From positions 1 to 64,000 of the forward strand of contig NZ_JAMBLT010000004.1 of assembly GCF_023336895.1 (NCBI RefSeq): a stretch of 64,000 nt of DNA. The letters run 5' to 3'. Shown here piece by piece: positions 1 through 64,000 of this stretch. The notes beneath the pieces were generated by a model, which saw nothing but the letters and a program-made list of their open reading frames with translations, did not search any database and was not told the origin of the DNA. The position numbers and the translations under genes were made by a program. Each line of letters opens with the position of its first letter. Position 1 is the first letter of the stretch. The stretch comes from Parasutterella secunda (lineage in GTDB: Bacteria; Pseudomonadota; Gammaproteobacteria; Burkholderiales; Burkholderiaceae_F).

Positions 1-98
1 CAGGGTTAGGAACAGTTAGAAATAACCTACTTAAACATACTTTATTCTAGTCAAATGAATGGGTTTTATGGGTCACTATGAGAGAGTAAAAAGTTATC

Positions 99-233
99 GT
101 GAATTTGTCGGGGAGAGGAGATAAGGATATTTTCCAAGTTTATGATTGCCTAAAAGCTGAGGGCATTTTGACTGACGGTCATCTCAGTAAAGAGTCTTTG
201 GCGGCGTTTCAGGAAAAATATCATCTTATTTAA
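99..233 (+). CDS. Small hypothetical protein (44 aa)
   Basis: A 44-residue frame opens with GTG at 99 and closes with TAA at 233, 13 bases before a symmetric terminator. The peptide is hydrophilic (starts MNLSGRGDKD, ends EKYHLI) with no membrane segment or cysteine pair. The stop immediately before a terminator shared with the convergent rhodanese gene argues for a real gene end. The ribosome-binding site is weak (GAGAG about 13 bases upstream) and an in-frame stop lies at 87-89, so the frame cannot extend further. I do not recognise a family. It could also be the untranslated tail of a transcript starting before the window. Confidence 0.3.
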   Translation: MNLSGRGDKDIFQVYDCLKAEGILTDGHLSKESLAAFQEKYHLI

Positions 234-246
234 CAGAGGATGACAA

Positions 247-270
247 AAAGGACGACAGAGGTCGTCCTTT
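247..270. terminator. Bidirectional terminator between small ORF and rhodanese gene
   Basis: A 10-bp perfect stem (AAAGGACGAC / GTCGTCCTTT) with an AGAG loop. T-rich sequence follows on both strands, so it can end the convergent transcripts on each side. Confidence 0.8.
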
Positions 271-277
271 CCGATAT

Positions 278-712
278 TTATTTTGACAAGATGGCATTTT
301 CAAGTTTGTAGGGCCATTGCAAGATTCCGTACATGTTATAGACATGTTTGTAGCCGGTCGAAATGAGGATTCGAGCGGCGTTTTCAGCACGAACGCCTGA
401 GCGGCAATGCACAAGGACCTTTTGATCAAAATTGGGGACAGCGGTTAATTTTGCACCGGATTTAAGTGAAGATAGCGGTACATTAACCGATCCTTTGATG
501 TAGCCTTCTGTCAATCGTTCAATTGGATTTCTCACATCAATCACAACCACGCCTTCTTTGATCATCTTTAAGGCTTCTGCCGGGACCACTTTTTGGTAGG
601 CTGGGTTTGTAAAAGTTAGTGGAACGGCTGGTTGAGGTTCTACCGGTTCCAAGGCATGTGCGTTGGAAATCGCCAAGATAGTCAGTGAGGAAAGAAAAAG
701 AACTCTTAGCAT
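278..712 (-). CDS. Periplasmic rhodanese-like protein
   Basis: A 144-residue protein with an N-terminal signal peptide (hydrophobic core about residues 4-16, cleavage near the AHA at 19-21) followed by one rhodanese domain (about 40-140). The active-site loop reads HCRSGVRA, keeping the catalytic cysteine and the following arginine of single-domain rhodaneses. Family members transfer sulfane sulfur, but the physiological substrate is unknown for most exported ones. The start at 712 is preceded by AGGAACG at good distance. It lies downstream of dctA, separated by a strong terminator, so it is probably transcribed separately. Confidence 0.85.
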   Translation of the reverse strand: MLRVLFLSSLTILAISNAHALEPVEPQPAVPLTFTNPAYQKVVPAEALKMIKEGVVVIDVRNPIERLTEGYIKGSVNVPLSSLKSGAKLTAVPNFDQKVLVHCRSGVRAENAARILISTGYKHVYNMYGILQWPYKLENAILSK

Positions 713-724
713 GATGAACGTTCC

Positions 725-762
725 TAAAAAACAATCCCCAAATCGTTGAGAGATGGGGATTG
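725..762 (-). terminator. Terminator of dctA
   Basis: On the minus strand an 8-bp stem CAATCCCC / GGGGATTG is followed by six T. It sits just past the dctA stop and overlaps the upstream region of the rhodanese gene. Confidence 0.85.
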
Positions 763-775
763 CGGTTACCTTAAA

Positions 776-2128
776 TTAGCGGTTAGTGTAGTCGTCGATA
801 GGGATATATTTCAATTCTTGCGTATCGCGGAAAACTTTGGGTTCCGGCAATTCCGGCATTTCAGGAATCTTCGCATCGGATTTACCTAAGACGCTGTGTA
901 GTTTTTCTTCATCGAGTTCCTTACACCATTTGCCAACCACAATCGTGGCGATACCGTTGCCGATGATGTTGGTCAAAGCGCGGGCTTCAGACATGAAGCG
1001 GTCGATGCCGAGAATCAAGGCAAGGCCAGCCACGGGGACGTGACCCACGGCTGAGAGGGTAGCGGCCAGAACAATGAAGCCAGAACCCGTGACACCGGCA
1101 GCGCCTTTACTTGTTAAAAGCAGCACAGCCAAGAGAGTGAGTTCTTGGGTTAGCGTCATGTCGACGTCACAAGCTTGTGCGATGAAAACGGCTGCCATTG
1201 TGAGGTAAATCGCGGTGCCGTCCAAGTTAAAGGAGTAACCGGTCGGAACAACAAGACCTACGACCGATTTGCTCACACCGGCTTTTTCAAGCTTATCCAT
1301 GATCTTGGGCAGCGCGGATTCAGAAGAAGAAGTGCCCAACACGATGAGAAGCTCTTCCTTGATGTAGCAGATGTATTTCCATACGGAAAAGCCTGCGTAG
1401 CGGCAAATGGCACCCAACACAACGAAGATAAAGAGCAGGCAGGTGAGATAGAACGTACCCATCAGTTCGGCCAAAGGCAGAAGCGATTGGACACCGTATT
1501 TGCCGATCGTAAAGGCCATGGCGCCAAACGCACCGATCGGGGCGACCTTCATGATCATGTTGACGATTTGGAAAAGGATTTGCGAGCTCTTTTCAATCAC
1601 GTCAAAGACCAAGGTGCCGCGGCCACCGAATTGGTGTAAAGCGATCCCGAAAAGGATGGAGAAAAAGAGTACTTGCAAAATGTTGCCTTCAGCAAAGGCG
1701 CTCACCACCGTGTTCGGGATGATGTTCATCAGGAATTGCGCCGTTGACTCCATTTTGTCGCCCGAGGTGTAAACGGCAACAGAACCGGCATCAAGCGTAG
1801 CCGGATCAATGTGCATGCCGCGGCCAGGCCCCAGGGTGTTAACCAGGATAAGACCGACCACCAAGGCAATGGTACTGACGACCTCAAAGTACAAAATGGC
1901 CAAGCCGCCCGTTTTGCCCACTTTTTTCATGTCTTCCATGCCGGCAATACCGGTCACAACCGTACAGAAGATCACCGGGGCGATAATCATTTTGATTAAT
2001 TTGATGAAGCCGTCTCCGAGCGGCTTCATGGAAGCACCGAGGTCCGGGTAAAAATAGCCGAGAAGAACACCGATGATGATCGCGCAGATCACCTGGAAGT
2101 ACAGAACTTTATAAATAGGTTTTTTCAT
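776..2128 (-). CDS. dctA: C4-dicarboxylate:cation symporter DctA
   Basis: A member of the dicarboxylate/amino acid:cation symporter (DAACS) family, importing succinate, fumarate or malate across the inner membrane with protons or sodium. Hydrophobic segments run through the protein, with the family's substrate loop [12 protein letters not shown] and the later SYNLDGT-like motif ([10 protein letters not shown]) both present. An upstream in-frame start at 2230 would add 34 residues. The start at 2128 ([10 protein letters not shown]) is preferred because AAAGGACG lies just upstream and gives about 450 residues, close to family length. Glutamate carriers of the same family are the main alternative. 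Confidence 0.88.
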
Positions 2129-2247
2129 ATCCGTCCTTTCTGTAAGGGCGGGAACCTCGATCTCGAAAACTGTTAGGCAGAGATCTGAAGCCCACAAGAG
2201 TTGTAAAGAGAGCGCCAAAATTTGACGCACGTCGAGTATTGTACGGG

Positions 2248-2877
2248 TTATCCCTGTATTTTTTCAATAAGCAAACCACCTGATGTTTTTTCAGTGAGGG
2301 TGTTAATCAGGTTTTCTGCTTGTGACTGCGGAACTGAAACCGTGAAGGTGGCATCCATTGCGAAGTCTTTTTCGAGAATTCTTGCCTGATGGTTTTCAAA
2401 TTCTCGAAGGGCAATATTGACAAAAGGATGTTCCAGTGTGAATTTCAAAAGATCGGATGGAACGCGTTCGGTTACTGGAAGAGTTTCCAATCCTAACTTA
2501 ACCAATCCCTGATAGGCACGAACCAAACCGCCTGTTCCCAGCAAAATGCCGCCGAAATAGCGGGTGACAACCGCAGCGATCTCTCCCACCCCGCAATGAA
2601 GCAAGACGGTAAGCATTGGGCGACCTGCCGTACCTTTCGGTTCTCCGTCGTCACTGGCACCGATTTGAGCCGTACTGCCAGGTTCGCCTGCCACGTACGC
2701 CCAACAATTGTGAGTTGCCTGGTCGTGCTCGGCTCGGATAGAGTCGATAAATGCCTTAGCTTCTTCTGGAGAACTCACTCGAGCCATTGTCACGATGAAA
2801 CGTGAGCGGTGAATCGTTTCTTCCGCCCGGTGAATTTCTCCGGCCGCAAGGTTCGGAACGTTATAACGGTCAGCCAT
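2248..2877 (-). CDS. yigZ: IMPACT-family protein YigZ
   Basis: A 209-residue protein of the YigZ/IMPACT (UPF0029) family. The N-terminal domain carries the family core: THNCWAYV near residue 55, [15 protein letters not shown] near 75-90 and [20 protein letters not shown] near 105-125. The C-terminal third matches the DUF1949-type domain. Relatives bind nucleic acid or interact with translation factors, but the exact bacterial role is not settled. It is flanked by terminators or gene ends and looks monocistronic. Confidence 0.88.
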
Positions 2878-2884
2878 TGTCTAT

Positions 2885-2923
2885 GCAAGAAATGGCCCGG
2901 GAAAGAGTAATCCTTCTCGGGCC
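2885..2923 (-). terminator. Terminator of groESL
   Basis: A GGCCCG...CGGGCC hairpin with an interior GAA/TTC extension on the minus strand, just past the groEL stop and followed by ATTTCTTG. The T-tract is modest. Confidence 0.65.
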
Positions 2924-2951
2924 AGGTATCAGATCATTCGGTTGATACCGA

Positions 2952-4589
<1,638 letters not shown>

Positions 4590-4626
4590 TTAATACTCCA
4601 ACTAATAAATCAGTACCGGCGGAAAA

Positions 4627-4914
4627 TTATTCCAACACGCCCATGATGTCTTCTTCACGCATCACGAGCAATTCTTCACCTTCAACCTTAACGGTTTGGC
4701 CGGCGTACTTACCAAAGAGCACGCGGTCGCCCACTTTCACATCCATCGGGATGATCTTGCCGGCGTCGTCACGCTTGCCGGGGCCAACAGCCAAGACTTC
4801 ACCTTGGTCGGGCTTTTCACCAGCGCTATCCGGAATAACGATACCGGCAGCGGTCGTACGTTCACTTTCCAGGCGCTTGACGATCACACGGTCGTGCAGA
4901 GGACGAATTTGCAT
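4627..4914 (-). CDS. groES: Co-chaperonin GroES
   Basis: The 95-residue lid subunit of the GroEL/GroES chamber. It begins [16 protein letters not shown] and contains the mobile loop ([19 protein letters not shown], about residues 20-38) that contacts GroEL, and ends in the conserved [12 protein letters not shown]. First gene of the groESL operon. GGAG upstream gives a good start. Its leader holds a terminator-like hairpin (4960-4974). Confidence 0.98.
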
Positions 4915-4959
4915 TTGGAATGTCTCCTAACTATTAAATTCAAAAATCGATTCTAAAAA

Positions 4960-4974
4960 GACCCATTCTGGGTC
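4960..4974 (-). promoter_or_regulatory. Hairpin with T-tract in the groES leader
   Basis: On the transcript GACCCA-GAA-TGGGTC forms a 6-bp stem flanked by AAAAATT and TTTTTAG, extendable by A-U pairs. It lies about 45 bases before the groES start codon. It could be an attenuator, a stabilising 5' structure or a temperature-sensitive element. Its function is inferred from position only. Confidence 0.45.
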
Positions 4975-5050
4975 AATTTTTGGGAAATTTCTTTTCGATT
5001 GCGGGACAATATGCGCAACCGAACCATTTCCCCCTTGAAACTAATGCTTC

Positions 5051-5081
5051 ATATGGGGATGCTTTTTTCTATTTCAAGGGG
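5051..5081 (-). promoter_or_regulatory. Heat-shock (sigma-32) promoter of groESL
   Basis: On the minus strand CCCCTTGAAA (complement of 5072-5081) is followed after 13 bases by CCCCATAT (complement of 5051-5058). This matches the sigma-32 consensus of CTTGAAA and CCCCATNT with standard spacing. No CIRCE element was seen. A second CCCCTTGAAA lies on the plus strand at 5031-5040, making a perfect 10-bp inverted repeat with the -35 box. Confidence 0.9.
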
Positions 5082-5095
5082 ATAGGCTAAAAAAG

Positions 5096-6514
5096 ATGAA
5101 AAATTTTACTTTCTCAAGCTTTATTTCATTGTTAACTTGTTGTTTTGTAATGGAAATGGCTTGGGCGCAAAATTTTTTGCCACCTACAGTTTCAGATGCT
5201 TTACGGTCTGAGAATCTAGAGAAGAATCAGATGGCTGCCAGCGTGGTAGCTTTGGACGGGGGGCGGCTTTCTTTAAATTGGCGAGATCGAGTCAAGGTTA
5301 TTCCCGCCTCAACTGAAAAAATGGTAACAACGTTGGCGGCTTTGGAATTTTTGGGGCCGGATTGGCGTTGGAAAACCTCGTTTTATTACACAGGGGAAAT
5401 TTCAGACGGCGTTTTAATCGGAACCCTTTTTATTAAGGGAGGGGGCGATCCTAAATATGTGATTGAAAATTTGTGGAGAGACCTATCGCGTCTAAAGTCC
5501 ATGGGGATTAACCATATCGCAGGAGACGTTGTTATTGATCGCTCGTACTTTGAAAAAGATAAGCAAGATCCTGAATTTGAAGAGGATTGGGATCGCCCTT
5601 ATACCGCGCCGGCGGATGCGGCGCTTTTAAACTACCGTTCTATTGCGCTGACCCTGACGCCTCAAAAAGAGCAAAGGCGAGCACTTGTTACCGTCTCGCC
5701 TCAAGTGGATGGACTTGAAGTTCCGGTATCGGTTCCGTTAGCTCGACGCAAAGCCTGTGTGCAATGGCGTCAGGCTTTGGAATTGGATATAGAAAATCCA
5801 TGGTCTCCCCAGTTTGAAGGGGCTTTGCCCGCGGGGTGTGATGAAAAAATCCTGGCTTATCTCGTACCGGATGCCAATTCGTATTGGCAGATTTATATGA
5901 AGACCATCTCTCGTCAAGTCGGATTAGCTTGGGATGGAAAGGTTATTGAAGGGGGTGTTCCTGAAGCGGCGCAGCTCTTATTTGATGCCTGGTCGGACGA
6001 TTTAGGAACGCTTGTAAAACTTACCAATAAATTCAGCAATAACGTTTTTGCTAAACATCTTTTGCTGACAATGGCGGCTAAGGACAGTCCGCAAGTGCCG
6101 GCGAGCTATTCTCATGCACGAAAAATCGTTGAGCAGTGGTTAACTTTGGCCGTTAAAACGACGCCAGGTGAAATCACTTTGGATAATGGATCGGGACTAT
6201 CTCGCAAAAGTCGGGTAACGGCGCATGCGATGACTAAACTGATTGCCTATGGTTGGAGGAGCGCCAGAATGCCGGAGTGGATTTCATCATTTCCCATATC
6301 GGCAACGGATGGCACGATGTCTAACCGTCAGGTGGCTACTGGCCATGCCTACATCAAAACGGGGTTACTTAATAATGTGAAATCCGCCGGTGGCATGGTG
6401 CAGGCAAGAAGCGGTAAGCGATACGCGCTTTACGCCGTTGTCCAGGGGAAAAATGCCACCAAGACGGATGCTCCCATTGATCGCTTGATCGAATGGATTT
6501 ATTTCAACGGTTAA
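5096..6514 (+). CDS. dacB: D-alanyl-D-alanine carboxypeptidase/endopeptidase (PBP4)
   Basis: A 472-residue periplasmic peptidase of family S13 that trims or cleaves peptidoglycan stem peptides. A signal peptide occupies about residues 1-25 (MAWA cleavage region). The three penicillin-binding motifs are in order: S72-TE-K75 (SxxK), S314-N-N316 (SxN) and K421-T-G423 (KTG). The large insert between the first and second motifs is typical of PBP4. It is divergent from groESL and its start lies only 15 bases from the groESL -35 element. No strong ribosome-binding site is visible. Confidence 0.93.
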   Translation: MKNFTFSSFISLLTCCFVMEMAWAQNFLPPTVSDALRSENLEKNQMAASVVALDGGRLSLNWRDRVKVIPASTEKMVTTLAALEFLGPDWRWKTSFYYTGEISDGVLIGTLFIKGGGDPKYVIENLWRDLSRLKSMGINHIAGDVVIDRSYFEKDKQDPEFEEDWDRPYTAPADAALLNYRSIALTLTPQKEQRRALVTVSPQVDGLEVPVSVPLARRKACVQWRQALELDIENPWSPQFEGALPAGCDEKILAYLVPDANSYWQIYMKTISRQVGLAWDGKVIEGGVPEAAQLLFDAWSDDLGTLVKLTNKFSNNVFAKHLLLTMAAKDSPQVPASYSHARKIVEQWLTLAVKTTPGEITLDNGSGLSRKSRVTAHAMTKLIAYGWRSARMPEWISSFPISATDGTMSNRQVATGHAYIKTGLLNNVKSAGGMVQARSGKRYALYAVVQGKNATKTDAPIDRLIEWIYFNG

Positions 6515-6528
6515 AAAGACCAACCAAT

Positions 6529-7371
6529 TTAGTCAAACAAGTGCTTCAAGCAGGGTTCAACCTGAACGCCTTCCCGATAGTCGCTGCCGGACTTGTAGGT
6601 GTAGTCAATTGCAAGACTCACAAACTTCATGGCGAGTAACACGGCTTCGTTTAAGGATTTCCCTTGAAGCATGGCTCCGGTTAAAACACTTGTGAATAAA
6701 TCGCCTGTTCCGCAGGTCGCAAAAGGAATGCGCGGCGTACTGAAGTCGTGATAAGCACCAGTCTCTGCGTCGTAGCACGCCACCTTAATTTGTCCTTCTT
6801 CAGCCGGAACACTGGTGATGACAACTTTTTGTTTTTGATGACCACTGGCAAGCGTGCGACAAATGTTTTGCAAGGTGTCATGGTCGGGAGCCGTCGAATT
6901 GTAGGGTTGATCAAGCAATAAACAGGCTTCCGTGTAATTGGGGGTGATGACATCGGCTTCTTTTGTCAAAGCGCGCATGTGCGTGACAAATTCAGAATTT
7001 AATGTTGGGTAAAGAGCGCCATCATCGCCCATTGCAGGATCCACAACGACAAGAACGTTTTTTGAATTTAAACGGGCGAAGCGGGCGATTGCTTCTTTGA
7101 CGATTTCAATTTGACCAATATCGGCTAAAAAACCGCTGTAAATACAGTCATAGGTAAGGCCGAGTTTTTGCCACTTATCCATAAAAGTGCTCATTTTTGA
7201 GCTGAAATCGGAGAAGGTGAAGTCGCCATACGTAAAGTTATTGCTGAAAATGGCGGTGGGAAACGGACAAACTTGGGAGCCCATTGCCGAAATCACCGGG
7301 ATGGCCGCTGTGAGTGAGCAGCGACCGAATGAACAAAGATCGTGAATTGCCAAAACTCTTTTTGTAGCCAT
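6529..7371 (-). CDS. pdxY: Pyridoxal/pyridoxamine kinase (PfkB/ThiD-like)
   Basis: A ribokinase-superfamily kinase of about 280 residues, probably phosphorylating pyridoxal or pyridoxamine at the 5' position in vitamin B6 salvage. The N-terminus (VLAIHDLCSFGRCSLTAAIPVISAMG) and the late anion-hole motif CGTGDLF near residue 225 are characteristic. The start at 7371 is chosen because AAGGAG lies eight bases upstream. The longer frame from 7389 would begin inside that ribosome-binding site. PdxK and related hydroxymethylpyrimidine kinases are alternatives, so the symbol is tentative. Confidence 0.82.
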   Translation of the reverse strand: MATKRVLAIHDLCSFGRCSLTAAIPVISAMGSQVCPFPTAIFSNNFTYGDFTFSDFSSKMSTFMDKWQKLGLTYDCIYSGFLADIGQIEIVKEAIARFARLNSKNVLVVVDPAMGDDGALYPTLNSEFVTHMRALTKEADVITPNYTEACLLLDQPYNSTAPDHDTLQNICRTLASGHQKQKVVITSVPAEEGQIKVACYDAETGAYHDFSTPRIPFATCGTGDLFTSVLTGAMLQGKSLNEAVLLAMKFVSLAIDYTYKSGSDYREGVQVEPCLKHLFD

Positions 7372-7996
7372 GGAAAAACTCCTTGACATTGAGGGATGCT
7401 ATTTATTTGTAGTAATGAACGGTAGAGTCTAATCGGATTTCTTTGACTGTGCATAGTTCGTTTGACCTAGGTTCCTTTTTTCAGAAAAACAGAAACTTTG
7501 AGCTAACTCAAAGAAAAAATTAGTCGACAAAAATAAAGCAAAAAAATGTAGGTGATAAAAAATTGAAATTTAACTAACTATCTGATATTTAAAGGATATT
7601 TAAGCTATACAAGGTTCTTTTAAAGAAAATATCCGATAATTTTCTAAGGAAAATTAAGTAATTGGAAGCGATAACTCTCAAAAACGGGAAACAAGTTTCT
7701 TTAGCGATATCCTTGCTCTTGAATCACAATTGAAAATGAATGCTGATTTTTTCAAGGTATTGCCGAAGAATGTTGTTTTAATCATGTTTATTGTCGGCTT
7801 TTTGTTGAGTGTTTTCGACTATTGATAAAAGGCAGAATTAATTGAAGGGGTTTGTTTAAATAGATTGAATCAATAAACTGTCTCCTCACAACTTGAGCGG
7901 TGGCTCTTTTTGTACCGAATAAACGGACTGGCGGTGACGGCGCGCGACAAAAACGGTAAGACCGAATCACCGGTAAATGCTTATAGGAGATAGAAA
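7372..7996. other. AT-rich intergenic region upstream of the amino-acid ABC operon
   Basis: About 620 bases without a convincing coding frame. It separates divergent pdxY and the binding-protein genes and presumably holds promoters for both. TGAATCACAATTGA at 7720-7733 is one mismatch from the ArgR half-site arrangement (TGAAT-4-ATTCA), which would suit an arginine or ornithine transporter, but it is a single weak match. No tRNA or recognisable riboswitch was seen. Confidence 0.4.
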
Positions 7997-8749
7997 ATGA
8001 CCTTTAAAGCAAAAATGACTGCGATGGCGGCTATTTTGGCTGCTGCCGGTGTGATGGCTCAGGCACAGGCTGCCGAAGTTTACAACGTGGGCTCAAACAT
8101 GGCTTTTGCTCCGTTTGAATACGTGGACGAAAACAATCAGCCGGCCGGCTTTGAAATGGAATTGATTGTGGCGATTGCCAAAGCTCAGGGCGCAGAGGTG
8201 AAATTACACAACGTTCCCTTTGATGGTCTGATTCCTTCTCTTCAAACAGGAGCCATTGATATCGCCATGTCCGGCATCACCATTACCGATCAACGCAAGC
8301 GTCGAGTTCTTTTCTCAACGCCTTATTATCAATCGGGTTTGGCGGTGATGGTTCGTGAAGCCGATAAAGGTAAGTACACCACGATTGATAGTGTCAAGGG
8401 CAAGACCCTGTGTGCTCAAATCGGTACGACCGGTGCGATCACCGCTCGCAAATTCTCCGGCAAGAACGTGAAGGAATTCAATAACGCTCCGGAAACTTTC
8501 ATGGAATTGCAATCGGGCGGATGTGATGCGGTTGTGCATGACAAGCCTGTTATGGATTACTATATGGCTCGTCGCGGCACTAAAGGTGTGTTCCGTTTGC
8601 CTGAAACCTTGTCGGCTGAAGATTATGGTATTGCAGTGGCAAAGAACAACCAGAAGCTTGCCGATTGGGTAAACACCGGTCTTGAAAAGATCAAGGCCAG
8701 TGGCGAGTACGATAAGATCTATACCAAGTGGTTCGGCGCCCAAAAATAA
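7997..8749 (+). CDS. Amino-acid ABC transporter substrate-binding protein (copy 1)
   Basis: A 250-residue periplasmic solute-binding protein of the polar amino-acid family (family 3: HisJ/ArtJ/GlnH). The signal peptide ends near AQAQAA (about residue 26). The mature protein has the family pattern NMAFAPFEYVDENNQPAGFEME, then GLIPSLQTGAIDIAMSGITIT, and the second-lobe segment LCAQIGTTGA. GGAG precedes the start. It heads an operon with a paralogous binding protein, one permease and one ATPase. The ligand (arginine, lysine, glutamine or cystine) cannot be decided from sequence alone. Confidence 0.92.
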   Translation: MTFKAKMTAMAAILAAAGVMAQAQAAEVYNVGSNMAFAPFEYVDENNQPAGFEMELIVAIAKAQGAEVKLHNVPFDGLIPSLQTGAIDIAMSGITITDQRKRRVLFSTPYYQSGLAVMVREADKGKYTTIDSVKGKTLCAQIGTTGAITARKFSGKNVKEFNNAPETFMELQSGGCDAVVHDKPVMDYYMARRGTKGVFRLPETLSAEDYGIAVAKNNQKLADWVNTGLEKIKASGEYDKIYTKWFGAQK

Positions 8750-8790
8750 AGAAGGCTGAGAGCCGGCCGGATGGTAGAAAGGATTAGAAA

Positions 8791-9528
8791 ATGATGAAGA
8801 AATTTTTACTCTCGTTGGCTGTCGGAGCTGCTTTGGCTACAAGCGCTCAAGCGGCAACAATTAGTGTTGGAACCGAAGCAACGTTTGCACCGTTTGAATT
8901 CATGGATGAACAAACGAAGCAATTGACCGGTTTTGACATGGAAATCATTGAAGCGGTTGCTAAGGAAATGGGCGATGACGTGCGTGTGCACAACATGGGT
9001 TTCGATGCCTTGATTCCGTCGCTTCAAACCGGAATCATCGATGTGACGGTTGCCGCCATGACGATTACGCCGGAGCGCCAAAAGAGGGTGGATTTCACCG
9101 ATCCCTACTATCAGTCCGGCCTTGTGATCATGGTGCGCAAGGAAGATGCCAAAAAGTACACAAATTTTGAAAGCCTTGAAGGCCAACGTTTGTGTGCACA
9201 GATCGGTACGACCGGAGCCATGATGGCCAAGCGCGTGAAAAACGCCAAGGTGACCGAATTTAACAGCATCACGGAAGCCTTTATGGAATTAAAGACAAAG
9301 GGCTGTACGGCTGTGATTAACGATAAGCCGGTGGTGGACTATTACTTGGTCCGCCGCGGTGATGAGACAGTCACGACTGTGCCTCAGGTCTTCGATGCAG
9401 AGCATTACGGCATGGCTGTTAAAAAAGGCAACAAGGCCCTCATTGAAAAACTCAACGAAGGTCTTAAGCGCATTCGCGCCAACGGTGTCTATGACAAGAT
9501 CTACACCAAGTGGTTTGGCGCTCATTAA
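8791..9528 (+). CDS. Amino-acid ABC transporter substrate-binding protein (copy 2)
   Basis: A 245-residue paralogue of the preceding gene, collinear throughout. It has a signal peptide ending ATSAQA, then TEATFAPFEFMDEQTKQLTGF, DALIPSLQTGIIDVTVAAMTIT and LCAQIGTTGAM. Both proteins end in YDKIYTKWFGA, showing tandem duplication. The ligand-site differences suggest two specificities feeding one membrane complex. It lies 41 bases after copy 1 and 24 bases before the permease. Confidence 0.92.
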   Translation: MMKKFLLSLAVGAALATSAQAATISVGTEATFAPFEFMDEQTKQLTGFDMEIIEAVAKEMGDDVRVHNMGFDALIPSLQTGIIDVTVAAMTITPERQKRVDFTDPYYQSGLVIMVRKEDAKKYTNFESLEGQRLCAQIGTTGAMMAKRVKNAKVTEFNSITEAFMELKTKGCTAVINDKPVVDYYLVRRGDETVTTVPQVFDAEHYGMAVKKGNKALIEKLNEGLKRIRANGVYDKIYTKWFGAH

Positions 9529-9552
9529 TTCATAGAGAATACACAATAAAAA

Positions 9553-10215
9553 ATGTTTGACTTTCAACTTATCATTGACTCGCTTCCCTTGCTATTCCAA
9601 GGGGCGTGCGTCACGGTTCAGATTACGGCGATCAGCGTGGGCCTGGGGTTATTCTTCGGTCTTTTTATCGGTATCGCCCAGATTTCCCGTGTAGCCTTTT
9701 TCAGAGTTCCTGCAAAAGTCTATGTGGACTTTTTGCGCGGCACGCCACTCTTGGTTCAGATCTTTATGATCTACTTTGCATTGCCGCTTTTGATCGGGAC
9801 GCGTATTGATCCCTTCATTGCGGCCATTGTGGCTTGCAGTATCAACAGCAGCGCTTACATTGCCGAAATCTTCCGTGCCGGTATTCAGTCGATTGATAAG
9901 GGTCAGATGGAAGCCGGTCGTTCTTTGGGCTTGAATTGGTCTCAGACGATGCGCTTTATCATCATTCCCCAAGCGTTTAAGCGAATCATCCCGCCGCTTG
10001 GCAATGAATTTATCGCCATGTTGAAGGACTCTTCTTTGGTGTCCGTGATTGGTTTCGAAGAATTGACTCGTCAAGGTCAGTTGGTGATTGCCAGCACGTA
10101 CGGTGCCATGGAAATTTGGACTGCCGTTGCATTGATTTACTTACTGATGACCATGCCGATTACCCGTTTGGTCGCTTATTTGGAAAAGAGGTTTAAGTCA
10201 AATGATCGTAATTAA
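9553..10215 (+). CDS. Amino-acid ABC transporter permease
   Basis: A 220-residue inner-membrane permease of the HisMQ/GlnP type with about five transmembrane segments. The cytoplasmic EAA loop contacting the ATPase reads [23 protein letters not shown] (about residues 118-140). Only one permease gene is present, so the channel is probably a homodimer. The stop overlaps the start of the ATPase gene by 14 bases, implying translational coupling. Confidence 0.94.
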
Positions 10216-10921
10216 AGACTTAAAAAAGGCCTTCGGCGATCATGTCGTTCTGCCTTGTGTGAACATGGAGATCAAAGAGCGCGAAGTGGTGGTGATCATC
10301 GGTCCGTCGGGTTCTGGTAAGAGTACGCTTTTGCGTAGCATCACGCATTTGGAGCAGCCGACTGCAGGCAAGATTTTTATCGCCGGTGAAGAAGTCGATG
10401 ATAAAACCAATATTGACCACATCCGCGCGGAAGTCGGAATGGTGTTCCAGCACTTCAATCTGTTTGAAAATATGACGGTGTTGCAAAATCTGACACTCGC
10501 TCCGATTCAGGTTCGTAAGATGAGTAAAGAGAAAGCCGAAGAAATCGCGTTCCGCCTTTTGGATAAGGTGGGCTTGCGCAATAAGGCTGATCAATACCCC
10601 TCTCAGCTCTCCGGCGGTCAGAAACAACGTGTGGCTATTGCCCGCGCATTGGCGATGCGTCCGAAGGCTTTACTGTTCGATGAACCGACCTCTGCTTTGG
10701 ACCCGGAAATGGTCAAAGAAGTGCTTGATGTGATGAAGCAGTTGGCCAAAGAAGGTATGACCATGGTGGTCGTTACGCACGAAATGGGTTTTGCCCGTGA
10801 AGTGGGTGACCGGGTGATCTTCATGGATGGCGGCAGCGTTGTGGAAGAAGGAACGCCAGAGCAGATCTTTAGTAATCCGCAGCACAATCGTACGAAAGCA
10901 TTCTTGTCGAAAGTGCTCTAA
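10202..10921 (+). CDS. Amino-acid ABC transporter ATP-binding protein
   Basis: A 239-residue ABC ATPase of the GlnQ/HisP/ArtP type. Walker A is GPSGSGKST (near residue 35), the Q-loop follows in VFQHFNLF, the signature is [15 protein letters not shown] (near 140), Walker B is [11 protein letters not shown] and the H-loop lies in VVTHEM. It energises uptake through the adjacent permease. Last gene of the operon, ended by the hairpin at 10944. Confidence 0.95.
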
Positions 10922-10943
10922 AGAAAACGTCGCTTAATGAAAG

Positions 10944-10978
10944 AGGCCGAGAGGGGATATTCCTTTCTCGGCCTTTTC
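10944..10978. terminator. Terminator of the amino-acid ABC operon
   Basis: A 9-bp stem AGGCCGAGA / TCTCGGCCT followed by TTTT on the plus strand. The minus strand downstream side (CTTTCATT) may also serve the convergent flavoprotein gene. Confidence 0.85.
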
Positions 10979-10986
10979 CCTTTGAG

Positions 10987-11472
10987 TTAATGTTCTACGA
11001 GTTCAATAGCCTCTTTGCCGGTTATGTGTTCGATGGCAATATCAATGATGGCAACGTAGGCAAGTTTTTGATGGGCTTCGGCTTCTCCCTCTTTTCGATA
11101 ATCCGGAGCAAACTTATCGACGAGTTTTTCTAAAACGGCGAGTTTTTCCTTAGGATCGGTAACGAATCGTGCGGTGCCGAAAACAATAACGCTTCGAAAG
11201 TAACTTGTAAGCGTTTCAGGATGAATTTCATCTTTTTCAATGACGCATAACGATACTTTGGGATTGGCTTTAAGAGCCGCAATTTTATGGCCCATCGGAG
11301 CACTGTGGATGTAGAGGTGCCCTTCATCGTAGACCGGACTGACAGGTACCGCGTACGTATAGCCCGTGATGTTGTCAAAAATAGCCAACACTGCATTGGT
11401 GGTTTTTCTCAAAATATCAATTGATCGTTCCTGAGAGATTTGCTGTAAGTGGCGACGCATGTTGGGAAACAT
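10987..11472 (-). CDS. Nim-like FMN-binding protein (PNPOx-like fold)
   Basis: A 161-residue protein of the pyridoxamine-5'-phosphate-oxidase-like split barrel, closest in pattern to the NimA/nitroimidazole-reductase group. The segment TTNAVLAIFDNITGYTYAVPVSPVYDEGHLYIHSAPMGHKIAALKANPKVSLCVIE contains the typical flavin-site strand order with SAPxGHK. It lies 12 bases after the SMR exporter gene and must share its riboswitch-controlled transcript. The actual substrate is unknown. A link to guanidine metabolism is only an inference from the operon. Confidence 0.82.
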   Translation of the reverse strand: MFPNMRRHLQQISQERSIDILRKTTNAVLAIFDNITGYTYAVPVSPVYDEGHLYIHSAPMGHKIAALKANPKVSLCVIEKDEIHPETLTSYFRSVIVFGTARFVTDPKEKLAVLEKLVDKFAPDYRKEGEAEAHQKLAYVAIIDIAIEHITGKEAIELVEH

Positions 11473-11483
11473 GGATATGCTCC

Positions 11484-11798
11484 TTATTGAGTGACTTTAA
11501 GACCGACAATGCCGATCAGAATCATGGATAAGAACAGAATCCGGCAAAAACTTACCGGCTCGTTAAATAAAAGAATTCCCAAGATGACGGTACCCATGAT
11601 GCCGATACCGGTCCAAACCGCATAGGCCGTACCAATGGGGATCGTTTTGAGGGAATGGGCAAGAAGGAAAAAACTCAAAATCATCACGCCAATCGCAAGG
11701 ATTGAAGGGATGAGACGTGTGAAACCGTGGGAGTATTTCAGGGCGATTGCCCAGCCGATTTCAGTTAAACCGGCGAAAAATAAAGACAGCCAGGCCAT
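11484..11798 (-). CDS. gdx: SMR-family guanidinium exporter (SugE/Gdx type)
   Basis: A 104-residue four-helix small multidrug resistance protein. It keeps the essential membrane glutamate at residue 13 (LTEIGWAIALK) and the Gdx-type helix-3 motif AYAVWTGIGIMGTVILG. Gdx proteins are dual-topology dimers exchanging guanidinium for protons. The assignment to the guanidinium branch rather than the EmrE branch is strongly supported by the guanidine-II riboswitch immediately upstream. AAAGGA provides the ribosome-binding site. Confidence 0.92.
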   Translation of the reverse strand: MAWLSLFFAGLTEIGWAIALKYSHGFTRLIPSILAIGVMILSFFLLAHSLKTIPIGTAYAVWTGIGIMGTVILGILLFNEPVSFCRILFLSMILIGIVGLKVTQ

Positions 11799-11815
11799 AA
11801 GTCATTCCTTTAGCC

Positions 11816-11852
11816 GGGGCCGTCCCCAATGGTGCAAAGAGCGGTCGTCCGC
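11816..11852 (-). promoter_or_regulatory. Guanidine-II (mini-ykkC) riboswitch
   Basis: The transcript contains two consecutive hairpins whose loops are both ACGR: GCGG-ACGA-CCGC (complement of 11841-11852) and GGGG-ACGG-CCCC (complement of 11816-11827), separated by 13 bases. This is the defining architecture of the guanidine-II class. The second hairpin lies five bases before the AAAGGA ribosome-binding site of the exporter gene, consistent with translational control. A TATACT -10 box lies at 11861-11866 (complement). Confidence 0.93.
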
Positions 11853-11872
11853 TGCCTGGCAGTATAACAAAG

Positions 11873-12169
11873 TTAGCGACTAGGAAGACTTGCCATTTTG
11901 ACCGTATTGCAGATATCCAACGCTCGCATGGCGTTGTAGGAACTCATCAAGTATTGGCGGTAGGCCAAGCCGCAACCAACGGTGCCATTGTGAATACCGG
12001 CCATCGCAACGCTCTTGAGATAACGGACAAGGTCTCGGAATTCTTTCGCCGAAAGAGTCAACCGTTGAGTTAAGTTTGCTAAACAAGCAGGCTTCGGACC
12101 GCTAAAAGTGTGGTTCTCGCACGCTTTCATAATGCAACGAACTTCTTCGCTTTTGAACTGAAATGGCAT
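11873..12169 (-). CDS. Hypothetical protein (98 aa)
   Basis: A frame of 98 residues starting MPFQFKSEEVRC, with AAGGA about 10 bases before the ATG at 12169. An upstream ATG at 12196 lacks a comparable site. It contains four cysteines and no membrane segment or signal peptide. I do not recognise a family. It ends immediately upstream of the guanidine-II promoter region on the same strand, with no terminator seen between them, so readthrough into the exporter operon is possible. Confidence 0.5.
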   Translation of the reverse strand: MPFQFKSEEVRCIMKACENHTFSGPKPACLANLTQRLTLSAKEFRDLVRYLKSVAMAGIHNGTVGCGLAYRQYLMSSYNAMRALDICNTVKMASLPSR

Positions 12170-12360
12170 GTCTCTTTTTCCTTTTTTCTTCTGCATTTCA
12201 GTATCTCAAATTACCTAGAAATACTTCTCTCAACTTGTTAGAAAATTTTTAAGCAATGTTTGGTTAACTGAAATTTATTTAGTGGAATCAAATGGATAAA
12301 TTGTTTTAATCGCAGCGAATCTTTCAAATATTTGAGAAATGACACAAAGATTTGCACAAA

Positions 12361-12381
12361 CGCCGGCACAGAGTACCGGCG
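12361..12381 (-). terminator. Probable terminator of the carboxymuconolactone decarboxylase gene
   Basis: A 6-bp stem CGCCGG / CCGGCG with a nine-base loop followed by GTTTGTG on the minus strand. The T-tract is weak. Confidence 0.45.
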
Positions 12382-12398
12382 CTAGCACGAAAAGAAAA

Positions 12399-13181
12399 CT
12401 ATTTGGCGATTTCGTTAACAACAGCCAATGCGTTTAGCGTTCTGGGAAAACCGATATACGGCATGGCGACCATAATGGTATCAATTAGATCCTGTTTGGA
12501 GTTGCCGACAGAAAGGTTGGCGGCTGTGTGTGCTTTTAACTGCGGTTCGCAACCGCCCAGACACATAATGGCGGTGAAAGTGATCAGTTCGCGGGCTTTC
12601 AAGTCAAGACCAGTGCGTGTGTAGAAATCACCGAAGCAGTAGGCGGTCAGCGCTTGTTTGCTGATATAGGCTTGATTTTCGGGTGTTGACGCATGCATTT
12701 TGTCAATGGCGTTACCAAAAATGCCCTTTTGCACCGCGAGCCCCTTTTCAAAGCGCGTATTTTCATTGACCGTGCTCTGCGAGGTTGGAATTGGATTTTG
12801 TCCCAGCTTTTGCAAGGCGTCGTTGACTTCCACGAGAGCACTTTCAACCCGGGTAATACCGATGTAGGGGGCGCACTGATAAAGCGTTTCTTTGATTTCC
12901 ACCACAGACATACCGGCTTTGAGTGCATCCGCCGTAGCCTGATGAAGACGGGTTACGCCACTAATGGTTGTCAGTGCAGCCAAAGTGATCATGTTGCGAT
13001 TTTTAACTGACATTTCACCGGCTTGCGGCATTTCTTTTTTAAGCAAGTAGTCTTCAATCGCTGAGAAATCTGGGTCCATCTTAGCCAATTGACTTTCTTG
13101 TGCACTCGGTGTTGCGAGGGCGTCGGCGGCAAAAGCCGCGGGAATAATGGAACTGCTCATCAATAAAGTCCTTCTTTTCAT
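12399..13181 (-). CDS. Exported double carboxymuconolactone-decarboxylase-domain protein
   Basis: About 260 residues. The N-terminus MKRRTLLMSSSIIPAAFA has a paired-arginine Tat-like export signal. Two carboxymuconolactone decarboxylase / AhpD-like domains follow, about residues 45-120 and 160-255. The first has LAALTTISGVTRLHQATADALKAG and the second LITFTAIMCLGGCEPQLKAHTAANLSVG. AhpD-type CxxC pairs are absent (the second domain has a single nearby Cys), so redox or decarboxylase activity is unproven. The start at 13181 is favoured by GGGAG seven bases upstream. Divergent from an AraC-type regulator that probably controls it. Confidence 0.82.
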   Translation of the reverse strand: MKRRTLLMSSSIIPAAFAADALATPSAQESQLAKMDPDFSAIEDYLLKKEMPQAGEMSVKNRNMITLAALTTISGVTRLHQATADALKAGMSVVEIKETLYQCAPYIGITRVESALVEVNDALQKLGQNPIPTSQSTVNENTRFEKGLAVQKGIFGNAIDKMHASTPENQAYISKQALTAYCFGDFYTRTGLDLKARELITFTAIMCLGGCEPQLKAHTAANLSVGNSKQDLIDTIMVAMPYIGFPRTLNALAVVNEIAK

Positions 13182-13444
13182 TCGCATTCTCCCAATTTGG
13201 AGGGTTATGCGTTAAGTCTAAAAGTGAGGACTTGATTGAACCTCTACAAAAAGGGCGAATTTTTGCCTAAAACTGAAAAAGCGCTTTTTTAGAAATGAAT
13301 TGGTCAATGAGGGTTTTGGTCAATAATTCATTGTGAAATGTTGTAAAAAACTGTAATTTGAGAGGATTAGGCAAAAACGTGATTAATTTTGTCTTGTCTG
13401 AAAAAGTGATTCTTGCCAATAATAGACACTAGTGAGGTGTCATT
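13182..13444. promoter_or_regulatory. Divergent control region with paired TTGGTCAAT repeats
   Basis: TTGGTCAAT occurs twice in direct orientation (13300-13308 and 13316-13324). AATGAATT / AATTCATT arms flank them. Direct repeats between an AraC gene and its divergent target are the usual arrangement of AraC-family operators. Promoter boxes are not clear. Confidence 0.45.
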
Positions 13445-14374
13445 ATGCAAAGTGAAAGATTAGAGAAAATGAACGAAGAGCTCCGAGCTATCACGCTTGA
13501 GCATACGCCGGAATTGGGAACCTTTCCCACGATTATTTCGGGTTTAAGTCTATCCAGACGTGAGCAGGGTAACTGTGAAGGGGCCAGTATTTATTCAACG
13601 AGTTTGGCCTTTATCATTGATGGACAAAAGCGTTCCGTTATTGGTGATAAAGAATACGTTTATGGAAAAAATCACTGCTTAGTGGTTGGGGTCGATGTCC
13701 CGGCAACGTTTTGCACCATTGGTGCCACTCACGAACATCCGTTTTTGTCTCTTGCAGTGGAGATTGACCGTTCGGTGTTGTCAGATCTCATTATGCAATT
13801 GGAAGAAATTCACGGTTTGCCAGAAAAGCCGGTCAATGAAGCGCTTTGCGTGGGGCAGGTGGACGATGATGTGTGGGAAGCTGTGCTGCGCCTGATGCGG
13901 CTATTGGATAAACCGGTTGAAGCCAAGGTGTTGGCTCCAATGATTATTCGGGAAATTTATTTCCGCGTTCTGCAAAGTCCGCTGGGTACGAGTCTTCGAG
14001 AATTTAATGCAAAGCAGGGAGCCAGCGCGCAGATTGCTAAGGCCATCGCTTGGTTGCGTGAAAATTACGCCTCTCCTTTGAGTGTGTCGGAATTGGCCGA
14101 TAACGTGCATATGGGTGTTTCAACCTTTCACCGGCACTTCAAAGAAGTCACCTGCATGACACCGCTTCAATTTCACAAGAGTCTGCGTTTGCACGAAGCC
14201 AAACGGCTAATGTTGACTCAGAAGATGGATGCCACCACGGCTTGCTACGCAGTGGGATACGAAAGCCCCAGTCAATTTAATCGGGAATACAAACGACAGT
14301 TCGGTCTGCCACCCTATCGAGACATTAAACAGCAACGGGGTTTGGGAAGAGAGTCGTTCATGTCTATGCAATAG
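13445..14374 (+). CDS. AraC-family transcriptional regulator
   Basis: A 309-residue regulator. Residues about 20-175 form the AraC N-terminal (AraC_N type) sensing domain and about 195-295 the double helix-turn-helix. The first helix pair reads LSVSELADNVHMGVSTFHRHFKEVTCMTP and the second contains GYESPSQFNREYKRQFGLPP, both strongly conserved. GAGGTG precedes the ATG. The divergent exported decarboxylase-like gene is its most likely target. Its inducer is unknown. Confidence 0.92.
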   Translation: MQSERLEKMNEELRAITLEHTPELGTFPTIISGLSLSRREQGNCEGASIYSTSLAFIIDGQKRSVIGDKEYVYGKNHCLVVGVDVPATFCTIGATHEHPFLSLAVEIDRSVLSDLIMQLEEIHGLPEKPVNEALCVGQVDDDVWEAVLRLMRLLDKPVEAKVLAPMIIREIYFRVLQSPLGTSLREFNAKQGASAQIAKAIAWLRENYASPLSVSELADNVHMGVSTFHRHFKEVTCMTPLQFHKSLRLHEAKRLMLTQKMDATTACYAVGYESPSQFNREYKRQFGLPPYRDIKQQRGLGRESFMSMQ

Positions 14375-14442
14375 TTCGGTACTTTTGACTTCAGGCGGCT
14401 AAAATACGCCGTCTGAAGTCGATGATACGGAAGGAATTTTTC

Positions 14443-15594
14443 GTGATTAATGTTTTAATGATTATTTCATTGGTTTTGGTGGCTTATGTTTTTCTAAGTT
14501 ATGTGCTGCCATTTAAAGCTTCTTGGAAGGTCAAGCTGGGCTTAACGGTCTTTTTCCTCGCCATCAGTCAGAAATTTTCCTATTACTACTATTTCGGCGG
14601 GCACATGTTTAATCCCCAACTTTCAGAGACAACGCTGATTGTTTGGGAGTCGCTTTTTAACATTTTGCTGGTCTTGGTACCTTTGTTAGTGGTCAAAGAC
14701 CTTCTTTTTGTATTGGTGACCGTTGTCAATAAGGCCACCGGTTCTCATGTGCCTTGGCCATTAAAAGAAGCAAAAAATCGTTGGCTTCTTTTAATTTTTT
14801 CAGTAGCAGCTGCCATATCTGGTACTCACTATGCTCTGACGGTGCCGACGGTGCATCGTGTGGAAATTACACTGGATCGCCTCGCTCCTGAATTTGATGG
14901 TTATCGAATTGTGCAGATGGCCGACTTGCATGTCGGACAACTCTTAAAACGTCCGTGGCTAGAGGCTGTCATTGATACTGCCAACGAATTGGATGCTGAC
15001 GCAGTGGTTCTGGTTGGCGACATGATTGAGGGAACTGAAGCTTCTTTGGCACAAGAGGTACAGGCCTACGGCAGGATTAAATCCAAAGATGGCGTCTATG
15101 GTGTAACGGGAAATCATGAGTGGCATCATGGTGCGGCTGCATGGGTGAGATTTTTCGAGGACAGCGGTGTGACGATGCTTGAAAATCGCCACCACGTTAT
15201 TACCCGTGGAAGCGCTCAATTGGTTTTGGCTGGAACCACTGACCGCTCGGCGGTGCGTTACGGAGCTACGGGCCCCGATTTGAAGAAAGCCCTGCAGGGA
15301 GCTCCGGATGCGGCGACCATTTTGCTTGCTCACCAACCTAAGGGTGCCAAGACTTTGGAAGGCGTGGATTTACAGCTTTCCGGGCATACGCATGGCGGTC
15401 TTTATGCCCTGATGCAGCCGGTTGTTGCTTTCTTTAACGACGGTTTTGTCTCTGGTCTCTATCAAGCCAATAAAACAACGCAACTTTATGTTTCTCCAGG
15501 AACCGGTCTTTGGACCGGAATGGCGCTTCGCGTCATGGATCCCTCGGAGATCACAGAAATTGTTTTAAGGTCAAAACCAGAACCTAGGAAATAG
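14443..15594 (+). CDS. Membrane-anchored metallophosphoesterase (YaeI/YkuE-like)
   Basis: About 383 residues. Four or so hydrophobic segments (residues 1-20, about 30-50, 75-100, 120-140) precede a calcineurin-like phosphoesterase domain. The metal ligands are visible in order: DLHVGQ, GDMIEG, GNHEWHHG, and HQP followed by SGHTHGG. Family members with this layout hydrolyse lipid-linked or UDP-diacylglucosamine-type phosphoesters, but the substrate here is not known. The GTG at 14443 is preferred to the ATG at 14422 because AAGGA lies seven bases upstream of it. Confidence 0.88.
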   Translation: MINVLMIISLVLVAYVFLSYVLPFKASWKVKLGLTVFFLAISQKFSYYYYFGGHMFNPQLSETTLIVWESLFNILLVLVPLLVVKDLLFVLVTVVNKATGSHVPWPLKEAKNRWLLLIFSVAAAISGTHYALTVPTVHRVEITLDRLAPEFDGYRIVQMADLHVGQLLKRPWLEAVIDTANELDADAVVLVGDMIEGTEASLAQEVQAYGRIKSKDGVYGVTGNHEWHHGAAAWVRFFEDSGVTMLENRHHVITRGSAQLVLAGTTDRSAVRYGATGPDLKKALQGAPDAATILLAHQPKGAKTLEGVDLQLSGHTHGGLYALMQPVVAFFNDGFVSGLYQANKTTQLYVSPGTGLWTGMALRVMDPSEITEIVLRSKPEPRK

Positions 15595-15609
15595 ATGCGA
15601 CTACGGTGG

Positions 15610-15636
15610 GGCGGTTCAATGGCGAACCGCCTTTTT
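15610..15636 (+). terminator. Terminator of the metallophosphoesterase gene
   Basis: An 8-bp stem GGCGGTTC / GAACCGCC followed by five T. Confidence 0.88.
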
Positions 15637-17762
15637 CATTGGAAATGCTTTAGCGGCACTTTGAATTGAATATTGCGTTCTGTTTTTAACTGATCAAATT
15701 GAATTTTGTAGGACTGCGTTTGGGTATCCACATCCATAATGGTTCCACAACCGAATACCGGGTGCACAACACGGTCTCCATTTTGAAACCGTTGAATCAT
15801 GTTGGGGCTGGCTATTCGATTGACCCGTCCCTCAAAGCTCGCCGGCAATTCACGGACATAAGTTAAATTTTCACGCCCGGCATCAAAAATGAATCGAGAA
15901 GGAAGTTTGAAAACGTTGTCATTAGAAAACCCTTCACTGTCGCTTAAATACAGGGCTTTGATAGCACGGGTCATGGCAACATAGGCAATTCGTCTTTCTT
16001 CATCCATTTCTTCAGGCGTGGAAATTTTTCTAGAAGGAAAAACACCTTCATTGAGTCCGCAAATAAAGACGTAAGGGAACTCCATGCCTTTTGCGGAGTG
16101 GATCGTCATCACCTTAACGGCTTCATGCTTTTCTTTTCGATCTAAATTACTAAGTAGAGCGGTTTTATTTAAAAACTCCTGAAGTGTTGCGTCGGGATCC
16201 TGTCCTTCTTCTTCAATGGCTCGTTTAAGTTCTGCTACGTTATCCAAACGTTCTTGATCAGACTGAAGCCTCAAATAGTGTTCATAGCCACTCATATCAA
16301 GAATTCGTTGTAAAACAGAACCTAGCGATAAGGTGTGCCCGTCTTTTTTCACCGTTTCAATGGCGTAGACGTACTGCTTAGCTCCGGTTGATCGGAATAA
16401 ATCCTGCTCTAAAGTCTTCCTTAGAGCTTCGTAGAGAGAGCAATGTTCTGTCTCTGCCACAGTCTTTAGAAATTCCAGTTTTTTCTTGCCGATTTTTCTA
16501 GCCGGAGTGTTGATCGTTCGCAGAAAGGCAATATCATCGGCTGTCGTTAGCATACGCAAGTAAGAGAGACAGTCTTTAATTTCTGCCCGTGCATAGAATT
16601 CGATTCCGCTATAAATCTTGTAAGGAACAACGTTTTTGACAAAACTTTCTTCAATTGACCGACTCAAAAAGTGAGAACGATATAAAACTGCAATCTGATC
16701 ATATCGGTTGCCGGCATTGATTAATTTTTTTATTTCTTGGCTAATCCAATCGGCTTCTTCTTTTTCACTTTGTGCGTGGAAAAAGAGGGGCTTGGGACCA
16801 TTCGGTTTGGTGGCCTTCAATACCTTTGGATAACGAAGAACATTTTTCTGAATGAGCGTGTCGGCAGCTTTTAAAATTTCTGGGCTTGAGCGGTAATTTG
16901 TTTGCAGAACGATGGTTTGGGCATCCGGATATTGTTTATCGAAATCCAAGAAGAGTTTAACGTGAGCGTTTCTCCAAGTGTAAATCGTTTGATCAGGATC
17001 GCCGACAATGAAAAGATTATGGTGTTTGCCTGAAAGCATTTGAGCGATGGAATATTGTTTGGCGCTGACATCTTGGAATTCATCAACCATCACGTACTGC
17101 ATGCGGTCCTGCCATTTTTGGAGAATGTCGGGATAGTGTTTAAGAATGTAGGCGGTGAAGTTGATTAAATCGTTAAAGTCACAGGCATAGTTTTTCTTTT
17201 GCTCATAGAGATAGCGCAAAAATATGCCGTCATTAACGTCAGTTGCCAATTGAATTCGTTTTTCAAGTTCGGAGTTACTCAGCGTAAAGATTTCATTGAT
17301 GTAGCTGCCGGCCGTGAGTTTTCTGGCTTCCAGTACTTCGTCAATTTTCTGTTTAATCGTGGCCTCTTTGAGCGTTAGGCCCATTTCTTCAAAAATTTTT
17401 AATAGTAATACTCGCTGATCTTCTACATCCAAAATGATGAAATTCTTCGGATAATGCAGAACGTGAATTTCTTCTTTTAAAAATTGAACACAGAAAGCAT
17501 GCAACGTACAGATATAGCCCAAATCCAAGTCGCCTAGCCATTGACGAATGCGTTGCTTCATTTCGCTGGCGGCCTTGTTGGTAAAAGTGACGCACAAAAT
17601 ATTTTTAGCGGACACGCCTAATGTTTCTGTGAGGTAGCAGTAGCGAGCGGTCAGAGCTCGTGTTTTACCGGTGCCGGGGCCTGCTAACACACGAACATAC
17701 CCTTCAGTGGACATAACCGCTTTCTGTTGCTCAGGATTTAATCCACTCAACCATGCCTGCAT
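15636..17762 (-). CDS. UvrD/PcrA-type superfamily 1A DNA helicase
   Basis: A 708-residue 3'-5' DNA helicase. Motif I is AGPGTGKT (near residue 27), motif II DEFQDVS (near 225), then QTNYRSSPEI, and motifs V-VI MTIHSAKGMEFPYVFICG and RRIAYVAMTRA. The C-terminal 50 residues form the Tudor-like domain (GDRVVHPVFGCGTIMDVD) that in PcrA and UvrD contacts RNA polymerase. UvrD, Rep and PcrA cannot be fully separated here; the tail favours UvrD/PcrA. No clear ribosome-binding site. It converges on the phosphoesterase gene. Confidence 0.92.
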   Translation of the reverse strand: MQAWLSGLNPEQQKAVMSTEGYVRVLAGPGTGKTRALTARYCYLTETLGVSAKNILCVTFTNKAASEMKQRIRQWLGDLDLGYICTLHAFCVQFLKEEIHVLHYPKNFIILDVEDQRVLLLKIFEEMGLTLKEATIKQKIDEVLEARKLTAGSYINEIFTLSNSELEKRIQLATDVNDGIFLRYLYEQKKNYACDFNDLINFTAYILKHYPDILQKWQDRMQYVMVDEFQDVSAKQYSIAQMLSGKHHNLFIVGDPDQTIYTWRNAHVKLFLDFDKQYPDAQTIVLQTNYRSSPEILKAADTLIQKNVLRYPKVLKATKPNGPKPLFFHAQSEKEEADWISQEIKKLINAGNRYDQIAVLYRSHFLSRSIEESFVKNVVPYKIYSGIEFYARAEIKDCLSYLRMLTTADDIAFLRTINTPARKIGKKKLEFLKTVAETEHCSLYEALRKTLEQDLFRSTGAKQYVYAIETVKKDGHTLSLGSVLQRILDMSGYEHYLRLQSDQERLDNVAELKRAIEEEGQDPDATLQEFLNKTALLSNLDRKEKHEAVKVMTIHSAKGMEFPYVFICGLNEGVFPSRKISTPEEMDEERRIAYVAMTRAIKALYLSDSEGFSNDNVFKLPSRFIFDAGRENLTYVRELPASFEGRVNRIASPNMIQRFQNGDRVVHPVFGCGTIMDVDTQTQSYKIQFDQLKTERNIQFKVPLKHFQ

Positions 17763-17810
17763 TTTTGTGTCCGAAAAAATTAAGCCTCAACAGAAAAAGT
17801 ATAAAACACG

Positions 17811-17846
17811 ATTCCTCCAACTTTTAGTTTTGAAAGTTGAAGGAAT
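17811..17846 (-). terminator. Probable terminator of mnmA
   Basis: A 14-base imperfect inverted repeat (ATTCCTCCAACTTT / AAAGTTGAAGGAAT), followed on the minus strand by CGTGTTTTATAC. Confidence 0.55.
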
Positions 17847-17874
17847 CTGTGGGGGAAATGGATATTGTGAAAAC

Positions 17875-18966
17875 CTAGTGTTGATCAATTACGTCAATGA
17901 AGCCGCCGCCAAGACAAACCTCTCCGTCATAAATGACCGCGCTTTGTCCAGGGGTGACGGCCCATTGGGGTTCGTCAAAGTTCAGAGTGAACGCATTTTC
18001 TGAGATTTGGCTGACAGTGCAATTCCCATCTTTTTGCCGATAACGGGTTTTCACGGTGAGCTGACTGCCTTCAAGCGGAGCATTTCCGCTAACCCAACTG
18101 GGCATGACAGCGGTTAAGTGATGGCTCAAAAGCCAAGGATGATCATGTCCCTGGGCAATCCAAAGCGTATTGGTTGCCATGTCTTTTTTTGCGACAAACC
18201 AAGGCTCACCGTTGCCCTCGCGACTGCCGCCAACGCCAATTCCTTTGCGCTGTCCCAAAGTGTAGAAAGCCAGGCCCATGTGTTCACCGACCACGCGGCC
18301 ATCCGTTGTTTTCATGGGACCGGGGTGTGTCGGCAAGTAACGATTTAGAAATTCCCTGAACGGCCGCTCACCGATAAAACAAATGCCGGTGGAGTCTTTC
18401 TTTTTGGCATTAGGCAGTCCGATTTCTTCTGCGATACGGCGAACTTCCGTTTTGCGCAATTCACCCACAGGGAAAATCACTTTGGAAATTTGTTCTTGGG
18501 TGAGTCGATGCAAAAAATAACTTTGATCTTTGGTTTCGTCTAAACCACGAAGAAGCTGTGTTTTTCCATCAGCGGTCAGGCGAGTTCTGGCATAGTGACC
18601 GGTGGCAATGCACTCGGCCCCCATATCCATTGCATAATCAAGGAAAGCTCTGAATTTAATTTCAGCATTGCAAAGCACATCTGGATTCGGTGTACGGCCT
18701 GCTGAATATTCGCGCAGGAAATCAGCAAACACACGTTCTTTGTATTCTTTGGCAAAGTTAACGGCTTCAATATCAATGCCGATCACATCCGCTACGCTTG
18801 TGGCATCGATGAAATCCTGACGTGAAGAACAATATTCACTATCATCGTCATCTTCCCAATTTTTCATGAAAAGACCGATTACATCGTAGCCCTGTTTTTT
18901 CAGTAAATAAGCGGAAACAGAAGAGTCAACGCCGCCGGACAGACCTACCACAACACGCTTTCCCAT
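17875..18966 (-). CDS. mnmA: tRNA-specific 2-thiouridylase MnmA
   Basis: Thiolates U34 of tRNA-Lys, tRNA-Glu and tRNA-Gln. The PP-loop ATP site is [15 protein letters not shown] at residues 7-21. The catalytic cysteine pair lies in [12 protein letters not shown] and [12 protein letters not shown]. The start at 18966 ([12 protein letters not shown]) gives 363 residues, the usual length, with AGGA about nine bases upstream. A longer frame from 19059 would add 31 unconserved residues. Divergent from the nitronate monooxygenase gene. Confidence 0.96.
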
Positions 18967-19080
18967 GCCGATAATCCTAAAAATTGAATTGCGATGAGTG
19001 CAATTATAGGTTGCGATGGCAACCTGTAAAATAGCGAAGTTAATTTTGGCAATGCACATGAAGTTTTTTAGGATTTTTTG

Positions 19081-20157
19081 ATGTCAATGCAAAAGAAATT
19101 AAGCGAACAAGCTCAACGACTCACTTCACTATTAGGAATTGAAGCGCCGTTAATCGGAGCACCGATGATGGGAGCAACGACGCCGGAAATGGTGGCGGGG
19201 ATAAGTGAGGCGGGCGGCCTTGGCGTGATGCCATGCGGCATAATGAATGCCAACGAAATCCTGAGCGCGGTTAAAAGAATTAAAACGCTTACTTCAAAAC
19301 CTTTTGCTTTAAATATTCGAGTCTTTCCTCGGGCAGCGGAAGATAAAGTTGCTACGAAAAATCTTTTTGATGCGCTTGAACCTTTAAGAGAAGAGTTGGG
19401 TGTGGCGCATCAAATGGCGGATATTCCTGCTTTTGACGAGCAGTTTGAGGCCATATTGTCAGCGGACGTGCCTGTCGTAAGTTTTAGCTTCGGCGGTCCT
19501 CGTGAAATTTATGCAGAGGCTCTGGAAGCTCGACAGATCCTCATGATGGGAGCGGTCAATTCGACTCGAGAAGCGAAGGTTTTAAAAACTGCTGGCTGCT
19601 CTGTCATCATTGCTCAGGGAATAGAAGCGGGTGGTCCAAGACAGTACTTTGAAAATCCTTTGGAAGGTTCTCAAATTGGCTTGATGGCACTCTTGCCGCC
19701 CGTGGTCCGTGTTTGTGGGGACACGCCCGTTGTGGCCGCCGGTGCCATGATGAGCGCGCAACACGTCTGCGCAGCGATGATGCTGGGAGCCTGTGGGGCG
19801 CAATTGGGCTCTCTTTTGCTGAGAAGTGAAGAATCAGCGTGGCCGCAGTCGCTCAAAGATCAGATTCCTTGGTGTGATGATGCGGCTACTCGTTTGTCAG
19901 ACGTCGGTACTGGGCGTGCAACGCGTCTAATACCAACCGGAATCATCGAAGCCTTGTTCCAAGCGGGTTTGGCTGTAAGTTCTTATCCAGGTCAACTGCG
20001 TGTACTGGCTCCGATTTTTGCTGCGGCTATTGCTCAAAATCGCCCAGATTTATTGGAAATGGCTTTAGGGCAAGCCGCGCAGACTGCTCCCAAGGGAACG
20101 ACTTGCGCTATAGTGACGAAATTATTTAATGATTTAAAAGATTGTTGGAGTGAGTAG
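19081..20157 (+). CDS. Nitronate monooxygenase / 2-nitropropane dioxygenase family
   Basis: About 358 residues forming an FMN TIM barrel. It shows [27 protein letters not shown] near the N-terminus, [11 protein letters not shown] (with the family's GxEAGG motif) near residue 180, and [28 protein letters not shown] in the second FMN site. It likely oxidises alkyl nitronates or a related toxin using FMN and oxygen; enoyl-ACP reductase FabK is a related alternative. The stop overlaps the ribosome-binding site of the following nicotinamidase-like gene, so the two are coupled. Confidence 0.88.
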
Positions 20158-20158
20158 C

Positions 20159-20797
20159 ATGCCGATTAAGATTTTCACGGCCCTTTTGGTTCAAGATGTG
20201 CAAAATGATTTTATGAAAGATGGGGCCTTACCGGTTGCGGGAGCTGAAGCGGTATTGGAACCGATCTCGAAGATGGCGGCCACTTTTGATCGTGTTATCG
20301 CCACTCAGGAATTCAGACCTGACAATCATGTTGTTTTCGCCGACTCTCACGCGGGGATGAAACCTGGCGAAAGTATTGACTGCGATGGCCAGAAAATCAT
20401 TTTGACGCCAAAGTTTTGCGTGGAGGGTTCCGTAGGAGCCGACTTTGCCAGAGGGCTGCGTTTACCCATGTCCCGAGTGATTGCTATCTTGAAAGGAACG
20501 AATGCGCAGATTGACACTTATTCGGCATTCTTAGAAGCAGATCGCAAAACGCAGACAGGCTTACAGTCTTATTGCGAAGACCGTTTCGTCAATCGTATTT
20601 ATCTTTGCGGCTTGTCGCGAGATGGTTCTTTGGTGAGAACGGCTTTGGATGCTTTGCACTATGAACATCAGCTTTATTGGGTCACGGATGCGGTTGCCGG
20701 TTTAACTGCAGAGGATGACACGGGCATTGGCCTTTTGAAGGCCAAGGGAGTGAAGTTTGTGACAAGTAATGAAGTCATCAATAGGGAAATCCGTTAA
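20159..20797 (+). CDS. Nicotinamidase/isochorismatase-fold protein lacking the catalytic cysteine
   Basis: A 212-residue alpha/beta hydrolase of the isochorismatase fold, most like PncA. The catalytic Asp (D13 in LVQDVQNDF) and Lys (K112 in LKGTN) are present. The nucleophile position, normally Cys in GLATDYCV, reads GLSRDGSLV, placing Ser157 there. The usual metal motif DWHP...H reads EFRPDNH, losing Asp and one His. The enzyme is therefore probably inactive as an amidase or has a changed reaction. GGAG precedes the ATG at 20159, preferred to a GTG at 20150. Confidence 0.85.
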   Translation: MPIKIFTALLVQDVQNDFMKDGALPVAGAEAVLEPISKMAATFDRVIATQEFRPDNHVVFADSHAGMKPGESIDCDGQKIILTPKFCVEGSVGADFARGLRLPMSRVIAILKGTNAQIDTYSAFLEADRKTQTGLQSYCEDRFVNRIYLCGLSRDGSLVRTALDALHYEHQLYWVTDAVAGLTAEDDTGIGLLKAKGVKFVTSNEVINREIR

Positions 20798-20822
20798 AGG
20801 ATTTTTGAGTTTAGTTAAAAAA

Positions 20823-20846
20823 GGAGGCTTGAGGGCCTCTTTTTTT
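20823..20846 (+). terminator. Terminator after the nicotinamidase-like gene
   Basis: A GAGGC / GCCTC stem followed by seven T. Confidence 0.8.
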
Positions 20847-20892
20847 AGGACTACACTTTATTGATCGTTAACCCTTACGAAAAAGTCTAATC

Positions 20893-21828
20893 ATGCAGTC
20901 ATTGTGGATGGTTGTCGCGGCTATGTTTTTTGCCCTCTATGCGGTTTGTATTAAATTCGCTAGCATTGAGGGGATAGGTTCTTTTGAAGTTCTTTTCTAC
21001 CGCTCCATTTTTGGTTTAATCATTTTTTACACGATGATGCGCATACAGCATATCACCGTGCATACTGCCCACCCGGTTGATCATATGATCCGCTCTTTTG
21101 TGGGAGCCGGCGCTGTGATGGCAGGGATTTATTCCATTTCACATCTCAATGTCGGTTTGGCAATGACGCTGAACTACACCTCTCCTTTGTTTATCGGCTG
21201 TTTTACGATCGGTATTATGATGTCGCAGCGCAAAGGGATTAACTGGAAGTTGCTTTCAACGCTCTTATTAGGCTTTTTCGGTGTGGTTGTGATGCTCTCG
21301 CCAACGATTACGCCGGATGAATACTTTGCTGCCGGGGTGGGATTGGCCGCCGGTTTCTGTACAGCCGTGGCTACGACCTATGTCAAACGTTTGGGTTTAA
21401 TGAAGGAGCCGGAGCTGCGAATTCTCTTTTATTTTGTTTTAGTCGGTACGCTTTGCGGCCTTGTCGGAACCTTGATCGATGGAGGATTTACTATGCCGAC
21501 GTGGGTTGCAGCAGCGGCTATCGCAGGGTTCGTGATTTGCTCTACCTGTGCTCAATTCTTCTTGACGATCGCCTTTAGCCGAGGCAATCTTGTCTTAAGC
21601 GGCGCATTGCAGTACACCGTTATTTTATTCTCGACACTAATGGGTGTTTTTGTTTTTGGCGACAGTGTCAGCATGGCTGTTATCGGCGGTATGGTGATGA
21701 TTGTGGTGGCCGGTATTTTGGCTAGTTACTTCACTCGTCAAGAAAAACAACGTGCTTTGGAAGAAGCCAAGCACACGCCCGAAGGCCTGCAACGTCACTT
21801 GCGTCATAAAGAGGCTCGCGATCACTAA
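20893..21828 (+). CDS. DMT-superfamily EamA transporter
   Basis: A 311-residue inner-membrane protein with about ten hydrophobic segments in two EamA repeats (about 5-140 and 150-285). It has the EamA-type signatures FYRSIFGLIIF early and IAFSRGNLVLSGALQYTVILFS in the second half. Such carriers export metabolites or amino acids by drug/metabolite exchange; substrate unknown. The tail is charged and cytoplasmic. The ribosome-binding site is weak. Confidence 0.87.
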   Translation: MQSLWMVVAAMFFALYAVCIKFASIEGIGSFEVLFYRSIFGLIIFYTMMRIQHITVHTAHPVDHMIRSFVGAGAVMAGIYSISHLNVGLAMTLNYTSPLFIGCFTIGIMMSQRKGINWKLLSTLLLGFFGVVVMLSPTITPDEYFAAGVGLAAGFCTAVATTYVKRLGLMKEPELRILFYFVLVGTLCGLVGTLIDGGFTMPTWVAAAAIAGFVICSTCAQFFLTIAFSRGNLVLSGALQYTVILFSTLMGVFVFGDSVSMAVIGGMVMIVVAGILASYFTRQEKQRALEEAKHTPEGLQRHLRHKEARDH

Positions 21829-21893
21829 TTGTAGGTGCTAAAAAACCGGGACACTCGGATACCATGAGTTCCCGGTCTTCGATATATTGAAAA

Positions 21894-21935
21894 GCCGGTC
21901 CGAATTCGATTGAATTTTGGACCGGTTTTATTTTA
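21894..21935. terminator. Bidirectional terminator between EamA and phosphoribosyltransferase genes
   Basis: A 7-bp CCGGTCC / GGACCGG stem with T-rich flanks on both strands. A further hairpin (ACCGGGA...TCCCGGT) lies at about 21845-21876. Confidence 0.75.
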
Positions 21936-22538
21936 TTTGGCGTTCTTTGCCTCTTCCATTTCTTTTAGTGTTTTGATCGGTGTAAACGTGCCATCATCTT
22001 CCGCACGGAACACATAGTGTTCTTTCAGATAAATCAAATCCGGTCTGCCGACAGATTCCAATTCAGCCAAAATGGCAGCGCGGGCAACGACCTTGGCACC
22101 GGCGGCTGTGGCGAGCGCTTCAACAGCAGCAAGTGATTCACCCGTTGCAAAAACGTCATCAATGATGGCGACCCGTTTGCCGCGGATACGTTCTGCTTCG
22201 TGTCCGTCAAGCCAAAGCGTTTGTTCTTTTTGCGTGGTGACGGAACGTAAGGTATGGGAAAGTGCATTTTGCATGTAGGGTTTGTAGCTCTTGCGGGCGA
22301 CAACAAAATTTTCCATTCCCATGATGCGGCTCATTTCGTAGGCAAGAATAATGCCTTTGGCTTCCGCTGTGAGTAAAAGATCCACTTCAGGCAAGCGCTT
22401 AACAAGTTCGGGGGCAGCTGCCTTTACAAGCTCAGTGTCGGAAATAACGACAAAACTGGCCAAAGCGAGTCTGCCTGCGACTTTAACGAAAGGCAACTTG
22501 CGCTTGATACCCAGAAGTTCAAAATCAAAGTATTTCAT
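21933..22538 (-). CDS. Adenine/xanthine-type phosphoribosyltransferase
   Basis: A 201-residue type I phosphoribosyltransferase. The PRPP-binding signature is VAIIDDVFATGESLAAVEAL near residues 125-145. The N-terminal half has LLLTAEAKGIILAYEMSR, typical of Apt/Xpt proteins. It presumably salvages a purine base to the nucleotide. It is longer than E. coli Apt and has a lysine/glutamate-rich tail, and its base preference is not decidable here. No purine riboswitch was found upstream. Confidence 0.85.
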   Translation of the reverse strand: MKYFDFELLGIKRKLPFVKVAGRLALASFVVISDTELVKAAAPELVKRLPEVDLLLTAEAKGIILAYEMSRIMGMENFVVARKSYKPYMQNALSHTLRSVTTQKEQTLWLDGHEAERIRGKRVAIIDDVFATGESLAAVEALATAAGAKVVARAAILAELESVGRPDLIYLKEHYVFRAEDDGTFTPIKTLKEMEEAKNAK

Positions 22539-22805
22539 GTCTCACCCGCGGGAAAAAAGAAAATAACCGATCGAAGAATTCGAACGGTGTTGTGAATACC
22601 GTAATTGTATATCGTCACAATTATGATTCGCGAGAAAATAGAGATTTACTCGGAAGAATTAAAGAAAAAAATAGCCGGACACCTCTTAATCGAAACGCGA
22701 TGATGTCAATAAACTATGGAACATATTGATAAAAAGTATTAAACAGAACACTATCTATTGTGCTATATTGATCTGACCGAAAGATTGAAACGAATGGAGA
22801 GAATT

Positions 22806-22988
22806 ATGGCTGAACAAGTGCAATTAAAGGATAGCGAACGCCAACCCTGCGAAGTTTGGACGCGTGTGATGGGCTATCACCGCCCGGTGTCTTCCTTCAA
22901 TACCGGTAAAAAGGGCGAATTCTATGAACGCAAGTGCTTTGTAGAAAGCAAGTGCCACTTGGACGAAAAGGCGCCAGCAGGAAAGTAA
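22806..22988 (+). CDS. Stand-alone NrdD C-terminal-like small protein (60 aa)
   Basis: A 60-residue protein whose core CEVWTRVMGYHRPVSSFN followed by GKKGEFYERKCF matches the C-terminal segment of anaerobic (class III) ribonucleotide reductase NrdD around the glycyl-radical region. The rest of NrdD is absent and no partner reductase or activase is in the window. The ATG at 22806 is preceded by GGAGAG and is preferred to 22758. Followed by its own terminator. Function unknown; similar short proteins may act as a spare radical domain, which is inference. Confidence 0.72.
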   Translation: MAEQVQLKDSERQPCEVWTRVMGYHRPVSSFNTGKKGEFYERKCFVESKCHLDEKAPAGK

Positions 22989-23006
22989 GTTTGTCTATTT
23001 TGTTAA

Positions 23007-23050
23007 AAACGCCTGTCTCGCATCCGCGCGTTTTAGGCGTTTATTTTTTC
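23007..23050 (+). terminator. Terminator of the NrdD-like gene
   Basis: An 8-bp AAACGCCT / AGGCGTTT stem with a T-rich tail. Confidence 0.75.
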
Positions 23051-23056
23051 TGACGA

Positions 23057-23093
23057 CTAAAAAGCTCCCAGAAAAATTCATTTTCTGGGAGCT
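23057..23093 (-). terminator. Terminator of the M20 amidohydrolase gene
   Basis: A 13-bp perfect stem AGCTCCCAGAAAA / TTTTCTGGGAGCT followed on the minus strand by TTTTTAG. Confidence 0.9.
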
Positions 23094-23111
23094 GGTCAAA
23101 GAAAAGGAGCG

Positions 23112-24389
23112 TTAGATTCCGTTAACTTTCTTTGCGTAACGGGTAAAGACCTCAAAGCCAATCGGCATGGATTGCGTGTCTTGCAAATCGAAGTCTGAGC
23201 GATGGTGGCCGTGATGGTTGCAGCCCCAGCGGAACATGCCGCCAACGCCGCCTCGTTCTACCACTCGGCGCAACATCATGGTGAAGTCTTCACTGCCGGC
23301 GGGCGAGCAGAGATCAACCACGTTGCTGACTTCAGGAATGCCCTTGGCAATTTCTTTGAGATCATTGAGTACTTCCGGGCACTCGATAATCGTTGTGGCT
23401 TCGCCCACTTTCTCAATCCGACCTTCAACTTCATAAGACTCGGCATTACCTTTGACGATATGTTCAATTTTTTGGCAAAGGTAATCGTTGATCTCTGCCG
23501 TTTCGCCTCGTACTTCTGTTTGCATATAAGCGTGAACAGGCGTGACGTTGCGGCCTTCACCGGCAACCAGTCTGCCGACAGCAACACGAGAGGCGCCTTC
23601 GCCATGGCGCGGAATGCCCACAATCATCATGGCGGTAGCACTGGCTGCCAACAGGGCACTGTGGCCTTTGTGAGGATTGTTGCCGGCATGTGAGGGCGTG
23701 CCTTTGAAATAGATATCAAATTTGGTGCTGGCAAGGACTCCCTTGTGCACTAAGCCGACTTCTCCCAACTTGACCTTGCCGCCACAGTGAGAGCCTACGA
23801 TGATGTCTACATCATCCAAGACACCGGAACCGACGATAGCCACGGCTCCGCGAACACCTTCTTCGGCAGGCTGATAGATGAGTTTGAAAGTACCTTTAAG
23901 CTCATCTTTGTGTTCCATCAACCAGCGAGCGACAGCAAGGCCCAGGGCGGTATGACCATCGTGGCCGCAAGCGTGCATGAAACCCGGATGAGTGGAGCGG
24001 AATCCCAAACGATTAGGAGCATGATCAGGATCGTCGGTTTCTTCGACAGGATTGCAGTCCATGTCAAAACGGAAGGCGGTGACAGGGCCGGGACGACCGG
24101 TGTTTAAAACGGCAACGCAGCCGGTGTAGCCTTCAATTTTTTCGATGAATTCATGAGGAACTCCATGGCCCTCGGCGCGTTTAATGGCTTCAGCGACAGT
24201 CTTTTCGTTGCGGCCCAAGACGTTTTCAGGATTGATAATTTGGGTGCCCAAACGGATATCGGTGTAACCCAATTCTTTTAAGCGCTGAGCAACCAAATAG
24301 GTTGTTTCAAATTCCGTCCAGCCTTCTTCCGGAATGGTATGCAAATGACGACGAGTGGCGATCATTTCGTCAAAAATTGTTTTATCCAT
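23112..24389 (-). CDS. M20 amidohydrolase (AbgA-like)
   Basis: A 425-residue zinc aminoacyl hydrolase of family M20D. Metal and catalytic residues are visible in HACGHDGHTALGLAVARWLM, YQPAEEGVRGA and the late GSEDFTMMLRR. The N-terminal section closely follows AbgA, one half of p-aminobenzoyl-glutamate hydrolase. It likely cleaves an N-acyl or dipeptide-like bond in the cytosol. Upstream on the same strand is a DcuC-type carrier, with a terminator between. A second M20 enzyme is at 28588-29901. Confidence 0.88.
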   Translation of the reverse strand: MDKTIFDEMIATRRHLHTIPEEGWTEFETTYLVAQRLKELGYTDIRLGTQIINPENVLGRNEKTVAEAIKRAEGHGVPHEFIEKIEGYTGCVAVLNTGRPGPVTAFRFDMDCNPVEETDDPDHAPNRLGFRSTHPGFMHACGHDGHTALGLAVARWLMEHKDELKGTFKLIYQPAEEGVRGAVAIVGSGVLDDVDIIVGSHCGGKVKLGEVGLVHKGVLASTKFDIYFKGTPSHAGNNPHKGHSALLAASATAMMIVGIPRHGEGASRVAVGRLVAGEGRNVTPVHAYMQTEVRGETAEINDYLCQKIEHIVKGNAESYEVEGRIEKVGEATTIIECPEVLNDLKEIAKGIPEVSNVVDLCSPAGSEDFTMMLRRVVERGGVGGMFRWGCNHHGHHRSDFDLQDTQSMPIGFEVFTRYAKKVNGI

Positions 24390-24424
24390 TTTCTACTTCC
24401 TATCAATGAACAATGTTCAAAACG

Positions 24425-24463
24425 AAAACACCACCCGAGATGTCATTTGTTCTTCGGGTGGTG
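24425..24463 (-). terminator. Terminator after the DcuC-type gene
   Basis: A 10-bp stem CACCACCCGA / TCGGGTGGTG followed by TTTTCGTTTTG on the minus strand. It separates the carrier gene from the M20 gene. Confidence 0.82.
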
Positions 24464-24487
24464 CTTGTTTCCATAAGTTTTTAACCG

Positions 24488-25867
24488 TTAAATATGAATC
24501 ATGGCACTGAAGTAGACCGCGATACCAGTCAAGAACATGACGGGGATGGAGCGGCGAACCACCACGAACGGATCCAAACCACTTAAACCTGAGACGGCAA
24601 TGGTGACGCCAGCCACAGGACTTGAAGAACGCATGATGCCGCTGATCAATTGCAGGGGCGAAATCATGAAGGCAGCGTTGGCGCCAACGGTTAAAGCAGC
24701 ATCCGGAATCATCGGAGCGAAGCTAAAGAACGAGGCGTTGCCCGACCCCGTCACAAAAGAGGCCAAAGCGACGATGACGACCATGGCGGTGTAAAGGGCG
24801 ATAGCACCCGCATCCATGCTGGAGACCGCTTGAATGATCGTGTCGATACCGCCGGATTTCGTCAAGCCTTGAGCGAACACTTCGGCGCACACGATTAAGA
24901 ACACGGTTGAGGTGAACACCTTGCCCATGCCTTGAGCAAAAGCCTTAAGCGAAGCCAAGCATTCCTTGAGGCTGCGAGTGCGAATGCCGTGAATAACCAA
25001 AGCAAAAAGGGTTGAGCACAAGAGCGCGGTCACCACTTCCATGCGAATGCCTTTGTACATCAAGGGTGAGAATACAAAGAGCATGATCACCGGAATCAAC
25101 GGGAAGAATGCATAGAAAGCGGGAGCGTCAGGTTGCTTGCTTTCAGCGCTAGAAGCAGTGGCGAGGAAGTCTTCCTTGGTGATTTTGCCACTGGCGAGAT
25201 CGCGCTTATCAAACCATTGTTGGATGAAATAGTGGGAAATGAAAAGCACGATCAATGCAGGCCAGGCGATGATCCATTGGACATTCAAGAAGAAGTCCAT
25301 CACGTGCATATTGGTCAATTCAGAGCCCAAGAGGTTGTTGGCTCCGGACGGTCCTAAGCACACGCAACCGCTCATGACGATACTGGCAGCAGCCGATTGA
25401 CGAGAGACGCCACCCGCTAAAAGGATCGGGTACATCGAAACCATGAGCAACAGCGCCAAGCCAGCTGCAGACGGAATAAATACATTCAAGGCGATGCTGA
25501 TCATCGTACCCAATACCATGATCAAGTAGGGCGAATGCATATAAGACAACGGTTTGACGCTTAAGCGAACAAGAGCGCCGGCTGCGCCGATACGATCCAT
25601 ATAGGAGGCAAAGCCACCAATGATCATGATGTTCATACCTAAGCCTGCTGCGCGGCTTTGCAAGAGGTTAGTCATGATCTGGATGACGTCTAAGCCTTCT
25701 AAATGAGTAGCTTTTTTACCCGTAAGAATCGGGTCAGGGGAGATGAGCGCCACCACAGCTAGTGTGATGAGGCCAACAAACAGCAGGGCACCCGGAGCGT
25801 AGTATTTCTTAACGATGAGGTATGCCGCTGCCACAACGGAAATAATAACGATAACAATACCGGTCAT
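24488..25867 (-). CDS. DcuC-type anaerobic C4-dicarboxylate carrier
   Basis: About 459 residues with roughly 12 hydrophobic segments. It matches the DcuC family (anaerobic C4-dicarboxylate carrier), with the conserved segments NVFIPSAAGLALLLMVSMYPILLAGG, CVCLGPSGANNLLGSE and the late GSGNASFFSFAPM and MRSSSPVAGVTIAVSG. Exchange or efflux of succinate-like anions is the family role; with the M20 neighbour an acyl-amino-acid substrate is possible. The start at 25867 has AGGAG upstream; the longer frame from 25927 lacks one. Confidence 0.85.
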   Translation of the reverse strand: MTGIVIVIISVVAAAYLIVKKYYAPGALLFVGLITLAVVALISPDPILTGKKATHLEGLDVIQIMTNLLQSRAAGLGMNIMIIGGFASYMDRIGAAGALVRLSVKPLSYMHSPYLIMVLGTMISIALNVFIPSAAGLALLLMVSMYPILLAGGVSRQSAAASIVMSGCVCLGPSGANNLLGSELTNMHVMDFFLNVQWIIAWPALIVLFISHYFIQQWFDKRDLASGKITKEDFLATASSAESKQPDAPAFYAFFPLIPVIMLFVFSPLMYKGIRMEVVTALLCSTLFALVIHGIRTRSLKECLASLKAFAQGMGKVFTSTVFLIVCAEVFAQGLTKSGGIDTIIQAVSSMDAGAIALYTAMVVIVALASFVTGSGNASFFSFAPMIPDAALTVGANAAFMISPLQLISGIMRSSSPVAGVTIAVSGLSGLDPFVVVRRSIPVMFLTGIAVYFSAMIHI

Positions 25868-26131
25868 CGTGAAACTCCTATTGAGAAGCGGAGAAAAAAA
25901 GAAGTAAACGTGGCACACACGTTCCAATGTAAGTTATCTTGGCTCAATCTTTATTGGCTGTGAATGATCAATAACCCTAATTTTTAAGTGGTTTTAATTA
26001 GTTTTATCGGATACCTCAGAAAAGCTTTGATTTTATGAAATCATAAAGGTAGTAAAAACACTAAGAAGTTTATTTGATTGACTGTCTTAAATTAAAATAT
26101 CCCAAAAATTTTTCAACATATAAGAGGAAAA

Positions 26132-28531
26132 ATGATTGATATTGCCCCCCCCCGCAACAAAGCGGCTGTTAATTCAGAAAAAAGAAGTACCTGTTTAACC
26201 ATATTAAGGAAGTCGTCATTGTTATTAGCAATGATTCTAGCTTTCCCGTCCTTAGCTAGCGCAGAATCTTACGAAATAACAGAAGAAAATTGTTTAGTTA
26301 TTGATAACAAAGGAGATTATCGTCCCTTTATACGGGATAGAAAAAGTGAAGAGTTTTCTTCGCTAAAAATTAATCATGAAATTGAGGCTCAGTGGGATCA
26401 ATATACCATACAAATAAGCCATGGCTCATTTAAAGTCAATGGAGATACTGTAGGTGAGGTCTTTGCACCGGAGGTTAAGATTAATCCTGGAACTGGCAGG
26501 CCTTATGACAATTCAGGAACTTATTTGCTTGCATCAATGGATGGTTCTTCGGTCTATCTGATGGGAAATGTTGATTTATTAGTAAGTCATAAATTTCCAG
26601 AAGAGCAAAAACAATTGGACACCATAGGGGCCAATCTTTTATACGCTAGACGCAACTCAAGCATTACCGTCGGTAATCCAAGTAGTCAAACAAAATTATG
26701 GGTATTGGCAGGCCAGCCTGATCTGATAAGTGCAAAAGATGGTGGCGCGGTCAAAATTCTATCAACCCATAATCAGCTGGTTGGCTCCATAGATACAATG
26801 GACAGCCATGACATTGGTTCTTACGGAGCATCAGAAATTTCTATCACCTTTTCTGGTAGCAACTCATATTGGATTGGGGATGAAAAATCTTGGCAAAATT
26901 CTGATTACCGCTTTAAATATGCAGCAAAAGATGAAGAGAAAGACTGTATTGATCTAACTTTCGAAGATGGAGCTCAGTGGATTTATTTGGGTTTGCATCA
27001 ATATAGAGATTCTAACGGTGAGAACTTGGGATGGGCAATTCCTAAACGAATCAGTAGTATCACTTTAAATGGCGGCATTATCAACCTACATGATGAAACC
27101 GTCGTCGGATATCTTAAAGAAATTGATTTATGGGATCAACTAAGAAACCCGCAATACGGTATAGAAAGTGTTACCGAGTATGACTACGTACGAATTGGTA
27201 ATTTAAAGGGCAACGGAGGCATATTCCGATTGGATCTCAACGGCGAAGATAAAACTCAAAGTGATATGGTCTACATTGAATCTGGTGAAGGTACGCACTA
27301 CTTTGAGCCTTATAACCTACAGTTGCTTGAATCTATCACGCCTGAAAATACTCTGACATTTGCTTTAGTGGCTAAAGAGAGCTCTGTTCAATTCAGGGAT
27401 AAGCAAAACATTTATGGTCAAGCCCTTGTTGACTACGAATTGGAAATTGCAAAAGAAGAGGGGATCACAGAAGCGGATTTGGCAGATCCTGATAATGTTT
27501 ATTGGGATAAAACAGCGGACATTGTAATTCCCGATGATCAGGATTTGTCTGAAGAAGCTGCAGAAAAAATAGACATGTCCGATTTTATCGGTGGCACAAA
27601 CTGGTTTATTCGTCGTGTAACACTCAAAGAATCTGCTGCCGCTGTCGGTATGACCGGTGCTGGTTATGCGAGCTACGACGCTGCGATCGAAATGGATAGG
27701 CGAGATCGTCGCTTAGCTGAGCAAGTTCGCGATATAGAAAATTCAGATAATGGTCTTTGGGTTCGTGTGCATCACGGCAGAAGCGGGGCAGAGAACCAAT
27801 ATCGTTGGGATCGCACCGGAGCAACCGTCGGTATTGATCGTCAAATCACTAGTAACAACCGTTTAGGTGCGTATTTTACTTACACGCAAGGAGACACAGA
27901 GTTTTTAGATGTACGCGGTGACGGTGACATGAAGCGCTACGAATTGGCTGTGTTTGATACCTTGCAGTTGGGACAGCACTATTTCGATTTTGTTGGTCGT
28001 TTGGGCCGCGTTTCCAGTGACTTTAACGTCGGTAATCAAAGTTACAGTACTTCCGGAGACTTTGATCAAGATTATGCAGCTGTTTCTGCTGAGTATGGAT
28101 ATCAGTTGCTCGATACTAACGGCGTTTTCATAGAACCGCAATTGCAAGTACAGGTGGCTTACGTTGATGGTTATGACTACGACAGTCAACGTGGTATGGA
28201 AGTAGATGTCGATGGTGAAACAAGTGTTATTGGCAGAGCAGGCCTTAGAGCCGGTCGCGAAATCACGACTTCAAGTTCTAACGGGTCTTTCTACGCTAGG
28301 GCGGATGTTTATCACCAATTTACTGACGGGCAGGATGCTGTTTTCAGTGACCAGCAAGGTCATCGCCTAGATGTGAATTGGGGCGATACGGACACTTGGG
28401 CTTCATTTGGTGTAGGCACCTCTTGGGTTTGGAAAAACCGTTTAGGCTTGCAGTTAGATGTTGAAAAGGTCGCAGGCGGAAAAACGGAAGACACTTGGCT
28501 AATGTCTGGTCGCTTCAGTTATTTGTTCTAA
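26132..28531 (+). CDS. Autotransporter with pertactin-like passenger; poly-C tract at start
   Basis: A 799-residue type Va autotransporter. An extended signal peptide runs to about residue 44 (ASA). The passenger (about 45-520) includes the pertactin-like fragment GNGGIFRLDLNGEDKTQSDMVYI near residue 370. The C-terminal barrel (about 530-799) begins near GLWVRVHHGRSG and ends in the outer-membrane signature SYLF. GAGGAAA precedes the ATG. A run of nine C (26145-26153) lies at codons 5-8, so slippage of one base would shift the frame before the signal peptide. The passenger function (adhesin or enzyme) is unknown. Confidence 0.92.
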   Translation: MIDIAPPRNKAAVNSEKRSTCLTILRKSSLLLAMILAFPSLASAESYEITEENCLVIDNKGDYRPFIRDRKSEEFSSLKINHEIEAQWDQYTIQISHGSFKVNGDTVGEVFAPEVKINPGTGRPYDNSGTYLLASMDGSSVYLMGNVDLLVSHKFPEEQKQLDTIGANLLYARRNSSITVGNPSSQTKLWVLAGQPDLISAKDGGAVKILSTHNQLVGSIDTMDSHDIGSYGASEISITFSGSNSYWIGDEKSWQNSDYRFKYAAKDEEKDCIDLTFEDGAQWIYLGLHQYRDSNGENLGWAIPKRISSITLNGGIINLHDETVVGYLKEIDLWDQLRNPQYGIESVTEYDYVRIGNLKGNGGIFRLDLNGEDKTQSDMVYIESGEGTHYFEPYNLQLLESITPENTLTFALVAKESSVQFRDKQNIYGQALVDYELEIAKEEGITEADLADPDNVYWDKTADIVIPDDQDLSEEAAEKIDMSDFIGGTNWFIRRVTLKESAAAVGMTGAGYASYDAAIEMDRRDRRLAEQVRDIENSDNGLWVRVHHGRSGAENQYRWDRTGATVGIDRQITSNNRLGAYFTYTQGDTEFLDVRGDGDMKRYELAVFDTLQLGQHYFDFVGRLGRVSSDFNVGNQSYSTSGDFDQDYAAVSAEYGYQLLDTNGVFIEPQLQVQVAYVDGYDYDSQRGMEVDVDGETSVIGRAGLRAGREITTSSSNGSFYARADVYHQFTDGQDAVFSDQQGHRLDVNWGDTDTWASFGVGTSWVWKNRLGLQLDVEKVAGGKTEDTWLMSGRFSYLF
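26145..26153 (+). repeat. Nine-base poly-C tract inside the autotransporter start region
   Basis: Nine consecutive C at codons 5-8 of the autotransporter. Homopolymer G/C runs of this length in coding starts of surface proteins are known contingency sites in Neisseria, Campylobacter and Helicobacter. Confidence 0.9.
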
Positions 28532-28546
28532 TTCACAAAGCTAAAG

Positions 28547-28572
28547 GGCCGGCAGACGTAAGTCTGTCGGCC
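28547..28572. terminator. Hairpin between autotransporter and M20 gene
   Basis: An 11-bp perfect stem GGCCGGCAGAC / GTCTGTCGGCC (one G-T pair). T-tracts are weak on both strands (TATCGC and CTTTAGCTTT). Confidence 0.6.
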
Positions 28573-28587
28573 TATCGCTATCTGCGG

Positions 28588-29901
28588 CTATTGGGCAGAA
28601 ATAGAGTCCATGTATTTGCAATACGTTTCTTTGGTGAGAACCGGTTTGAAATGATCGCAAATACGTTGAGCTTCCTGAGCGTCATCAGCCAATAAATCAA
28701 TAATAGTCATTGCCAACACTTTTGCGGTCTTCTTTAAGCCCGCTTCCTTATTGTCGAAGTTGTAGCTCGCGCCATGTAAGACCCCCTTTACGCAGCCCAC
28801 CCAGGGATGCACGACGGGTATCAAATGCGACACATCGCCCATGTCGGTAGAACCTGCGGAGTGAACGCCTTCAACCACATTTTCCTTTCCGAATACTTCT
28901 TGAGCGTTGGCTCTCAATACATCGCGGAAGTTTTCATCAGGGCGCAACGGTAAGTAGCCGGGTAAATCTTGAATTTCACAACTGGCTCCAATGGCGTCGC
29001 CCCCGGCCTTAAGCGCACGATTGATGGCTTTGTTGTATCGGGTGAGCGCATCAAGCTTGGCTGCGCGCACATAGCTTTCCATCTTTACGCGATCAGGGAT
29101 GACATTAACCAGGTCACCCCCGGCGTTAATGATCGGGTGGAAACGAACACAGTCGTCATCACGGAACGTTTCACGGATAGCATTGACACCCATTACGCCC
29201 ATCATGGCGGCATTTAATGCATTAATCCCTTTGTCGGGGGCACCTGCTGCATGAGCGGCCTTACCACGGTACTCGATTAATTTACCGATGAAACCGTTGC
29301 AACTGGCTCCCACTTGGAATTCTCCATTGGGATTGTCTGTCGGGTCTACGTGCATCTGCATGGCCATGTCCACATCATCAAAACCACCTTGGGCAATGAT
29401 TTCTGCTTTACCACCTAAATAGCGCAGTTGGCCTTTTTCGCGAAGACCGTTTCGATAATCAATTTCCACGTATTCTTCGGCAGGCACTGCGAAAAAGACG
29501 ACATCACCGTCAAGGTACTTCATGATGTCGGCATCTTTAAAGGCCATGGCTACAGCAAGAAGATTGCCGATTTGTACGTTGTGACCACAGCAGTGAGCCG
29601 CGCCCGTTACAGGATCAGCGTTCGGGTGATCCCGGCAGACAATGGCGTCGAGTTCACCCAAAAGCGCAACAGTTTTGCGAGACTTTTTCCCTTTGACACG
29701 AGCCTTCACACCCGTGATGCCCCAGCCATCCGTATGGGCTAGGCCAAGGGCATCAAAGGCAGCTTTTACTTTAGCAGAGGTCTTTTGTTCCTTAAAGCCG
29801 AGTTCAGGCTCAGCAAAGATGTCCATTGCCAATTTTTCAACATCTTCAAAGCGGGCATCAATGGCCTTGCAGACCGCTTCTTTTAATTGCGCTTTATTCA
29901 T
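28588..29901 (-). CDS. M20 amidohydrolase (AbgB-like)
   Basis: About 437 residues of the M20 aminoacylase family, in pattern closest to AbgB. The metal site is AAHCCGHNVQIGNLLAVAMAF, with Asn where many M20 enzymes have Asp, as in AbgB-type proteins. Later motifs are FFAVPAEEYVEIDYR, KAAHAAGAPDKGINALNA and SAGSTDMGDVSHLIP. It is last in an operon with two membrane proteins (29931-31227), suggesting import and hydrolysis of an amide or dipeptide. The start at 29901 has AAGGAAGG upstream. Confidence 0.87.
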   Translation of the reverse strand: MNKAQLKEAVCKAIDARFEDVEKLAMDIFAEPELGFKEQKTSAKVKAAFDALGLAHTDGWGITGVKARVKGKKSRKTVALLGELDAIVCRDHPNADPVTGAAHCCGHNVQIGNLLAVAMAFKDADIMKYLDGDVVFFAVPAEEYVEIDYRNGLREKGQLRYLGGKAEIIAQGGFDDVDMAMQMHVDPTDNPNGEFQVGASCNGFIGKLIEYRGKAAHAAGAPDKGINALNAAMMGVMGVNAIRETFRDDDCVRFHPIINAGGDLVNVIPDRVKMESYVRAAKLDALTRYNKAINRALKAGGDAIGASCEIQDLPGYLPLRPDENFRDVLRANAQEVFGKENVVEGVHSAGSTDMGDVSHLIPVVHPWVGCVKGVLHGASYNFDNKEAGLKKTAKVLAMTIIDLLADDAQEAQRICDHFKPVLTKETYCKYMDSISAQ

Positions 29902-29930
29902 TTGAACCTTCCTTTCAGTCAAAGAATTCT

Positions 29931-30395
29931 TTAGAAAATACCTTCCAGATGCAGCATTAATTCAGCCAAAGCCGTGGCACAGATGAAGCTGCCGGCGGCA
30001 ACTGCCAAAGCGACCGGAACGATGCGCCAAGACAGTTGCTTGAAAGCTTGTAAATCCTTGCCTAAGCATAGGCCGCCGTAAGCAAGAATGGGCGTCGTAA
30101 TCGATAAAAAGCCGACATTTTTCGTTTGAGCCAGAATCCAATCACTCAGGGGAAATTGCGGCATGGAGACAACAACCGCGACAATCGAGACCCAAAACAC
30201 CATGGGAAGCATCTTAAAGCCCGGCAGCCAACTGATGACAATACCGATAACCGTAATAACGACCAAGACAAGAGCACCGATCGAACCGGCTGCTAAATCG
30301 CCGTTGCTGCCGACCGTATGTGCGATGACAGAATAGGCAGCCGTCACAACCAGAATAAACAGGATGTCTTTCATTTTTTCGAGATAAGCTAACAT
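29931..30395 (-). CDS. Inner-membrane protein, partner of the DUF3100-like protein
   Basis: A 154-residue protein with about five hydrophobic segments. The stretch FLSITTPILAYGGLCLGKDLQAFKQLSWRIVPVALAVAAGSF resembles one half of a two-part sodium/anion-type carrier. It lies 35 bases after the larger membrane protein and 30 bases before the M20 gene, so the three form an operon. I do not recognise a named family; likely a second subunit of a split transporter. Confidence 0.7.
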   Translation of the reverse strand: MLAYLEKMKDILFILVVTAAYSVIAHTVGSNGDLAAGSIGALVLVVITVIGIVISWLPGFKMLPMVFWVSIVAVVVSMPQFPLSDWILAQTKNVGFLSITTPILAYGGLCLGKDLQAFKQLSWRIVPVALAVAAGSFICATALAELMLHLEGIF

Positions 30396-30429
30396 GATCT
30401 TTTCCTTTTCCGTTCGTTAGGTTGCCTGA

Positions 30430-31227
30430 TTAAATTTCAGCTTGGGCATTTTTGTTTTCAACACGCTTGTCGCCGGTAAAGAATTCGTAGATTTTGATCG
30501 TGACCGGCAGCGAAACAAAGAGTGCGAAGTAAATGCCGAGAATCGAGGTCATCAGATTGGCTGCGGCGGCGTACGCTTGAACCAGCTGCGCTTCATGCGG
30601 ATAGGAGGCGACAATCGAACCAACGCCTGCGGCCATCATACTGGCCGAACCAATACCGGCGCCCATGGCCAAAGCGTGCGGATGGAAAATGTCTAATTGG
30701 GCAATAACACCGGCCAATAAAGAAATCCACAATGCGCCGAAAACGGTACCGCAGATGTACATACCCATTACCCCGCGACCTTCTGCACTGTCTAATCCAA
30801 ATTTTTCACCGATGATGGCGACATTGGCTTCCCGGTCAATGGAATAGCAGGCACCGATGGCTTCACGCTTCATTTTCAAAAGTAGGGCGACGGGGAGACC
30901 GAAAATAAGGGTGCCGAAGAAGTGGCCGAATTCCTGCATGATGAGTGCCCAACCGGAATTGAGCAAAATTTCCAGATTCGGACCGATATCCAGACCGATC
31001 TTGGCAATCAAAACAAGCATGGCAATCGGCATGAATTTAGCTGCTCTGTCCATTTGCGATTTATTCAAAATGTGCAGACGCGGCAAACTGATGATGCCGC
31101 CGATAACCAATGCAAACAGCAAAGGCAGCATCACAACGAGTCCGAATTTCTGCGTACCGATGGCTTCGGCTATCACCACAACGATGAGGGCCAATATATG
31201 CAATTTAAAGTTTGCGATCTTTTGCAT
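30430..31227 (-). CDS. DUF3100-like inner-membrane transporter subunit
   Basis: A 265-residue protein with about seven hydrophobic segments. The central region KREAIGACYSIDREANVAIIGEKFGLDSAEGRGVMGMYICGTVFGA and GAGIGSASMMAAGVGSIVASYP match the DUF3100 family as I recall it. GGAC-type ribosome-binding site upstream. First gene of an operon with a second membrane protein and an AbgB-like hydrolase. Probably the carrier for the hydrolase substrate, by association only. Confidence 0.72.
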   Translation of the reverse strand: MQKIANFKLHILALIVVVIAEAIGTQKFGLVVMLPLLFALVIGGIISLPRLHILNKSQMDRAAKFMPIAMLVLIAKIGLDIGPNLEILLNSGWALIMQEFGHFFGTLIFGLPVALLLKMKREAIGACYSIDREANVAIIGEKFGLDSAEGRGVMGMYICGTVFGALWISLLAGVIAQLDIFHPHALAMGAGIGSASMMAAGVGSIVASYPHEAQLVQAYAAAANLMTSILGIYFALFVSLPVTIKIYEFFTGDKRVENKNAQAEI

Positions 31228-31476
31228 GATATGTCCTTTTCTTTTACTGCAAAGGCCCTTTACCGTAGGAGAAAAAGTCTTTGCTGTGTCTTTCTCAACG
31301 ATTAGGGGAGTGTTTAAATACTTTTAGCCCTAATGGAAGTACTTTTAGAGACACTTACAAAAATGCCTAAAAAGACTTTGGTCTTTTGAGAAAGTTAAAT
31401 TGTTAAAAGTTGGAAACTGTGATTTTTGACTCTGGGCGAGTGGGCTATCACAAAGCCTTTGTTCAATCGGGCATCC
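31228..31476. other. Intergenic region upstream of the DUF3100-like operon
   Basis: About 250 bases, AT-rich. On the minus strand a small stem AAAAGAC / GTCTTTT lies near 31369-31386 and could be an attenuator. No recognised riboswitch or coding frame. The region also forms the 3' flank of the small ORF at 31477-31614. Confidence 0.35.
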
Positions 31477-31614
31477 TTAGCAGGAAGCGCCCGTTGATGT
31501 AGTGGAGGTAGATGATGAGTGTGAGGAGGAGGTGGCGTGAGAGCGCAAAACGTTGCAGTCTAAAAGTTGACAATAATTTCGTTTGGCTACATACCGGTCT
31601 ATGCGTACTAGCAT
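31477..31614 (-). CDS. 45-residue Ser/Thr-rich peptide with C-terminal Cys
   Basis: ATG at 31614 is preceded by TAGGAGAG at six-base spacing, the best ribosome-binding site nearby, and the frame closes with TAA at 31477. The peptide has a basic N-terminal half (MLVRIDRYVAKRNYCQLLDC) and a C-terminal half almost entirely Ser, Thr and His ending GASC. It lacks a signal peptide or membrane segment. A perfect 6-4-6 palindrome (GTTCGA-4-TCGAAC, 31635-31650) sits just upstream. It could be a modified-peptide precursor, or a leader peptide whose Ser/Thr codons sense amino acids for the downstream operon. I recognise no family. Confidence 0.45.
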   Translation of the reverse strand: MLVRIDRYVAKRNYCQLLDCNVLRSHATSSSHSSSTSTTSTGASC

Positions 31615-31634
31615 GATGACTCTCCTAAAACACC

Positions 31635-31650
31635 GTTCGATAGTTCGAAC
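31635..31650. promoter_or_regulatory. Palindromic operator candidate upstream of the 45-residue ORF
   Basis: GTTCGATAGTTCGAAC: six-base arms with a four-base spacer. The arms match those of the MarR-gene operators at 43382 and 43868, but those have a two-base centre. Confidence 0.5.
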
Positions 31651-31736
31651 ATGTTCCTACTGTAGCAGAGTACAAAACAATAGGCGAAATTATTTTCCTA
31701 TTGACTAGTGGCTTTGGCCTAGGTGGAAAAAGGAAA

Positions 31737-31758
31737 GGCCACCTGTTTGAAGGTGGCC
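31737..31758 (-). terminator. Terminator of the adenosine-deaminase-like gene
   Basis: An 8-bp stem GGCCACCT / AGGTGGCC followed on the minus strand by TTTCCTTTTTCC. Confidence 0.75.
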
Positions 31759-31780
31759 CGGTGATCTTTAACGTGTTGTT

Positions 31781-32875
31781 TTAGCCTGGGAATTTTTCCG
31801 CTAAACGATCAAATTCCTCGCTCCATTCACGCTTCCATTTTTGTTTTGTTTCTTCGTCAATCCAAGCGCCATCAATACCATTTAGCATGAAAGCCTTTAA
31901 GTCACTGACCTTGAAATTGAGGAAGTTATACATCAACATCCATGTTTGAGTGGCGTTGACATGGTGCATGGTCGGATCGTCCGTATTCGGATGCACGCGA
32001 AGTCCCATCGGAACCATCTTACGAATGGGTTGTTTAAGTGCCCATTCCTCATCACTAAATGTGCGCAAGTAGTAAGAATTGGTCGGAACGACCGTGATAA
32101 TTAAGCCGGCTTTTTTCACTTCTTCCACCAATTCCGGATTATCAATGATGGTGTAGCAGTGATCGAGTCGATCAGCTTTAAGAAGCTTCATGGCGGTTTC
32201 AATGTTTCTCCAGTGACAGCCGAATTCGCCAGCGTGGATGGTCACTTTAAAGCCGGCTTCCTTGGCCATATAAAAAGCCTTCCAGAAGTTTTCCGGTTCA
32301 TGGTCATTTTCGCGGTAGTCAATGCCGATGCCGATTGTTTCGGGAGCACGATTAGCAATCATTTCTTGAGCCAATTGCACGGCGGCTTCCGGGGTATCTT
32401 CACGGTCAATCGAGGGAATCAAGCGACCGATGACGCCAAAGTCGCGCTCACCTTCGTGAATGCCTTCAATGATGGCAGCCTGGGCGTCTTTGTAGCTGTA
32501 GTGACGGGCAAGACCGGTGTAATTCCAGAAAAATTCTGTGTAGCGAATACCATGCTTTTTGCAGTCAGCTAAATATTCGTATGTGATGCGTTTGAGCATC
32601 TCGGGCTTGATCAAAATGTGTTCTTCAAGAGCGCGGAAAATACGAAGAACACCAACGGGTTTGTCACCGCGAGTAAAGAAGCCGTCAATTTCTTCTTGCG
32701 TAATCGGCGCGCCGGACTCTTTCACCAAATCTTCAAAAGTGGATTTTTGAGTGGTGCCTAACAGGTGACAATGCAGTTCGGTTTTCGGAATAGCTCTAAA
32801 AAATTCCATATGTTCTGCAGTCATCGGACGGGCAAATGGGGAGTCTGGAACAAAAGCCGGGTTATCTTTACGCAT
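31781..32875 (-). CDS. Adenosine-deaminase-like amidohydrolase
   Basis: A 364-residue zinc TIM-barrel deaminase. Metal and catalytic motifs are in order: LHCHLLGT near residue 35, IHAGEF near 215, LDHCYTI near 240 and HPNTDDP near 295. Family members deaminate adenosine, adenine or modified purines; this one is only distantly like classical Add, so the substrate is open. GGAG lies eight bases before the ATG. It is followed upstream on the same strand by the independent purM unit. Confidence 0.85.
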   Translation of the reverse strand: MRKDNPAFVPDSPFARPMTAEHMEFFRAIPKTELHCHLLGTTQKSTFEDLVKESGAPITQEEIDGFFTRGDKPVGVLRIFRALEEHILIKPEMLKRITYEYLADCKKHGIRYTEFFWNYTGLARHYSYKDAQAAIIEGIHEGERDFGVIGRLIPSIDREDTPEAAVQLAQEMIANRAPETIGIGIDYRENDHEPENFWKAFYMAKEAGFKVTIHAGEFGCHWRNIETAMKLLKADRLDHCYTIIDNPELVEEVKKAGLIITVVPTNSYYLRTFSDEEWALKQPIRKMVPMGLRVHPNTDDPTMHHVNATQTWMLMYNFLNFKVSDLKAFMLNGIDGAWIDEETKQKWKREWSEEFDRLAEKFPG

Positions 32876-32890
32876 GAATCATTCTCCGAG

Positions 32891-32921
32891 AAAAACAAAA
32901 AGGCGATGCAGCGCATCGCCT
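32891..32921 (-). terminator. Terminator of purM
   Basis: A 9-bp stem AGGCGATGC / GCATCGCCT followed by TTTTTGTTTTT on the minus strand. Confidence 0.92.
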
Positions 32922-32941
32922 CTTGATTATAGTGATTGAAT

Positions 32942-33970
32942 TTAGATTACGATGCAGCCGGGGGCGTCTTGCGGACGTTCAACAATTTCGCCTAAGCGGA
33001 ACACTTTTTCGCCTTCAGCTTTAAACGCCTGCATGGCGCGTTCAGCATCGGCCGCATCCACGATAACCACCATGCCGATGCCGTTATTGAAGACTCGGTG
33101 CATTTCATGGGAATCAATGTTGCCGGCTTCTTGCAGCCAGTCAAAGACTGCGGGACGCGTCCAACTGTCGGCATGAATAACAGCTTGCGTGTTTTCGGGT
33201 AACACGCGGGGCACGTTTTCAATCAGGCCGCCCCCGGTAATGTGAGCCATGCCTTTAATTGTCACAGACTTCATGACATTTAAGACCTGCTTGACGTAGA
33301 TACGCGTGGGTTCCATCACGCAATCGGCCAATGTGCGACCATCAAGCGGCATGTCCCAAGGGGTATTGGTAACTTCCACGACCTTGCGGATCAGTGAAAA
33401 GCCATTAGAGTGGGGACCGCTTGAGGCTAAGCCTAAAACAACGTCGCCGGCCTTGATGGACTTGCCGTCAATAGCCTCATCTTTTTCCACGATGCCGACA
33501 GCAAAACCGGCTAGATCGTATTCACCTTCCGGGTACATACCGGGCATTTCCGCGGTTTCACCACCAATTAAGGCACAACCGGCTAATTCGCAACCATGAG
33601 CGACACCGGCAACCACGCGTTCGGCAATGTCCACATCCAATTTACCGCAGGCGTAATAGTCGAGGAAGAAAAGGCTCTTGGCACCTTGCACAAGAATGTC
33701 ATTGACACTCATGCCAACCAAGTCCTGTCCCACCGTATCATGACGGCCGAGGGTGAAGGCAAGTTTCAATTTTGTGCCCACACCGTCGGTACCGGTGACC
33801 AATACGGGGTTCTTGTATTCTTTGGAAATTTCAAACATTGCGCCAAAGCCGCCGACACTGGCTAAAACGCCAGGAATCATCGTGCGCTTAGCAAGCGGTT
33901 TGATGCGTTCAACCAGTTCATCACCGGCGTCAATATCCACACCGGCAGCAGCGTAAGAAAGTTGTGTCAT
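32942..33970 (-). CDS. purM: Phosphoribosylformylglycinamidine cyclo-ligase (AIR synthetase)
   Basis: Catalyses ATP-dependent closure of FGAM to AIR in purine synthesis. It shows [19 protein letters not shown] at the start, [11 protein letters not shown] near residue 50, [11 protein letters not shown] near 140 and [16 protein letters not shown] near 240, all family-specific. The start at 33970 gives 342 residues, close to the usual 345-350; the frame from 34006 adds 12 unconserved residues. Divergent from hda, an arrangement known in Burkholderiales. Confidence 0.97.
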
Positions 33971-34073
33971 GTTCTTTGCCCAAAAAAGGTGAAGGTGGCG
34001 GTACACTTGCGTATCCGCATGAATTAACTTGTTGATTCTAGCAAGGCTAGGAAACCTTCACATTAAGATAAAT

Positions 34074-34721
34074 ATGCGCTTTGAACAATTGCCGTTAGAC
34101 ATTGTTATGGAACCTGCCGCAACGCTCGACAATTTTATTGTTGGAGCCAATGGCGGCGCTCTGACGTGCTTAAGGCAAATGCAGGAAAAAGGCGAACCTC
34201 AATTGATTTACCTTTGGGGTGAGTCGGGAGTCGGCAAAACCCATTTGGCTGTTGCCATGGGATTAAAGGAAAATGATGTCCCTGCGTTTTCGGCTGATCG
34301 TTTGCGCTACGCCGTTGATGATGTGGATACACTCACAGAGGAAGGGTTGGATCGCCTCTTTGCGTTGATTAACGAAGTGCGAGTTCATCCGGGGGCCACT
34401 TTAGTGATGACGGGTAAAAAGTCGCCCGCCGAAAAATTTGTGAGACCCGATATCTGCACACGTTTAACTTGGGGAGCGGTTTTCCATATCAAACCTCTTG
34501 AAGGGGATATGTGGAAAGCGATCGCAGCTCAAGCCAAGGAACGCGGAATAGAGGTGACGGCAGAGGCGGAAAACTGGATGAAAAATTATTTGCCGCGGGA
34601 TATTAAAACGCTGTCACAACTACTCAATGAAATGGATCGGGAACTGTTGGCCAAGAAGAAAGCCACGGTAACGATTCCGGCGTTAAAAGCCTGGCTTACC
34701 AAACATGGAGAAAACCTTTGA
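34074..34721 (+). CDS. hda: DnaA-homologue Hda (regulatory inactivation of DnaA)
   Basis: A 215-residue AAA+ protein similar to DnaA domain III, which with the sliding clamp stimulates hydrolysis of DnaA-ATP. It opens with MRFEQLPLDIV, containing the QLPL clamp-binding type motif. The Walker A is WGESGVGKTHLAVAMG near residue 47. The later NYLPRDIKTLSQLLNEMDREL matches the lid. Its stop overlaps the start of the following HAD gene by four bases, indicating coupling. Confidence 0.92.
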   Translation: MRFEQLPLDIVMEPAATLDNFIVGANGGALTCLRQMQEKGEPQLIYLWGESGVGKTHLAVAMGLKENDVPAFSADRLRYAVDDVDTLTEEGLDRLFALINEVRVHPGATLVMTGKKSPAEKFVRPDICTRLTWGAVFHIKPLEGDMWKAIAAQAKERGIEVTAEAENWMKNYLPRDIKTLSQLLNEMDRELLAKKKATVTIPALKAWLTKHGENL

Positions 34722-35404
34722 AACTGGCAATTTTTGATATGGACGGGACACTCATGCCCATTGATGTCGGTGTGGTGTGGGTTGATTTTTTAGCAAATAA
34801 AAGCGGAGCTGATCTCTCTGAAGAATTAGTCTTATCAAAACGCTATCTCGAAGACTATCGCTGCGGCAGGTTTCAAGTTGAACCCTTCATGCACTTTCAT
34901 ATGGCGCTTTTATCACGTTTTTCCCGTCAGAATATCGAAAGGTTAAGAGAACGATTTGTTGAAGAGGTCGTTAAACCTAATGTCACCTCAGCCGCTAAAA
35001 ATGTCGTTGAGGCTATGCGTCTTGAGGGTTACGTTCCGGTATTAGCAACCGGCACTCAAGCCTTTGTTTCCGAGACAGTCGCTCAGCTTTTTGGAATTGA
35101 ACATTTATTGGCAACAAGGCCGGTTGTTGACTCTCGAGGTGAATTCACGGGAGAGTTCGAGGGCGGTTTTTGTTATGGCCTGCATAAAATTGATCGATTA
35201 AAAGAATTTTGTCAAAAGCTTGGCATGCCTTTGACTGAACTTTCCGACAGCGTTGTGTACACTGACTCCATAACAGACCTTCCCTTGCTACAATTCGTCG
35301 AATCTTTTCATGGTCATGTGGTCGCGACCAATCCGGATCCCCAATTAAAAGAAAAAGCGCAAAAAAGCGGTTGGGCTGTTTTAAAGCTCTTTGATCGAGC
35401 CTGA
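34718..35404 (+). CDS. HAD-superfamily IB phosphatase (SerB-like)
   Basis: A 228-residue HAD phosphatase. Motif I is FDMDGTLMPIDVG (residues 6-18, with the nucleophile D7 and acid D9), motif II lies in VLATGTQAFV, and the late SDSVVYTDSITDLPLL holds motif IV. It resembles the phosphoserine-phosphatase-like proteins encoded between hda and pcnB in Burkholderiales; the substrate is not known. It overlaps hda and is followed by pcnB, whose start lies 40 bases later. Confidence 0.88.
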   Translation: MKLAIFDMDGTLMPIDVGVVWVDFLANKSGADLSEELVLSKRYLEDYRCGRFQVEPFMHFHMALLSRFSRQNIERLRERFVEEVVKPNVTSAAKNVVEAMRLEGYVPVLATGTQAFVSETVAQLFGIEHLLATRPVVDSRGEFTGEFEGGFCYGLHKIDRLKEFCQKLGMPLTELSDSVVYTDSITDLPLLQFVESFHGHVVATNPDPQLKEKAQKSGWAVLKLFDRA

Positions 35405-35444
35405 GCCCTTGATTTCGGAAGTCGCCGCCTTTCAAGGACGAACA

Positions 35445-36986
35445 ATGTTTAAAAACATTATTGCCTACACTAAGGAATTATTTTCTTCTTCAAAAACAAA
35501 AAAAGAACCAGAACACTACGTAAAAACCCCGCGGATTATTGGCCGTGATGAACACGGAATTGATAGGCGGTTAGTCAGTCTGGAAGCAATGCGAACGGTG
35601 CGAAATCTGCAGCGGGCGGGCTACGAAGCTTATGTGGTTGGTGGCGCTGTTCGCGATCTTTTGCTTGGCGTTACTCCGAAAGATTTCGATGTAGTAACCG
35701 ATGCAACGCCCGAACAAGTCAAGCGTTGTCAAAAGCGTGCCATTATCATCGGAAAGCGCTTTAGGCTTGTGCACGTCATGTTCGGTCGGGAGAAAATTGA
35801 GTGCTCAACATTTCGTGCATTAGAAGGCGCCGGAGTTAGAAAAGATAAATTCGGACGCGTAATTTCCGACAATGTTTTCGGGGAAATGTGGGAGGATGCG
35901 GCAAGACGCGACTTCACCATTAATGCGCTTTATTACAACCCCACAACGGAAGAGCTCATTGACTACCATAATGGCATGCGTGATATCTTGGATGGCGTCG
36001 TGAGAATGATCGGAGATCCGGAAGACCGCTATCGGGAAGATCCTGTTCGCATGCTCCGAGCGGTTCGCATTGCCTCTAAATTACAGTTCAAAATTGATGA
36101 AGCGACGCTTGAGCCAATCAGTCGTTTGGCGCCGCTTTTAGCCAATGTGCCAGAGGCTCGTTTGTTTGATGAAGCTGTGAAATTGCTTACTTGCGGCCGT
36201 GCCATTGACTGTACGGAAAAATTGCGACAGTTGGGGCTATACCGTAATGTAATTCCTCTCTTAGAAGTGGCACTAAAAGAGCAAAAAGGGGAACGCTTTT
36301 TAATGCTCGCGATGAAGCGGACCGACGAGCGGATTGCAATCGGTAAAAAGGTTTCTCCGTCGTTTCTCTTTGCGACATTGTTGTGGCCCCTAACGTACCG
36401 TCACTTTGAAGAGCGTATTTCACGTGGTGAGAGTCAAATACAGGCGATGATTGAAGCAGGCCGCTATGTTCTTGATAAGCAATGCGAGAAGCTGGCTATT
36501 CAAAAGCGCTTTGTAGAGGACATTCTGACAATTTGGGTTCTACAAATTAAATTGCTGCGTCGTGGAACAAAGTCGGCAATGGGACTTTTGAATATTCCAA
36601 AGTTTCGCGCCGGGTACGACTTTATGCTTTTAAGAAGTCAATTGGAATACGTTGATCCTGCGATTGTGAACTGGTGGACTAAGTTCCAAGAGGTTGACGA
36701 AGCAACCCGCCTAGAGATGGTTCGCGAGCAAGCTGCTGCGAACGCCCAGGCGCGAAAACCGAGAAAAGGCGAACCGAAGCGACCCAGTAAGGCCCAAATT
36801 AAAAAACAATTGCTGCTCGAGGCCGATAGTTGGCAGCTTGTGCGTGATTTAAGCGGTACAGCCGGCAGCGATGGCATGATTGACCTCATTGATGACGAAG
36901 AACTCTCGCAGAACACTAAAGCGGCCCGGCCTAAACGCCGTCGCCGTCCTGCCATTCGCCGTAAAAAAATTCAGATTGAGGATTAA
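35445..36986 (+). CDS. pcnB: Poly(A) polymerase I
   Basis: A 513-residue nucleotidyltransferase that adds poly(A) to RNA 3' ends and promotes decay. The catalytic region includes YVVGGAVRDLLLGVTPKDFDVVTDATPEQ (about residues 45-75, with the DxD at DFDVV), then GKRFRLVHV, and RDFTINALYYNP. The C-terminal tail is strongly basic (PKRRRRPAIRRKK), as expected for RNA binding. AAGGACG precedes the ATG at 35445; the frame from 35391 begins inside the preceding gene. Confidence 0.95.
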   Translation: MFKNIIAYTKELFSSSKTKKEPEHYVKTPRIIGRDEHGIDRRLVSLEAMRTVRNLQRAGYEAYVVGGAVRDLLLGVTPKDFDVVTDATPEQVKRCQKRAIIIGKRFRLVHVMFGREKIECSTFRALEGAGVRKDKFGRVISDNVFGEMWEDAARRDFTINALYYNPTTEELIDYHNGMRDILDGVVRMIGDPEDRYREDPVRMLRAVRIASKLQFKIDEATLEPISRLAPLLANVPEARLFDEAVKLLTCGRAIDCTEKLRQLGLYRNVIPLLEVALKEQKGERFLMLAMKRTDERIAIGKKVSPSFLFATLLWPLTYRHFEERISRGESQIQAMIEAGRYVLDKQCEKLAIQKRFVEDILTIWVLQIKLLRRGTKSAMGLLNIPKFRAGYDFMLLRSQLEYVDPAIVNWWTKFQEVDEATRLEMVREQAAANAQARKPRKGEPKRPSKAQIKKQLLLEADSWQLVRDLSGTAGSDGMIDLIDDEELSQNTKAARPKRRRRPAIRRKKIQIED

Positions 36987-36988
36987 TG

Positions 36989-37471
36989 ATGGCAAAGGCC
37001 TATGTTGCTTTGGGAGCTAATCTTGGGCAAGCTCAGCAAGCTTTAAAAGATGTTATTGATCGAATCAATGAAGAAGATGAAGTTGCTGTGATTAAAACGT
37101 CTTCGTTTTATAAAACGACACCGATTGACTCGAGCGGCCCCGATTACATTAATGCGGTCATCGAAATTAAAACAGAGTTGACCGCTGAGCAACTATTGCA
37201 TCGATTGCTTGAAATCGAAAAGGAGTTTGGGCGTGTCCGGCCGGTAGGTATTCATAACGCTCCCCGTACAATGGACTTGGATTTATTGCTTTTTGAGGAT
37301 GAAGTGAGACAAAGCGAGTTTTTAACGCTTCCGCATCCTCGAATGCATGAGCGGGCTTTTGTTTTAGTTCCTCTTTGTGAAATTTCTCCTGAAGTTGTTA
37401 TTCCAGGGAAAGGGTTGGCAAAAAACTATCTGAAAAGCGTTGCAGAACAAGGAATTGAACGACTTCTTTAG
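36989..37471 (+). CDS. folK: 2-amino-4-hydroxy-6-hydroxymethyldihydropteridine pyrophosphokinase
   Basis: A 160-residue pyrophosphokinase of folate synthesis. It has AYVALGANLG at the start, SSFYKTTPIDSSGPDYINAVIEI, the signature IHNAPRTMDLDLLLF (metal-binding Asp pair) and LPHPRMHERAFVLVPL. It follows pcnB with overlapping stop/start (ATGATG at 36986-36991), the second ATG better placed after GAGGAT. Last gene of the hda-HAD-pcnB-folK run. Confidence 0.95.
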   Translation: MAKAYVALGANLGQAQQALKDVIDRINEEDEVAVIKTSSFYKTTPIDSSGPDYINAVIEIKTELTAEQLLHRLLEIEKEFGRVRPVGIHNAPRTMDLDLLLFEDEVRQSEFLTLPHPRMHERAFVLVPLCEISPEVVIPGKGLAKNYLKSVAEQGIERLL

Positions 37472-37507
37472 TTCGGTAAGCTATGCCTTGATCGGCTTTT
37501 GCACCAT

Positions 37508-37537
37508 CAAGAAAAATTTTTTAGTAATTTTTCTTGA
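37508..37537 (+). terminator. AT-rich hairpin after folK
   Basis: A 12-bp stem TCAAGAAAAATT / AATTTTTCTTGA with a six-base loop. Weak because AT-rich; its 3' arm overlaps the -35 box of the tRNA promoter. Confidence 0.5.
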
Positions 37538-37561
37538 CAAGCCTAAGAAGCTCGGTATAAT
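37534..37561 (+). promoter_or_regulatory. Consensus sigma-70 promoter of the tRNA pair
   Basis: TTGACA (37534-37539), 16-base spacer, TATAAT (37556-37561). Both boxes are exact consensus. Transcription would begin about 15 bases before the tRNA-Val gene. Confidence 0.9.
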
Positions 37562-37583
37562 TCCAATCCTCGCTTGTTCAAGC

Positions 37584-37658
37584 GCGCGGTTAGCTCAGCG
37601 GTAGAGCACTGCCTTCACACGGCAGGGGTCACAGGTTCGAACCCTGTATCGCGCACCA
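37584..37658 (+). tRNA. tRNA-Val (anticodon CAC)
   Basis: Seven-bp acceptor stem GCGCGGT / ATCGCGC, anticodon arm CTGCC-TTCACAC-GGCAG giving CAC (codon GUG), T-loop GTTCGAA and an encoded CCA end at 37656-37658. Confidence 0.96.
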
Positions 37659-37683
37659 GTAGTAAGTGATGACAATTTGAAAT

Positions 37684-37768
<85 letters not shown>

Positions 37769-37780
37769 ATTAAAAGAATG

Positions 37781-37803
37781 GCACGTTTTTAACGTGCTTT
37801 TTT
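37781..37803 (+). terminator. Terminator of the tRNA operon
   Basis: A 7-bp stem GCACGTT / AACGTGC followed by six T. Confidence 0.88.
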
Positions 37804-37863
37804 GTATCCGATCTGAAAATTGAGCATCAGATCGGATTCAAGCAAGAACTATTTCAAAACTGA

Positions 37864-38646
37864 TTATTTCCCACAGTCACAGTGACAATCGCCATGTTGA
37901 CCGCAATTGTCATGCTGACATTGTCCATGATGGGCATGCTGGTGTTTGCTGCAGGCCGCTTCCAAATTACTTTGAAGATTTCCGGCTAAAAGGGATGTGA
38001 CGGCTTCGTCAGCTACACCGTCAATACCGGCATAAAGCTTAATGTCGGCTTGTTTCAGCGCTTGCATGGCACCATCACCAATACCGCCGCAAATGACGCA
38101 ATTCACATTCTCAGCAAGAAGAATGTCGAGCATGGCACCATGTCCGCGTCCGTTAGTCTGTTCAACTTTGGTTGAAGCGACTTGACCATTTTCTACATCG
38201 TAAATCTTAAATGCAGCTGCCATACCGAAATGTTGGTAAATATTTTCGTTTTTGATGGGGATCGCAATTTTCATAGTATTGGCTCCTTGGAGAAATTGAT
38301 TGACTTGATGTTGTTTCCCATGTCTACAACGGCAACGACCAGGGCAAGTGTGTTCAGCTAATCCATTGCAAATTCTGTAGTGACCGCCACCAATCAATAA
38401 AGGTCTGCCATTTACGATCGCATCTGCGACTTTGAATCGGGCCTTTTCATAAATTTCGGTAACGGTAGTTCTCGAAATTTGCATTTGCTGAGCACATTGT
38501 TCATGTGTTCTTTTTTCGTAATCCACTAAACGAATCACTTCATACTCATCAACAAAGAGAGTAATAGGATCGCTTTTTCCTTCGGAATTAAACGCTCTAA
38601 AAACAGGTTCTGAGCATATTCGTCGGCATCGACTGGGTCTTGGCAT
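37864..38646 (-). CDS. DUF134-NifX/dinitrogenase-cofactor-domain fusion
   Basis: A 260-residue protein in two parts. Residues 1-95 are a DUF134 DNA-binding domain (MPRPSRCRRICSEP...DEYEVIRLVDYEKRTHEQCAQQMQISRTTVTEIYEKAR). Residues 125-235 form a NifX/NafY-type domain (MKIAIPIKNENIYQHFG, then GHGAMLDILLAENVNCVICGGIGDGAM). The linker and tail are rich in Cys and His (CPGRCRCRHG; HQHAHHGQCQHDNCGQ), probably metal-binding. AAGGAG at good distance before M125 (38274) suggests that the C-terminal domain is also made separately. Probably a metal- or redox-responsive regulator; target genes unknown. Confidence 0.85.
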   Translation of the reverse strand: MPRPSRCRRICSEPVFRAFNSEGKSDPITLFVDEYEVIRLVDYEKRTHEQCAQQMQISRTTVTEIYEKARFKVADAIVNGRPLLIGGGHYRICNGLAEHTCPGRCRCRHGKQHQVNQFLQGANTMKIAIPIKNENIYQHFGMAAAFKIYDVENGQVASTKVEQTNGRGHGAMLDILLAENVNCVICGGIGDGAMQALKQADIKLYAGIDGVADEAVTSLLAGNLQSNLEAACSKHQHAHHGQCQHDNCGQHGDCHCDCGK

Positions 38647-38660
38647 GGTTTTTCACGTCC

Positions 38661-38684
38661 GTAATATTCGACATATGTCGGATA
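38661..38684. promoter_or_regulatory. Palindrome upstream of the DUF134 fusion gene
   Basis: CGACATATGTCG (38669-38680) is a perfect 12-bp palindrome, extendable to about 20 bp with one mismatch, 23 bases upstream of the start codon. A candidate autoregulatory operator. Confidence 0.55.
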
Positions 38685-38847
38685 TAGGATAGAACTATTC
38701 CAACAAAAGGTCAAATCAATCTCTGCACAAAATTTGTTGACTCATCAATAAATGACTCTCAAAAAACATGAGTTTTCTTTTGGATCCGTGCTTAGAAATG
38801 AGACGAAAATCACTGACTTTGTTTAGCAAGAAAAAGGGAACAGAAAA

Positions 38848-38878
38848 GAGGCGATACATGAAGTTTCGCCTCTTTTTG
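38848..38878. terminator. Terminator of the homoserine dehydrogenase gene
   Basis: A 7-bp stem GAGGCGA / TCGCCTC with T-tracts on both strands (TTTTT on plus, TTTTC on minus). Confidence 0.78.
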
Positions 38879-38891
38879 AGATAACTTGAAG

Positions 38892-40160
38892 TTAATTTAC
38901 GCTTTTTGCCAAGCGAAAACGTGTAAATGAAAGCTGATTGCAATATGTTTGAGAAAGTTCCGTCAAGGCTTTTTGTAAAGTTTTTTCGTCAATTTCTTGA
39001 GTCAAAAGAACGAGGTTCTCATTAATCTCCTCAATTTTTTCAACGACAATTTGATGTTTTTCCAGCGTGGGCAAAACATGATTTGTTAAGTCATTCAAGC
39101 TGCTGGAGTTAAATCGAATGTAGTTCTTATTTCTTTTTTCATTGTTATCCAGAAAAGTCACAACAGTGGCAGAGTCTGGTTTGACAATGCTTTTATGTCC
39201 TTTGGCAATATCTATAACGTCGGCAAGAACCGCACTGGCGGTAGCTTCGCCTCCGGCGCCTGCTCCGTAAAAGAGGGTTTTGCCAACAGCGTCGCCTACT
39301 ATTTCAACCGCGTTCATGGCATCACTGACTTGAGCCAGAATGCTGTTTTGAGGAATTAAGGTTGGCGCAACCTGATAAGCGAGACGATCATTGATTTTCT
39401 CTACAGTAGCCAGTAGTTTAACGACAAAACCGAGCTTTTGAGCGAATTGAATGTCAAGAGAAGAAATCCCTTTTATCCCTTCAACAGCCGTAATATCAAA
39501 GTGAAAGGGAACACCGAAGGCCAGGGAAGTCAAAATCGACAATTTATGCCCAGTGTCCAATCCTTCGATATCAAAGGTCGGATCAGCCTCAGCATAACCT
39601 AACTGTTGTGCATTTTTTAATGCTTCTGCAAAAGACAGAGGCGTTTTGTGCATTGCGCTCAAAATATAGTTGCAGGTGCCGTTGAGAATTCCGCTAATTT
39701 CGGAAATTTGATTACCGGCAAGTCCTTCTCGTAATGCTTTGATAACAGGAATACCGCCGGCAACCGAGGCTTCAAAGAAAACGGAGCGATTTTGTTTTCG
39801 AGCTTCTGTAAAGATTTCATCGCCATGAGTAGCTAAAAGAGCCTTATTGGCGGTAATAACATCTTTTCCGTTTTTTAAGGCATTCAAAATAAATGTTTTA
39901 GCGGGTTCAATGCCTCCCATTAGTTCAATGACAACAGAAATTGAAGGATCATCAATGATTGAATTTAAATCGTTGCTGGCGATGACGTTTCCCTGTGTTT
40001 GCAAGATGACCTTATCAGTTTTTCTGCAAACTACCCGTTTAATTTCAATCTGTTTGCCTGCTCTCGCATGAATTAACGCAGCGTTTCGTTTTAAGACTTG
40101 GTAGACAGAGCTGCCTACAGTACCGAATCCTGCCATGCCAACGATTAATTTTTCTGCCAT
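38892..40160 (-). CDS. hom: Homoserine dehydrogenase
   Basis: Reduces aspartate semialdehyde to homoserine for threonine and methionine. 422 residues: an N-terminal NAD(P) domain (GMAGFGTVGSSVYQVL), the catalytic segment with the GILNGTCNYILSAM motif near residue 165 and GYAEADPTFDIEGLDTGHKLSIL near 195, and a short C-terminal ACT-like region. GAAAGGAT precedes the ATG. No threonine leader peptide was found upstream. Confidence 0.96.
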   Translation of the reverse strand: MAEKLIVGMAGFGTVGSSVYQVLKRNAALIHARAGKQIEIKRVVCRKTDKVILQTQGNVIASNDLNSIIDDPSISVVIELMGGIEPAKTFILNALKNGKDVITANKALLATHGDEIFTEARKQNRSVFFEASVAGGIPVIKALREGLAGNQISEISGILNGTCNYILSAMHKTPLSFAEALKNAQQLGYAEADPTFDIEGLDTGHKLSILTSLAFGVPFHFDITAVEGIKGISSLDIQFAQKLGFVVKLLATVEKINDRLAYQVAPTLIPQNSILAQVSDAMNAVEIVGDAVGKTLFYGAGAGGEATASAVLADVIDIAKGHKSIVKPDSATVVTFLDNNEKRNKNYIRFNSSSLNDLTNHVLPTLEKHQIVVEKIEEINENLVLLTQEIDEKTLQKALTELSQTYCNQLSFTRFRLAKSVN

Positions 40161-40481
40161 TTGAAATCCTTTCTTTCACAACCTATTCCATTCTAACCTA
40201 GGATGAGAATACATTTTGTATCTCGCCTAAATGGAGCCGATTTGTTCTTTTTTGTCGTTATCTTCAATTATTTGTTTCTTTATTCCTCTAAGAAAAATTC
40301 CTTATTTTGATTGAGAAAAATTATAAAAAATATTCAAAATCGCTTGATCTGGTTTTTAAATTTGATTAACATCAAAATTAATAACGATCTTAACAAAAGA
40401 TCTTGTTTCTACAAATCAAACTGGCATCTCTGGCACCATCAGTGATCCGCCCGTTGGACGAATCAAGAAAGGAGCTCCTTT
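40161..40481. other. Divergent promoter region between hom and the SLC13 gene
   Basis: About 320 AT-rich bases. It contains the FNR-type site at 40362-40375 and a GATCTT / AAGATC inverted repeat at about 40385-40402. No coding frame was seen. Confidence 0.6.
40362..40375 (+). promoter_or_regulatory. FNR box upstream of the SLC13 transporter
   Basis: TTGATTAACATCAA is an exact match to the FNR consensus TTGAT-4-ATCAA. It lies 107 bases before the transporter start, consistent with anaerobic activation. Confidence 0.8.
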
Positions 40482-42011
40482 ATGAAGCACCATGAATCCA
40501 GTATTGAAATTGGCGCCATCAGCAACAAATCCAAACTTATTCCGTTAATTCTCGGTCCGTTGGTGGCATTGCTGTTTTACTTTATTCTTCCTGAGCAATA
40601 CACAACCTCAGCCGGGGTCTCTGAAACCTTTTCTCATGCGGCGCGTGCTTGTGCAGCTATTGTGTTGTGGATGGCCATTTGGTGGTTTACCGAAGCTGTC
40701 CCGATTGCTGTTACCTCCCTTTTACCTATAGTGCTTTTCCCGCTCTTTGGCGTGATGGGATCGTCAGATACGCTCAAAGAGTATGCAAACGGCACCATTT
40801 TCTTATTTTTAGGTGGGTTTTTAATTGCAGCGGGCATAGCTCGTTGGCACTTGGACCGTCGTATTGCATTGTTAACGATTCGCATCGTCGGAACCAAGCC
40901 TCAGCAGATCATTTTGGGACTTTTGCTCTCAACATCGTTTATTTCCGCCTGGGTGAGTAATACGGCAACGGCAGCCATGATGGTTCCGATTGCTCTGGCC
41001 GTGCTGAAAGTCGTTCGTTCAACCCGAGAAGACTTACCGATAGACCGTGCCGAGCACAATTTCGGCGTCTGTGTCTTATTGGCTGTCGCTTATGGAGCCA
41101 GTTTAGGCGGTGTTCTAACATTGATTGGCACGCCGCCCAACGGTATTTTTGCGCGCTTTGTTGAACAAACCTATAACGTCCCCGTGAGCTTTATTGATTG
41201 GATGCTTATTGCTTTTCCCATTGTTGTTGTGATGATTGTTGCAACTCAGCTGTTAATGACAAAGGTTTTATTCAGGGAATTGGTGAGCGAATTGCCCGGT
41301 GGAAAAGATTGGGTTATGCACGAGTATTCCAAATTAGGACCAATGTCTCGTGGTGAAAAAATTGTCTTGACGGTTTTTGTGACGGCGGCTCTACTGTGGT
41401 GTTTTGGTCCTGTGATTCGCGGCATTCAGATTGGAGATATGACACCATTTAAAGCATTGTCTGATACGGTTATCGCAATGGGAGCTGGGATTATTTTGTT
41501 CATTATCCCTGTTGACTATAAGCGTGGAGTACACGCTTTGGATTGGTCCAGTGCGAGCGATACAGTTGCTTGGGATGTCTTGTTGTTATTTGGCGGTGGT
41601 TTGTCTATGGCCGCTGCGATTCAAAAGACAGGCTTGGCGGATATTATCGGAGCGCAAGCAACGTTCTTATCATCGCTACCTGAAGTTGCTGCAATCAGCG
41701 GTCTTACAACGCTAACGGTTTTTGCTTCCGAATTTACCTCCAATACAGCGCTTGCTGCAACCATGATGCCTTTGGTTGCGGCCGTTGCCGATTCTATTGG
41801 TATGCATCCTGAAGCGCTTTTGGTGGCAACAACGTTCGGCGCATCGCTTGCGTTCATGATGCCTGTCGGTACTCCGCCTAATGCCATTATTTTCGGGACG
41901 GGGCGCATTCGTATTGCTGAGATGATTCGCGCAGGCTTTTGGCTTAATGTTTGCGGGATCGTTGTTGTCACGATCATCTGCTCTGTTTTTAGTGTTGGAA
42001 TGATTCCTTAA
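40482..42011 (+). CDS. SLC13/DASS-family anion:sodium symporter
   Basis: A 509-residue inner-membrane protein with about 12-14 hydrophobic segments. The two SNT-type motifs of DASS carriers are visible: WVSNTATAAMMVPIALAV near residue 160 and the equivalent ASEFTSNTALAATMMPLVAAV near 425, plus GTPPNGIF and GTPPNAIIFG. Family substrates are succinate, malate, citrate, tartrate or sulfate. AGAAAGGAG precedes the ATG. Anaerobic control by the FNR box is likely. Confidence 0.92.
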   Translation: MKHHESSIEIGAISNKSKLIPLILGPLVALLFYFILPEQYTTSAGVSETFSHAARACAAIVLWMAIWWFTEAVPIAVTSLLPIVLFPLFGVMGSSDTLKEYANGTIFLFLGGFLIAAGIARWHLDRRIALLTIRIVGTKPQQIILGLLLSTSFISAWVSNTATAAMMVPIALAVLKVVRSTREDLPIDRAEHNFGVCVLLAVAYGASLGGVLTLIGTPPNGIFARFVEQTYNVPVSFIDWMLIAFPIVVVMIVATQLLMTKVLFRELVSELPGGKDWVMHEYSKLGPMSRGEKIVLTVFVTAALLWCFGPVIRGIQIGDMTPFKALSDTVIAMGAGIILFIIPVDYKRGVHALDWSSASDTVAWDVLLLFGGGLSMAAAIQKTGLADIIGAQATFLSSLPEVAAISGLTTLTVFASEFTSNTALAATMMPLVAAVADSIGMHPEALLVATTFGASLAFMMPVGTPPNAIIFGTGRIRIAEMIRAGFWLNVCGIVVVTIICSVFSVGMIP

Positions 42012-42034
42012 TTCTATCTACACACTTCTGTTCA

Positions 42035-42059
42035 TTTGGGGCGGTTAAACCGCCCCAAA
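42035..42059 (+). terminator. GC-rich hairpin after the SLC13 gene
   Basis: A 12-bp perfect inverted repeat TTTGGGGCGGTT / AACCGCCCCAAA with a single-base centre. The T-tract is poor (AACGTTTTG). Confidence 0.65.
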
Positions 42060-42160
42060 ACGTTTTGATAAGTTTGCAATTATGGATACTATTTATTGAT
42101 ACTATTTTGTTCCTGGAGCACAATAAATAGATATTCTCTTTTTTCTTAGGATCATAAATC

Positions 42161-43270
42161 ATGACCGAAAATTCGAAAAACACAGTTAAGTCCAAACGTG
42201 GTCCTTATCGAAGCCAACTTGTTTCCAGAGGCGATGTTTCTCACGCTCGTGCGACTGATGAAGTGCAAGGTATTGTGACCGATGAAACAACGGAAGCCGC
42301 CGATCAAAAAGAATTGGAAGCATTGGGGACTATTCTCAAAGGCGAAGCACCCGCAGATCGCATTCGCTTGCTACGTCTTTTGCTTCGTCAAGAACGTCTA
42401 AATTACGCGGCAACCAGTTCGCGAGTGGATAATCCCGACGATATTTTGGTTAAAGATTGGCGCACCGGAGTCTATCCATACAAAAATCGTCTTAATCGCA
42501 AAACGTACGAAAAGGAAAAGTTTGCCCTTCAAGTGGAATTGTTGAAGTTGCAGGCTTGGGTTAAGGAAACCGGGCAGCGCGTGGTTATTCTTTTTGAAGG
42601 CCGAGATGCAGCCGGTAAAGGCGGCACCATTAAGCGCTTCATGGAACACATGAATCCTCGTGGCGCTCGCGTTGTAGCTTTGGAAAAGCCGAATGAACGC
42701 GAATTGGGGCAATGGTATTTTCAACGCTACGTTGAACATCTTCCGACACGTGGAGAAATGGTTCTTTTTGACCGTTCTTGGTACAACCGCGCCGGTGTTG
42801 AACGAGTGATGGGTTTTTGTAATGAGCAGCAATATGACCGCTTCATGAAAGAGTGTCCTGAATTTGAACGCAATCTTGTTCATAACGGCATCTACATTAT
42901 TAAGTTCTGGTTCTCAGTGAGCCGTGATGAACAGCGCCGTCGCTTCAAAGAACGGAAAATTCACCCGTTAAAGCGCTGGAAATTGTCTCCGATTGATGTA
43001 GCATCATTGTCAAAGTGGGATGATTACACTCGTGCTAAAGAAATGATGTTCTTGAACACCGATACGGTGGAGTGCCCCTGGATTGTCGTAAAGAGTGATG
43101 ATAAAAAACGCGCACGTCTTAATGCGATGCGTTACGTGTTACACCTCTTGCCCTACACTAACAAAAACGAAAATGCGATCGGTCCCGTGGATCCCCTTAT
43201 CGTAGGCCGCGCCAATATTGTTTTTGAACAAGGCGAAGAACCGTCCATTACTGCGACCCCTAAGAAGTAA
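42161..43270 (+). CDS. ppk2: Polyphosphate kinase 2 (PPK2)
   Basis: A 369-residue PPK2-family enzyme that transfers phosphate between polyphosphate and nucleotides, often making GTP or ATP. Walker A is FEGRDAAGKGGTIKRF near residue 140, the lid lies in ERELGQWYFQRYVEHLPTRGEM and Walker B in VLFDRSWYNRAGVERVMGF. The one-domain layout and length fit class I PPK2. AGGATC precedes the ATG and a strong hairpin follows. Confidence 0.94.
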   Translation: MTENSKNTVKSKRGPYRSQLVSRGDVSHARATDEVQGIVTDETTEAADQKELEALGTILKGEAPADRIRLLRLLLRQERLNYAATSSRVDNPDDILVKDWRTGVYPYKNRLNRKTYEKEKFALQVELLKLQAWVKETGQRVVILFEGRDAAGKGGTIKRFMEHMNPRGARVVALEKPNERELGQWYFQRYVEHLPTRGEMVLFDRSWYNRAGVERVMGFCNEQQYDRFMKECPEFERNLVHNGIYIIKFWFSVSRDEQRRRFKERKIHPLKRWKLSPIDVASLSKWDDYTRAKEMMFLNTDTVECPWIVVKSDDKKRARLNAMRYVLHLLPYTNKNENAIGPVDPLIVGRANIVFEQGEEPSITATPKK

Positions 43271-43289
43271 TTTAGAACGGTAAAAACAT

Positions 43290-43340
43290 AAAGGACACCA
43301 AGCAAACGGAAAGTCGTTTAAGTTGGTGTCCTTTCTTTTT
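43290..43340 (+). terminator. Terminator of ppk2
   Basis: A 12-bp stem AAAGGACACCAA / TTGGTGTCCTTT enclosing an inner AAACG / CGTTT hairpin, followed by CTTTTT. Confidence 0.85.
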
Positions 43341-43354
43341 GAGCAGAAAGGAGT

Positions 43355-43395
43355 TTGACAATGATTGACTTATTTAATATAGTTCGATATCGAAT
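43355..43395 (+). promoter_or_regulatory. marR promoter with overlapping operator
   Basis: TTGACA (43355-43360), 17-base spacer, TATAGT (43378-43383). The palindrome GTTCGATATCGAAT (43382-43395) overlaps the -10 end and the start of the transcript, the expected place for autorepression. Confidence 0.85.
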
Positions 43396-43407
43396 TAAAG
43401 GAAAATT

Positions 43408-43827
43408 ATGAAATCGTATTTATCTATTTTTTCCGATGCTGCGAAGCTTCGTGCCAAAGGTAACGCTTATATTCTTGCGTCGCTGGAGAGAGCCGGACTA
43501 AAGGGAATTGTTCCTAGCCACGGAGATGTCATGGTTCAACTTTTTACTAAAGGTACATGCAACATGGGGGATTTGGCTCGCAGTGTCAAGCGTAGTAAAT
43601 CCACCGTAACAGTTTTAGTGGATAAGTTAGAAAAAGCGGGATATGTTCGAAAAGAGTGTGATCCTAAGGATAGTCGCGGAATTTTAGTTTCTCTGACGGA
43701 AAAAGGCCTTGAGTTAGAACCTATTTTCGAGGAAATTTCTGAGGGGCTCAACCAACTCATAACAGAGAATCTGACTGAAGAAGAAATCAAGACGTTGGAA
43801 AGATTACTTAAAAAATGTGTTGATTGA
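43408..43827 (+). CDS. MarR-family regulator
   Basis: A 139-residue winged-helix regulator. Helix-turn-helix is NMGDLARSVKRSKSTVTVLVDKLEKAGYVRKECDPKDSRGILVSLTEKGLEL (about residues 50-102), the MarR DNA-binding core with the wing Asp-Ser-Arg. AAGGAAAA precedes the ATG. Its promoter and that of the following cupin gene carry the same palindrome, so it probably represses both. Ligand unknown. Confidence 0.93.
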   Translation: MKSYLSIFSDAAKLRAKGNAYILASLERAGLKGIVPSHGDVMVQLFTKGTCNMGDLARSVKRSKSTVTVLVDKLEKAGYVRKECDPKDSRGILVSLTEKGLELEPIFEEISEGLNQLITENLTEEEIKTLERLLKKCVD

Positions 43828-43867
43828 CGGATTGATCAACTGATACTAACTTTTGTTTTTATTAAAA

Positions 43868-43881
43868 GTTCGATATCGAAC
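43868..43881 (+). promoter_or_regulatory. Operator of the cupin gene (same palindrome)
   Basis: GTTCGATATCGAAC, a perfect 14-bp palindrome immediately before the AAAGGAG ribosome-binding site of the cupin gene. It differs by one base from the marR-promoter site. Confidence 0.85.
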
Positions 43882-43895
43882 TAAAGGAGAAGAAA

Positions 43896-44282
43896 ATGAA
43901 GAATGCAAAATTACAACATGTGAATATGACGGCTAGCCGTACAGAACTTCACGAACTCTTATCGTTGACTGGAACCGAAGTCTCGATAAATAATCTGCCC
44001 GCTGGGGTAAGCATCCCTTTTGTGCATGCCCACAAAAATAATGAGGAGCTTTATATTGTTTTGTCAGGAAAGGGATCCTTTTTCGTCGACGGTGAAGAAT
44101 TCCTTATTTCTGAAGGAGACTGTTTGCGAGTAGATCCCAAAGGTGAGCGTTGTTTAAAGGCTGCAGACGACAGCGCTTTGCGTTACCTTTGTATCCAAAG
44201 CAGGGCGGGCAGCTTGCAAGGCTATACGATGTCGGATGGGATCATTTCAGAAGAATTTAAAAAGCCGTCTTGGTTGAAGTAG
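43896..44282 (+). CDS. Cupin-domain protein
   Basis: A 128-residue single-domain cupin. Motif 1 reads VSIPFVHAHKNNEELYIVLSGKGSFFVDGE (metal ligands in HAHKNNEE) and motif 2 EGDCLRVDPKGERCLKAADDS. It probably binds a metal and a small acid or phenolic compound. The cluster with a MarR regulator suggests stress or xenobiotic response; the reaction is unknown. It ends 89 bases before the TnpB-like start. Confidence 0.9.
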   Translation: MKNAKLQHVNMTASRTELHELLSLTGTEVSINNLPAGVSIPFVHAHKNNEELYIVLSGKGSFFVDGEEFLISEGDCLRVDPKGERCLKAADDSALRYLCIQSRAGSLQGYTMSDGIISEEFKKPSWLK

Positions 44283-44370
44283 TTTGGATTGATAGAGAGC
44301 TAACGCCGCAAATTTCTGACTTTGTCAGGGGATAAGGCGATCAGTATGAATATCGGCTAGGATACCGATC

Positions 44371-45882
44371 ATGAAATCGAATACTCCTACATTTGTCATC
44401 GAGTTGCCGCTGTGTGTGAACGATCAGCAAAATCGTTTTCTCACTCAGGCATTCGAGCTTGGGCGGACGTTGTATAACGCCACGCTCGGCTCCGCTTTAG
44501 GCAGACTCCAACGAATGCGGGAGAGTCTGCCGTGGCGCCAAACGCGTTCAATGCCCCAAGGCAAAGAACGCAGCAAACGCTTTTCCGATCTGCAAAAAGC
44601 CTATGGTTTAACCGAAAACGGTCTAAGAACAATAGCAAATAACCACCGCAAGGCCAGCGGTCGCAACGACATCGGGGCTCACGAAGCCCAGTGTGTCGGA
44701 CGAACTGTTTGGCGCGCGTTGGAGCGCTACATGTTCTTAGGTGCCGGTAAACCACGCTTTAAGTCCTATCGTCAAGGACTCAATTCCATTGAAGGAACGG
44801 ATAATCGCGAAATCATGTTCAAGCCTGACCGCCAATCAATTGTTTGGCGCAAACAGGTCATGAAACTAATGATTCCAGATACCTCCTACTTCAAGGAAGC
44901 CTTGGCCGATCCTATCGAGCCGACTCAAACCAAACGCATTAAGTATTGCCGTATTGCCCGTCGGACACTCAACGGTAAGAAGCGTTGGTTCGCGCAAATC
45001 TGTCTGGAAGGGATGCCCCCGGTTAGAAAGATCTACGCGCCGAAGTCGGAAGTGATGGGAATAGATCCAGGACCAAGCGGCTTGGCTTATTTCCATCCGC
45101 AGAAAGCGGGACTTGTTCGGGTAGCGCCGAATGTGGATATGCAGGAAAAAGCGATCCGCCGATTGCAGTGCAAAATCGACCGATCCAGACGGGCGAACAA
45201 TCCTGATCATTTCAATGCGGACGGGACGGCGAAGCCGTCTCCGACGTCTTGGAAGATCAGTCGTCGGATGGAAAAACTCCAAGTAAAGTTGGCTGAACAC
45301 CATCGGTGTTTGGCGGCCACGCGCAAGCGTGATCACGGGGAGCTGGCGAATTTTCTGCTGCAACGAGCAGGCACGATCAAGATCGAAAAGAACAGTTACC
45401 GTTCGTATCAACGAAACTTTGGGAAATCAACGACAAGGACAGGCATGGGAACGTTTGTCAGTCACTTGAAGCGTTCGGCTGAAAGAGCTAACAGTCAAGT
45501 GATTGAATTAAACGCCTATGAGCTGAAATTGTCGCAATACGATCCTGCCACGGACACGTACCGAAAGAAGGCGTTGAAAGAGCGGTGGCATCGCTGGGGC
45601 GAGACAGACATTCTGGTTCAAAGGGATGTGATGTCAGCGTTCTTAGCGTGCCATGTGACGGAAAAAGGGCATGACCGAACCCGCTTGTTAAACGAGTGGG
45701 CGACTGCGGAAGCGCTGTTGAGCGATAGCGGTCTATGCCGACATGAACTTCGTAACGATCAAGGAACGTCGAAAGAGGTTCCGAGACTCACGAGTCCGGA
45801 GGTTGAAAAGCCGAAGGAGCGGGTAAGGAGTTTATCGCGAACACTTTGTGCAAAAAGTGACGTCAAGCCGAGCGCTGCGTGA
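44371..45882 (+). CDS. TnpB-like protein with intact RuvC triad but no zinc ribbon
   Basis: A 503-residue protein of the IS605 OrfB/TnpB type, associated with RNA-guided DNA cleavage. RuvC residues are in order: D232 in GIDPGPSGLAY, E339 in IKIEKNSYRS and D419 in VQRDVMSAFLA. The region between E and D, where TnpB normally has two CxxC pairs (SQxCSxCG), reads LSQYDPATDTYRKKALKERWHR with no cysteine. A helical N-terminal region and basic stretches resemble the REC and wedge parts. The C-terminal 80 residues are poorly conserved and may mainly encode an omega-like RNA. Nuclease activity is untested; a regulatory role is possible. Confidence 0.85.
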   Translation: MKSNTPTFVIELPLCVNDQQNRFLTQAFELGRTLYNATLGSALGRLQRMRESLPWRQTRSMPQGKERSKRFSDLQKAYGLTENGLRTIANNHRKASGRNDIGAHEAQCVGRTVWRALERYMFLGAGKPRFKSYRQGLNSIEGTDNREIMFKPDRQSIVWRKQVMKLMIPDTSYFKEALADPIEPTQTKRIKYCRIARRTLNGKKRWFAQICLEGMPPVRKIYAPKSEVMGIDPGPSGLAYFHPQKAGLVRVAPNVDMQEKAIRRLQCKIDRSRRANNPDHFNADGTAKPSPTSWKISRRMEKLQVKLAEHHRCLAATRKRDHGELANFLLQRAGTIKIEKNSYRSYQRNFGKSTTRTGMGTFVSHLKRSAERANSQVIELNAYELKLSQYDPATDTYRKKALKERWHRWGETDILVQRDVMSAFLACHVTEKGHDRTRLLNEWATAEALLSDSGLCRHELRNDQGTSKEVPRLTSPEVEKPKERVRSLSRTLCAKSDVKPSAA

Positions 45883-45914
45883 GCATCTCCGCCTGAAAAG
45901 CTTTTTGTTGGTCA

Positions 45915-45950
45915 AAGTGAATCCTTCGTATTCATACGAGGGAGCTTCAA
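45915..45950 (+). ncRNA. Candidate 3' end of an omega-RNA at the TnpB right end
   Basis: Downstream of the stop, GAATCCTTCGTATTCATACGAGGGAG folds into a short hairpin and ends GCTTCAA at the junction with MFS sequence. In active systems the RNA scaffold covers this end and the next 15-20 bases act as guide. Its existence here is inferred. Confidence 0.35.
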
Positions 45951-46770
45951 GTTTCGATGAATGTACACGCTGTTGAAGTAGATCATCGAAGCGAAAAACG
46001 CCTGATTGCCGGGTTTCACGCTCTGTATTCACTGGGAAGCATGGTTGGCGCTTTAGCGATGGCAACTCTTCTCAATGTCGGGATTGAATTACTTTATGCC
46101 GCAGGCGTTTGGCTGCTGATTTGTATCATTATTTGGGGATTCTCGGTCAATTCCCTTCTACCTGACGCAGGCAAAGCTCAAGGTGTATCCCAATCTTTTG
46201 TTTGGCCAAGAGGTTTCGTGCTTTGGTTGGGATTGATTTGTTTTTTTGCTTTTTATGGTAGAAGGGGCGGTGCTTGACTGGGGTGGTGTTTTCTTGGTCG
46301 AAGAAAAGTCGGCTGTGATTGAAAACGCTGGTTTTGCCTTTGCAGCTTTCTCTACGGCCATGACCCTCATGCGTCTCATTAGCGACAAATTAATTGCGTA
46401 TGCAGGTCCCAGAAATTGTGTGCGATATGGTTGTCTGATTGGCGCTCTCATGTTAACGGGATGTGTCCTATTGCCTCACATTTGGCTTGTTGTCATACTC
46501 TTTTTTGCGTTGGGACTAGGATTAGCCAACGTCATTCCGATTGCCTTTGCCAGTACAGCGGATCAAAACGAAATGCTAATGAGTTTGGCGCTTGCTGCTG
46601 TGACAACTTTAGGTTATGCAGGACTTTTGACAGGCCCGGCACTTATTGGATTCATCGCAAAAGTCACCAGTCTTTCTACTGCCTTATTAATGCTTGCGGC
46701 CTTTTTGGTAATTGTGTCTTTTTCGAGTAATATTTTTCGACAAAAAGTAGATTTTTGGAGATGGCAATGA
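45950..46770 (+). pseudogene. MFS transporter remnant, truncated and frameshifted
   Basis: The reading VSMNVHAVEVDHRSEKRLIAGFHALYSLG matches the middle of YbjJ-like MFS transporters; about the first 110-120 residues are missing and replaced by the TnpB element. The frame breaks near 46258, where an extra T in a GCTTTTTATG run turns ...CFFAFMVEGAVLDWGG into a stop at 46277. It resumes to a natural end at 46770. The last six or so transmembrane segments are still readable. The upstream half is not elsewhere in the window. Confidence 0.85.
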
Positions 46771-47252
46771 AATTAACAAAAGGCAAATGCTTATTGGTCC
46801 TTGCCGCCGCATTGGTAGGTTTAACCGGTTGCGGCGAAGAGGATGTCGGCGATGTTTCGTTGGGTATTTTTACGTTTAAAGACATCAAAATTAATCGCTT
46901 TACCGATCCTGTGGTGACAGGAGTGACCTGTCATGTGGCTAGCATAGAGGCAAATTTGTCATTGAGCGATCCGTCCAACAATTCCATTGAATGCCACCGA
47001 ACGGGCCCTATCACACGCCAGATGATTGAGGCTATTGATAAAAGTAAATCGGGAGAAGTAATCTTTAAGCGCTCAAAGAGCGTGTTGCTGAAAAATATGA
47101 AGATTCGCCGTATCTATGATGCAGAATCTCAGACGCTTCTATATGTTGCTTACTCCACCAAAGAAACAAGCGGTAGTTTCCATCATTCACTCTCTGCGAT
47201 TCCGCTTTTTGGGACAGAGGGCTACATAAAGCCGCTTCCAAAAGTGCAATAA
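46767..47252 (+). CDS. creA: CreA-family lipoprotein
   Basis: A 161-residue protein of the CreA family. The N-terminus KLTKGKCLLVLAAALVGLTGC carries a lipobox (LTGC), so it is lipid-anchored, unlike soluble E. coli CreA. The body (GVTCHVASIEANLSLSDPSNNSIECHRTGPI, then RSKSVLLKNMKIRRIYDAESQTLLYVAYSTK and SLSAIPLFG) follows the family throughout. GGAG lies six bases before the ATG, which overlaps the end of the MFS remnant. Function of the family is unknown. Confidence 0.9.
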   Translation: MKLTKGKCLLVLAAALVGLTGCGEEDVGDVSLGIFTFKDIKINRFTDPVVTGVTCHVASIEANLSLSDPSNNSIECHRTGPITRQMIEAIDKSKSGEVIFKRSKSVLLKNMKIRRIYDAESQTLLYVAYSTKETSGSFHHSLSAIPLFGTEGYIKPLPKVQ

Positions 47253-47274
47253 AGTCCCACTTACATGGAAAAAT

Positions 47275-47328
47275 AACCCTCATTATTTTGAGTTTTATTG
47301 GTTTTAACTAAAAATCAATGAGGGTTTT
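47275..47328 (+). terminator. Probable terminator of creA
   Basis: A 10-bp inverted repeat AACCCTCATT / AATGAGGGTT with a 32-base AT-rich loop, followed by TT. Confidence 0.5.
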
Positions 47329-47354
47329 CCCACTTTTTGCGGAATTTTGATTTA

Positions 47355-47389
47355 TGAAAGTTATCCACAGAAATTGTGAATAACTTTCA
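47355..47389. promoter_or_regulatory. Inverted pair of DnaA boxes
   Basis: TTATCCACA (47361-47369, exact high-affinity DnaA box) and TGTGAATAA (47375-47383, the complement of TTATTCACA) are separated by five bases. Both are embedded in a 15-base near-perfect inverted repeat with TGAAAG / CTTTCA ends. The surrounding 220 bases (47253-47470) are AT-rich with no gene. Confidence 0.7.
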
Positions 47390-47470
47390 TATTTTTGTAA
47401 GAAAACTCAAGTGGAACAGAGAGTTAACTCGTTGCTTAAAAAAGTGGCAATTGTGGGAAATTTCCCGTGT

Positions 47471-47863
47471 CTAACGAATTTGTCCCTGATAACGACCGGT
47501 GTTGTCATAAAAGCGACCGTTGGTGTCTTCTCGACCTAAATATCTGCCGGAGTGGTCATAGTGGCGACCGTCGGCATCGATTCGTCCCTGGTAGCGTCCG
47601 GAGCTGTCGTAAATTCGTCCGGAAGAATCCATACGTCCCTGATAGCGACCGCTGCTGTCATAGCGGCGGCCATTAGCATCCACTTTTCCTTGATATCGAC
47701 CGCTATGATCATAAAGGCGACCGTTGTCGATACGTCCTTCGTAACGGCCGCTATCGTCATAATAACGACCGTTATGATGGTTGTAGCCATAATGGTGGGC
47801 AAAGGCGACACTTGTCAGAAATGAACTGATAAAAACAAAGGCAAATAGAAAAATCTTTCGCAT
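47471..47863 (-). CDS. Secreted tandem-repeat protein (six GRxYDxSGRYxG repeats)
   Basis: A 130-residue protein: signal peptide (about 1-22, ending AFA), then six 16-17-residue repeats of consensus NGRxYDxSGRYQGRxDx filling the rest. Every unit keeps G-R-x-Y-D and S/T-G-R-Y; variable positions are mainly the residue after GR and before D. The charge is high in Arg and Asp, without cysteine. I recognise no domain. It may bind a metal, glycan or the cell wall; this is not shown. No clear ribosome-binding site was sought beyond the ATG at 47863. Confidence 0.85.
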   Translation of the reverse strand: MRKIFLFAFVFISSFLTSVAFAHHYGYNHHNGRYYDDSGRYEGRIDNGRLYDHSGRYQGKVDANGRRYDSSGRYQGRMDSSGRIYDSSGRYQGRIDADGRHYDHSGRYLGREDTNGRFYDNTGRYQGQIR

Positions 47864-47919
47864 ATGGTCCTCTTGGCTGTTTTGACCAGGTTACTCCGAT
47901 GCAGCTGTTTTTGCATGAC

Positions 47920-47954
47920 GAAAAAAGCCGAAAAACATTTCAGTCTTTCGGCTT
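47920..47954 (-). terminator. Terminator of hemL
   Basis: A 9-bp stem AAGCCGAAA / TTTCGGCTT followed by TTTTTTC on the minus strand. Confidence 0.88.
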
Positions 47955-47975
47955 AATAAAAGAGGAAAAAGAAAT

Positions 47976-49262
47976 TTAAATACTGGCCACTTTTTCAAAG
48001 GCCACCTTAGCTGCTTTAACGGTTTCGTCAATCACCTCATCACTATGGGTGATGGAAACAAAACCTGCTTCAAAAACAGAAGGTGCGAAATAAACCCCTT
48101 GATCCAACATGCTATGGAAGAACACATTGAAGCGTTTGGTGTCAGACTTCATTACGTCTGCAAAACCTTCGGGACACTTATCCAAGAAATAAAGTCCGAA
48201 CATACCACCGACACTTCGAGCCGAGAAGGTTACGCCGACTTGGTTGGCAGCAGCTTTCAAACCTTCAATTAAACGAGATGTCTGAGCAGAGAGCCGATCG
48301 TAGAAACCCGGCTGTTGAATAAGTTTCAAAGTGGCTAGGCCGCACGCAACTGCAACAGGGTTCCCGGAGAGTGTGCCAGCCTGATAGACGGGACCGCAGG
48401 GGGCAATCTTTTCCATGACATCGCGTCTGCCGCCAAAGGCTGCCACGGGCATGCCGCCGCCAATGACTTTACCAAACATTGTGATATCAGGAGTCACGTT
48501 GTAGAGACTTTGAGCTCCGCCCAATGCGACTCTAAAGCCAGTCATGACCTCATCGACAATCAAGAGCGCACCGTATTGAGTACAAAGCTTGCGCATGGTT
48601 TGAATGAATTCCGGTTTGCCCGGAACCATATTCATATTGCCGGCTACCGCCTCCACGATTACACAGGCGATGTCGTCTCCGTAACGCTTAAAAGCATCTT
48701 CAAGCTGAGAGGGATTGTTGTATTCGAGAACAAGCGTGTGTTCCGTTACACCGGTGGGAACGCCCGCAGAACTCGGGTTGCCGAACGTGAGCATACCGGA
48801 GCCGGCTTTTACCAAAAGGCTATCGCTGTGGCCGTGGTAGCAACCCTCAAATTTAATAATCTTATTGCGTCCCGTAAAGCCGCGTGCAAGGCGAATGGCG
48901 CTCATGCCCGCTTCAGTGCCAGAACTTACTAAACGCACTTCCTCAATAGAGGGAATTAATTTTTTAATTTCTTCGGCAATTAAAATTTCTCGTTGGGTAG
49001 CGCAGCCGAATGTCAGGCCCATATCGACGGCTTCGTGTACGGCTTTAATGACTTCGGGGTTGTTGTGTCCCAAAATCATGGGGCCCCATGATCCGATGTA
49101 ATCAATGTAGCGTTTGCCGTCCTCGTCCCACATGTAGGGACCCTGGGCTTTTTTCATAAATCGGGGAGAACCGCCGACTGAGCCAAAGGCTCTGACGGGA
49201 GAATTCACGCCGCCCGGAATGCTTTGACGGGCGCGTTCAAATAATGAATCATTCGTATCCAT
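47976..49262 (-). CDS. hemL: Glutamate-1-semialdehyde 2,1-aminomutase
   Basis: Converts glutamate-1-semialdehyde to 5-aminolevulinate in the C5 haem pathway, using PLP. 428 residues. Landmarks: [18 protein letters not shown] near the N-terminus, [20 protein letters not shown] near 115, [12 protein letters not shown] near 240 and the Schiff-base lysine in [16 protein letters not shown] near 265. AAGGATT precedes the ATG. The following PagP-OmpW gene lies nine bases upstream of it on the same strand, so readthrough is likely. Confidence 0.97.
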
Positions 49263-49271
49263 TTTTAATCC

Positions 49272-50429
49272 TTAAAAGGCGTAACCCACACCTAAGTTAA
49301 AGCTCGTGTTGGCAGGCTTGAAACGTCCGTCAAGGGCTTCGTTTTCATTAATTTCCACATTGTGGAAGTGCGGGAAGTTAACGGTCATGTCACCCATTAC
49401 ACGCAGATGATCCGTAACCGCCCAGGTAAAGCCCGTTTGAACAACAGGATTGATGCTGTGTTCTTTGTAGTCACCGCCGTCTTTTGCTTTCAATTCAGAA
49501 TAAGCAGCACCGGCGCCGACATGCATGCGCATGGCATCCAACACTTCAAAGTGGTACTGAAGCATTAAGTTGGTATTGGTCAGGCGGTATTTATTAACCG
49601 TTTTACCCGGAGCATTTAAATCATGTTCGCTTCTTTGATAGCTTAAATCCCAAGCCCAGTGGCGATCCATGAAATGGCGAATACCAAACTTATAGCCGGA
49701 GTCGGAGTCTAATGTGAATCCGCCCGGCACGTCGCCGCCTCCGTCAGAGAGGTCCGTTTTTACCCAAGAGCCCTGTGCGTAAAGTTCGGTTGTGTTAGAC
49801 CACGCTGATGCAACACTATCGGGCCACGGGGAGAAGCGTCGAGACTGATCGTCAAATTCAATCTTGGAGAAGAAGAAAAAGACGTTAGAAACCGGAATGT
49901 ACGTGGCGTACACATTAAACCAATCAGTGCCGGCACTGACAAGAGGAAGCGGAACTGGAATCGGCAACCAGTTGTAGTCTTGACGGAAGGTTAGACCGGC
50001 AGTGTAACCCGCTCCCAAATGAAAGCCGGAATTGGCAATGGGAAAACGGGCGACCCAAGCGTAGCCCATAATGGGTTCAAACTCATAATGGGAATCGCGG
50101 AAAAGCATCATATACATTAAGCGTTCATTACCGTGTTCATCGATGATGCCTCGGGAAATACCAGCCCCAAACGGATAGGCGTTTTCTTCATCACGGTTGT
50201 CGTAGTCCCAGCGGGGATGATTGGTATAGGCCGGAACTAAAAGACCAGTACGACCGTGTTCGATAATGTCATGCATACCATTTAACTGATTGCCGACAAA
50301 GCCTGCGTCCGGATAGGGGGAGACAGCACCGGGAAGGGTTTCGACGAAACTGTCGAGAAAGCCGGCATGAGCGGCAACAGCGGCCAGGGAGAGTGAAGTG
50401 GCCAATGCAATTTTTTTCAATGAGGGCAC
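49272..50429 (-). CDS. PagP-OmpW fusion outer-membrane protein
   Basis: A 385-residue outer-membrane protein in two barrels. Signal peptide about 1-22. Residues about 45-193 match lipid A palmitoyltransferase PagP: catalytic residues H71 (NHPRW), D112 and S113 (LFRDSHYEFEPI) are present, with GYTAGLTFRQDYNWLPIPVPLPLVS and the final TYIP strand. Residues about 215-385 match OmpW-type eight-strand barrels, ending in the Phe terminus VGYAF. Start GTG at 50429 with AAAGGAG six bases upstream. It probably modifies lipid A, with the second barrel of unknown role. Confidence 0.88.
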   Translation of the reverse strand: MPSLKKIALATSLSLAAVAAHAGFLDSFVETLPGAVSPYPDAGFVGNQLNGMHDIIEHGRTGLLVPAYTNHPRWDYDNRDEENAYPFGAGISRGIIDEHGNERLMYMMLFRDSHYEFEPIMGYAWVARFPIANSGFHLGAGYTAGLTFRQDYNWLPIPVPLPLVSAGTDWFNVYATYIPVSNVFFFFSKIEFDDQSRRFSPWPDSVASAWSNTTELYAQGSWVKTDLSDGGGDVPGGFTLDSDSGYKFGIRHFMDRHWAWDLSYQRSEHDLNAPGKTVNKYRLTNTNLMLQYHFEVLDAMRMHVGAGAAYSELKAKDGGDYKEHSINPVVQTGFTWAVTDHLRVMGDMTVNFPHFHNVEINENEALDGRFKPANTSFNLGVGYAF

Positions 50430-50690
50430 TGTGTGCTCCTTTGTATTTTGTTTGTTAAGTTTTGGAAAATGTTCAATTATTTCATGTTTTTCCCTCTTTC
50501 TCCACCTCTTTGATAAGTGACTCTTTCAAATGACTGCTGAGAGTATCACAGGGGGCAAACGGAGGCAGGTTTTAGTTCAGGGATTTTCCTGTGGGCAGAA
50601 AGTGTAAACAGTAGGATACTTAGCAGTGATGAGAAAACGTCATTAAGAACGCTCATCTCATAGGATTTTTAACCTCGAAAGGAATTTTCT
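50430..50690. other. Divergent promoter region between PagP-OmpW and the DcuC-type gene
   Basis: About 260 bases, AT-rich, with no coding frame. It presumably holds promoters for both directions; no exact FNR box was found. Confidence 0.4.
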
Positions 50691-51971
50691 ATGTCTTTAC
50701 TTGAATGGTTGGCTATAGCTGTTACGATTGTGACGGTTTACGCTTTGATCAAGCGCTATGAAACGCGTTTGGTGCTTTTTACCGCTGGTTTTGTGCTTTG
50801 CTTGGTGTCTTTGGATCCAATCAGTGCCTTGAATTCGTTTGCCAAGTCCATGACCAACAATTCGTTGGTGATGAATATCTGCTCATCGATGGGTTTTGCT
50901 TTTATTGCCAGTTACACCCAATGTGACCGCAGTCTTGTTCACTATTTAGCATCGCCCATCCGCGGTTTGGGTGTTCTCCTGATCCCGATCTGCACGATCG
51001 TGACCTTCTTCATTAACATTGCTCTTCCGTCTGCTGCCGGTTGTGCTGCTGCTGTTGGTTCTACTTTGATTCCGGTGATGTTGCGAGCCGGTATTAAACC
51101 TGCCGCTGCCGCAGCCGCTGTGATGGGCGGTACGATTGGCTCTTTCCTTTCTCCTGGCACATCCCACAATGCGTTCGTAGCAGCTATGGCCAACATCGAA
51201 GTCATGGAATTCATTGGCTTCCATGCTGTATGGTCTATTATTTCCGCATCGATCGTTGTTGTCGGTATCCTTCTGGTTTGCCTGGTTTTGGGAGACCATA
51301 AGGGTAGCAAGACTGAGACAGCTCAAGCTGTTGCTCAAACGGATGATGACGGCTTTAAGCCCAGTGTTCTAAAGGCAATCATGACGCTCATCCCGATCAC
51401 GATCCTCGTTGTTGGTAACGTTTGGGTTCCCGCTATCAAGATGGGTGTGGCTCAAGCCATGGTCTTGGGTGCCGTCATTACTTTGTTGGTCGCTTATGCT
51501 ATGGACCGTACCAATCCTCAAGAATTCTCCAAGAAATTCTTCAACGGTATGGGTCAAGGATACGCTGATGTGATGGGTATCATCATCGCCGCTGGTGTGT
51601 TCGCTGCCGGTTTGCGTGCTACCGGTTTGATTGATACGTTCGTTGACGTATTGAAGCATTCAAATGACATCGCCCGTTGGGGCGGTTCCCTTGGTCCGTG
51701 GATCATGGGTACGATTACTGGTTCCGGTGACGCTGCCACGATGGCCTTCAACGAAGCTGTGACGCCGCATGCTCCTGAATTTGGCATGGAAGTTAAAGCT
51801 CTAGGTGCCCTAGCCTTCTTAACGGGTGCTTTGGGTCGTACGATGAGTCCGATCGCTGGTGCTATGGTTGTTGTCGCCGGTATCGCTATGGCTAATCCGA
51901 TGGACGTCGTCAAACGCACCGCACCGGGTTGCACGATTGCTGTTTTCGTATTGGCTTTGTTTATGGTCTAG
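50691..51971 (+). CDS. DcuC-family C4-dicarboxylate carrier (second copy)
   Basis: A 426-residue inner-membrane carrier with about 11 hydrophobic segments. The segments NIALPSAAGCAAAVGSTLIPVMLRAG and MGGTIGSFLSPGTSHNAF, then GSGDAATMAFNEAVTPHAPEFGM and LGRTMSPIAGAMVVVAGIA, follow the DcuC family but differ from the copy at 24488-25867. GAAAGGAA precedes the ATG. C4-dicarboxylate exchange or efflux is likely. Its codon use appears strongly biased, suggesting high expression, but this was not computed. Confidence 0.85.
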   Translation: MSLLEWLAIAVTIVTVYALIKRYETRLVLFTAGFVLCLVSLDPISALNSFAKSMTNNSLVMNICSSMGFAFIASYTQCDRSLVHYLASPIRGLGVLLIPICTIVTFFINIALPSAAGCAAAVGSTLIPVMLRAGIKPAAAAAAVMGGTIGSFLSPGTSHNAFVAAMANIEVMEFIGFHAVWSIISASIVVVGILLVCLVLGDHKGSKTETAQAVAQTDDDGFKPSVLKAIMTLIPITILVVGNVWVPAIKMGVAQAMVLGAVITLLVAYAMDRTNPQEFSKKFFNGMGQGYADVMGIIIAAGVFAAGLRATGLIDTFVDVLKHSNDIARWGGSLGPWIMGTITGSGDAATMAFNEAVTPHAPEFGMEVKALGALAFLTGALGRTMSPIAGAMVVVAGIAMANPMDVVKRTAPGCTIAVFVLALFMV

Positions 51972-52002
51972 TCAGAACGGCTAAAGTTAGCAAAGTTTGA
52001 GA

Positions 52003-52051
52003 AAGGGGTTACAGAAGTCCCGTTATCAGAAGGGACGCTGTAATCCCTTTT
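52003..52051 (+). terminator. Terminator of the second DcuC gene
   Basis: A 13-bp stem AAAGGGGTTACAG / CTGTAATCCCTTT (one G-T pair) with an inner GTCCC / GGGAC hairpin and T-tract. Confidence 0.88.
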
Positions 52052-52223
52052 TATTTAAACAAAAAAATTTCTAACTCAAAAAAAACAGGCCTTTTTGCAA
52101 AGAAATAAGGAGTGTCGAATAGGTCTAAAGAAGACTTTGACAACACTCCCAAATTAGTCAGAAATAAAGTGCAATAATCGATGTGCCGCCGATTGAGAAG
52201 AGGGTGACGGCGTCCCTCGCAGA

Positions 52224-52961
52224 TTATTGAACGCTTTCTTTGACGCGGGCAAGGAAATCGCTGAAAATTCGCTTCATTTCTTCGTGATCCGGCCACATAT
52301 TTTCTGGATGCCATTGCACGGCAACGATAGATGCACCCTCCGTGCCCTCTATACCTTCAATGACTCCATCGAGGGCGACGGCTGTAACCTTCAGTCCCTT
52401 GCCCAGATCTTTGACGGCCTGATGATGGCGTGAATTAACCTGAGCCGTTTCTCCAAGCGTTTCAAATAAAGAAGAACCTTCGGTCAGGCGTACTTCGTGC
52501 ACTGGGTAGTTCCCAAGCGCTAATTGTGAGTGTTGGATATAAGAATCGGAGCACTGAGTCGTCAAATCTTGCCAAACTGTTCCACCGAAAGCGATATTGA
52601 TCACTTGGCAACCGCGACAGATGCCGAGCATGGGCTTACCTGCAGCATGGGCGGCTTTGGCCATGCCGAGCTCGAAAACATCGCGTTTGTAGTTTGTGCG
52701 GCCGAGTGCACGAACAGGTTGCTGACCGAAAAATCTCGGATCCACATCAGGCCCACCCGGAATAATCAAACCATCAAAAAGGTCAACAAAGTCTTCCGGA
52801 GTAGCGTTATGAACATCAGCAAGAATGATGGGAATCGCGCCGAGCTCGTCAATCACCTCCACCAACTGACGCGGTGCAAAAGGAGCGAGTTTGTGATTGA
52901 TGACGTGGGAAATTTGTGGCAACGTATCGGCCGTAATGGCAATGCGCATCTTCTTCATCAT
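52224..52961 (-). CDS. Gamma-glutamyl-GABA hydrolase-like class I amidotransferase
   Basis: A 245-residue protein of the PuuD/C26 type, hydrolysing gamma-glutamyl compounds. The nucleophile lies in GICRGCQVINIAFGG (near residue 110) and the His-Glu pair in VAVQWHPENMW (near 220). IIPGGPDVDPRFFG is the family oxyanion segment. AAAGGAAA precedes the ATG region (MMKKM). It is convergent with the DcuC gene and divergent from the symporter gene; the latter may supply substrate, by association only. Confidence 0.88.
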   Translation of the reverse strand: MMKKMRIAITADTLPQISHVINHKLAPFAPRQLVEVIDELGAIPIILADVHNATPEDFVDLFDGLIIPGGPDVDPRFFGQQPVRALGRTNYKRDVFELGMAKAAHAAGKPMLGICRGCQVINIAFGGTVWQDLTTQCSDSYIQHSQLALGNYPVHEVRLTEGSSLFETLGETAQVNSRHHQAVKDLGKGLKVTAVALDGVIEGIEGTEGASIVAVQWHPENMWPDHEEMKRIFSDFLARVKESVQ

Positions 52962-53148
52962 AGTTTCCTTTCTTGGTAAACCTTGAAGGTCAATCTGTCT
53001 ATGTTTTGTTGGCGTAAAACCAGTTTCTCAGTTTATCACCAATCTTTTGCAGAAAAGAGAGATAGTCAGAAGAGCCGTGAAGATTCTAAAGTTTCTGAAC
53101 TTTTTCGATACAATCAGAACTCCATCTGACGTTTGCCGGATCGTCCCT

Positions 53149-54492
53149 ATGCTTCTTGCTTTACTTTGTTTGTACATCTTTTTGTTAATTGTTTTGAGTG
53201 TGTATCGCTCTAAACAAACAAAAGAACAAAATGCTCGAAATTTTTTAACGGCAAGTGGCGGCGCCAGCGCCATACTCTGTGCCTTATCTTTGGTTAGTAC
53301 CATCATCGGAGGCTCTGCCACGCTCGGTATTGGTGCTTTGGCTCAAAAGATCGGAACAGCTGCTTTTTGGTGGCTGGGGGTCGGTGCAATTGGGCTCTTT
53401 TTGCACGGTTTGTGGATCGCCCGTGCGATTCGTTCAACAGGAGCTTGTACTTTACCCGATGTATTGGGGCGTCTTGTGGGCAACGGTGCCAAGCGTTGGA
53501 GTGCTTTTATTATCGTGGTGAGTTGGGTAGGGGTAGTTGCCGCTCAATTCACGGCGCTTCGGACTTTATTGACAGATATTCTGCCCTCATCACAAGGGGA
53601 AGTGCTTTATTTACTTCTGACGGTGGCCATCGTGTTACACACGGCTTTTGGCGGACAAAAAGCTGTTCTTCGTACAGATGCCATGCAGACAGCTCTTTTA
53701 ACCGGTGGGTTTGTCTCGGCAGCCCTTTGGTGCCTGACAAGCTCCAGTGTCGACTGGGGCGCAATTGATCCGATTCCTTTTAATGATTCGTTTGGTGCTT
53801 GGGATTGGCTGAAGCTTGCTCTTTTGGTGGGCGTCACTTATATGGTCGGGCCTGATATTTTTTCAAGAACATTTGCTGCATCCTCTAGCCGCTCGGCCTC
53901 ATTGGGAGCATGGGTGGGATCCGCACTTTTATTGGTTTTTGCCGTCATTATTACGTTTTTGGCAATGAGCAATTTGTCGGCAGCCAACCCCTTGTCTGGG
54001 TGGCTTTCCGATGCCTCTGTTATGCCTTCTTTTATTAAAGTGGCTCTGGCGCTGGGGCTGGTAAGCGCTTTAGCGGGATCGGCTGACACGGTTTTATTGT
54101 CTGCAGCGGGTATTGTAGAAAAGGATCTTCTTGATGGGGACCAATCATCACGGTTGCGCCGCTTGATCGCATTGTTTGGTTTTGGAGCGGTTTTACTGAC
54201 TTATCAATCCTCGGACATCATCGGCTGGCTCTTATATGCGTACGCTCTATTTGTGCCGGGGGTTGCAGTGCCCCTTTTGGTACTGCTCTTAAAGAAACAG
54301 GGTTCGGTCAATAAACGTATCTGGCTTGTCGGAGCTATTATTGGCGGCGCTTTGGGGCTGGCAGGGAATTTAACGGGCTGGCCACTCGCCATCGTGGGCG
54401 TGGTTTTGTCTGCCATGTTTGCCTGGTTTTCCAAGACGAGTCAGATGGAAAATCCATCTGTGATCCCGAAAAGAGAAAATTCGTTAAAATGA
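53149..54492 (+). CDS. Sodium:solute symporter (SSS family)
   Basis: About 447 residues with about 12-13 hydrophobic segments of the SSS fold. Family features include SLVSTIIGGSATLGIGALAQKIGTAAFWWLG near residue 50, YMVGPDIFSRTFAASS near 225 and SALAGSADTVLLSAAGIVEKDL near 310. The ATG at 53149 (MLLALLCLYIF) begins the first membrane segment; the longer frame from 53047 adds a soluble, unconserved lead. Substrate unknown. The stop lies just before rnpB. Confidence 0.82.
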   Translation: MLLALLCLYIFLLIVLSVYRSKQTKEQNARNFLTASGGASAILCALSLVSTIIGGSATLGIGALAQKIGTAAFWWLGVGAIGLFLHGLWIARAIRSTGACTLPDVLGRLVGNGAKRWSAFIIVVSWVGVVAAQFTALRTLLTDILPSSQGEVLYLLLTVAIVLHTAFGGQKAVLRTDAMQTALLTGGFVSAALWCLTSSSVDWGAIDPIPFNDSFGAWDWLKLALLVGVTYMVGPDIFSRTFAASSSRSASLGAWVGSALLLVFAVIITFLAMSNLSAANPLSGWLSDASVMPSFIKVALALGLVSALAGSADTVLLSAAGIVEKDLLDGDQSSRLRRLIALFGFGAVLLTYQSSDIIGWLLYAYALFVPGVAVPLLVLLLKKQGSVNKRIWLVGAIIGGALGLAGNLTGWPLAIVGVVLSAMFAWFSKTSQMENPSVIPKRENSLK

Positions 54493-54499
54493 GCGCCTG

Positions 54500-54811
54500 G
54501 CAAAGTCCGCCACGACGATCGCGGGAACCATTGGTTCACGAGGAAAGTCCGGACTCCATAGAGCACCGTAGCAGCTAACGGCTGCCTGCCGCAAGGTACG
54601 GATTAGAGCAACAGAGACGAGCCGGCGTTAGGGTCGGGTGAAACGGGCAATCTCTACGGGGAGCAACATCAAATAGGCAACCGCTGATCCTGCTCGGGGA
54701 GGTTGCGGGTAGATGGCTTGAGGCAAGGCGCGAGTTTTGTCCTAGATGAATGATTGTCGGTCGAGGATGCTTTTTCTCGAAACATAATCCGGCTTATCGG
54801 TGGGCTTTGTC
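54500..54811 (+). ncRNA. rnpB: RNase P RNA (class A)
   Basis: The catalytic RNA that trims tRNA 5' leaders. Conserved landmarks in order: GAGGAAAGTCCGGACTCCATAGAGCA (54540-54565), ACAGAGA (54612-54618), GGTGAAACGGG (54637 on), AGATGAATGATTG (54743-54755) and the 3' ATAATCCGGCTTAT (54784 on). The first helix is formed by AAAGTCCGCC and GGTGGGCTTT at the ends. Bounds are accurate to a few bases. Confidence 0.93.
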
Positions 54812-54968
54812 TTTCCTGTCTTTTTTTCAAAAACGCATTCTTTTGCCTTTAGGCTAAAAAATCTTTCCCGTTCTTATACCGTCCGTTGTTGGGTGGAGTA
54901 GGATTATCGACGCTAAAAACGTTTGATTCAATCAAACCTAAATGATCAACGATCTCTCGTTAGGTCGC

Positions 54969-55013
54969 ACGCGGATGAAGGTATCGGTCAATGCTTTCAT
55001 CCGCGTTTTTTTT
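54969..55013 (+). terminator. Strong plus-strand terminator downstream of rnpB
   Basis: An 11-bp perfect stem ACGCGGATGAA / TTCATCCGCGT followed by eight T. About 160 bases beyond rnpB, so it ends either a long rnpB tail or a separate small RNA. Confidence 0.9.
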
Positions 55014-55051
55014 GAAAAAATTCCCGAAAGGTGAAACCTTCCGGGGCAAGT

Positions 55052-55080
55052 GGCGGCAAGGTGCCCATCGCCGCCTTTTT
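55052..55080. terminator. Hairpin at the end of feoB
   Basis: A 6-bp GGCGGC / GCCGCC stem with five T on the plus strand; a second stem (CCGAAAGGT / ACCTTCCGG, one mismatch) at 55023-55043 faces T-rich sequence on the minus strand and likely ends feoB. Confidence 0.7.
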
Positions 55081-55096
55081 CAGAGAAAGAAAATAA

Positions 55097-57445
55097 TTAG
55101 GCTACAGGAATGATCGGAATAATTTTCGGACCTTTCCCGGCATCTTTTTTTGCCATGCGCTTCATCCAGCAATACATACCGTAGAGGATGCCAAGAGCAA
55201 TCACTATGCAGACGATTGAATAGACTGGTGCAGCGGCAAAGTTAGCCACACGGTAAAAGATGGTGGCGGCAGAGTAGCCGAGCGCCAATGTCCAAGCGCA
55301 AGCGAAAATTGTCCATTTTGTCCCCACTTCACGATAGATCGCAGCAACAGCGGCTACACACGGGACGTAAAGCAAGACCATCAGGAGGTAGGCAAAGACC
55401 GCGGAACTAGAACCAAACAAAGTTTTGATCGTGTCAATTGTGCCAAGGGATACGCCTTGCTCTTCGGCAGCAGAAGCTTGATCCGAGAGATCATCAACGT
55501 GGATACCTAAGGGATCCGATAACGCTCCGGCTAAACCGGCGAAGTTTTCACCGATTGTGCCAACCGCTTCAGAGAAGGTATCCGAGAGAGAGAATCCTCC
55601 TTCTTCAGCAGGCTCATCACCGGTTGCGGCAGCTTCTTCGTGAGCCTTATCAACGGCTAATGTGTCGTAGAGCGAATTAAGCGTACCGACTACCGCTTCT
55701 TTGGCGAAAATGCCGGTAAACACACCGACGGCGGCAGGCCAGTTCTCTTCCTGAATGCCCATAGGTTCAAAGACCGGAACAATGGTTTTGCCGACTTGCG
55801 AGAGAACCGATTTTTCACTGTCTTCATTACCGAAGGAGCCGTCTGTGCCCATGGAATTTAAGAATGCCAGACATGCCACGATAACAACAATCACTTTACC
55901 GGCACGGAACATAAAGGTGCGGACACGATCCCAGGTGCGAAGCATTACGCCCTTGAGAGTCGGAATGTGGTACGGCGGCATTTCCATGACAAAAGCGCTG
56001 GCAGCGCCGGGAAGAGCCGTACGTTTTAAGAGATAACCCGTCAAGATGGCAGCGGCAATGCCGATGAGATAGAGACCAAAGACCAGGTTTTGACCGTTTG
56101 TCGGCCAGAAAGCTGTGGCAAAGAGAACGTATACCGGAAGGCGTGCACCGCAGCTCATAAACGGCGTCATCATGACGGTGATAATGCGGTCACTGGCGCG
56201 GTCCATTGTGCGTGTGGCCATGATGGCGGGCACGTTGCAGCCAAAGCCGACTAAAAGCGGGACAAATGCTTTGCCCGGAAGTCCGAGTGCACGCATGAGG
56301 CGGTCCATAACGAATGCGGCACGAGCCATGTATCCGGATTCTTCCAAAATGGCTAAGAATAGGAACATGAAAAAGACCACCGGAATGAAGGTGGAAATGG
56401 TTTGCAGACCACCACCGATACCGTTAGACAGAAAGACCGTGAGCCACTCAGGCGTTCCCCAAGAGGCAAGAAGTTGTCCCAGACCGTCCACAAAGATGCC
56501 GCCCACTAAAATATCGAAAAAGTCGATGAAGACAGCGCCGAAATTTTGGGTAAAGAGGAAGGTCAGGTACATGATCAACAAAAAGATCGGCAACCCCATC
56601 CAACGGTTCAGGATGATGCGGTCGATACGGTCGGTCAAGGTACCCGTGATATCGCCTTCGCGGATGACCACTTTTTCAACGATTTGGGAGACTAACTCGT
56701 AGCGGGCATTAGTGATTTCAATATCGGTGTTGCCTTCAAAATGCTGATCTGTTTCTTGGACAACTTGATGCACTTTTTCGAGATTAATGCCTTCGAACTT
56801 ATCCTCAATGCCCGGAGCATGTTCAAGAAACTGTATGGCAAACCAGCGGCCGTTTTCTTTAAGTCCCAATTGAGCGGAAATGAGATCGGCTGCCTTTTCA
56901 ATCACTTCGTCATACTGAACGGTGACTTGTGTTGTGACGGGCGCATCGAGAAACTTCACCAGAGCTTTCTTAAGTTCCTCTACGCCTTTGTTGCGGTTGG
57001 CAACCAGACCAATAACTGGGCACCCCAGTTGTTTTTCCAAAGCACCTAAATCCAGTTTGATTTTGTGTTGTTTAGCAATATCGAGCATGTTGACGACAAC
57101 GATCATCGGTACATGCATTTCGATTAATTGACTGGTCAAATAGAGGTTACGCTCCAAGTTGGAGGCGTCAATAATATTGACAACTACCTGTGCTTCGCCG
57201 CTTAAGAGATAATCGCGAGCGACAATTTCATCTTCGCCAGAGACGGATGTCGGGGTCACTGAATAAATACCGGGCAAGTCCACAACTTCAATATCGTGGT
57301 CTTCGAAGGAGAAATTCCCGGTCTTTTTATCAACAGTGACGCCCGGCCAGTTACCGACACGCTGTCGAGAACCAGTGAGAGCATTAAATAACGTTGTTTT
57401 GCCGCAATTGGGATTGCCGATAAGGCTGATGATATGTTGACTCAT
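55097..57445 (-). CDS. feoB: Ferrous iron transporter FeoB
   Basis: A 782-residue Fe(II) transporter. The N-terminal G domain shows G1 GNPNCGKTTLFNAL (residues 9-22), G3 DLPGIYS, G4 NMLD and the helical region to about 265. The membrane part includes the Gate motifs GFGCNVPAIMATR and CGARLPVYVLF and ends in an extended cytoplasmic tail. AAGGAG upstream supports the ATG at 57445; a start at 57463 would overlap the ribosome-binding site. Follows two FeoA genes; iron-repressed by Fur is expected. Confidence 0.96.
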   Translation of the reverse strand: MSQHIISLIGNPNCGKTTLFNALTGSRQRVGNWPGVTVDKKTGNFSFEDHDIEVVDLPGIYSVTPTSVSGEDEIVARDYLLSGEAQVVVNIIDASNLERNLYLTSQLIEMHVPMIVVVNMLDIAKQHKIKLDLGALEKQLGCPVIGLVANRNKGVEELKKALVKFLDAPVTTQVTVQYDEVIEKAADLISAQLGLKENGRWFAIQFLEHAPGIEDKFEGINLEKVHQVVQETDQHFEGNTDIEITNARYELVSQIVEKVVIREGDITGTLTDRIDRIILNRWMGLPIFLLIMYLTFLFTQNFGAVFIDFFDILVGGIFVDGLGQLLASWGTPEWLTVFLSNGIGGGLQTISTFIPVVFFMFLFLAILEESGYMARAAFVMDRLMRALGLPGKAFVPLLVGFGCNVPAIMATRTMDRASDRIITVMMTPFMSCGARLPVYVLFATAFWPTNGQNLVFGLYLIGIAAAILTGYLLKRTALPGAASAFVMEMPPYHIPTLKGVMLRTWDRVRTFMFRAGKVIVVIVACLAFLNSMGTDGSFGNEDSEKSVLSQVGKTIVPVFEPMGIQEENWPAAVGVFTGIFAKEAVVGTLNSLYDTLAVDKAHEEAAATGDEPAEEGGFSLSDTFSEAVGTIGENFAGLAGALSDPLGIHVDDLSDQASAAEEQGVSLGTIDTIKTLFGSSSAVFAYLLMVLLYVPCVAAVAAIYREVGTKWTIFACAWTLALGYSAATIFYRVANFAAAPVYSIVCIVIALGILYGMYCWMKRMAKKDAGKGPKIIPIIPVA

Positions 57446-57462
57446 TACTGCAAACTCCTTCA

Positions 57463-57693
57463 TTAACCGATCGGGTCGATATCAAGGATTTCAGCCTCGT
57501 CTTTGCGAACGGTGATGAGGCAGCCGCGAATGCGGATTTCAATAGGGTCGCCGAGTGGAGCAACGCGGACGACTTCAAGAGCGCTTCCCGGTGTAACACC
57601 TAGCATCAGTAAGCGTCTGCGGTATTCAGGGGTCGAAGTGGTCATGGATTTCACACGACCCTTAGCTCCGATCGCCATGTCTTTCAATTGCAT
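57463..57693 (-). CDS. feoA: FeoA protein (second copy)
   Basis: A 76-residue SH3-like protein that works with FeoB in Fe(II) uptake. MQLKDMAIGAKGRVKSMTTSTPEYRRRLLMLGVTPGSALEVVRVAPLGDPIEIRIRGCLITVRKDEA is typical of FeoA. AAAGGAAT precedes the ATG at 57693; the frame from 57762 is longer but unconserved. Its stop lies 18 bases before feoB. Confidence 0.93.
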   Translation of the reverse strand: MQLKDMAIGAKGRVKSMTTSTPEYRRRLLMLGVTPGSALEVVRVAPLGDPIEIRIRGCLITVRKDEAEILDIDPIG

Positions 57694-57706
57694 ATTCCGA
57701 TTCCTT

Positions 57707-57946
57707 TTAATAGACAAAGATCTTTTGGGCCGTTTCGTAGTTGACACCAATTCTGGCGTCACCGATTGCCAAGAGAAGGGGTTCGTTTAGTGCGCGTTGT
57801 AAAACACGTATGGTTCCGCCCTGATGCAGTCCCAATTGCGACAGTTTTTCCTGTTCGGAAACATCAAGCTTCATTCGAACAACTGTCACATTGGTCATCA
57901 GGTCCGATTCGGTTAGAGGATGAATTCGAGACATAGTTTTTTTCAT
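57707..57946 (-). CDS. feoA: FeoA-like protein (first copy)
   Basis: A 79-residue FeoA-like SH3 domain protein (VTVVRMKLDVSEQEKLSQLGLHQGGTIRVLQRALNEPLLLAIGDARIGVNYETAQKIFV). More divergent than the next copy, lacking the GDP-like end. The ATG at 57946 has AGG at nine to ten bases; an ATG at 57952 is also possible. First gene of the feoA-feoA-feoB operon, divergent from a porin. Confidence 0.85.
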   Translation of the reverse strand: MKKTMSRIHPLTESDLMTNVTVVRMKLDVSEQEKLSQLGLHQGGTIRVLQRALNEPLLLAIGDARIGVNYETAQKIFVY

Positions 57947-57952
57947 GATCAT

Positions 57953-58317
57953 GCACCTGCGTCCGGGATTGGACGCCAGATCTAAGTCGCAATCGTAATA
58001 GGAATTAATCTCAATATCAAGAGTGAATTAGGTTATTTTATCTATGAATTAACTGAAGTTTTTTCTTTAGAAATTTGTATAAATCTATGTAAAACAAATA
58101 GATAAATTAAATAGAAATAATTATTAATAGTGTTTTAATGAAATTAATTATTGTCCTATCTGACGATTTTTAAAAATTAAAAATATAGTAAGAAAGTGAT
58201 AACTATATTGATAAATAAAGAAATCATTCTTGGATGTAAGCAGAAATAGTTATTGAATTGAATCTTAAATAAGAATAAAATTGCGAAATAAGAATTATTC
58301 TCATTAAAGGAAATAAT
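57953..58317. promoter_or_regulatory. AT-rich divergent region with Fur-like sites
   Basis: About 365 very AT-rich bases between the feo operon and the porin gene. TAAGAATTATTCTCA (58289-58303), just upstream of the porin ribosome-binding site, matches the Fur core TGATAATnATTATCA with three mismatches on its complement. AATAGGAATTAATCTCAAT (57997-58015) near feoA is a weaker candidate. No small ORF was found. Confidence 0.6.
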
Positions 58318-59508
58318 ATGAGCTCATTTAAAAAATCTTCTTTTGTTATGGCTTTGATGGTGGCAGTGGGTTCAGCCCAAGCGGCTTCTGTTGAAGTATA
58401 TGGTACGGTTGATACCGGTCTGCTCTATACGCATGAGTCAAGCGATTCAAAAGTTAATAATGAAAAAAACCACGAAAGTGCGGACAACTGGGGTGTGGCC
58501 AGTGGAACGAATACGGCCAGTGTGATCGGGATCCGTGGTATGGAAAATATCTCCGATGATCTTTCTGTCGGTTTTGTGTTGGAAAACAGTTTCAATTCCG
58601 ATGACGGCTCTTTTGCTGAAGAAAATACGCTTTTTGACAAAGAGGCTCAGTTATTTGTTACTTCGTCTTTTGGAACGGTGAGCCTTGGGCGTATGGGAGC
58701 GCTGACAGCCGGTGAAGGAACCTATGACATCTTTATGGTCAACGGGGATGCCATGGACGGTGGCTATGCTGACTACATAGGTGCTGGTTACTGGATGGAT
58801 CGCGGTATTTATGACAACATGATCTCTTTCCAATCACCTGAGTTCGCCGGTATTACTGCCTTCGCCCAATATTCTTTCGGTACCTCGGGCGACGATATGG
58901 TGCCATCACGTGATAAAGAACGTTATGCGGCTTTGGGAGCCACGTTTAGCACCGGAAATTTTTCGGCGGTGGCTGTCGTGGATACCGTGATGAAAAACCG
59001 TCAGACAGTTACCGGTTACGACAAGGCGATTGATGATGCGATGGCTTTCAGCATTGGTGCCAATTATGACATGGGCTTCATGAAGCCTTTCATCGGTTTC
59101 CAATACGGCCAGCATGAACAAATGATCGGTGGCGTTCCCGTGGTTGAAACGGACGAAACAGAAAGCTATGTGGGTGATCTTGACGGTTATGCCGTGGCTG
59201 TGGGTTCCGCCTTCCCTATTTGGGGCGGTGAATTGCAGGTTTCTGTTTACTACGCCGATGGAGACGGGAAAGCTTACAGCTACTACCAAGACGAGACGAC
59301 TCAATCGTCTGAAGTTTCCAAGATGAATGTGAAGCGGTATGGTGTTGCACTATTCCACAATTATGAATTGAGCAAACGCACGAGTCTGTATGCTGGCATC
59401 GGTTACGACTATCAGGAGTACGACGGAAGCGATGTGAATTCAAGCGAAAAAGAACATTTTGAGCAAGACAGCGTTCAAGTAGGTGTCGGTCTCGTTCATA
59501 ACTTCTAA
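58318..59508 (+). CDS. Outer-membrane porin
   Basis: A 396-residue Gram-negative general porin of the betaproteobacterial (OmpC/Omp32) type. Signal peptide about 1-22 (SAQAA). The mature start SVEVYGTVDTGLLYTHES, the GLRG-like IGIRGMENISDDLSVGFVLENSF and FGTVSLGRMGAL strands, and the terminal VGLVHNF aromatic end are typical. AAAGGAAA precedes the ATG. A Fur-like site overlaps its promoter, suggesting iron-linked expression. A terminator with 13-bp stem follows. Confidence 0.93.
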   Translation: MSSFKKSSFVMALMVAVGSAQAASVEVYGTVDTGLLYTHESSDSKVNNEKNHESADNWGVASGTNTASVIGIRGMENISDDLSVGFVLENSFNSDDGSFAEENTLFDKEAQLFVTSSFGTVSLGRMGALTAGEGTYDIFMVNGDAMDGGYADYIGAGYWMDRGIYDNMISFQSPEFAGITAFAQYSFGTSGDDMVPSRDKERYAALGATFSTGNFSAVAVVDTVMKNRQTVTGYDKAIDDAMAFSIGANYDMGFMKPFIGFQYGQHEQMIGGVPVVETDETESYVGDLDGYAVAVGSAFPIWGGELQVSVYYADGDGKAYSYYQDETTQSSEVSKMNVKRYGVALFHNYELSKRTSLYAGIGYDYQEYDGSDVNSSEKEHFEQDSVQVGVGLVHNF

Positions 59509-59537
59509 TTCGGTCACCTCGAACGAGGCTAAAAATA

Positions 59538-59575
59538 AAAATGCCACTCGAAATCAAAAATCCGAGTGGCATTTT
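59538..59575. terminator. Bidirectional terminator between porin and MscS genes
   Basis: A 13-bp perfect stem AAAATGCCACTCG / CGAGTGGCATTTT with a 12-base loop, T-flanked on both strands. Confidence 0.92.
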
Positions 59576-59578
59576 CCG

Positions 59579-60925
59579 TTAATGAGCTGAATCATTGGCG
59601 GCTTTAATTTTCAATTCGCCCCTCAAAGTCACATCACGAATTGTGTAGGGGATTGAAATATTTTCCTGATTAAAGCGTTCAAGGATTTCCTTCATAATCG
59701 TTGAACGTAAAACAGAGGTGCCGTTTTCTGGATCTTTTACCCAGAAACTTAATTTCAGATTGATTCCGTCATTGCCGAAACCGGAAACCACAGCCCAGGG
59801 TTGGGGCGTTTCCAAAATTCGAGCTTGTTTTTTGGCGATATCAACCAAAATTGCCAATGCGCGATTAACGTCACAGTCGTAACCGATACTTGTTTCAACG
59901 GTCGCAACAGAGGCTCTGTCTGTGAACGTGAAATTTTTCACGTTTTGAGTGACAAAGGTTTCATTCGGAATAATCATCTCTTCTCCTGAAAAATTTCTCA
60001 GGACTGAGTAACGAGTTTTAATTTGAGTGATTTTCCCATTAAAACCACCGACTTCCACCGTATCGCCAATTTTGACCGAATGGTCGAAAAGAATAATGAA
60101 GCCAGAAATGTAGTTGGAGGCGATTTTTTGCAACCCAAAGCCCAGACCAACGCCGATTGCACCACCGAATACACTCAAAATGGTTAAATCCAAGCCTACG
60201 GAAGATAGCGATATCAAAATGGCGATGGCTATGAAAGCGATGTGGATGAGGCGTGATAAGACAATTTTGAGATTGTTGTCGATATCTTTTGCTGAATAAA
60301 GGGCGCTATCGCATAGGCCTGAGAGCCACTGGGCAATCAAAACGGACACAATGACAGTGATAATGCCCACAACAAGAGCCCAAAGGGTCAGAGAATCAGG
60401 GCCGACGGGCAGATTGATTTCTCGCATGGCTTGGATAAATTTCGGCAATACACCGACAATTTCCAAGACCGCCAGAATCCAAAAGAGGATATAAAGCGGT
60501 TTTTTAATTTGCAGCAAAACGCTATCGGGCGCAATAAAAGCGCCGAATACCTGAATTAAAAATACCAACAGTGCCCAGGCGTAAAAGATTTGGTAACCGA
60601 CATGAATGAGATTGAAGTTATTATCTGTTAACAATCCCATATCAGAGATTGTGCTGGCACCAAGAGAGAGAAATAGCGCTGCAAAAATAGAGAAGAAAAG
60701 TTTTCGTGTCAGTTCTAAAGAAAATCGGCAAAGTTTGTGACTGATCGTTTCTTTGGAGAAGTTTTCTTCCCAAGTAGCCACTTTTTGACTGCAAACTCGT
60801 GCGACAAAATAAGACAACAAGACTGCAACGACAATAGCCAACACTTGATACCAAAAAGCGCTTTGGGTTAATTCTCGGGCTAAAAAGTCAATGATGCCGC
60901 CCACAAAGATCATCATGTGTTGCAT
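59579..60925 (-). CDS. MscS-family mechanosensitive channel
   Basis: About 448 residues. Five to six membrane segments lead into the pore helix GLDLTILSVFGGAIGVGLGFGLQKIASNYISGFIILFDHSVKIGDTVEV (about residues 250-300), the MscS core, followed by the beta and alpha/beta cytoplasmic domains (PNETFVTQNVKNFTFTD). It protects against hypo-osmotic shock. The start at 60925 is supported by AGAGG upstream; an ORF from 60964 lacks one. Confidence 0.92.
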   Translation of the reverse strand: MQHMMIFVGGIIDFLARELTQSAFWYQVLAIVVAVLLSYFVARVCSQKVATWEENFSKETISHKLCRFSLELTRKLFFSIFAALFLSLGASTISDMGLLTDNNFNLIHVGYQIFYAWALLVFLIQVFGAFIAPDSVLLQIKKPLYILFWILAVLEIVGVLPKFIQAMREINLPVGPDSLTLWALVVGIITVIVSVLIAQWLSGLCDSALYSAKDIDNNLKIVLSRLIHIAFIAIAILISLSSVGLDLTILSVFGGAIGVGLGFGLQKIASNYISGFIILFDHSVKIGDTVEVGGFNGKITQIKTRYSVLRNFSGEEMIIPNETFVTQNVKNFTFTDRASVATVETSIGYDCDVNRALAILVDIAKKQARILETPQPWAVVSGFGNDGINLKLSFWVKDPENGTSVLRSTIMKEILERFNQENISIPYTIRDVTLRGELKIKAANDSAH

Positions 60926-61135
60926 TGATACCTCTTGCATTTCTTTTATTCTCAAAATAGTCACTATGAGCCTAGTCTAGCGAAGCTTTTAATTAATTCA
61001 AGGAAAATGTGAACCGTTTGGTGACAGAGTGTAGCTGTAGTCAAAAGGCTATTTTTGGGGGTTATTTTTTTGTTTTGGCCCCTGTATCATAAGGGAGGAA
61101 TTTTTAGCGCTTATGCTTTAAACAAAGGATTGGTT

Positions 61136-63250
61136 ATGCAAAATCTTGACAAAATCATGAAACCTCGCGCTATTGCGGTCATTGGCGCATCGACCAAGGC
61201 ACACACGATTGGTTCGGACATTATGAAAAGGCTGCAGGAGTACGGCTTTAAAGGCAAGATCTATCCCGTCAATCCAAAGGGTGGGGTCATCGAAGGTTTG
61301 CAAGCTTATCCAACCGTATTGGATGTGCCGGGAGAAGTGGACTTGGCCATCGTGGTGGTTAACGCCAAATTTGTCCTCTCCACTATCGACCAGTGCCACG
61401 AAAAAGGAGTGGGCGGCTTATGTGTGATTAGTGCCGGTTTTAAGGAAACAGGAAAAGACGGGGCGGAACTGGAAAATGCGTTGTTAGAGAAAGTTCGCGC
61501 TTATGGTATGCGCTGTGTCGGCCCGAATTGCTTAGGCGTGGTTAATACCCATCCGGATATTCGGATGGATGGTTGTTTTGCTGAAAGTTTGCCTGAGCGT
61601 GGTGGCATTGGTTTTGTGTCCCAATCCGGTGCGTTGGGCGGAGGTATTTTAAATATCCTCAAAGATTTGAATTTAGGTTTTGCCCAATTTATTTCCATTG
61701 GCAATCAGGCTGATGTCAACGCTGAAACCGCTATTGAATATTGGGAAAATGAAGACGATGTGAAGCAGATTTTGCTTTATATGGAATCCATTCAAAATCC
61801 TGCCAATTTCAGAACACTGGCAAGCCGCGTATCCAAGAAAAAACCGATTTTGGCGTTAAAAGCTGGTCGCAGTGCGGCTGGCGCCAGTGCCGCTTCTTCT
61901 CACACCGGTTCTTTGGCCGGAGCCGATAAGGCGGCTCACGCACTTTTAACGCAGTCTGGGGTGATCCGTGAATACTCATTGGAAAATCTCTTTGCAACGG
62001 CCAAGGTATTTGCCAATTGCCCGATTCCCAAAGGAGACCGCGTGGCCATTATTACCAATTCCGGCGGTCCCGGCATTATGGCAACAGATGCTGTTTGCGA
62101 ATACGGTATGAAGATGGCGCCATTGTCGGAAGAAACGAAGGCTAAGTTGCGCGCATTCCTGCCGGCTGCCGCTTCGGTTAAAAACCCTGTCGACATGATT
62201 GCTTCGGCACCGATTGAACACTACAAGCAAACGCTTGAGACCGTTTTGGCTGATGACAATGTTGACATGGTCATCGTCATCTATTTGCCGTTCTTGGGCT
62301 TAAAGGATATTGATGTGGCTCGAGCGGTCATGGAAATTAAGGCTCAGCATCCTGAAAAGCCGATTGTCGGGGTCTTCATGACAAAGAGTGAGTTCTTCTC
62401 GCAATTGTCTGACATGCAGGTAAATGTTCCGTTCTTTATGTATGCCGAGCAGGCAGCCGACGGTTTAAATCGACTCAATCAACAGCGTATTTGGGTTCAA
62501 AAGCCCTTGGGAACATGTCCTGAATTTACCGTGAATCGTGAACGCGCCCGCGAAATCATTATGCAAAGCGCCTCTCAGGGGCGTGAGCAATTAACGACTC
62601 GTGAAAGTATCGATGTGTTGGATGCGTACGGTATCCGTGTTTGTCGTTCAGGTTTTGCGGTCAATGAAGAGGAAGCCGTCGCCATCGCTGGCAAAGTGGG
62701 CTACCCCGTTGTGATGAAGATGACCTCCAAGACGACCTCTCACAAGACGGATGTGGGCGGTGTTCGCGTCAACATTCAAAACGCTGATCAATTACGAGCT
62801 CAATACCGTGATTTGATCGCCAAACTTAAGGAAAAGAACCTGCTTGAGGGTTTGGAAGGCGTGATTATCCAAGAAATGGTGAAGGGTAGCCGTGAAATGG
62901 TTTGCGGTGTTGCGACCGACCCGCAATACGGTCATATGGTTATGTTTGGTTTGGGTGGTGTTTTCATCGAAGTGATGAAAGACGTTACATTCCGCATGGC
63001 ACCGCTTACCGATGTTGATGCCGATGAGATGATCCGTGGTGTCAAGGCTTATAAGCTGCTTGAAGGCGCACGCGGGACAACGCCGGCTCAAATGGATCAA
63101 TTGCGGGAATGCCTATTGAGAATTTCTCAATTAGTGAAAGATTTCCCGGCTATCACGGAATTAGACATCAATCCTTTGATTATTAGTGAAAAGAACGGGG
63201 AAGGTATTGCCGTTGACGGTCGTATCAAGGTCAATTTAGAAAAACTCTAA
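61136..63250 (+). CDS. ADP-forming acyl-CoA synthetase (acetate-CoA ligase family)
   Basis: A 704-residue single-chain NDP-forming acyl-CoA synthetase. The N-terminal CoA-binding domain has AVIGASTKAHTIGSDIMKRL and the ligase CoA domain ends in SHTGSLAGADKAAHALL (with the phosphohistidine-type SHTGS). The C-terminal ATP-grasp (from about residue 495) has VGYPVVMKMTSKTTSHKTDVGGVRVN and ELDINPLII. No GNAT domain is fused, so it is not a Pat acetyltransferase. It can interconvert acetyl-CoA with acetate and ATP. AAAGGA precedes the ATG at 61136. A strong terminator follows. Confidence 0.92.
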   Translation: MQNLDKIMKPRAIAVIGASTKAHTIGSDIMKRLQEYGFKGKIYPVNPKGGVIEGLQAYPTVLDVPGEVDLAIVVVNAKFVLSTIDQCHEKGVGGLCVISAGFKETGKDGAELENALLEKVRAYGMRCVGPNCLGVVNTHPDIRMDGCFAESLPERGGIGFVSQSGALGGGILNILKDLNLGFAQFISIGNQADVNAETAIEYWENEDDVKQILLYMESIQNPANFRTLASRVSKKKPILALKAGRSAAGASAASSHTGSLAGADKAAHALLTQSGVIREYSLENLFATAKVFANCPIPKGDRVAIITNSGGPGIMATDAVCEYGMKMAPLSEETKAKLRAFLPAAASVKNPVDMIASAPIEHYKQTLETVLADDNVDMVIVIYLPFLGLKDIDVARAVMEIKAQHPEKPIVGVFMTKSEFFSQLSDMQVNVPFFMYAEQAADGLNRLNQQRIWVQKPLGTCPEFTVNRERAREIIMQSASQGREQLTTRESIDVLDAYGIRVCRSGFAVNEEEAVAIAGKVGYPVVMKMTSKTTSHKTDVGGVRVNIQNADQLRAQYRDLIAKLKEKNLLEGLEGVIIQEMVKGSREMVCGVATDPQYGHMVMFGLGGVFIEVMKDVTFRMAPLTDVDADEMIRGVKAYKLLEGARGTTPAQMDQLRECLLRISQLVKDFPAITELDINPLIISEKNGEGIAVDGRIKVNLEKL

Positions 63251-63265
63251 TCTGAGAGTGTGAGA

Positions 63266-63291
63266 AAGGGGCGCTTCGGCGCCCTTTTTTT
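63266..63291 (+). terminator. Terminator of the acyl-CoA synthetase gene
   Basis: GGGCGC-TTCG-GCGCCC stem-tetraloop with seven T. Confidence 0.95.
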
Positions 63292-63434
63292 GTCGAAAAA
63301 ACAGATCACAGCTGTCAAAACGTTTTTTAGTGCAAAACAAAAATCAGACTAGTTGTTTTTAAGGATCAGAACAACAACATCATGTATGCAATAGCCTTTA
63401 GGCAAATTTCTCTGAAAAAAATAATGGAATTTCC

Positions 63435-63463
63435 TTGACTTAGTATCCATATCCTTTTAAATT
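63435..63463 (+). promoter_or_regulatory. Promoter of mraZ (dcw cluster)
   Basis: TTGACT (63435-63440), 17-base spacer, TAAATT (63458-63463). The MraZ box starts four bases after the -10, so bound MraZ would block transcription. Confidence 0.7.
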
Positions 63464-63466
63464 TCC

Positions 63467-63500
63467 GTGTAAGAAAGTGGGGAAAAGTGGAAGTTTGTGC
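63467..63500 (+). promoter_or_regulatory. MraZ box: four GTGN repeats at 10-bp period
   Basis: GTGT (63467), GTGG (63477), GTGG (63487) and GTGC (63497), each exactly 10 bases apart. MraZ is known to bind such direct repeats upstream of its own gene. Confidence 0.85.
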
Positions 63501-63553
63501 CTTAAAGCGCAAACTGCTTTAGTGTTTTTGCCTAAATTGTCGTAGGTGGACTG

Positions 63554-63982
63554 ATGTTTCAGGGCACATCTTTACTAGTGCTAGATGCAAAAGGCCGTCT
63601 CTCGTTACCAGCGAAGTATCGGGAGAGCCTTCTTGTGCCTTGCCAAGGGGAAGTGACCCTAACACGTCATCCGGACGGCTGCGTATTGATCTATCCCCGT
63701 GGTGTTTGGGTGCAATTAAGTGCAAAGCTTGCCGCTCTTCCCTATGCGGCTCGCACGTTGCAGCGCATCATGTTAGGTAGCGCTTTTGATGTTAATGCCG
63801 ACGCTTCGGGGCGACTGTTGGTGCCTAGCGATTTACGAAGTCTCTGCAGTCTCAATCGTGAAGTAACTTTAGTGGGCTTGGGAAATCATTTCGAATTGTG
63901 GGATCAAGCGAAATACATGCAGTTTGAACAAGCGGAATTACAGAAAGGATTGCCGCCGGAAGTGTTTGATTTAGTGCTTTAG
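63554..63982 (+). CDS. mraZ: Transcriptional regulator MraZ
   Basis: A 142-residue AbrB-like double-repeat regulator that opens the division and cell-wall (dcw) cluster. It begins FQGTSLLVLDAKGRLSLPAKYRESL and has the second repeat ASGRLLVPSDLRSLCSLNREVTLVGLGNHFELWD, both MraZ-typical. GGTGGA precedes the ATG. Autoregulated through the boxes at 63467-63500. Its stop lies 10 bases before rsmH. Confidence 0.96.
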   Translation: MFQGTSLLVLDAKGRLSLPAKYRESLLVPCQGEVTLTRHPDGCVLIYPRGVWVQLSAKLAALPYAARTLQRIMLGSAFDVNADASGRLLVPSDLRSLCSLNREVTLVGLGNHFELWDQAKYMQFEQAELQKGLPPEVFDLVL

Positions 63983-63992
63983 GAGAGGGTGA

Positions 63993-64000
63993 ATGGATAA
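63993..64000 (+). CDS. rsmH: Start of the next gene (rsmH/mraW expected), cut by the window end
   Basis: ATGGATAA at the window end is preceded by AGGAGAGGGTGA, a strong ribosome-binding site. In almost all dcw clusters the gene after mraZ is rsmH (16S rRNA m4C1402 methyltransferase). The identity is inferred from that order; only two codons are visible. Confidence 0.7.

Follow-up and report, generated by a model that had tools for sequence, protein, structure and literature searches.

By altering lipid A, PagP, a model enzyme of the outer membrane, changes the signal that the cell surface presents to the immune system. In E. coli PagP, the catalytic residues are His33, Asp76, and Ser77, Gly88 is the acyl-chain ruler residue, and prolines mark the substrate gates. 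PMC7617971 reports that, in proteoliposomes, OmpA and a truncated OmpA barrel at approximately 1:1 cut E. coli PagP activity to ~35% and ~45%, respectively, that OmpX did not lower this activity, and that AlphaFold2 did not predict a complex of OmpA and PagP with confidence. For OmpW, PMC2993939 describes a lateral opening lined by prolines 69, 94, and, less strictly, 95 of OprG, and proposes lateral diffusion as the OmpW mode of action. Multibarrel outer-membrane proteins are already known from Solan et al. (2021), as described in PMC8592465, which also discusses GfcD. Among the matches listed in the open-licence literature, a scope outside which the survey of Solan et al. falls, PagP occurs in engineered fusion tags, and no naturally fused PagP appears.

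Here we analyzed a 64,000-nucleotide stretch of DNA (the window) from Parasutterella secunda, a member of the Sutterellaceae, in which a preliminary description made from the sequence had noted a single chain that joins a PagP barrel to an OmpW-like barrel. We consider it probable that this chain is a functional PagP-type acyltransferase of the outer membrane carrying, in the same polypeptide, a former OmpW barrel that serves as a structural anchor or as a regulator in cis.

The fusion gene and its distribution

An uninterrupted frame occupies positions 49272-50429 on the minus strand, with a GTG start at 50429, the sequence AAGGAG just upstream as ribosome-binding site, and a stop codon at 49272-49274. 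The gene and the parts of the protein that it encodes are as follows.

49272..50429, minus strand: pagP-barrel fusion gene, 385 codons plus stop, GTG start
50361..50429, minus strand: predicted signal peptide, residues 1-23, with the AHA/G boundary assigned by eye
50256..50303, minus strand: N-terminal helix of PagP, residues 43-58, from the AlphaFold2 model and alignments
49854..50252, minus strand: PagP eight-stranded barrel, residues 60-192, from Pfam, PDB match, alignment, and model (3gp6)
49791..49853, minus strand: periplasmic linker, residues 193-213, with two short helices in the model and without a second signal peptide
49275..49790, minus strand: second eight-stranded barrel, of OmpW descent, residues 214-385, with terminal Phe, from Pfam, model, and descent

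An AlphaFold2 model of the full chain, built on 34 fusion homologues (pLDDT 87.2, pTM 0.83), places a helix at residues 43-58, eight strands within residues 60-192, two short helices in the linker, and eight strands within residues 214-384; the second barrel modelled alone also forms a complete eight-stranded barrel, with a pTM equal to the 0.83 of the full chain. The side-by-side placement of the barrels in this model was judged from pTM only. The structure prediction proposed in the preliminary description thus gave two barrels, both complete, in a single 385-codon frame, and the fusion is predicted on this model to be a multibarrel outer-membrane protein, with two complete barrels in one chain. 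It resembles in this respect the proteins of Solan et al. (2021) and GfcD, as presented in PMC8592465, and differs from them in that one of its barrels is an enzyme of known type.

Separate initiation of the second barrel was considered and rejected; start-type codons within codons 151-260 lie at 155, 173, 234, and 254, none of them in the linker, and by eye none precedes a signal-peptide-like stretch. Joining of two genes by a frameshift or an assembly error, which the preliminary description had named as a possible cause, is ruled out, since 39 genomes carry a total of 40 fused frames that are intact. The fusion is genuine, and the family conserves it.

For the family, taken as the Sutterellaceae by its named members, 67 genomes were searched for PagP. 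PagP was present in 40 of these genomes, in 41 copies, comprising the 40 intact fusions (39 genomes) and one copy with an in-frame stop (G816); hence all intact PagP copies in the family are fused (40/41 copies; 39/40 PagP-bearing genomes). The other 27 of the 67 genomes gave no PagP match, which indicates that the fusion protein is dispensable. The P. secunda genome carries a single copy, and one further genome (G815) was observed to carry the fusion gene twice in tandem (L133:715-1863 and 2146-3294). Named fusion loci come from Parasutterella secunda, Candidatus Aphodousia species, and a Sutterella MAG, all in the genus of the window, and a whole-protein pattern scan of the genome collection, which finds close relatives only, returned six loci, again all in this genus.

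Outside the family, non-exhaustive samples (order, 399 genomes; phylum, 398; class, 369) included 86 PagP-bearing genomes, none of which showed a fused PagP frame, so that, within this scope, the profile searches suggested in the preliminary description reveal the fusion in no other family. The residues that follow the PagP match number 0-21 in 51 of these genomes and 3-34 in 13 (64/86 measured); the remaining 22 have open frames of at most 293 residues, too short for the fusion, and include some fragments. For these counts, a 151-residue extension at L040 was treated as spurious (20 residues aligned; actual frame 207 residues) and set aside from the 0-21 range, L094 was scored on the neighboring copy of the same pair and is not an independent row, and L180 was left out of the 13-genome measurement. 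Alignments of the fusions kept 34 of 42 references; L131 and L132, which repeat L029 and L035, were left out, as were L020, L023, L030, L130, the second L133 copy, and L096, each near-identical or a repeat.

Distance matrices of the two halves of the 40 proteins are strongly correlated (Mantel r 0.88; 0 of 2000 permutations as high), and the halves share one history, which a single ancient fusion would predict. In a comparison of seven congeners, dN is 0.05-0.18 for the PagP half and 0.08-0.31 for the second barrel, and dN/dS, where computable (4 of 6 pairs for each half; dS saturated), is 0.02-0.13 and 0.04-0.09, respectively; both halves look constrained, with the second barrel evolving faster.

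The PagP half, export, and folding

The Pfam PagP profile (PF07017) matches residues 53-188 of the fusion with E 2.1e-33, covering profile positions 3-143 of 144, and PDB chain 1mm4 matches with E 6.4e-25. In the 1mm4 alignment, H71 falls on the single His of E. coli PagP and D112/S113 on its Asp-Ser pair; all three residues, which the preliminary description had assigned as catalytic, are invariant in the 40 fusions, and the same His, Asp, and Ser occur in 47, 46, and 48, respectively, of the 48 stand-alone PagPs of the samples (seven divergent PagP-like proteins being tallied apart). Other PagP residues are kept as well, namely Arg149 (40/40), Pro162 (40/40), and Pro179 (38/40), which by our count correspond to E. 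coli Arg114, Pro127, and Pro144. The half thus shares with E. coli PagP (1thq, 3gp6) the N-terminal helix, the eight-stranded barrel, the His/Asp-Ser triad, and prolines at the presumed substrate-gate positions; residues 26-193 of the model superimpose on 3gp6 with Z 19.5 (149 residues aligned, 3.0 Å, 35% identity in the structural alignment). Unlike PagP, the fusion carries approximately 190 extra residues that form the second barrel, where stand-alone PagPs have 0-34 after the match, and it scores 124.2 bits against the NCBIfam PagP equivalog, below the cut-off of 155, so it is a member of the PagP family that is not called an equivalog. LpxC is encoded in the P. secunda genome, which indicates that a lipid A pathway exists there.

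One position departs from the pattern of stand-alone PagPs. The column of E. coli Gly88 holds A16 S10 G8 Q4 T2 in the fusions versus G29 A17 N1 V1 in stand-alone PagPs, and since this column, presumably that of the acyl-chain ruler, differs, acyl selectivity may have shifted; the change hints at altered acyl-chain length or selectivity. The same difference could be read as a sign that the PagP half has lost its catalytic activity or uses a different lipid, with the protein mainly structural or a surface component; however, the full retention of His, Asp, and Ser (40/40) together with the invariance of Arg149 and Pro162 makes this reading highly unlikely.

The signal-peptide region shows a mean hydropathy peak of 1.9 in residues 1-25. 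By contrast, the hydropathy peak of the linker is -0.04, and since a second signal peptide is missing, separate export of the second barrel is unlikely. Cleavage of the chain after export, with the two barrels acting apart and the fusion merely setting their stoichiometry, might be suspected because linker residues 193-213 are more variable than the barrels and form the only long stretch between them. The linker, however, hardly varies in length (31/40 fusions have 18 residues between columns 193 and 214), P201 is conserved at 90% or more, and the model gives the linker short helices, features that argue against cleavage and leave such processing, in our assessment, an improbable account of the protein.

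The aromatic residue at the end of PagP's own last strand is present in 11/40 fusions versus 35/48 stand-alone PagPs (Fisher p 3.5e-5, a value that ignores kinship), and Phe is the last residue of the chain, at the end of the second barrel, in 40/40 fusions. A relaxed PagP aromatic combined with an invariant final Phe fits a folding signal that moved from PagP to the end of the second barrel. We envision that the chain, having one signal peptide, would be exported once, that BAM would fold the two barrels in turn, guided mainly by the invariant C-terminal Phe, and that the barrels would come to lie side by side in the outer membrane, where the PagP half would acylate lipid A with a chain taken from phospholipid. 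The linker of approximately 20 residues has both of its ends on the periplasmic side for barrels of this topology.

Descent of the second barrel and fate of its lateral opening

The general profile PF13505 (OMP_b-brl) matches residues 209-385 with E 1.7e-11. The specific OmpW profile (PF03922) reaches E 0.049 on the whole fusion protein, below the Pfam cut-off, and E 0.011 (16.2 bits; cut-off 24, hence also below) when the second barrel of the window is scanned alone; among homologous second barrels, 21/34 match Pfam OmpW at E 0.1 or better, with a best value of 7e-14. Fold alone does not decide between candidate relatives, as residues 201/210-385 of the model match OmpA (Z 19.8, 166 aligned, 2.5 Å) and OmpW (Z 19.5, 166 aligned, 2.3 Å) in what amounts to a tie by Z, with OprG at Z 18.9. 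Despite this structural closeness to the OmpA transmembrane barrel, the fusion differs from OmpA in that no periplasmic OmpA domain follows the second barrel, and descent as judged from sequence points to OmpW. When sampled genomes of the order outside the family are searched with a profile of the second barrel, 55 of them yield OmpW-like genes, the frames of which mostly span 199-286 residues; all eight stand-alone genes extracted from these match Pfam OmpW (E 7e-31 to 2e-45). Because the nearest stand-alone relatives examined are OmpW in 8/8 cases, we infer that the second barrel descends from OmpW; it shares the eight-stranded fold of the OmpW/OprG/AlkL family, and a QYH motif is common to the fusions and six aligned stand-alone OmpWs. 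It differs from this family in being fused, in having no signal peptide of its own, and in lacking, in the copy of the window, the lateral-opening prolines.

Columns for these prolines were assigned by alignment through a stand-alone OmpW and OprG, which places Pro94 at residue 285 of the protein encoded in the window. A Pro94 equivalent is retained in four of the 40 fusions (L096, L097, L102, and L110), all within a five-member deep branch in which the fifth member, L108, has Ala in this column; none of the 35 fusions outside the branch retains it, and none does in the genus of the window. In the alignment, equivalents of Pro69 and Pro95 are absent from all 40 fusions, with the loss of Pro69 carrying less weight since two of the six stand-alone OmpWs compared also lack it. 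The window's copy thus has neither of the OmpW prolines that line the lateral opening (OprG Pro69 and Pro94). A different proline, in the column of residue 246, occurs in 6/6 Burkholderiales OmpWs compared, in all five deep-branch fusions (L096, L097, L102, L108, and L110, from genomes G010, G040, G030, G019, and G016, respectively), and in 0/35 others. This proline was considered as the counterpart of OprG Pro69 and rejected, as the column holds Leu in OmpW and OprG; it is therefore only a marker shared with Burkholderiales OmpWs. With stand-alone OmpWs serving as outgroup, which sets the direction of the change, the pattern may be read as one fusion with OmpW, after which most of the family, with the genus of the window among them, lost the lateral opening.

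A working OmpW-type channel through which small hydrophobic molecules or acyl donors pass laterally to the active site of PagP would offer another role for the second barrel. The OmpW affiliation of all eight stand-alone relatives speaks for such a channel, as do the lateral diffusion proposed for OmpW in PMC2993939, the four fusions that keep the Pro94 equivalent, and the finding that three of these four, with barrels scanned alone, reach OmpW E values of 3e-8 to 7e-14. Nevertheless, the Pro94 equivalent is gone in 36/40 fusions, those of Pro95 and Pro69 are missing throughout (with the reservation on Pro69 given above), and the window's copy stays below the OmpW cut-off; we thus regard a channel function as unlikely overall. 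For the window's copy in particular it is unsupported, as Pro94 survives in four fusions and not here, and the same holds for an OmpW pore coupled to acyl transfer, a question that the preliminary description had raised. Its label "OmpW-like" is borne out by descent and by a complete, Phe-terminated barrel with eight modelled strands, but not by the Pfam OmpW score or by lateral-opening prolines.

In the reading that we favor, a former OmpW barrel that anchors or regulates PagP in cis, the second barrel would derive from an OmpW protein that was fused once, in the family's ancestor, and would have lost its lateral opening in most lineages, including that of the window. A regulatory role may be suggested by analogy, as it would be comparable in cis with the effect reported in PMC7617971 for OmpA on E. 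coli PagP in trans. A more specific version, in which a regulator that works in trans in other bacteria, an abundant small barrel like OmpA, became fixed in cis, with OmpW fused once, its opening closed, and the resulting control subunit setting PagP activity or acyl choice, seems possible, if somewhat doubtful.

A covalent pairing of PagP with a small barrel throughout a lineage offers a natural construct for studying BAM assembly of two-barrel chains and for asking whether barrel-barrel contacts control an outer-membrane enzyme. Comparison of deep-branch fusions that keep Pro94 with those that have lost it would provide an evolutionary series from channel barrel to partner barrel, in a pairing of PagP with an OmpW-derived barrel found in a bacterial family that includes gut species.

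Gene neighborhood

Two features follow the fusion gene on its strand.

47976..49262, minus strand: hemL-type aminotransferase gene (PF00202), separated by 9 bp from the fusion gene upstream of it
47925..47954, minus strand: terminator-like hairpin that follows hemL and would fit transcription of the fusion gene and hemL as one unit, in a region where the terminator count is not above that of shuffles

Of 20 other fusion loci drawn from the 39 genomes, 16 likewise have hemL next after the fusion gene and in the same orientation, with a gap of 11-18 bp in the three loci of the window's genus and 70-846 bp in the rest; hemL adjoins PagP in 0/20 stand-alone PagP loci, one of which has a weaker aminotransferase match approximately 4 kb away. 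The fusion gene and hemL are likely to be on a shared transcript in the genus of the window. The retention of a tetrapyrrole gene beside an outer-membrane enzyme is an unexplained association. A promoter scan gave 2 sites versus 3.1 expected, and comparison with PHROGs gave nothing informative. A divergent DcuC-type gene upstream (50691-51971) was dropped as a conserved partner, having been found in 0/20 other fusion loci searched.

Beyond hemL lie a gene for a secreted-looking 130-residue protein with YDxSGRYQGxxD repeats (47471-47863, minus strand; Pfam Bflower_2) and, on the plus strand, an MFS transporter gene (45957-46770; PF07690 on 46246-46770) that is apparently split into overlapping frames (45957-46277 and 46246-46770) and possibly broken. 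Farther along, a 503-residue ORF at 44371-45882 (plus strand), without a Pfam match at E 0.001, resembles by eye a TnpB/RuvC-like nuclease (MGIDPGPSG).
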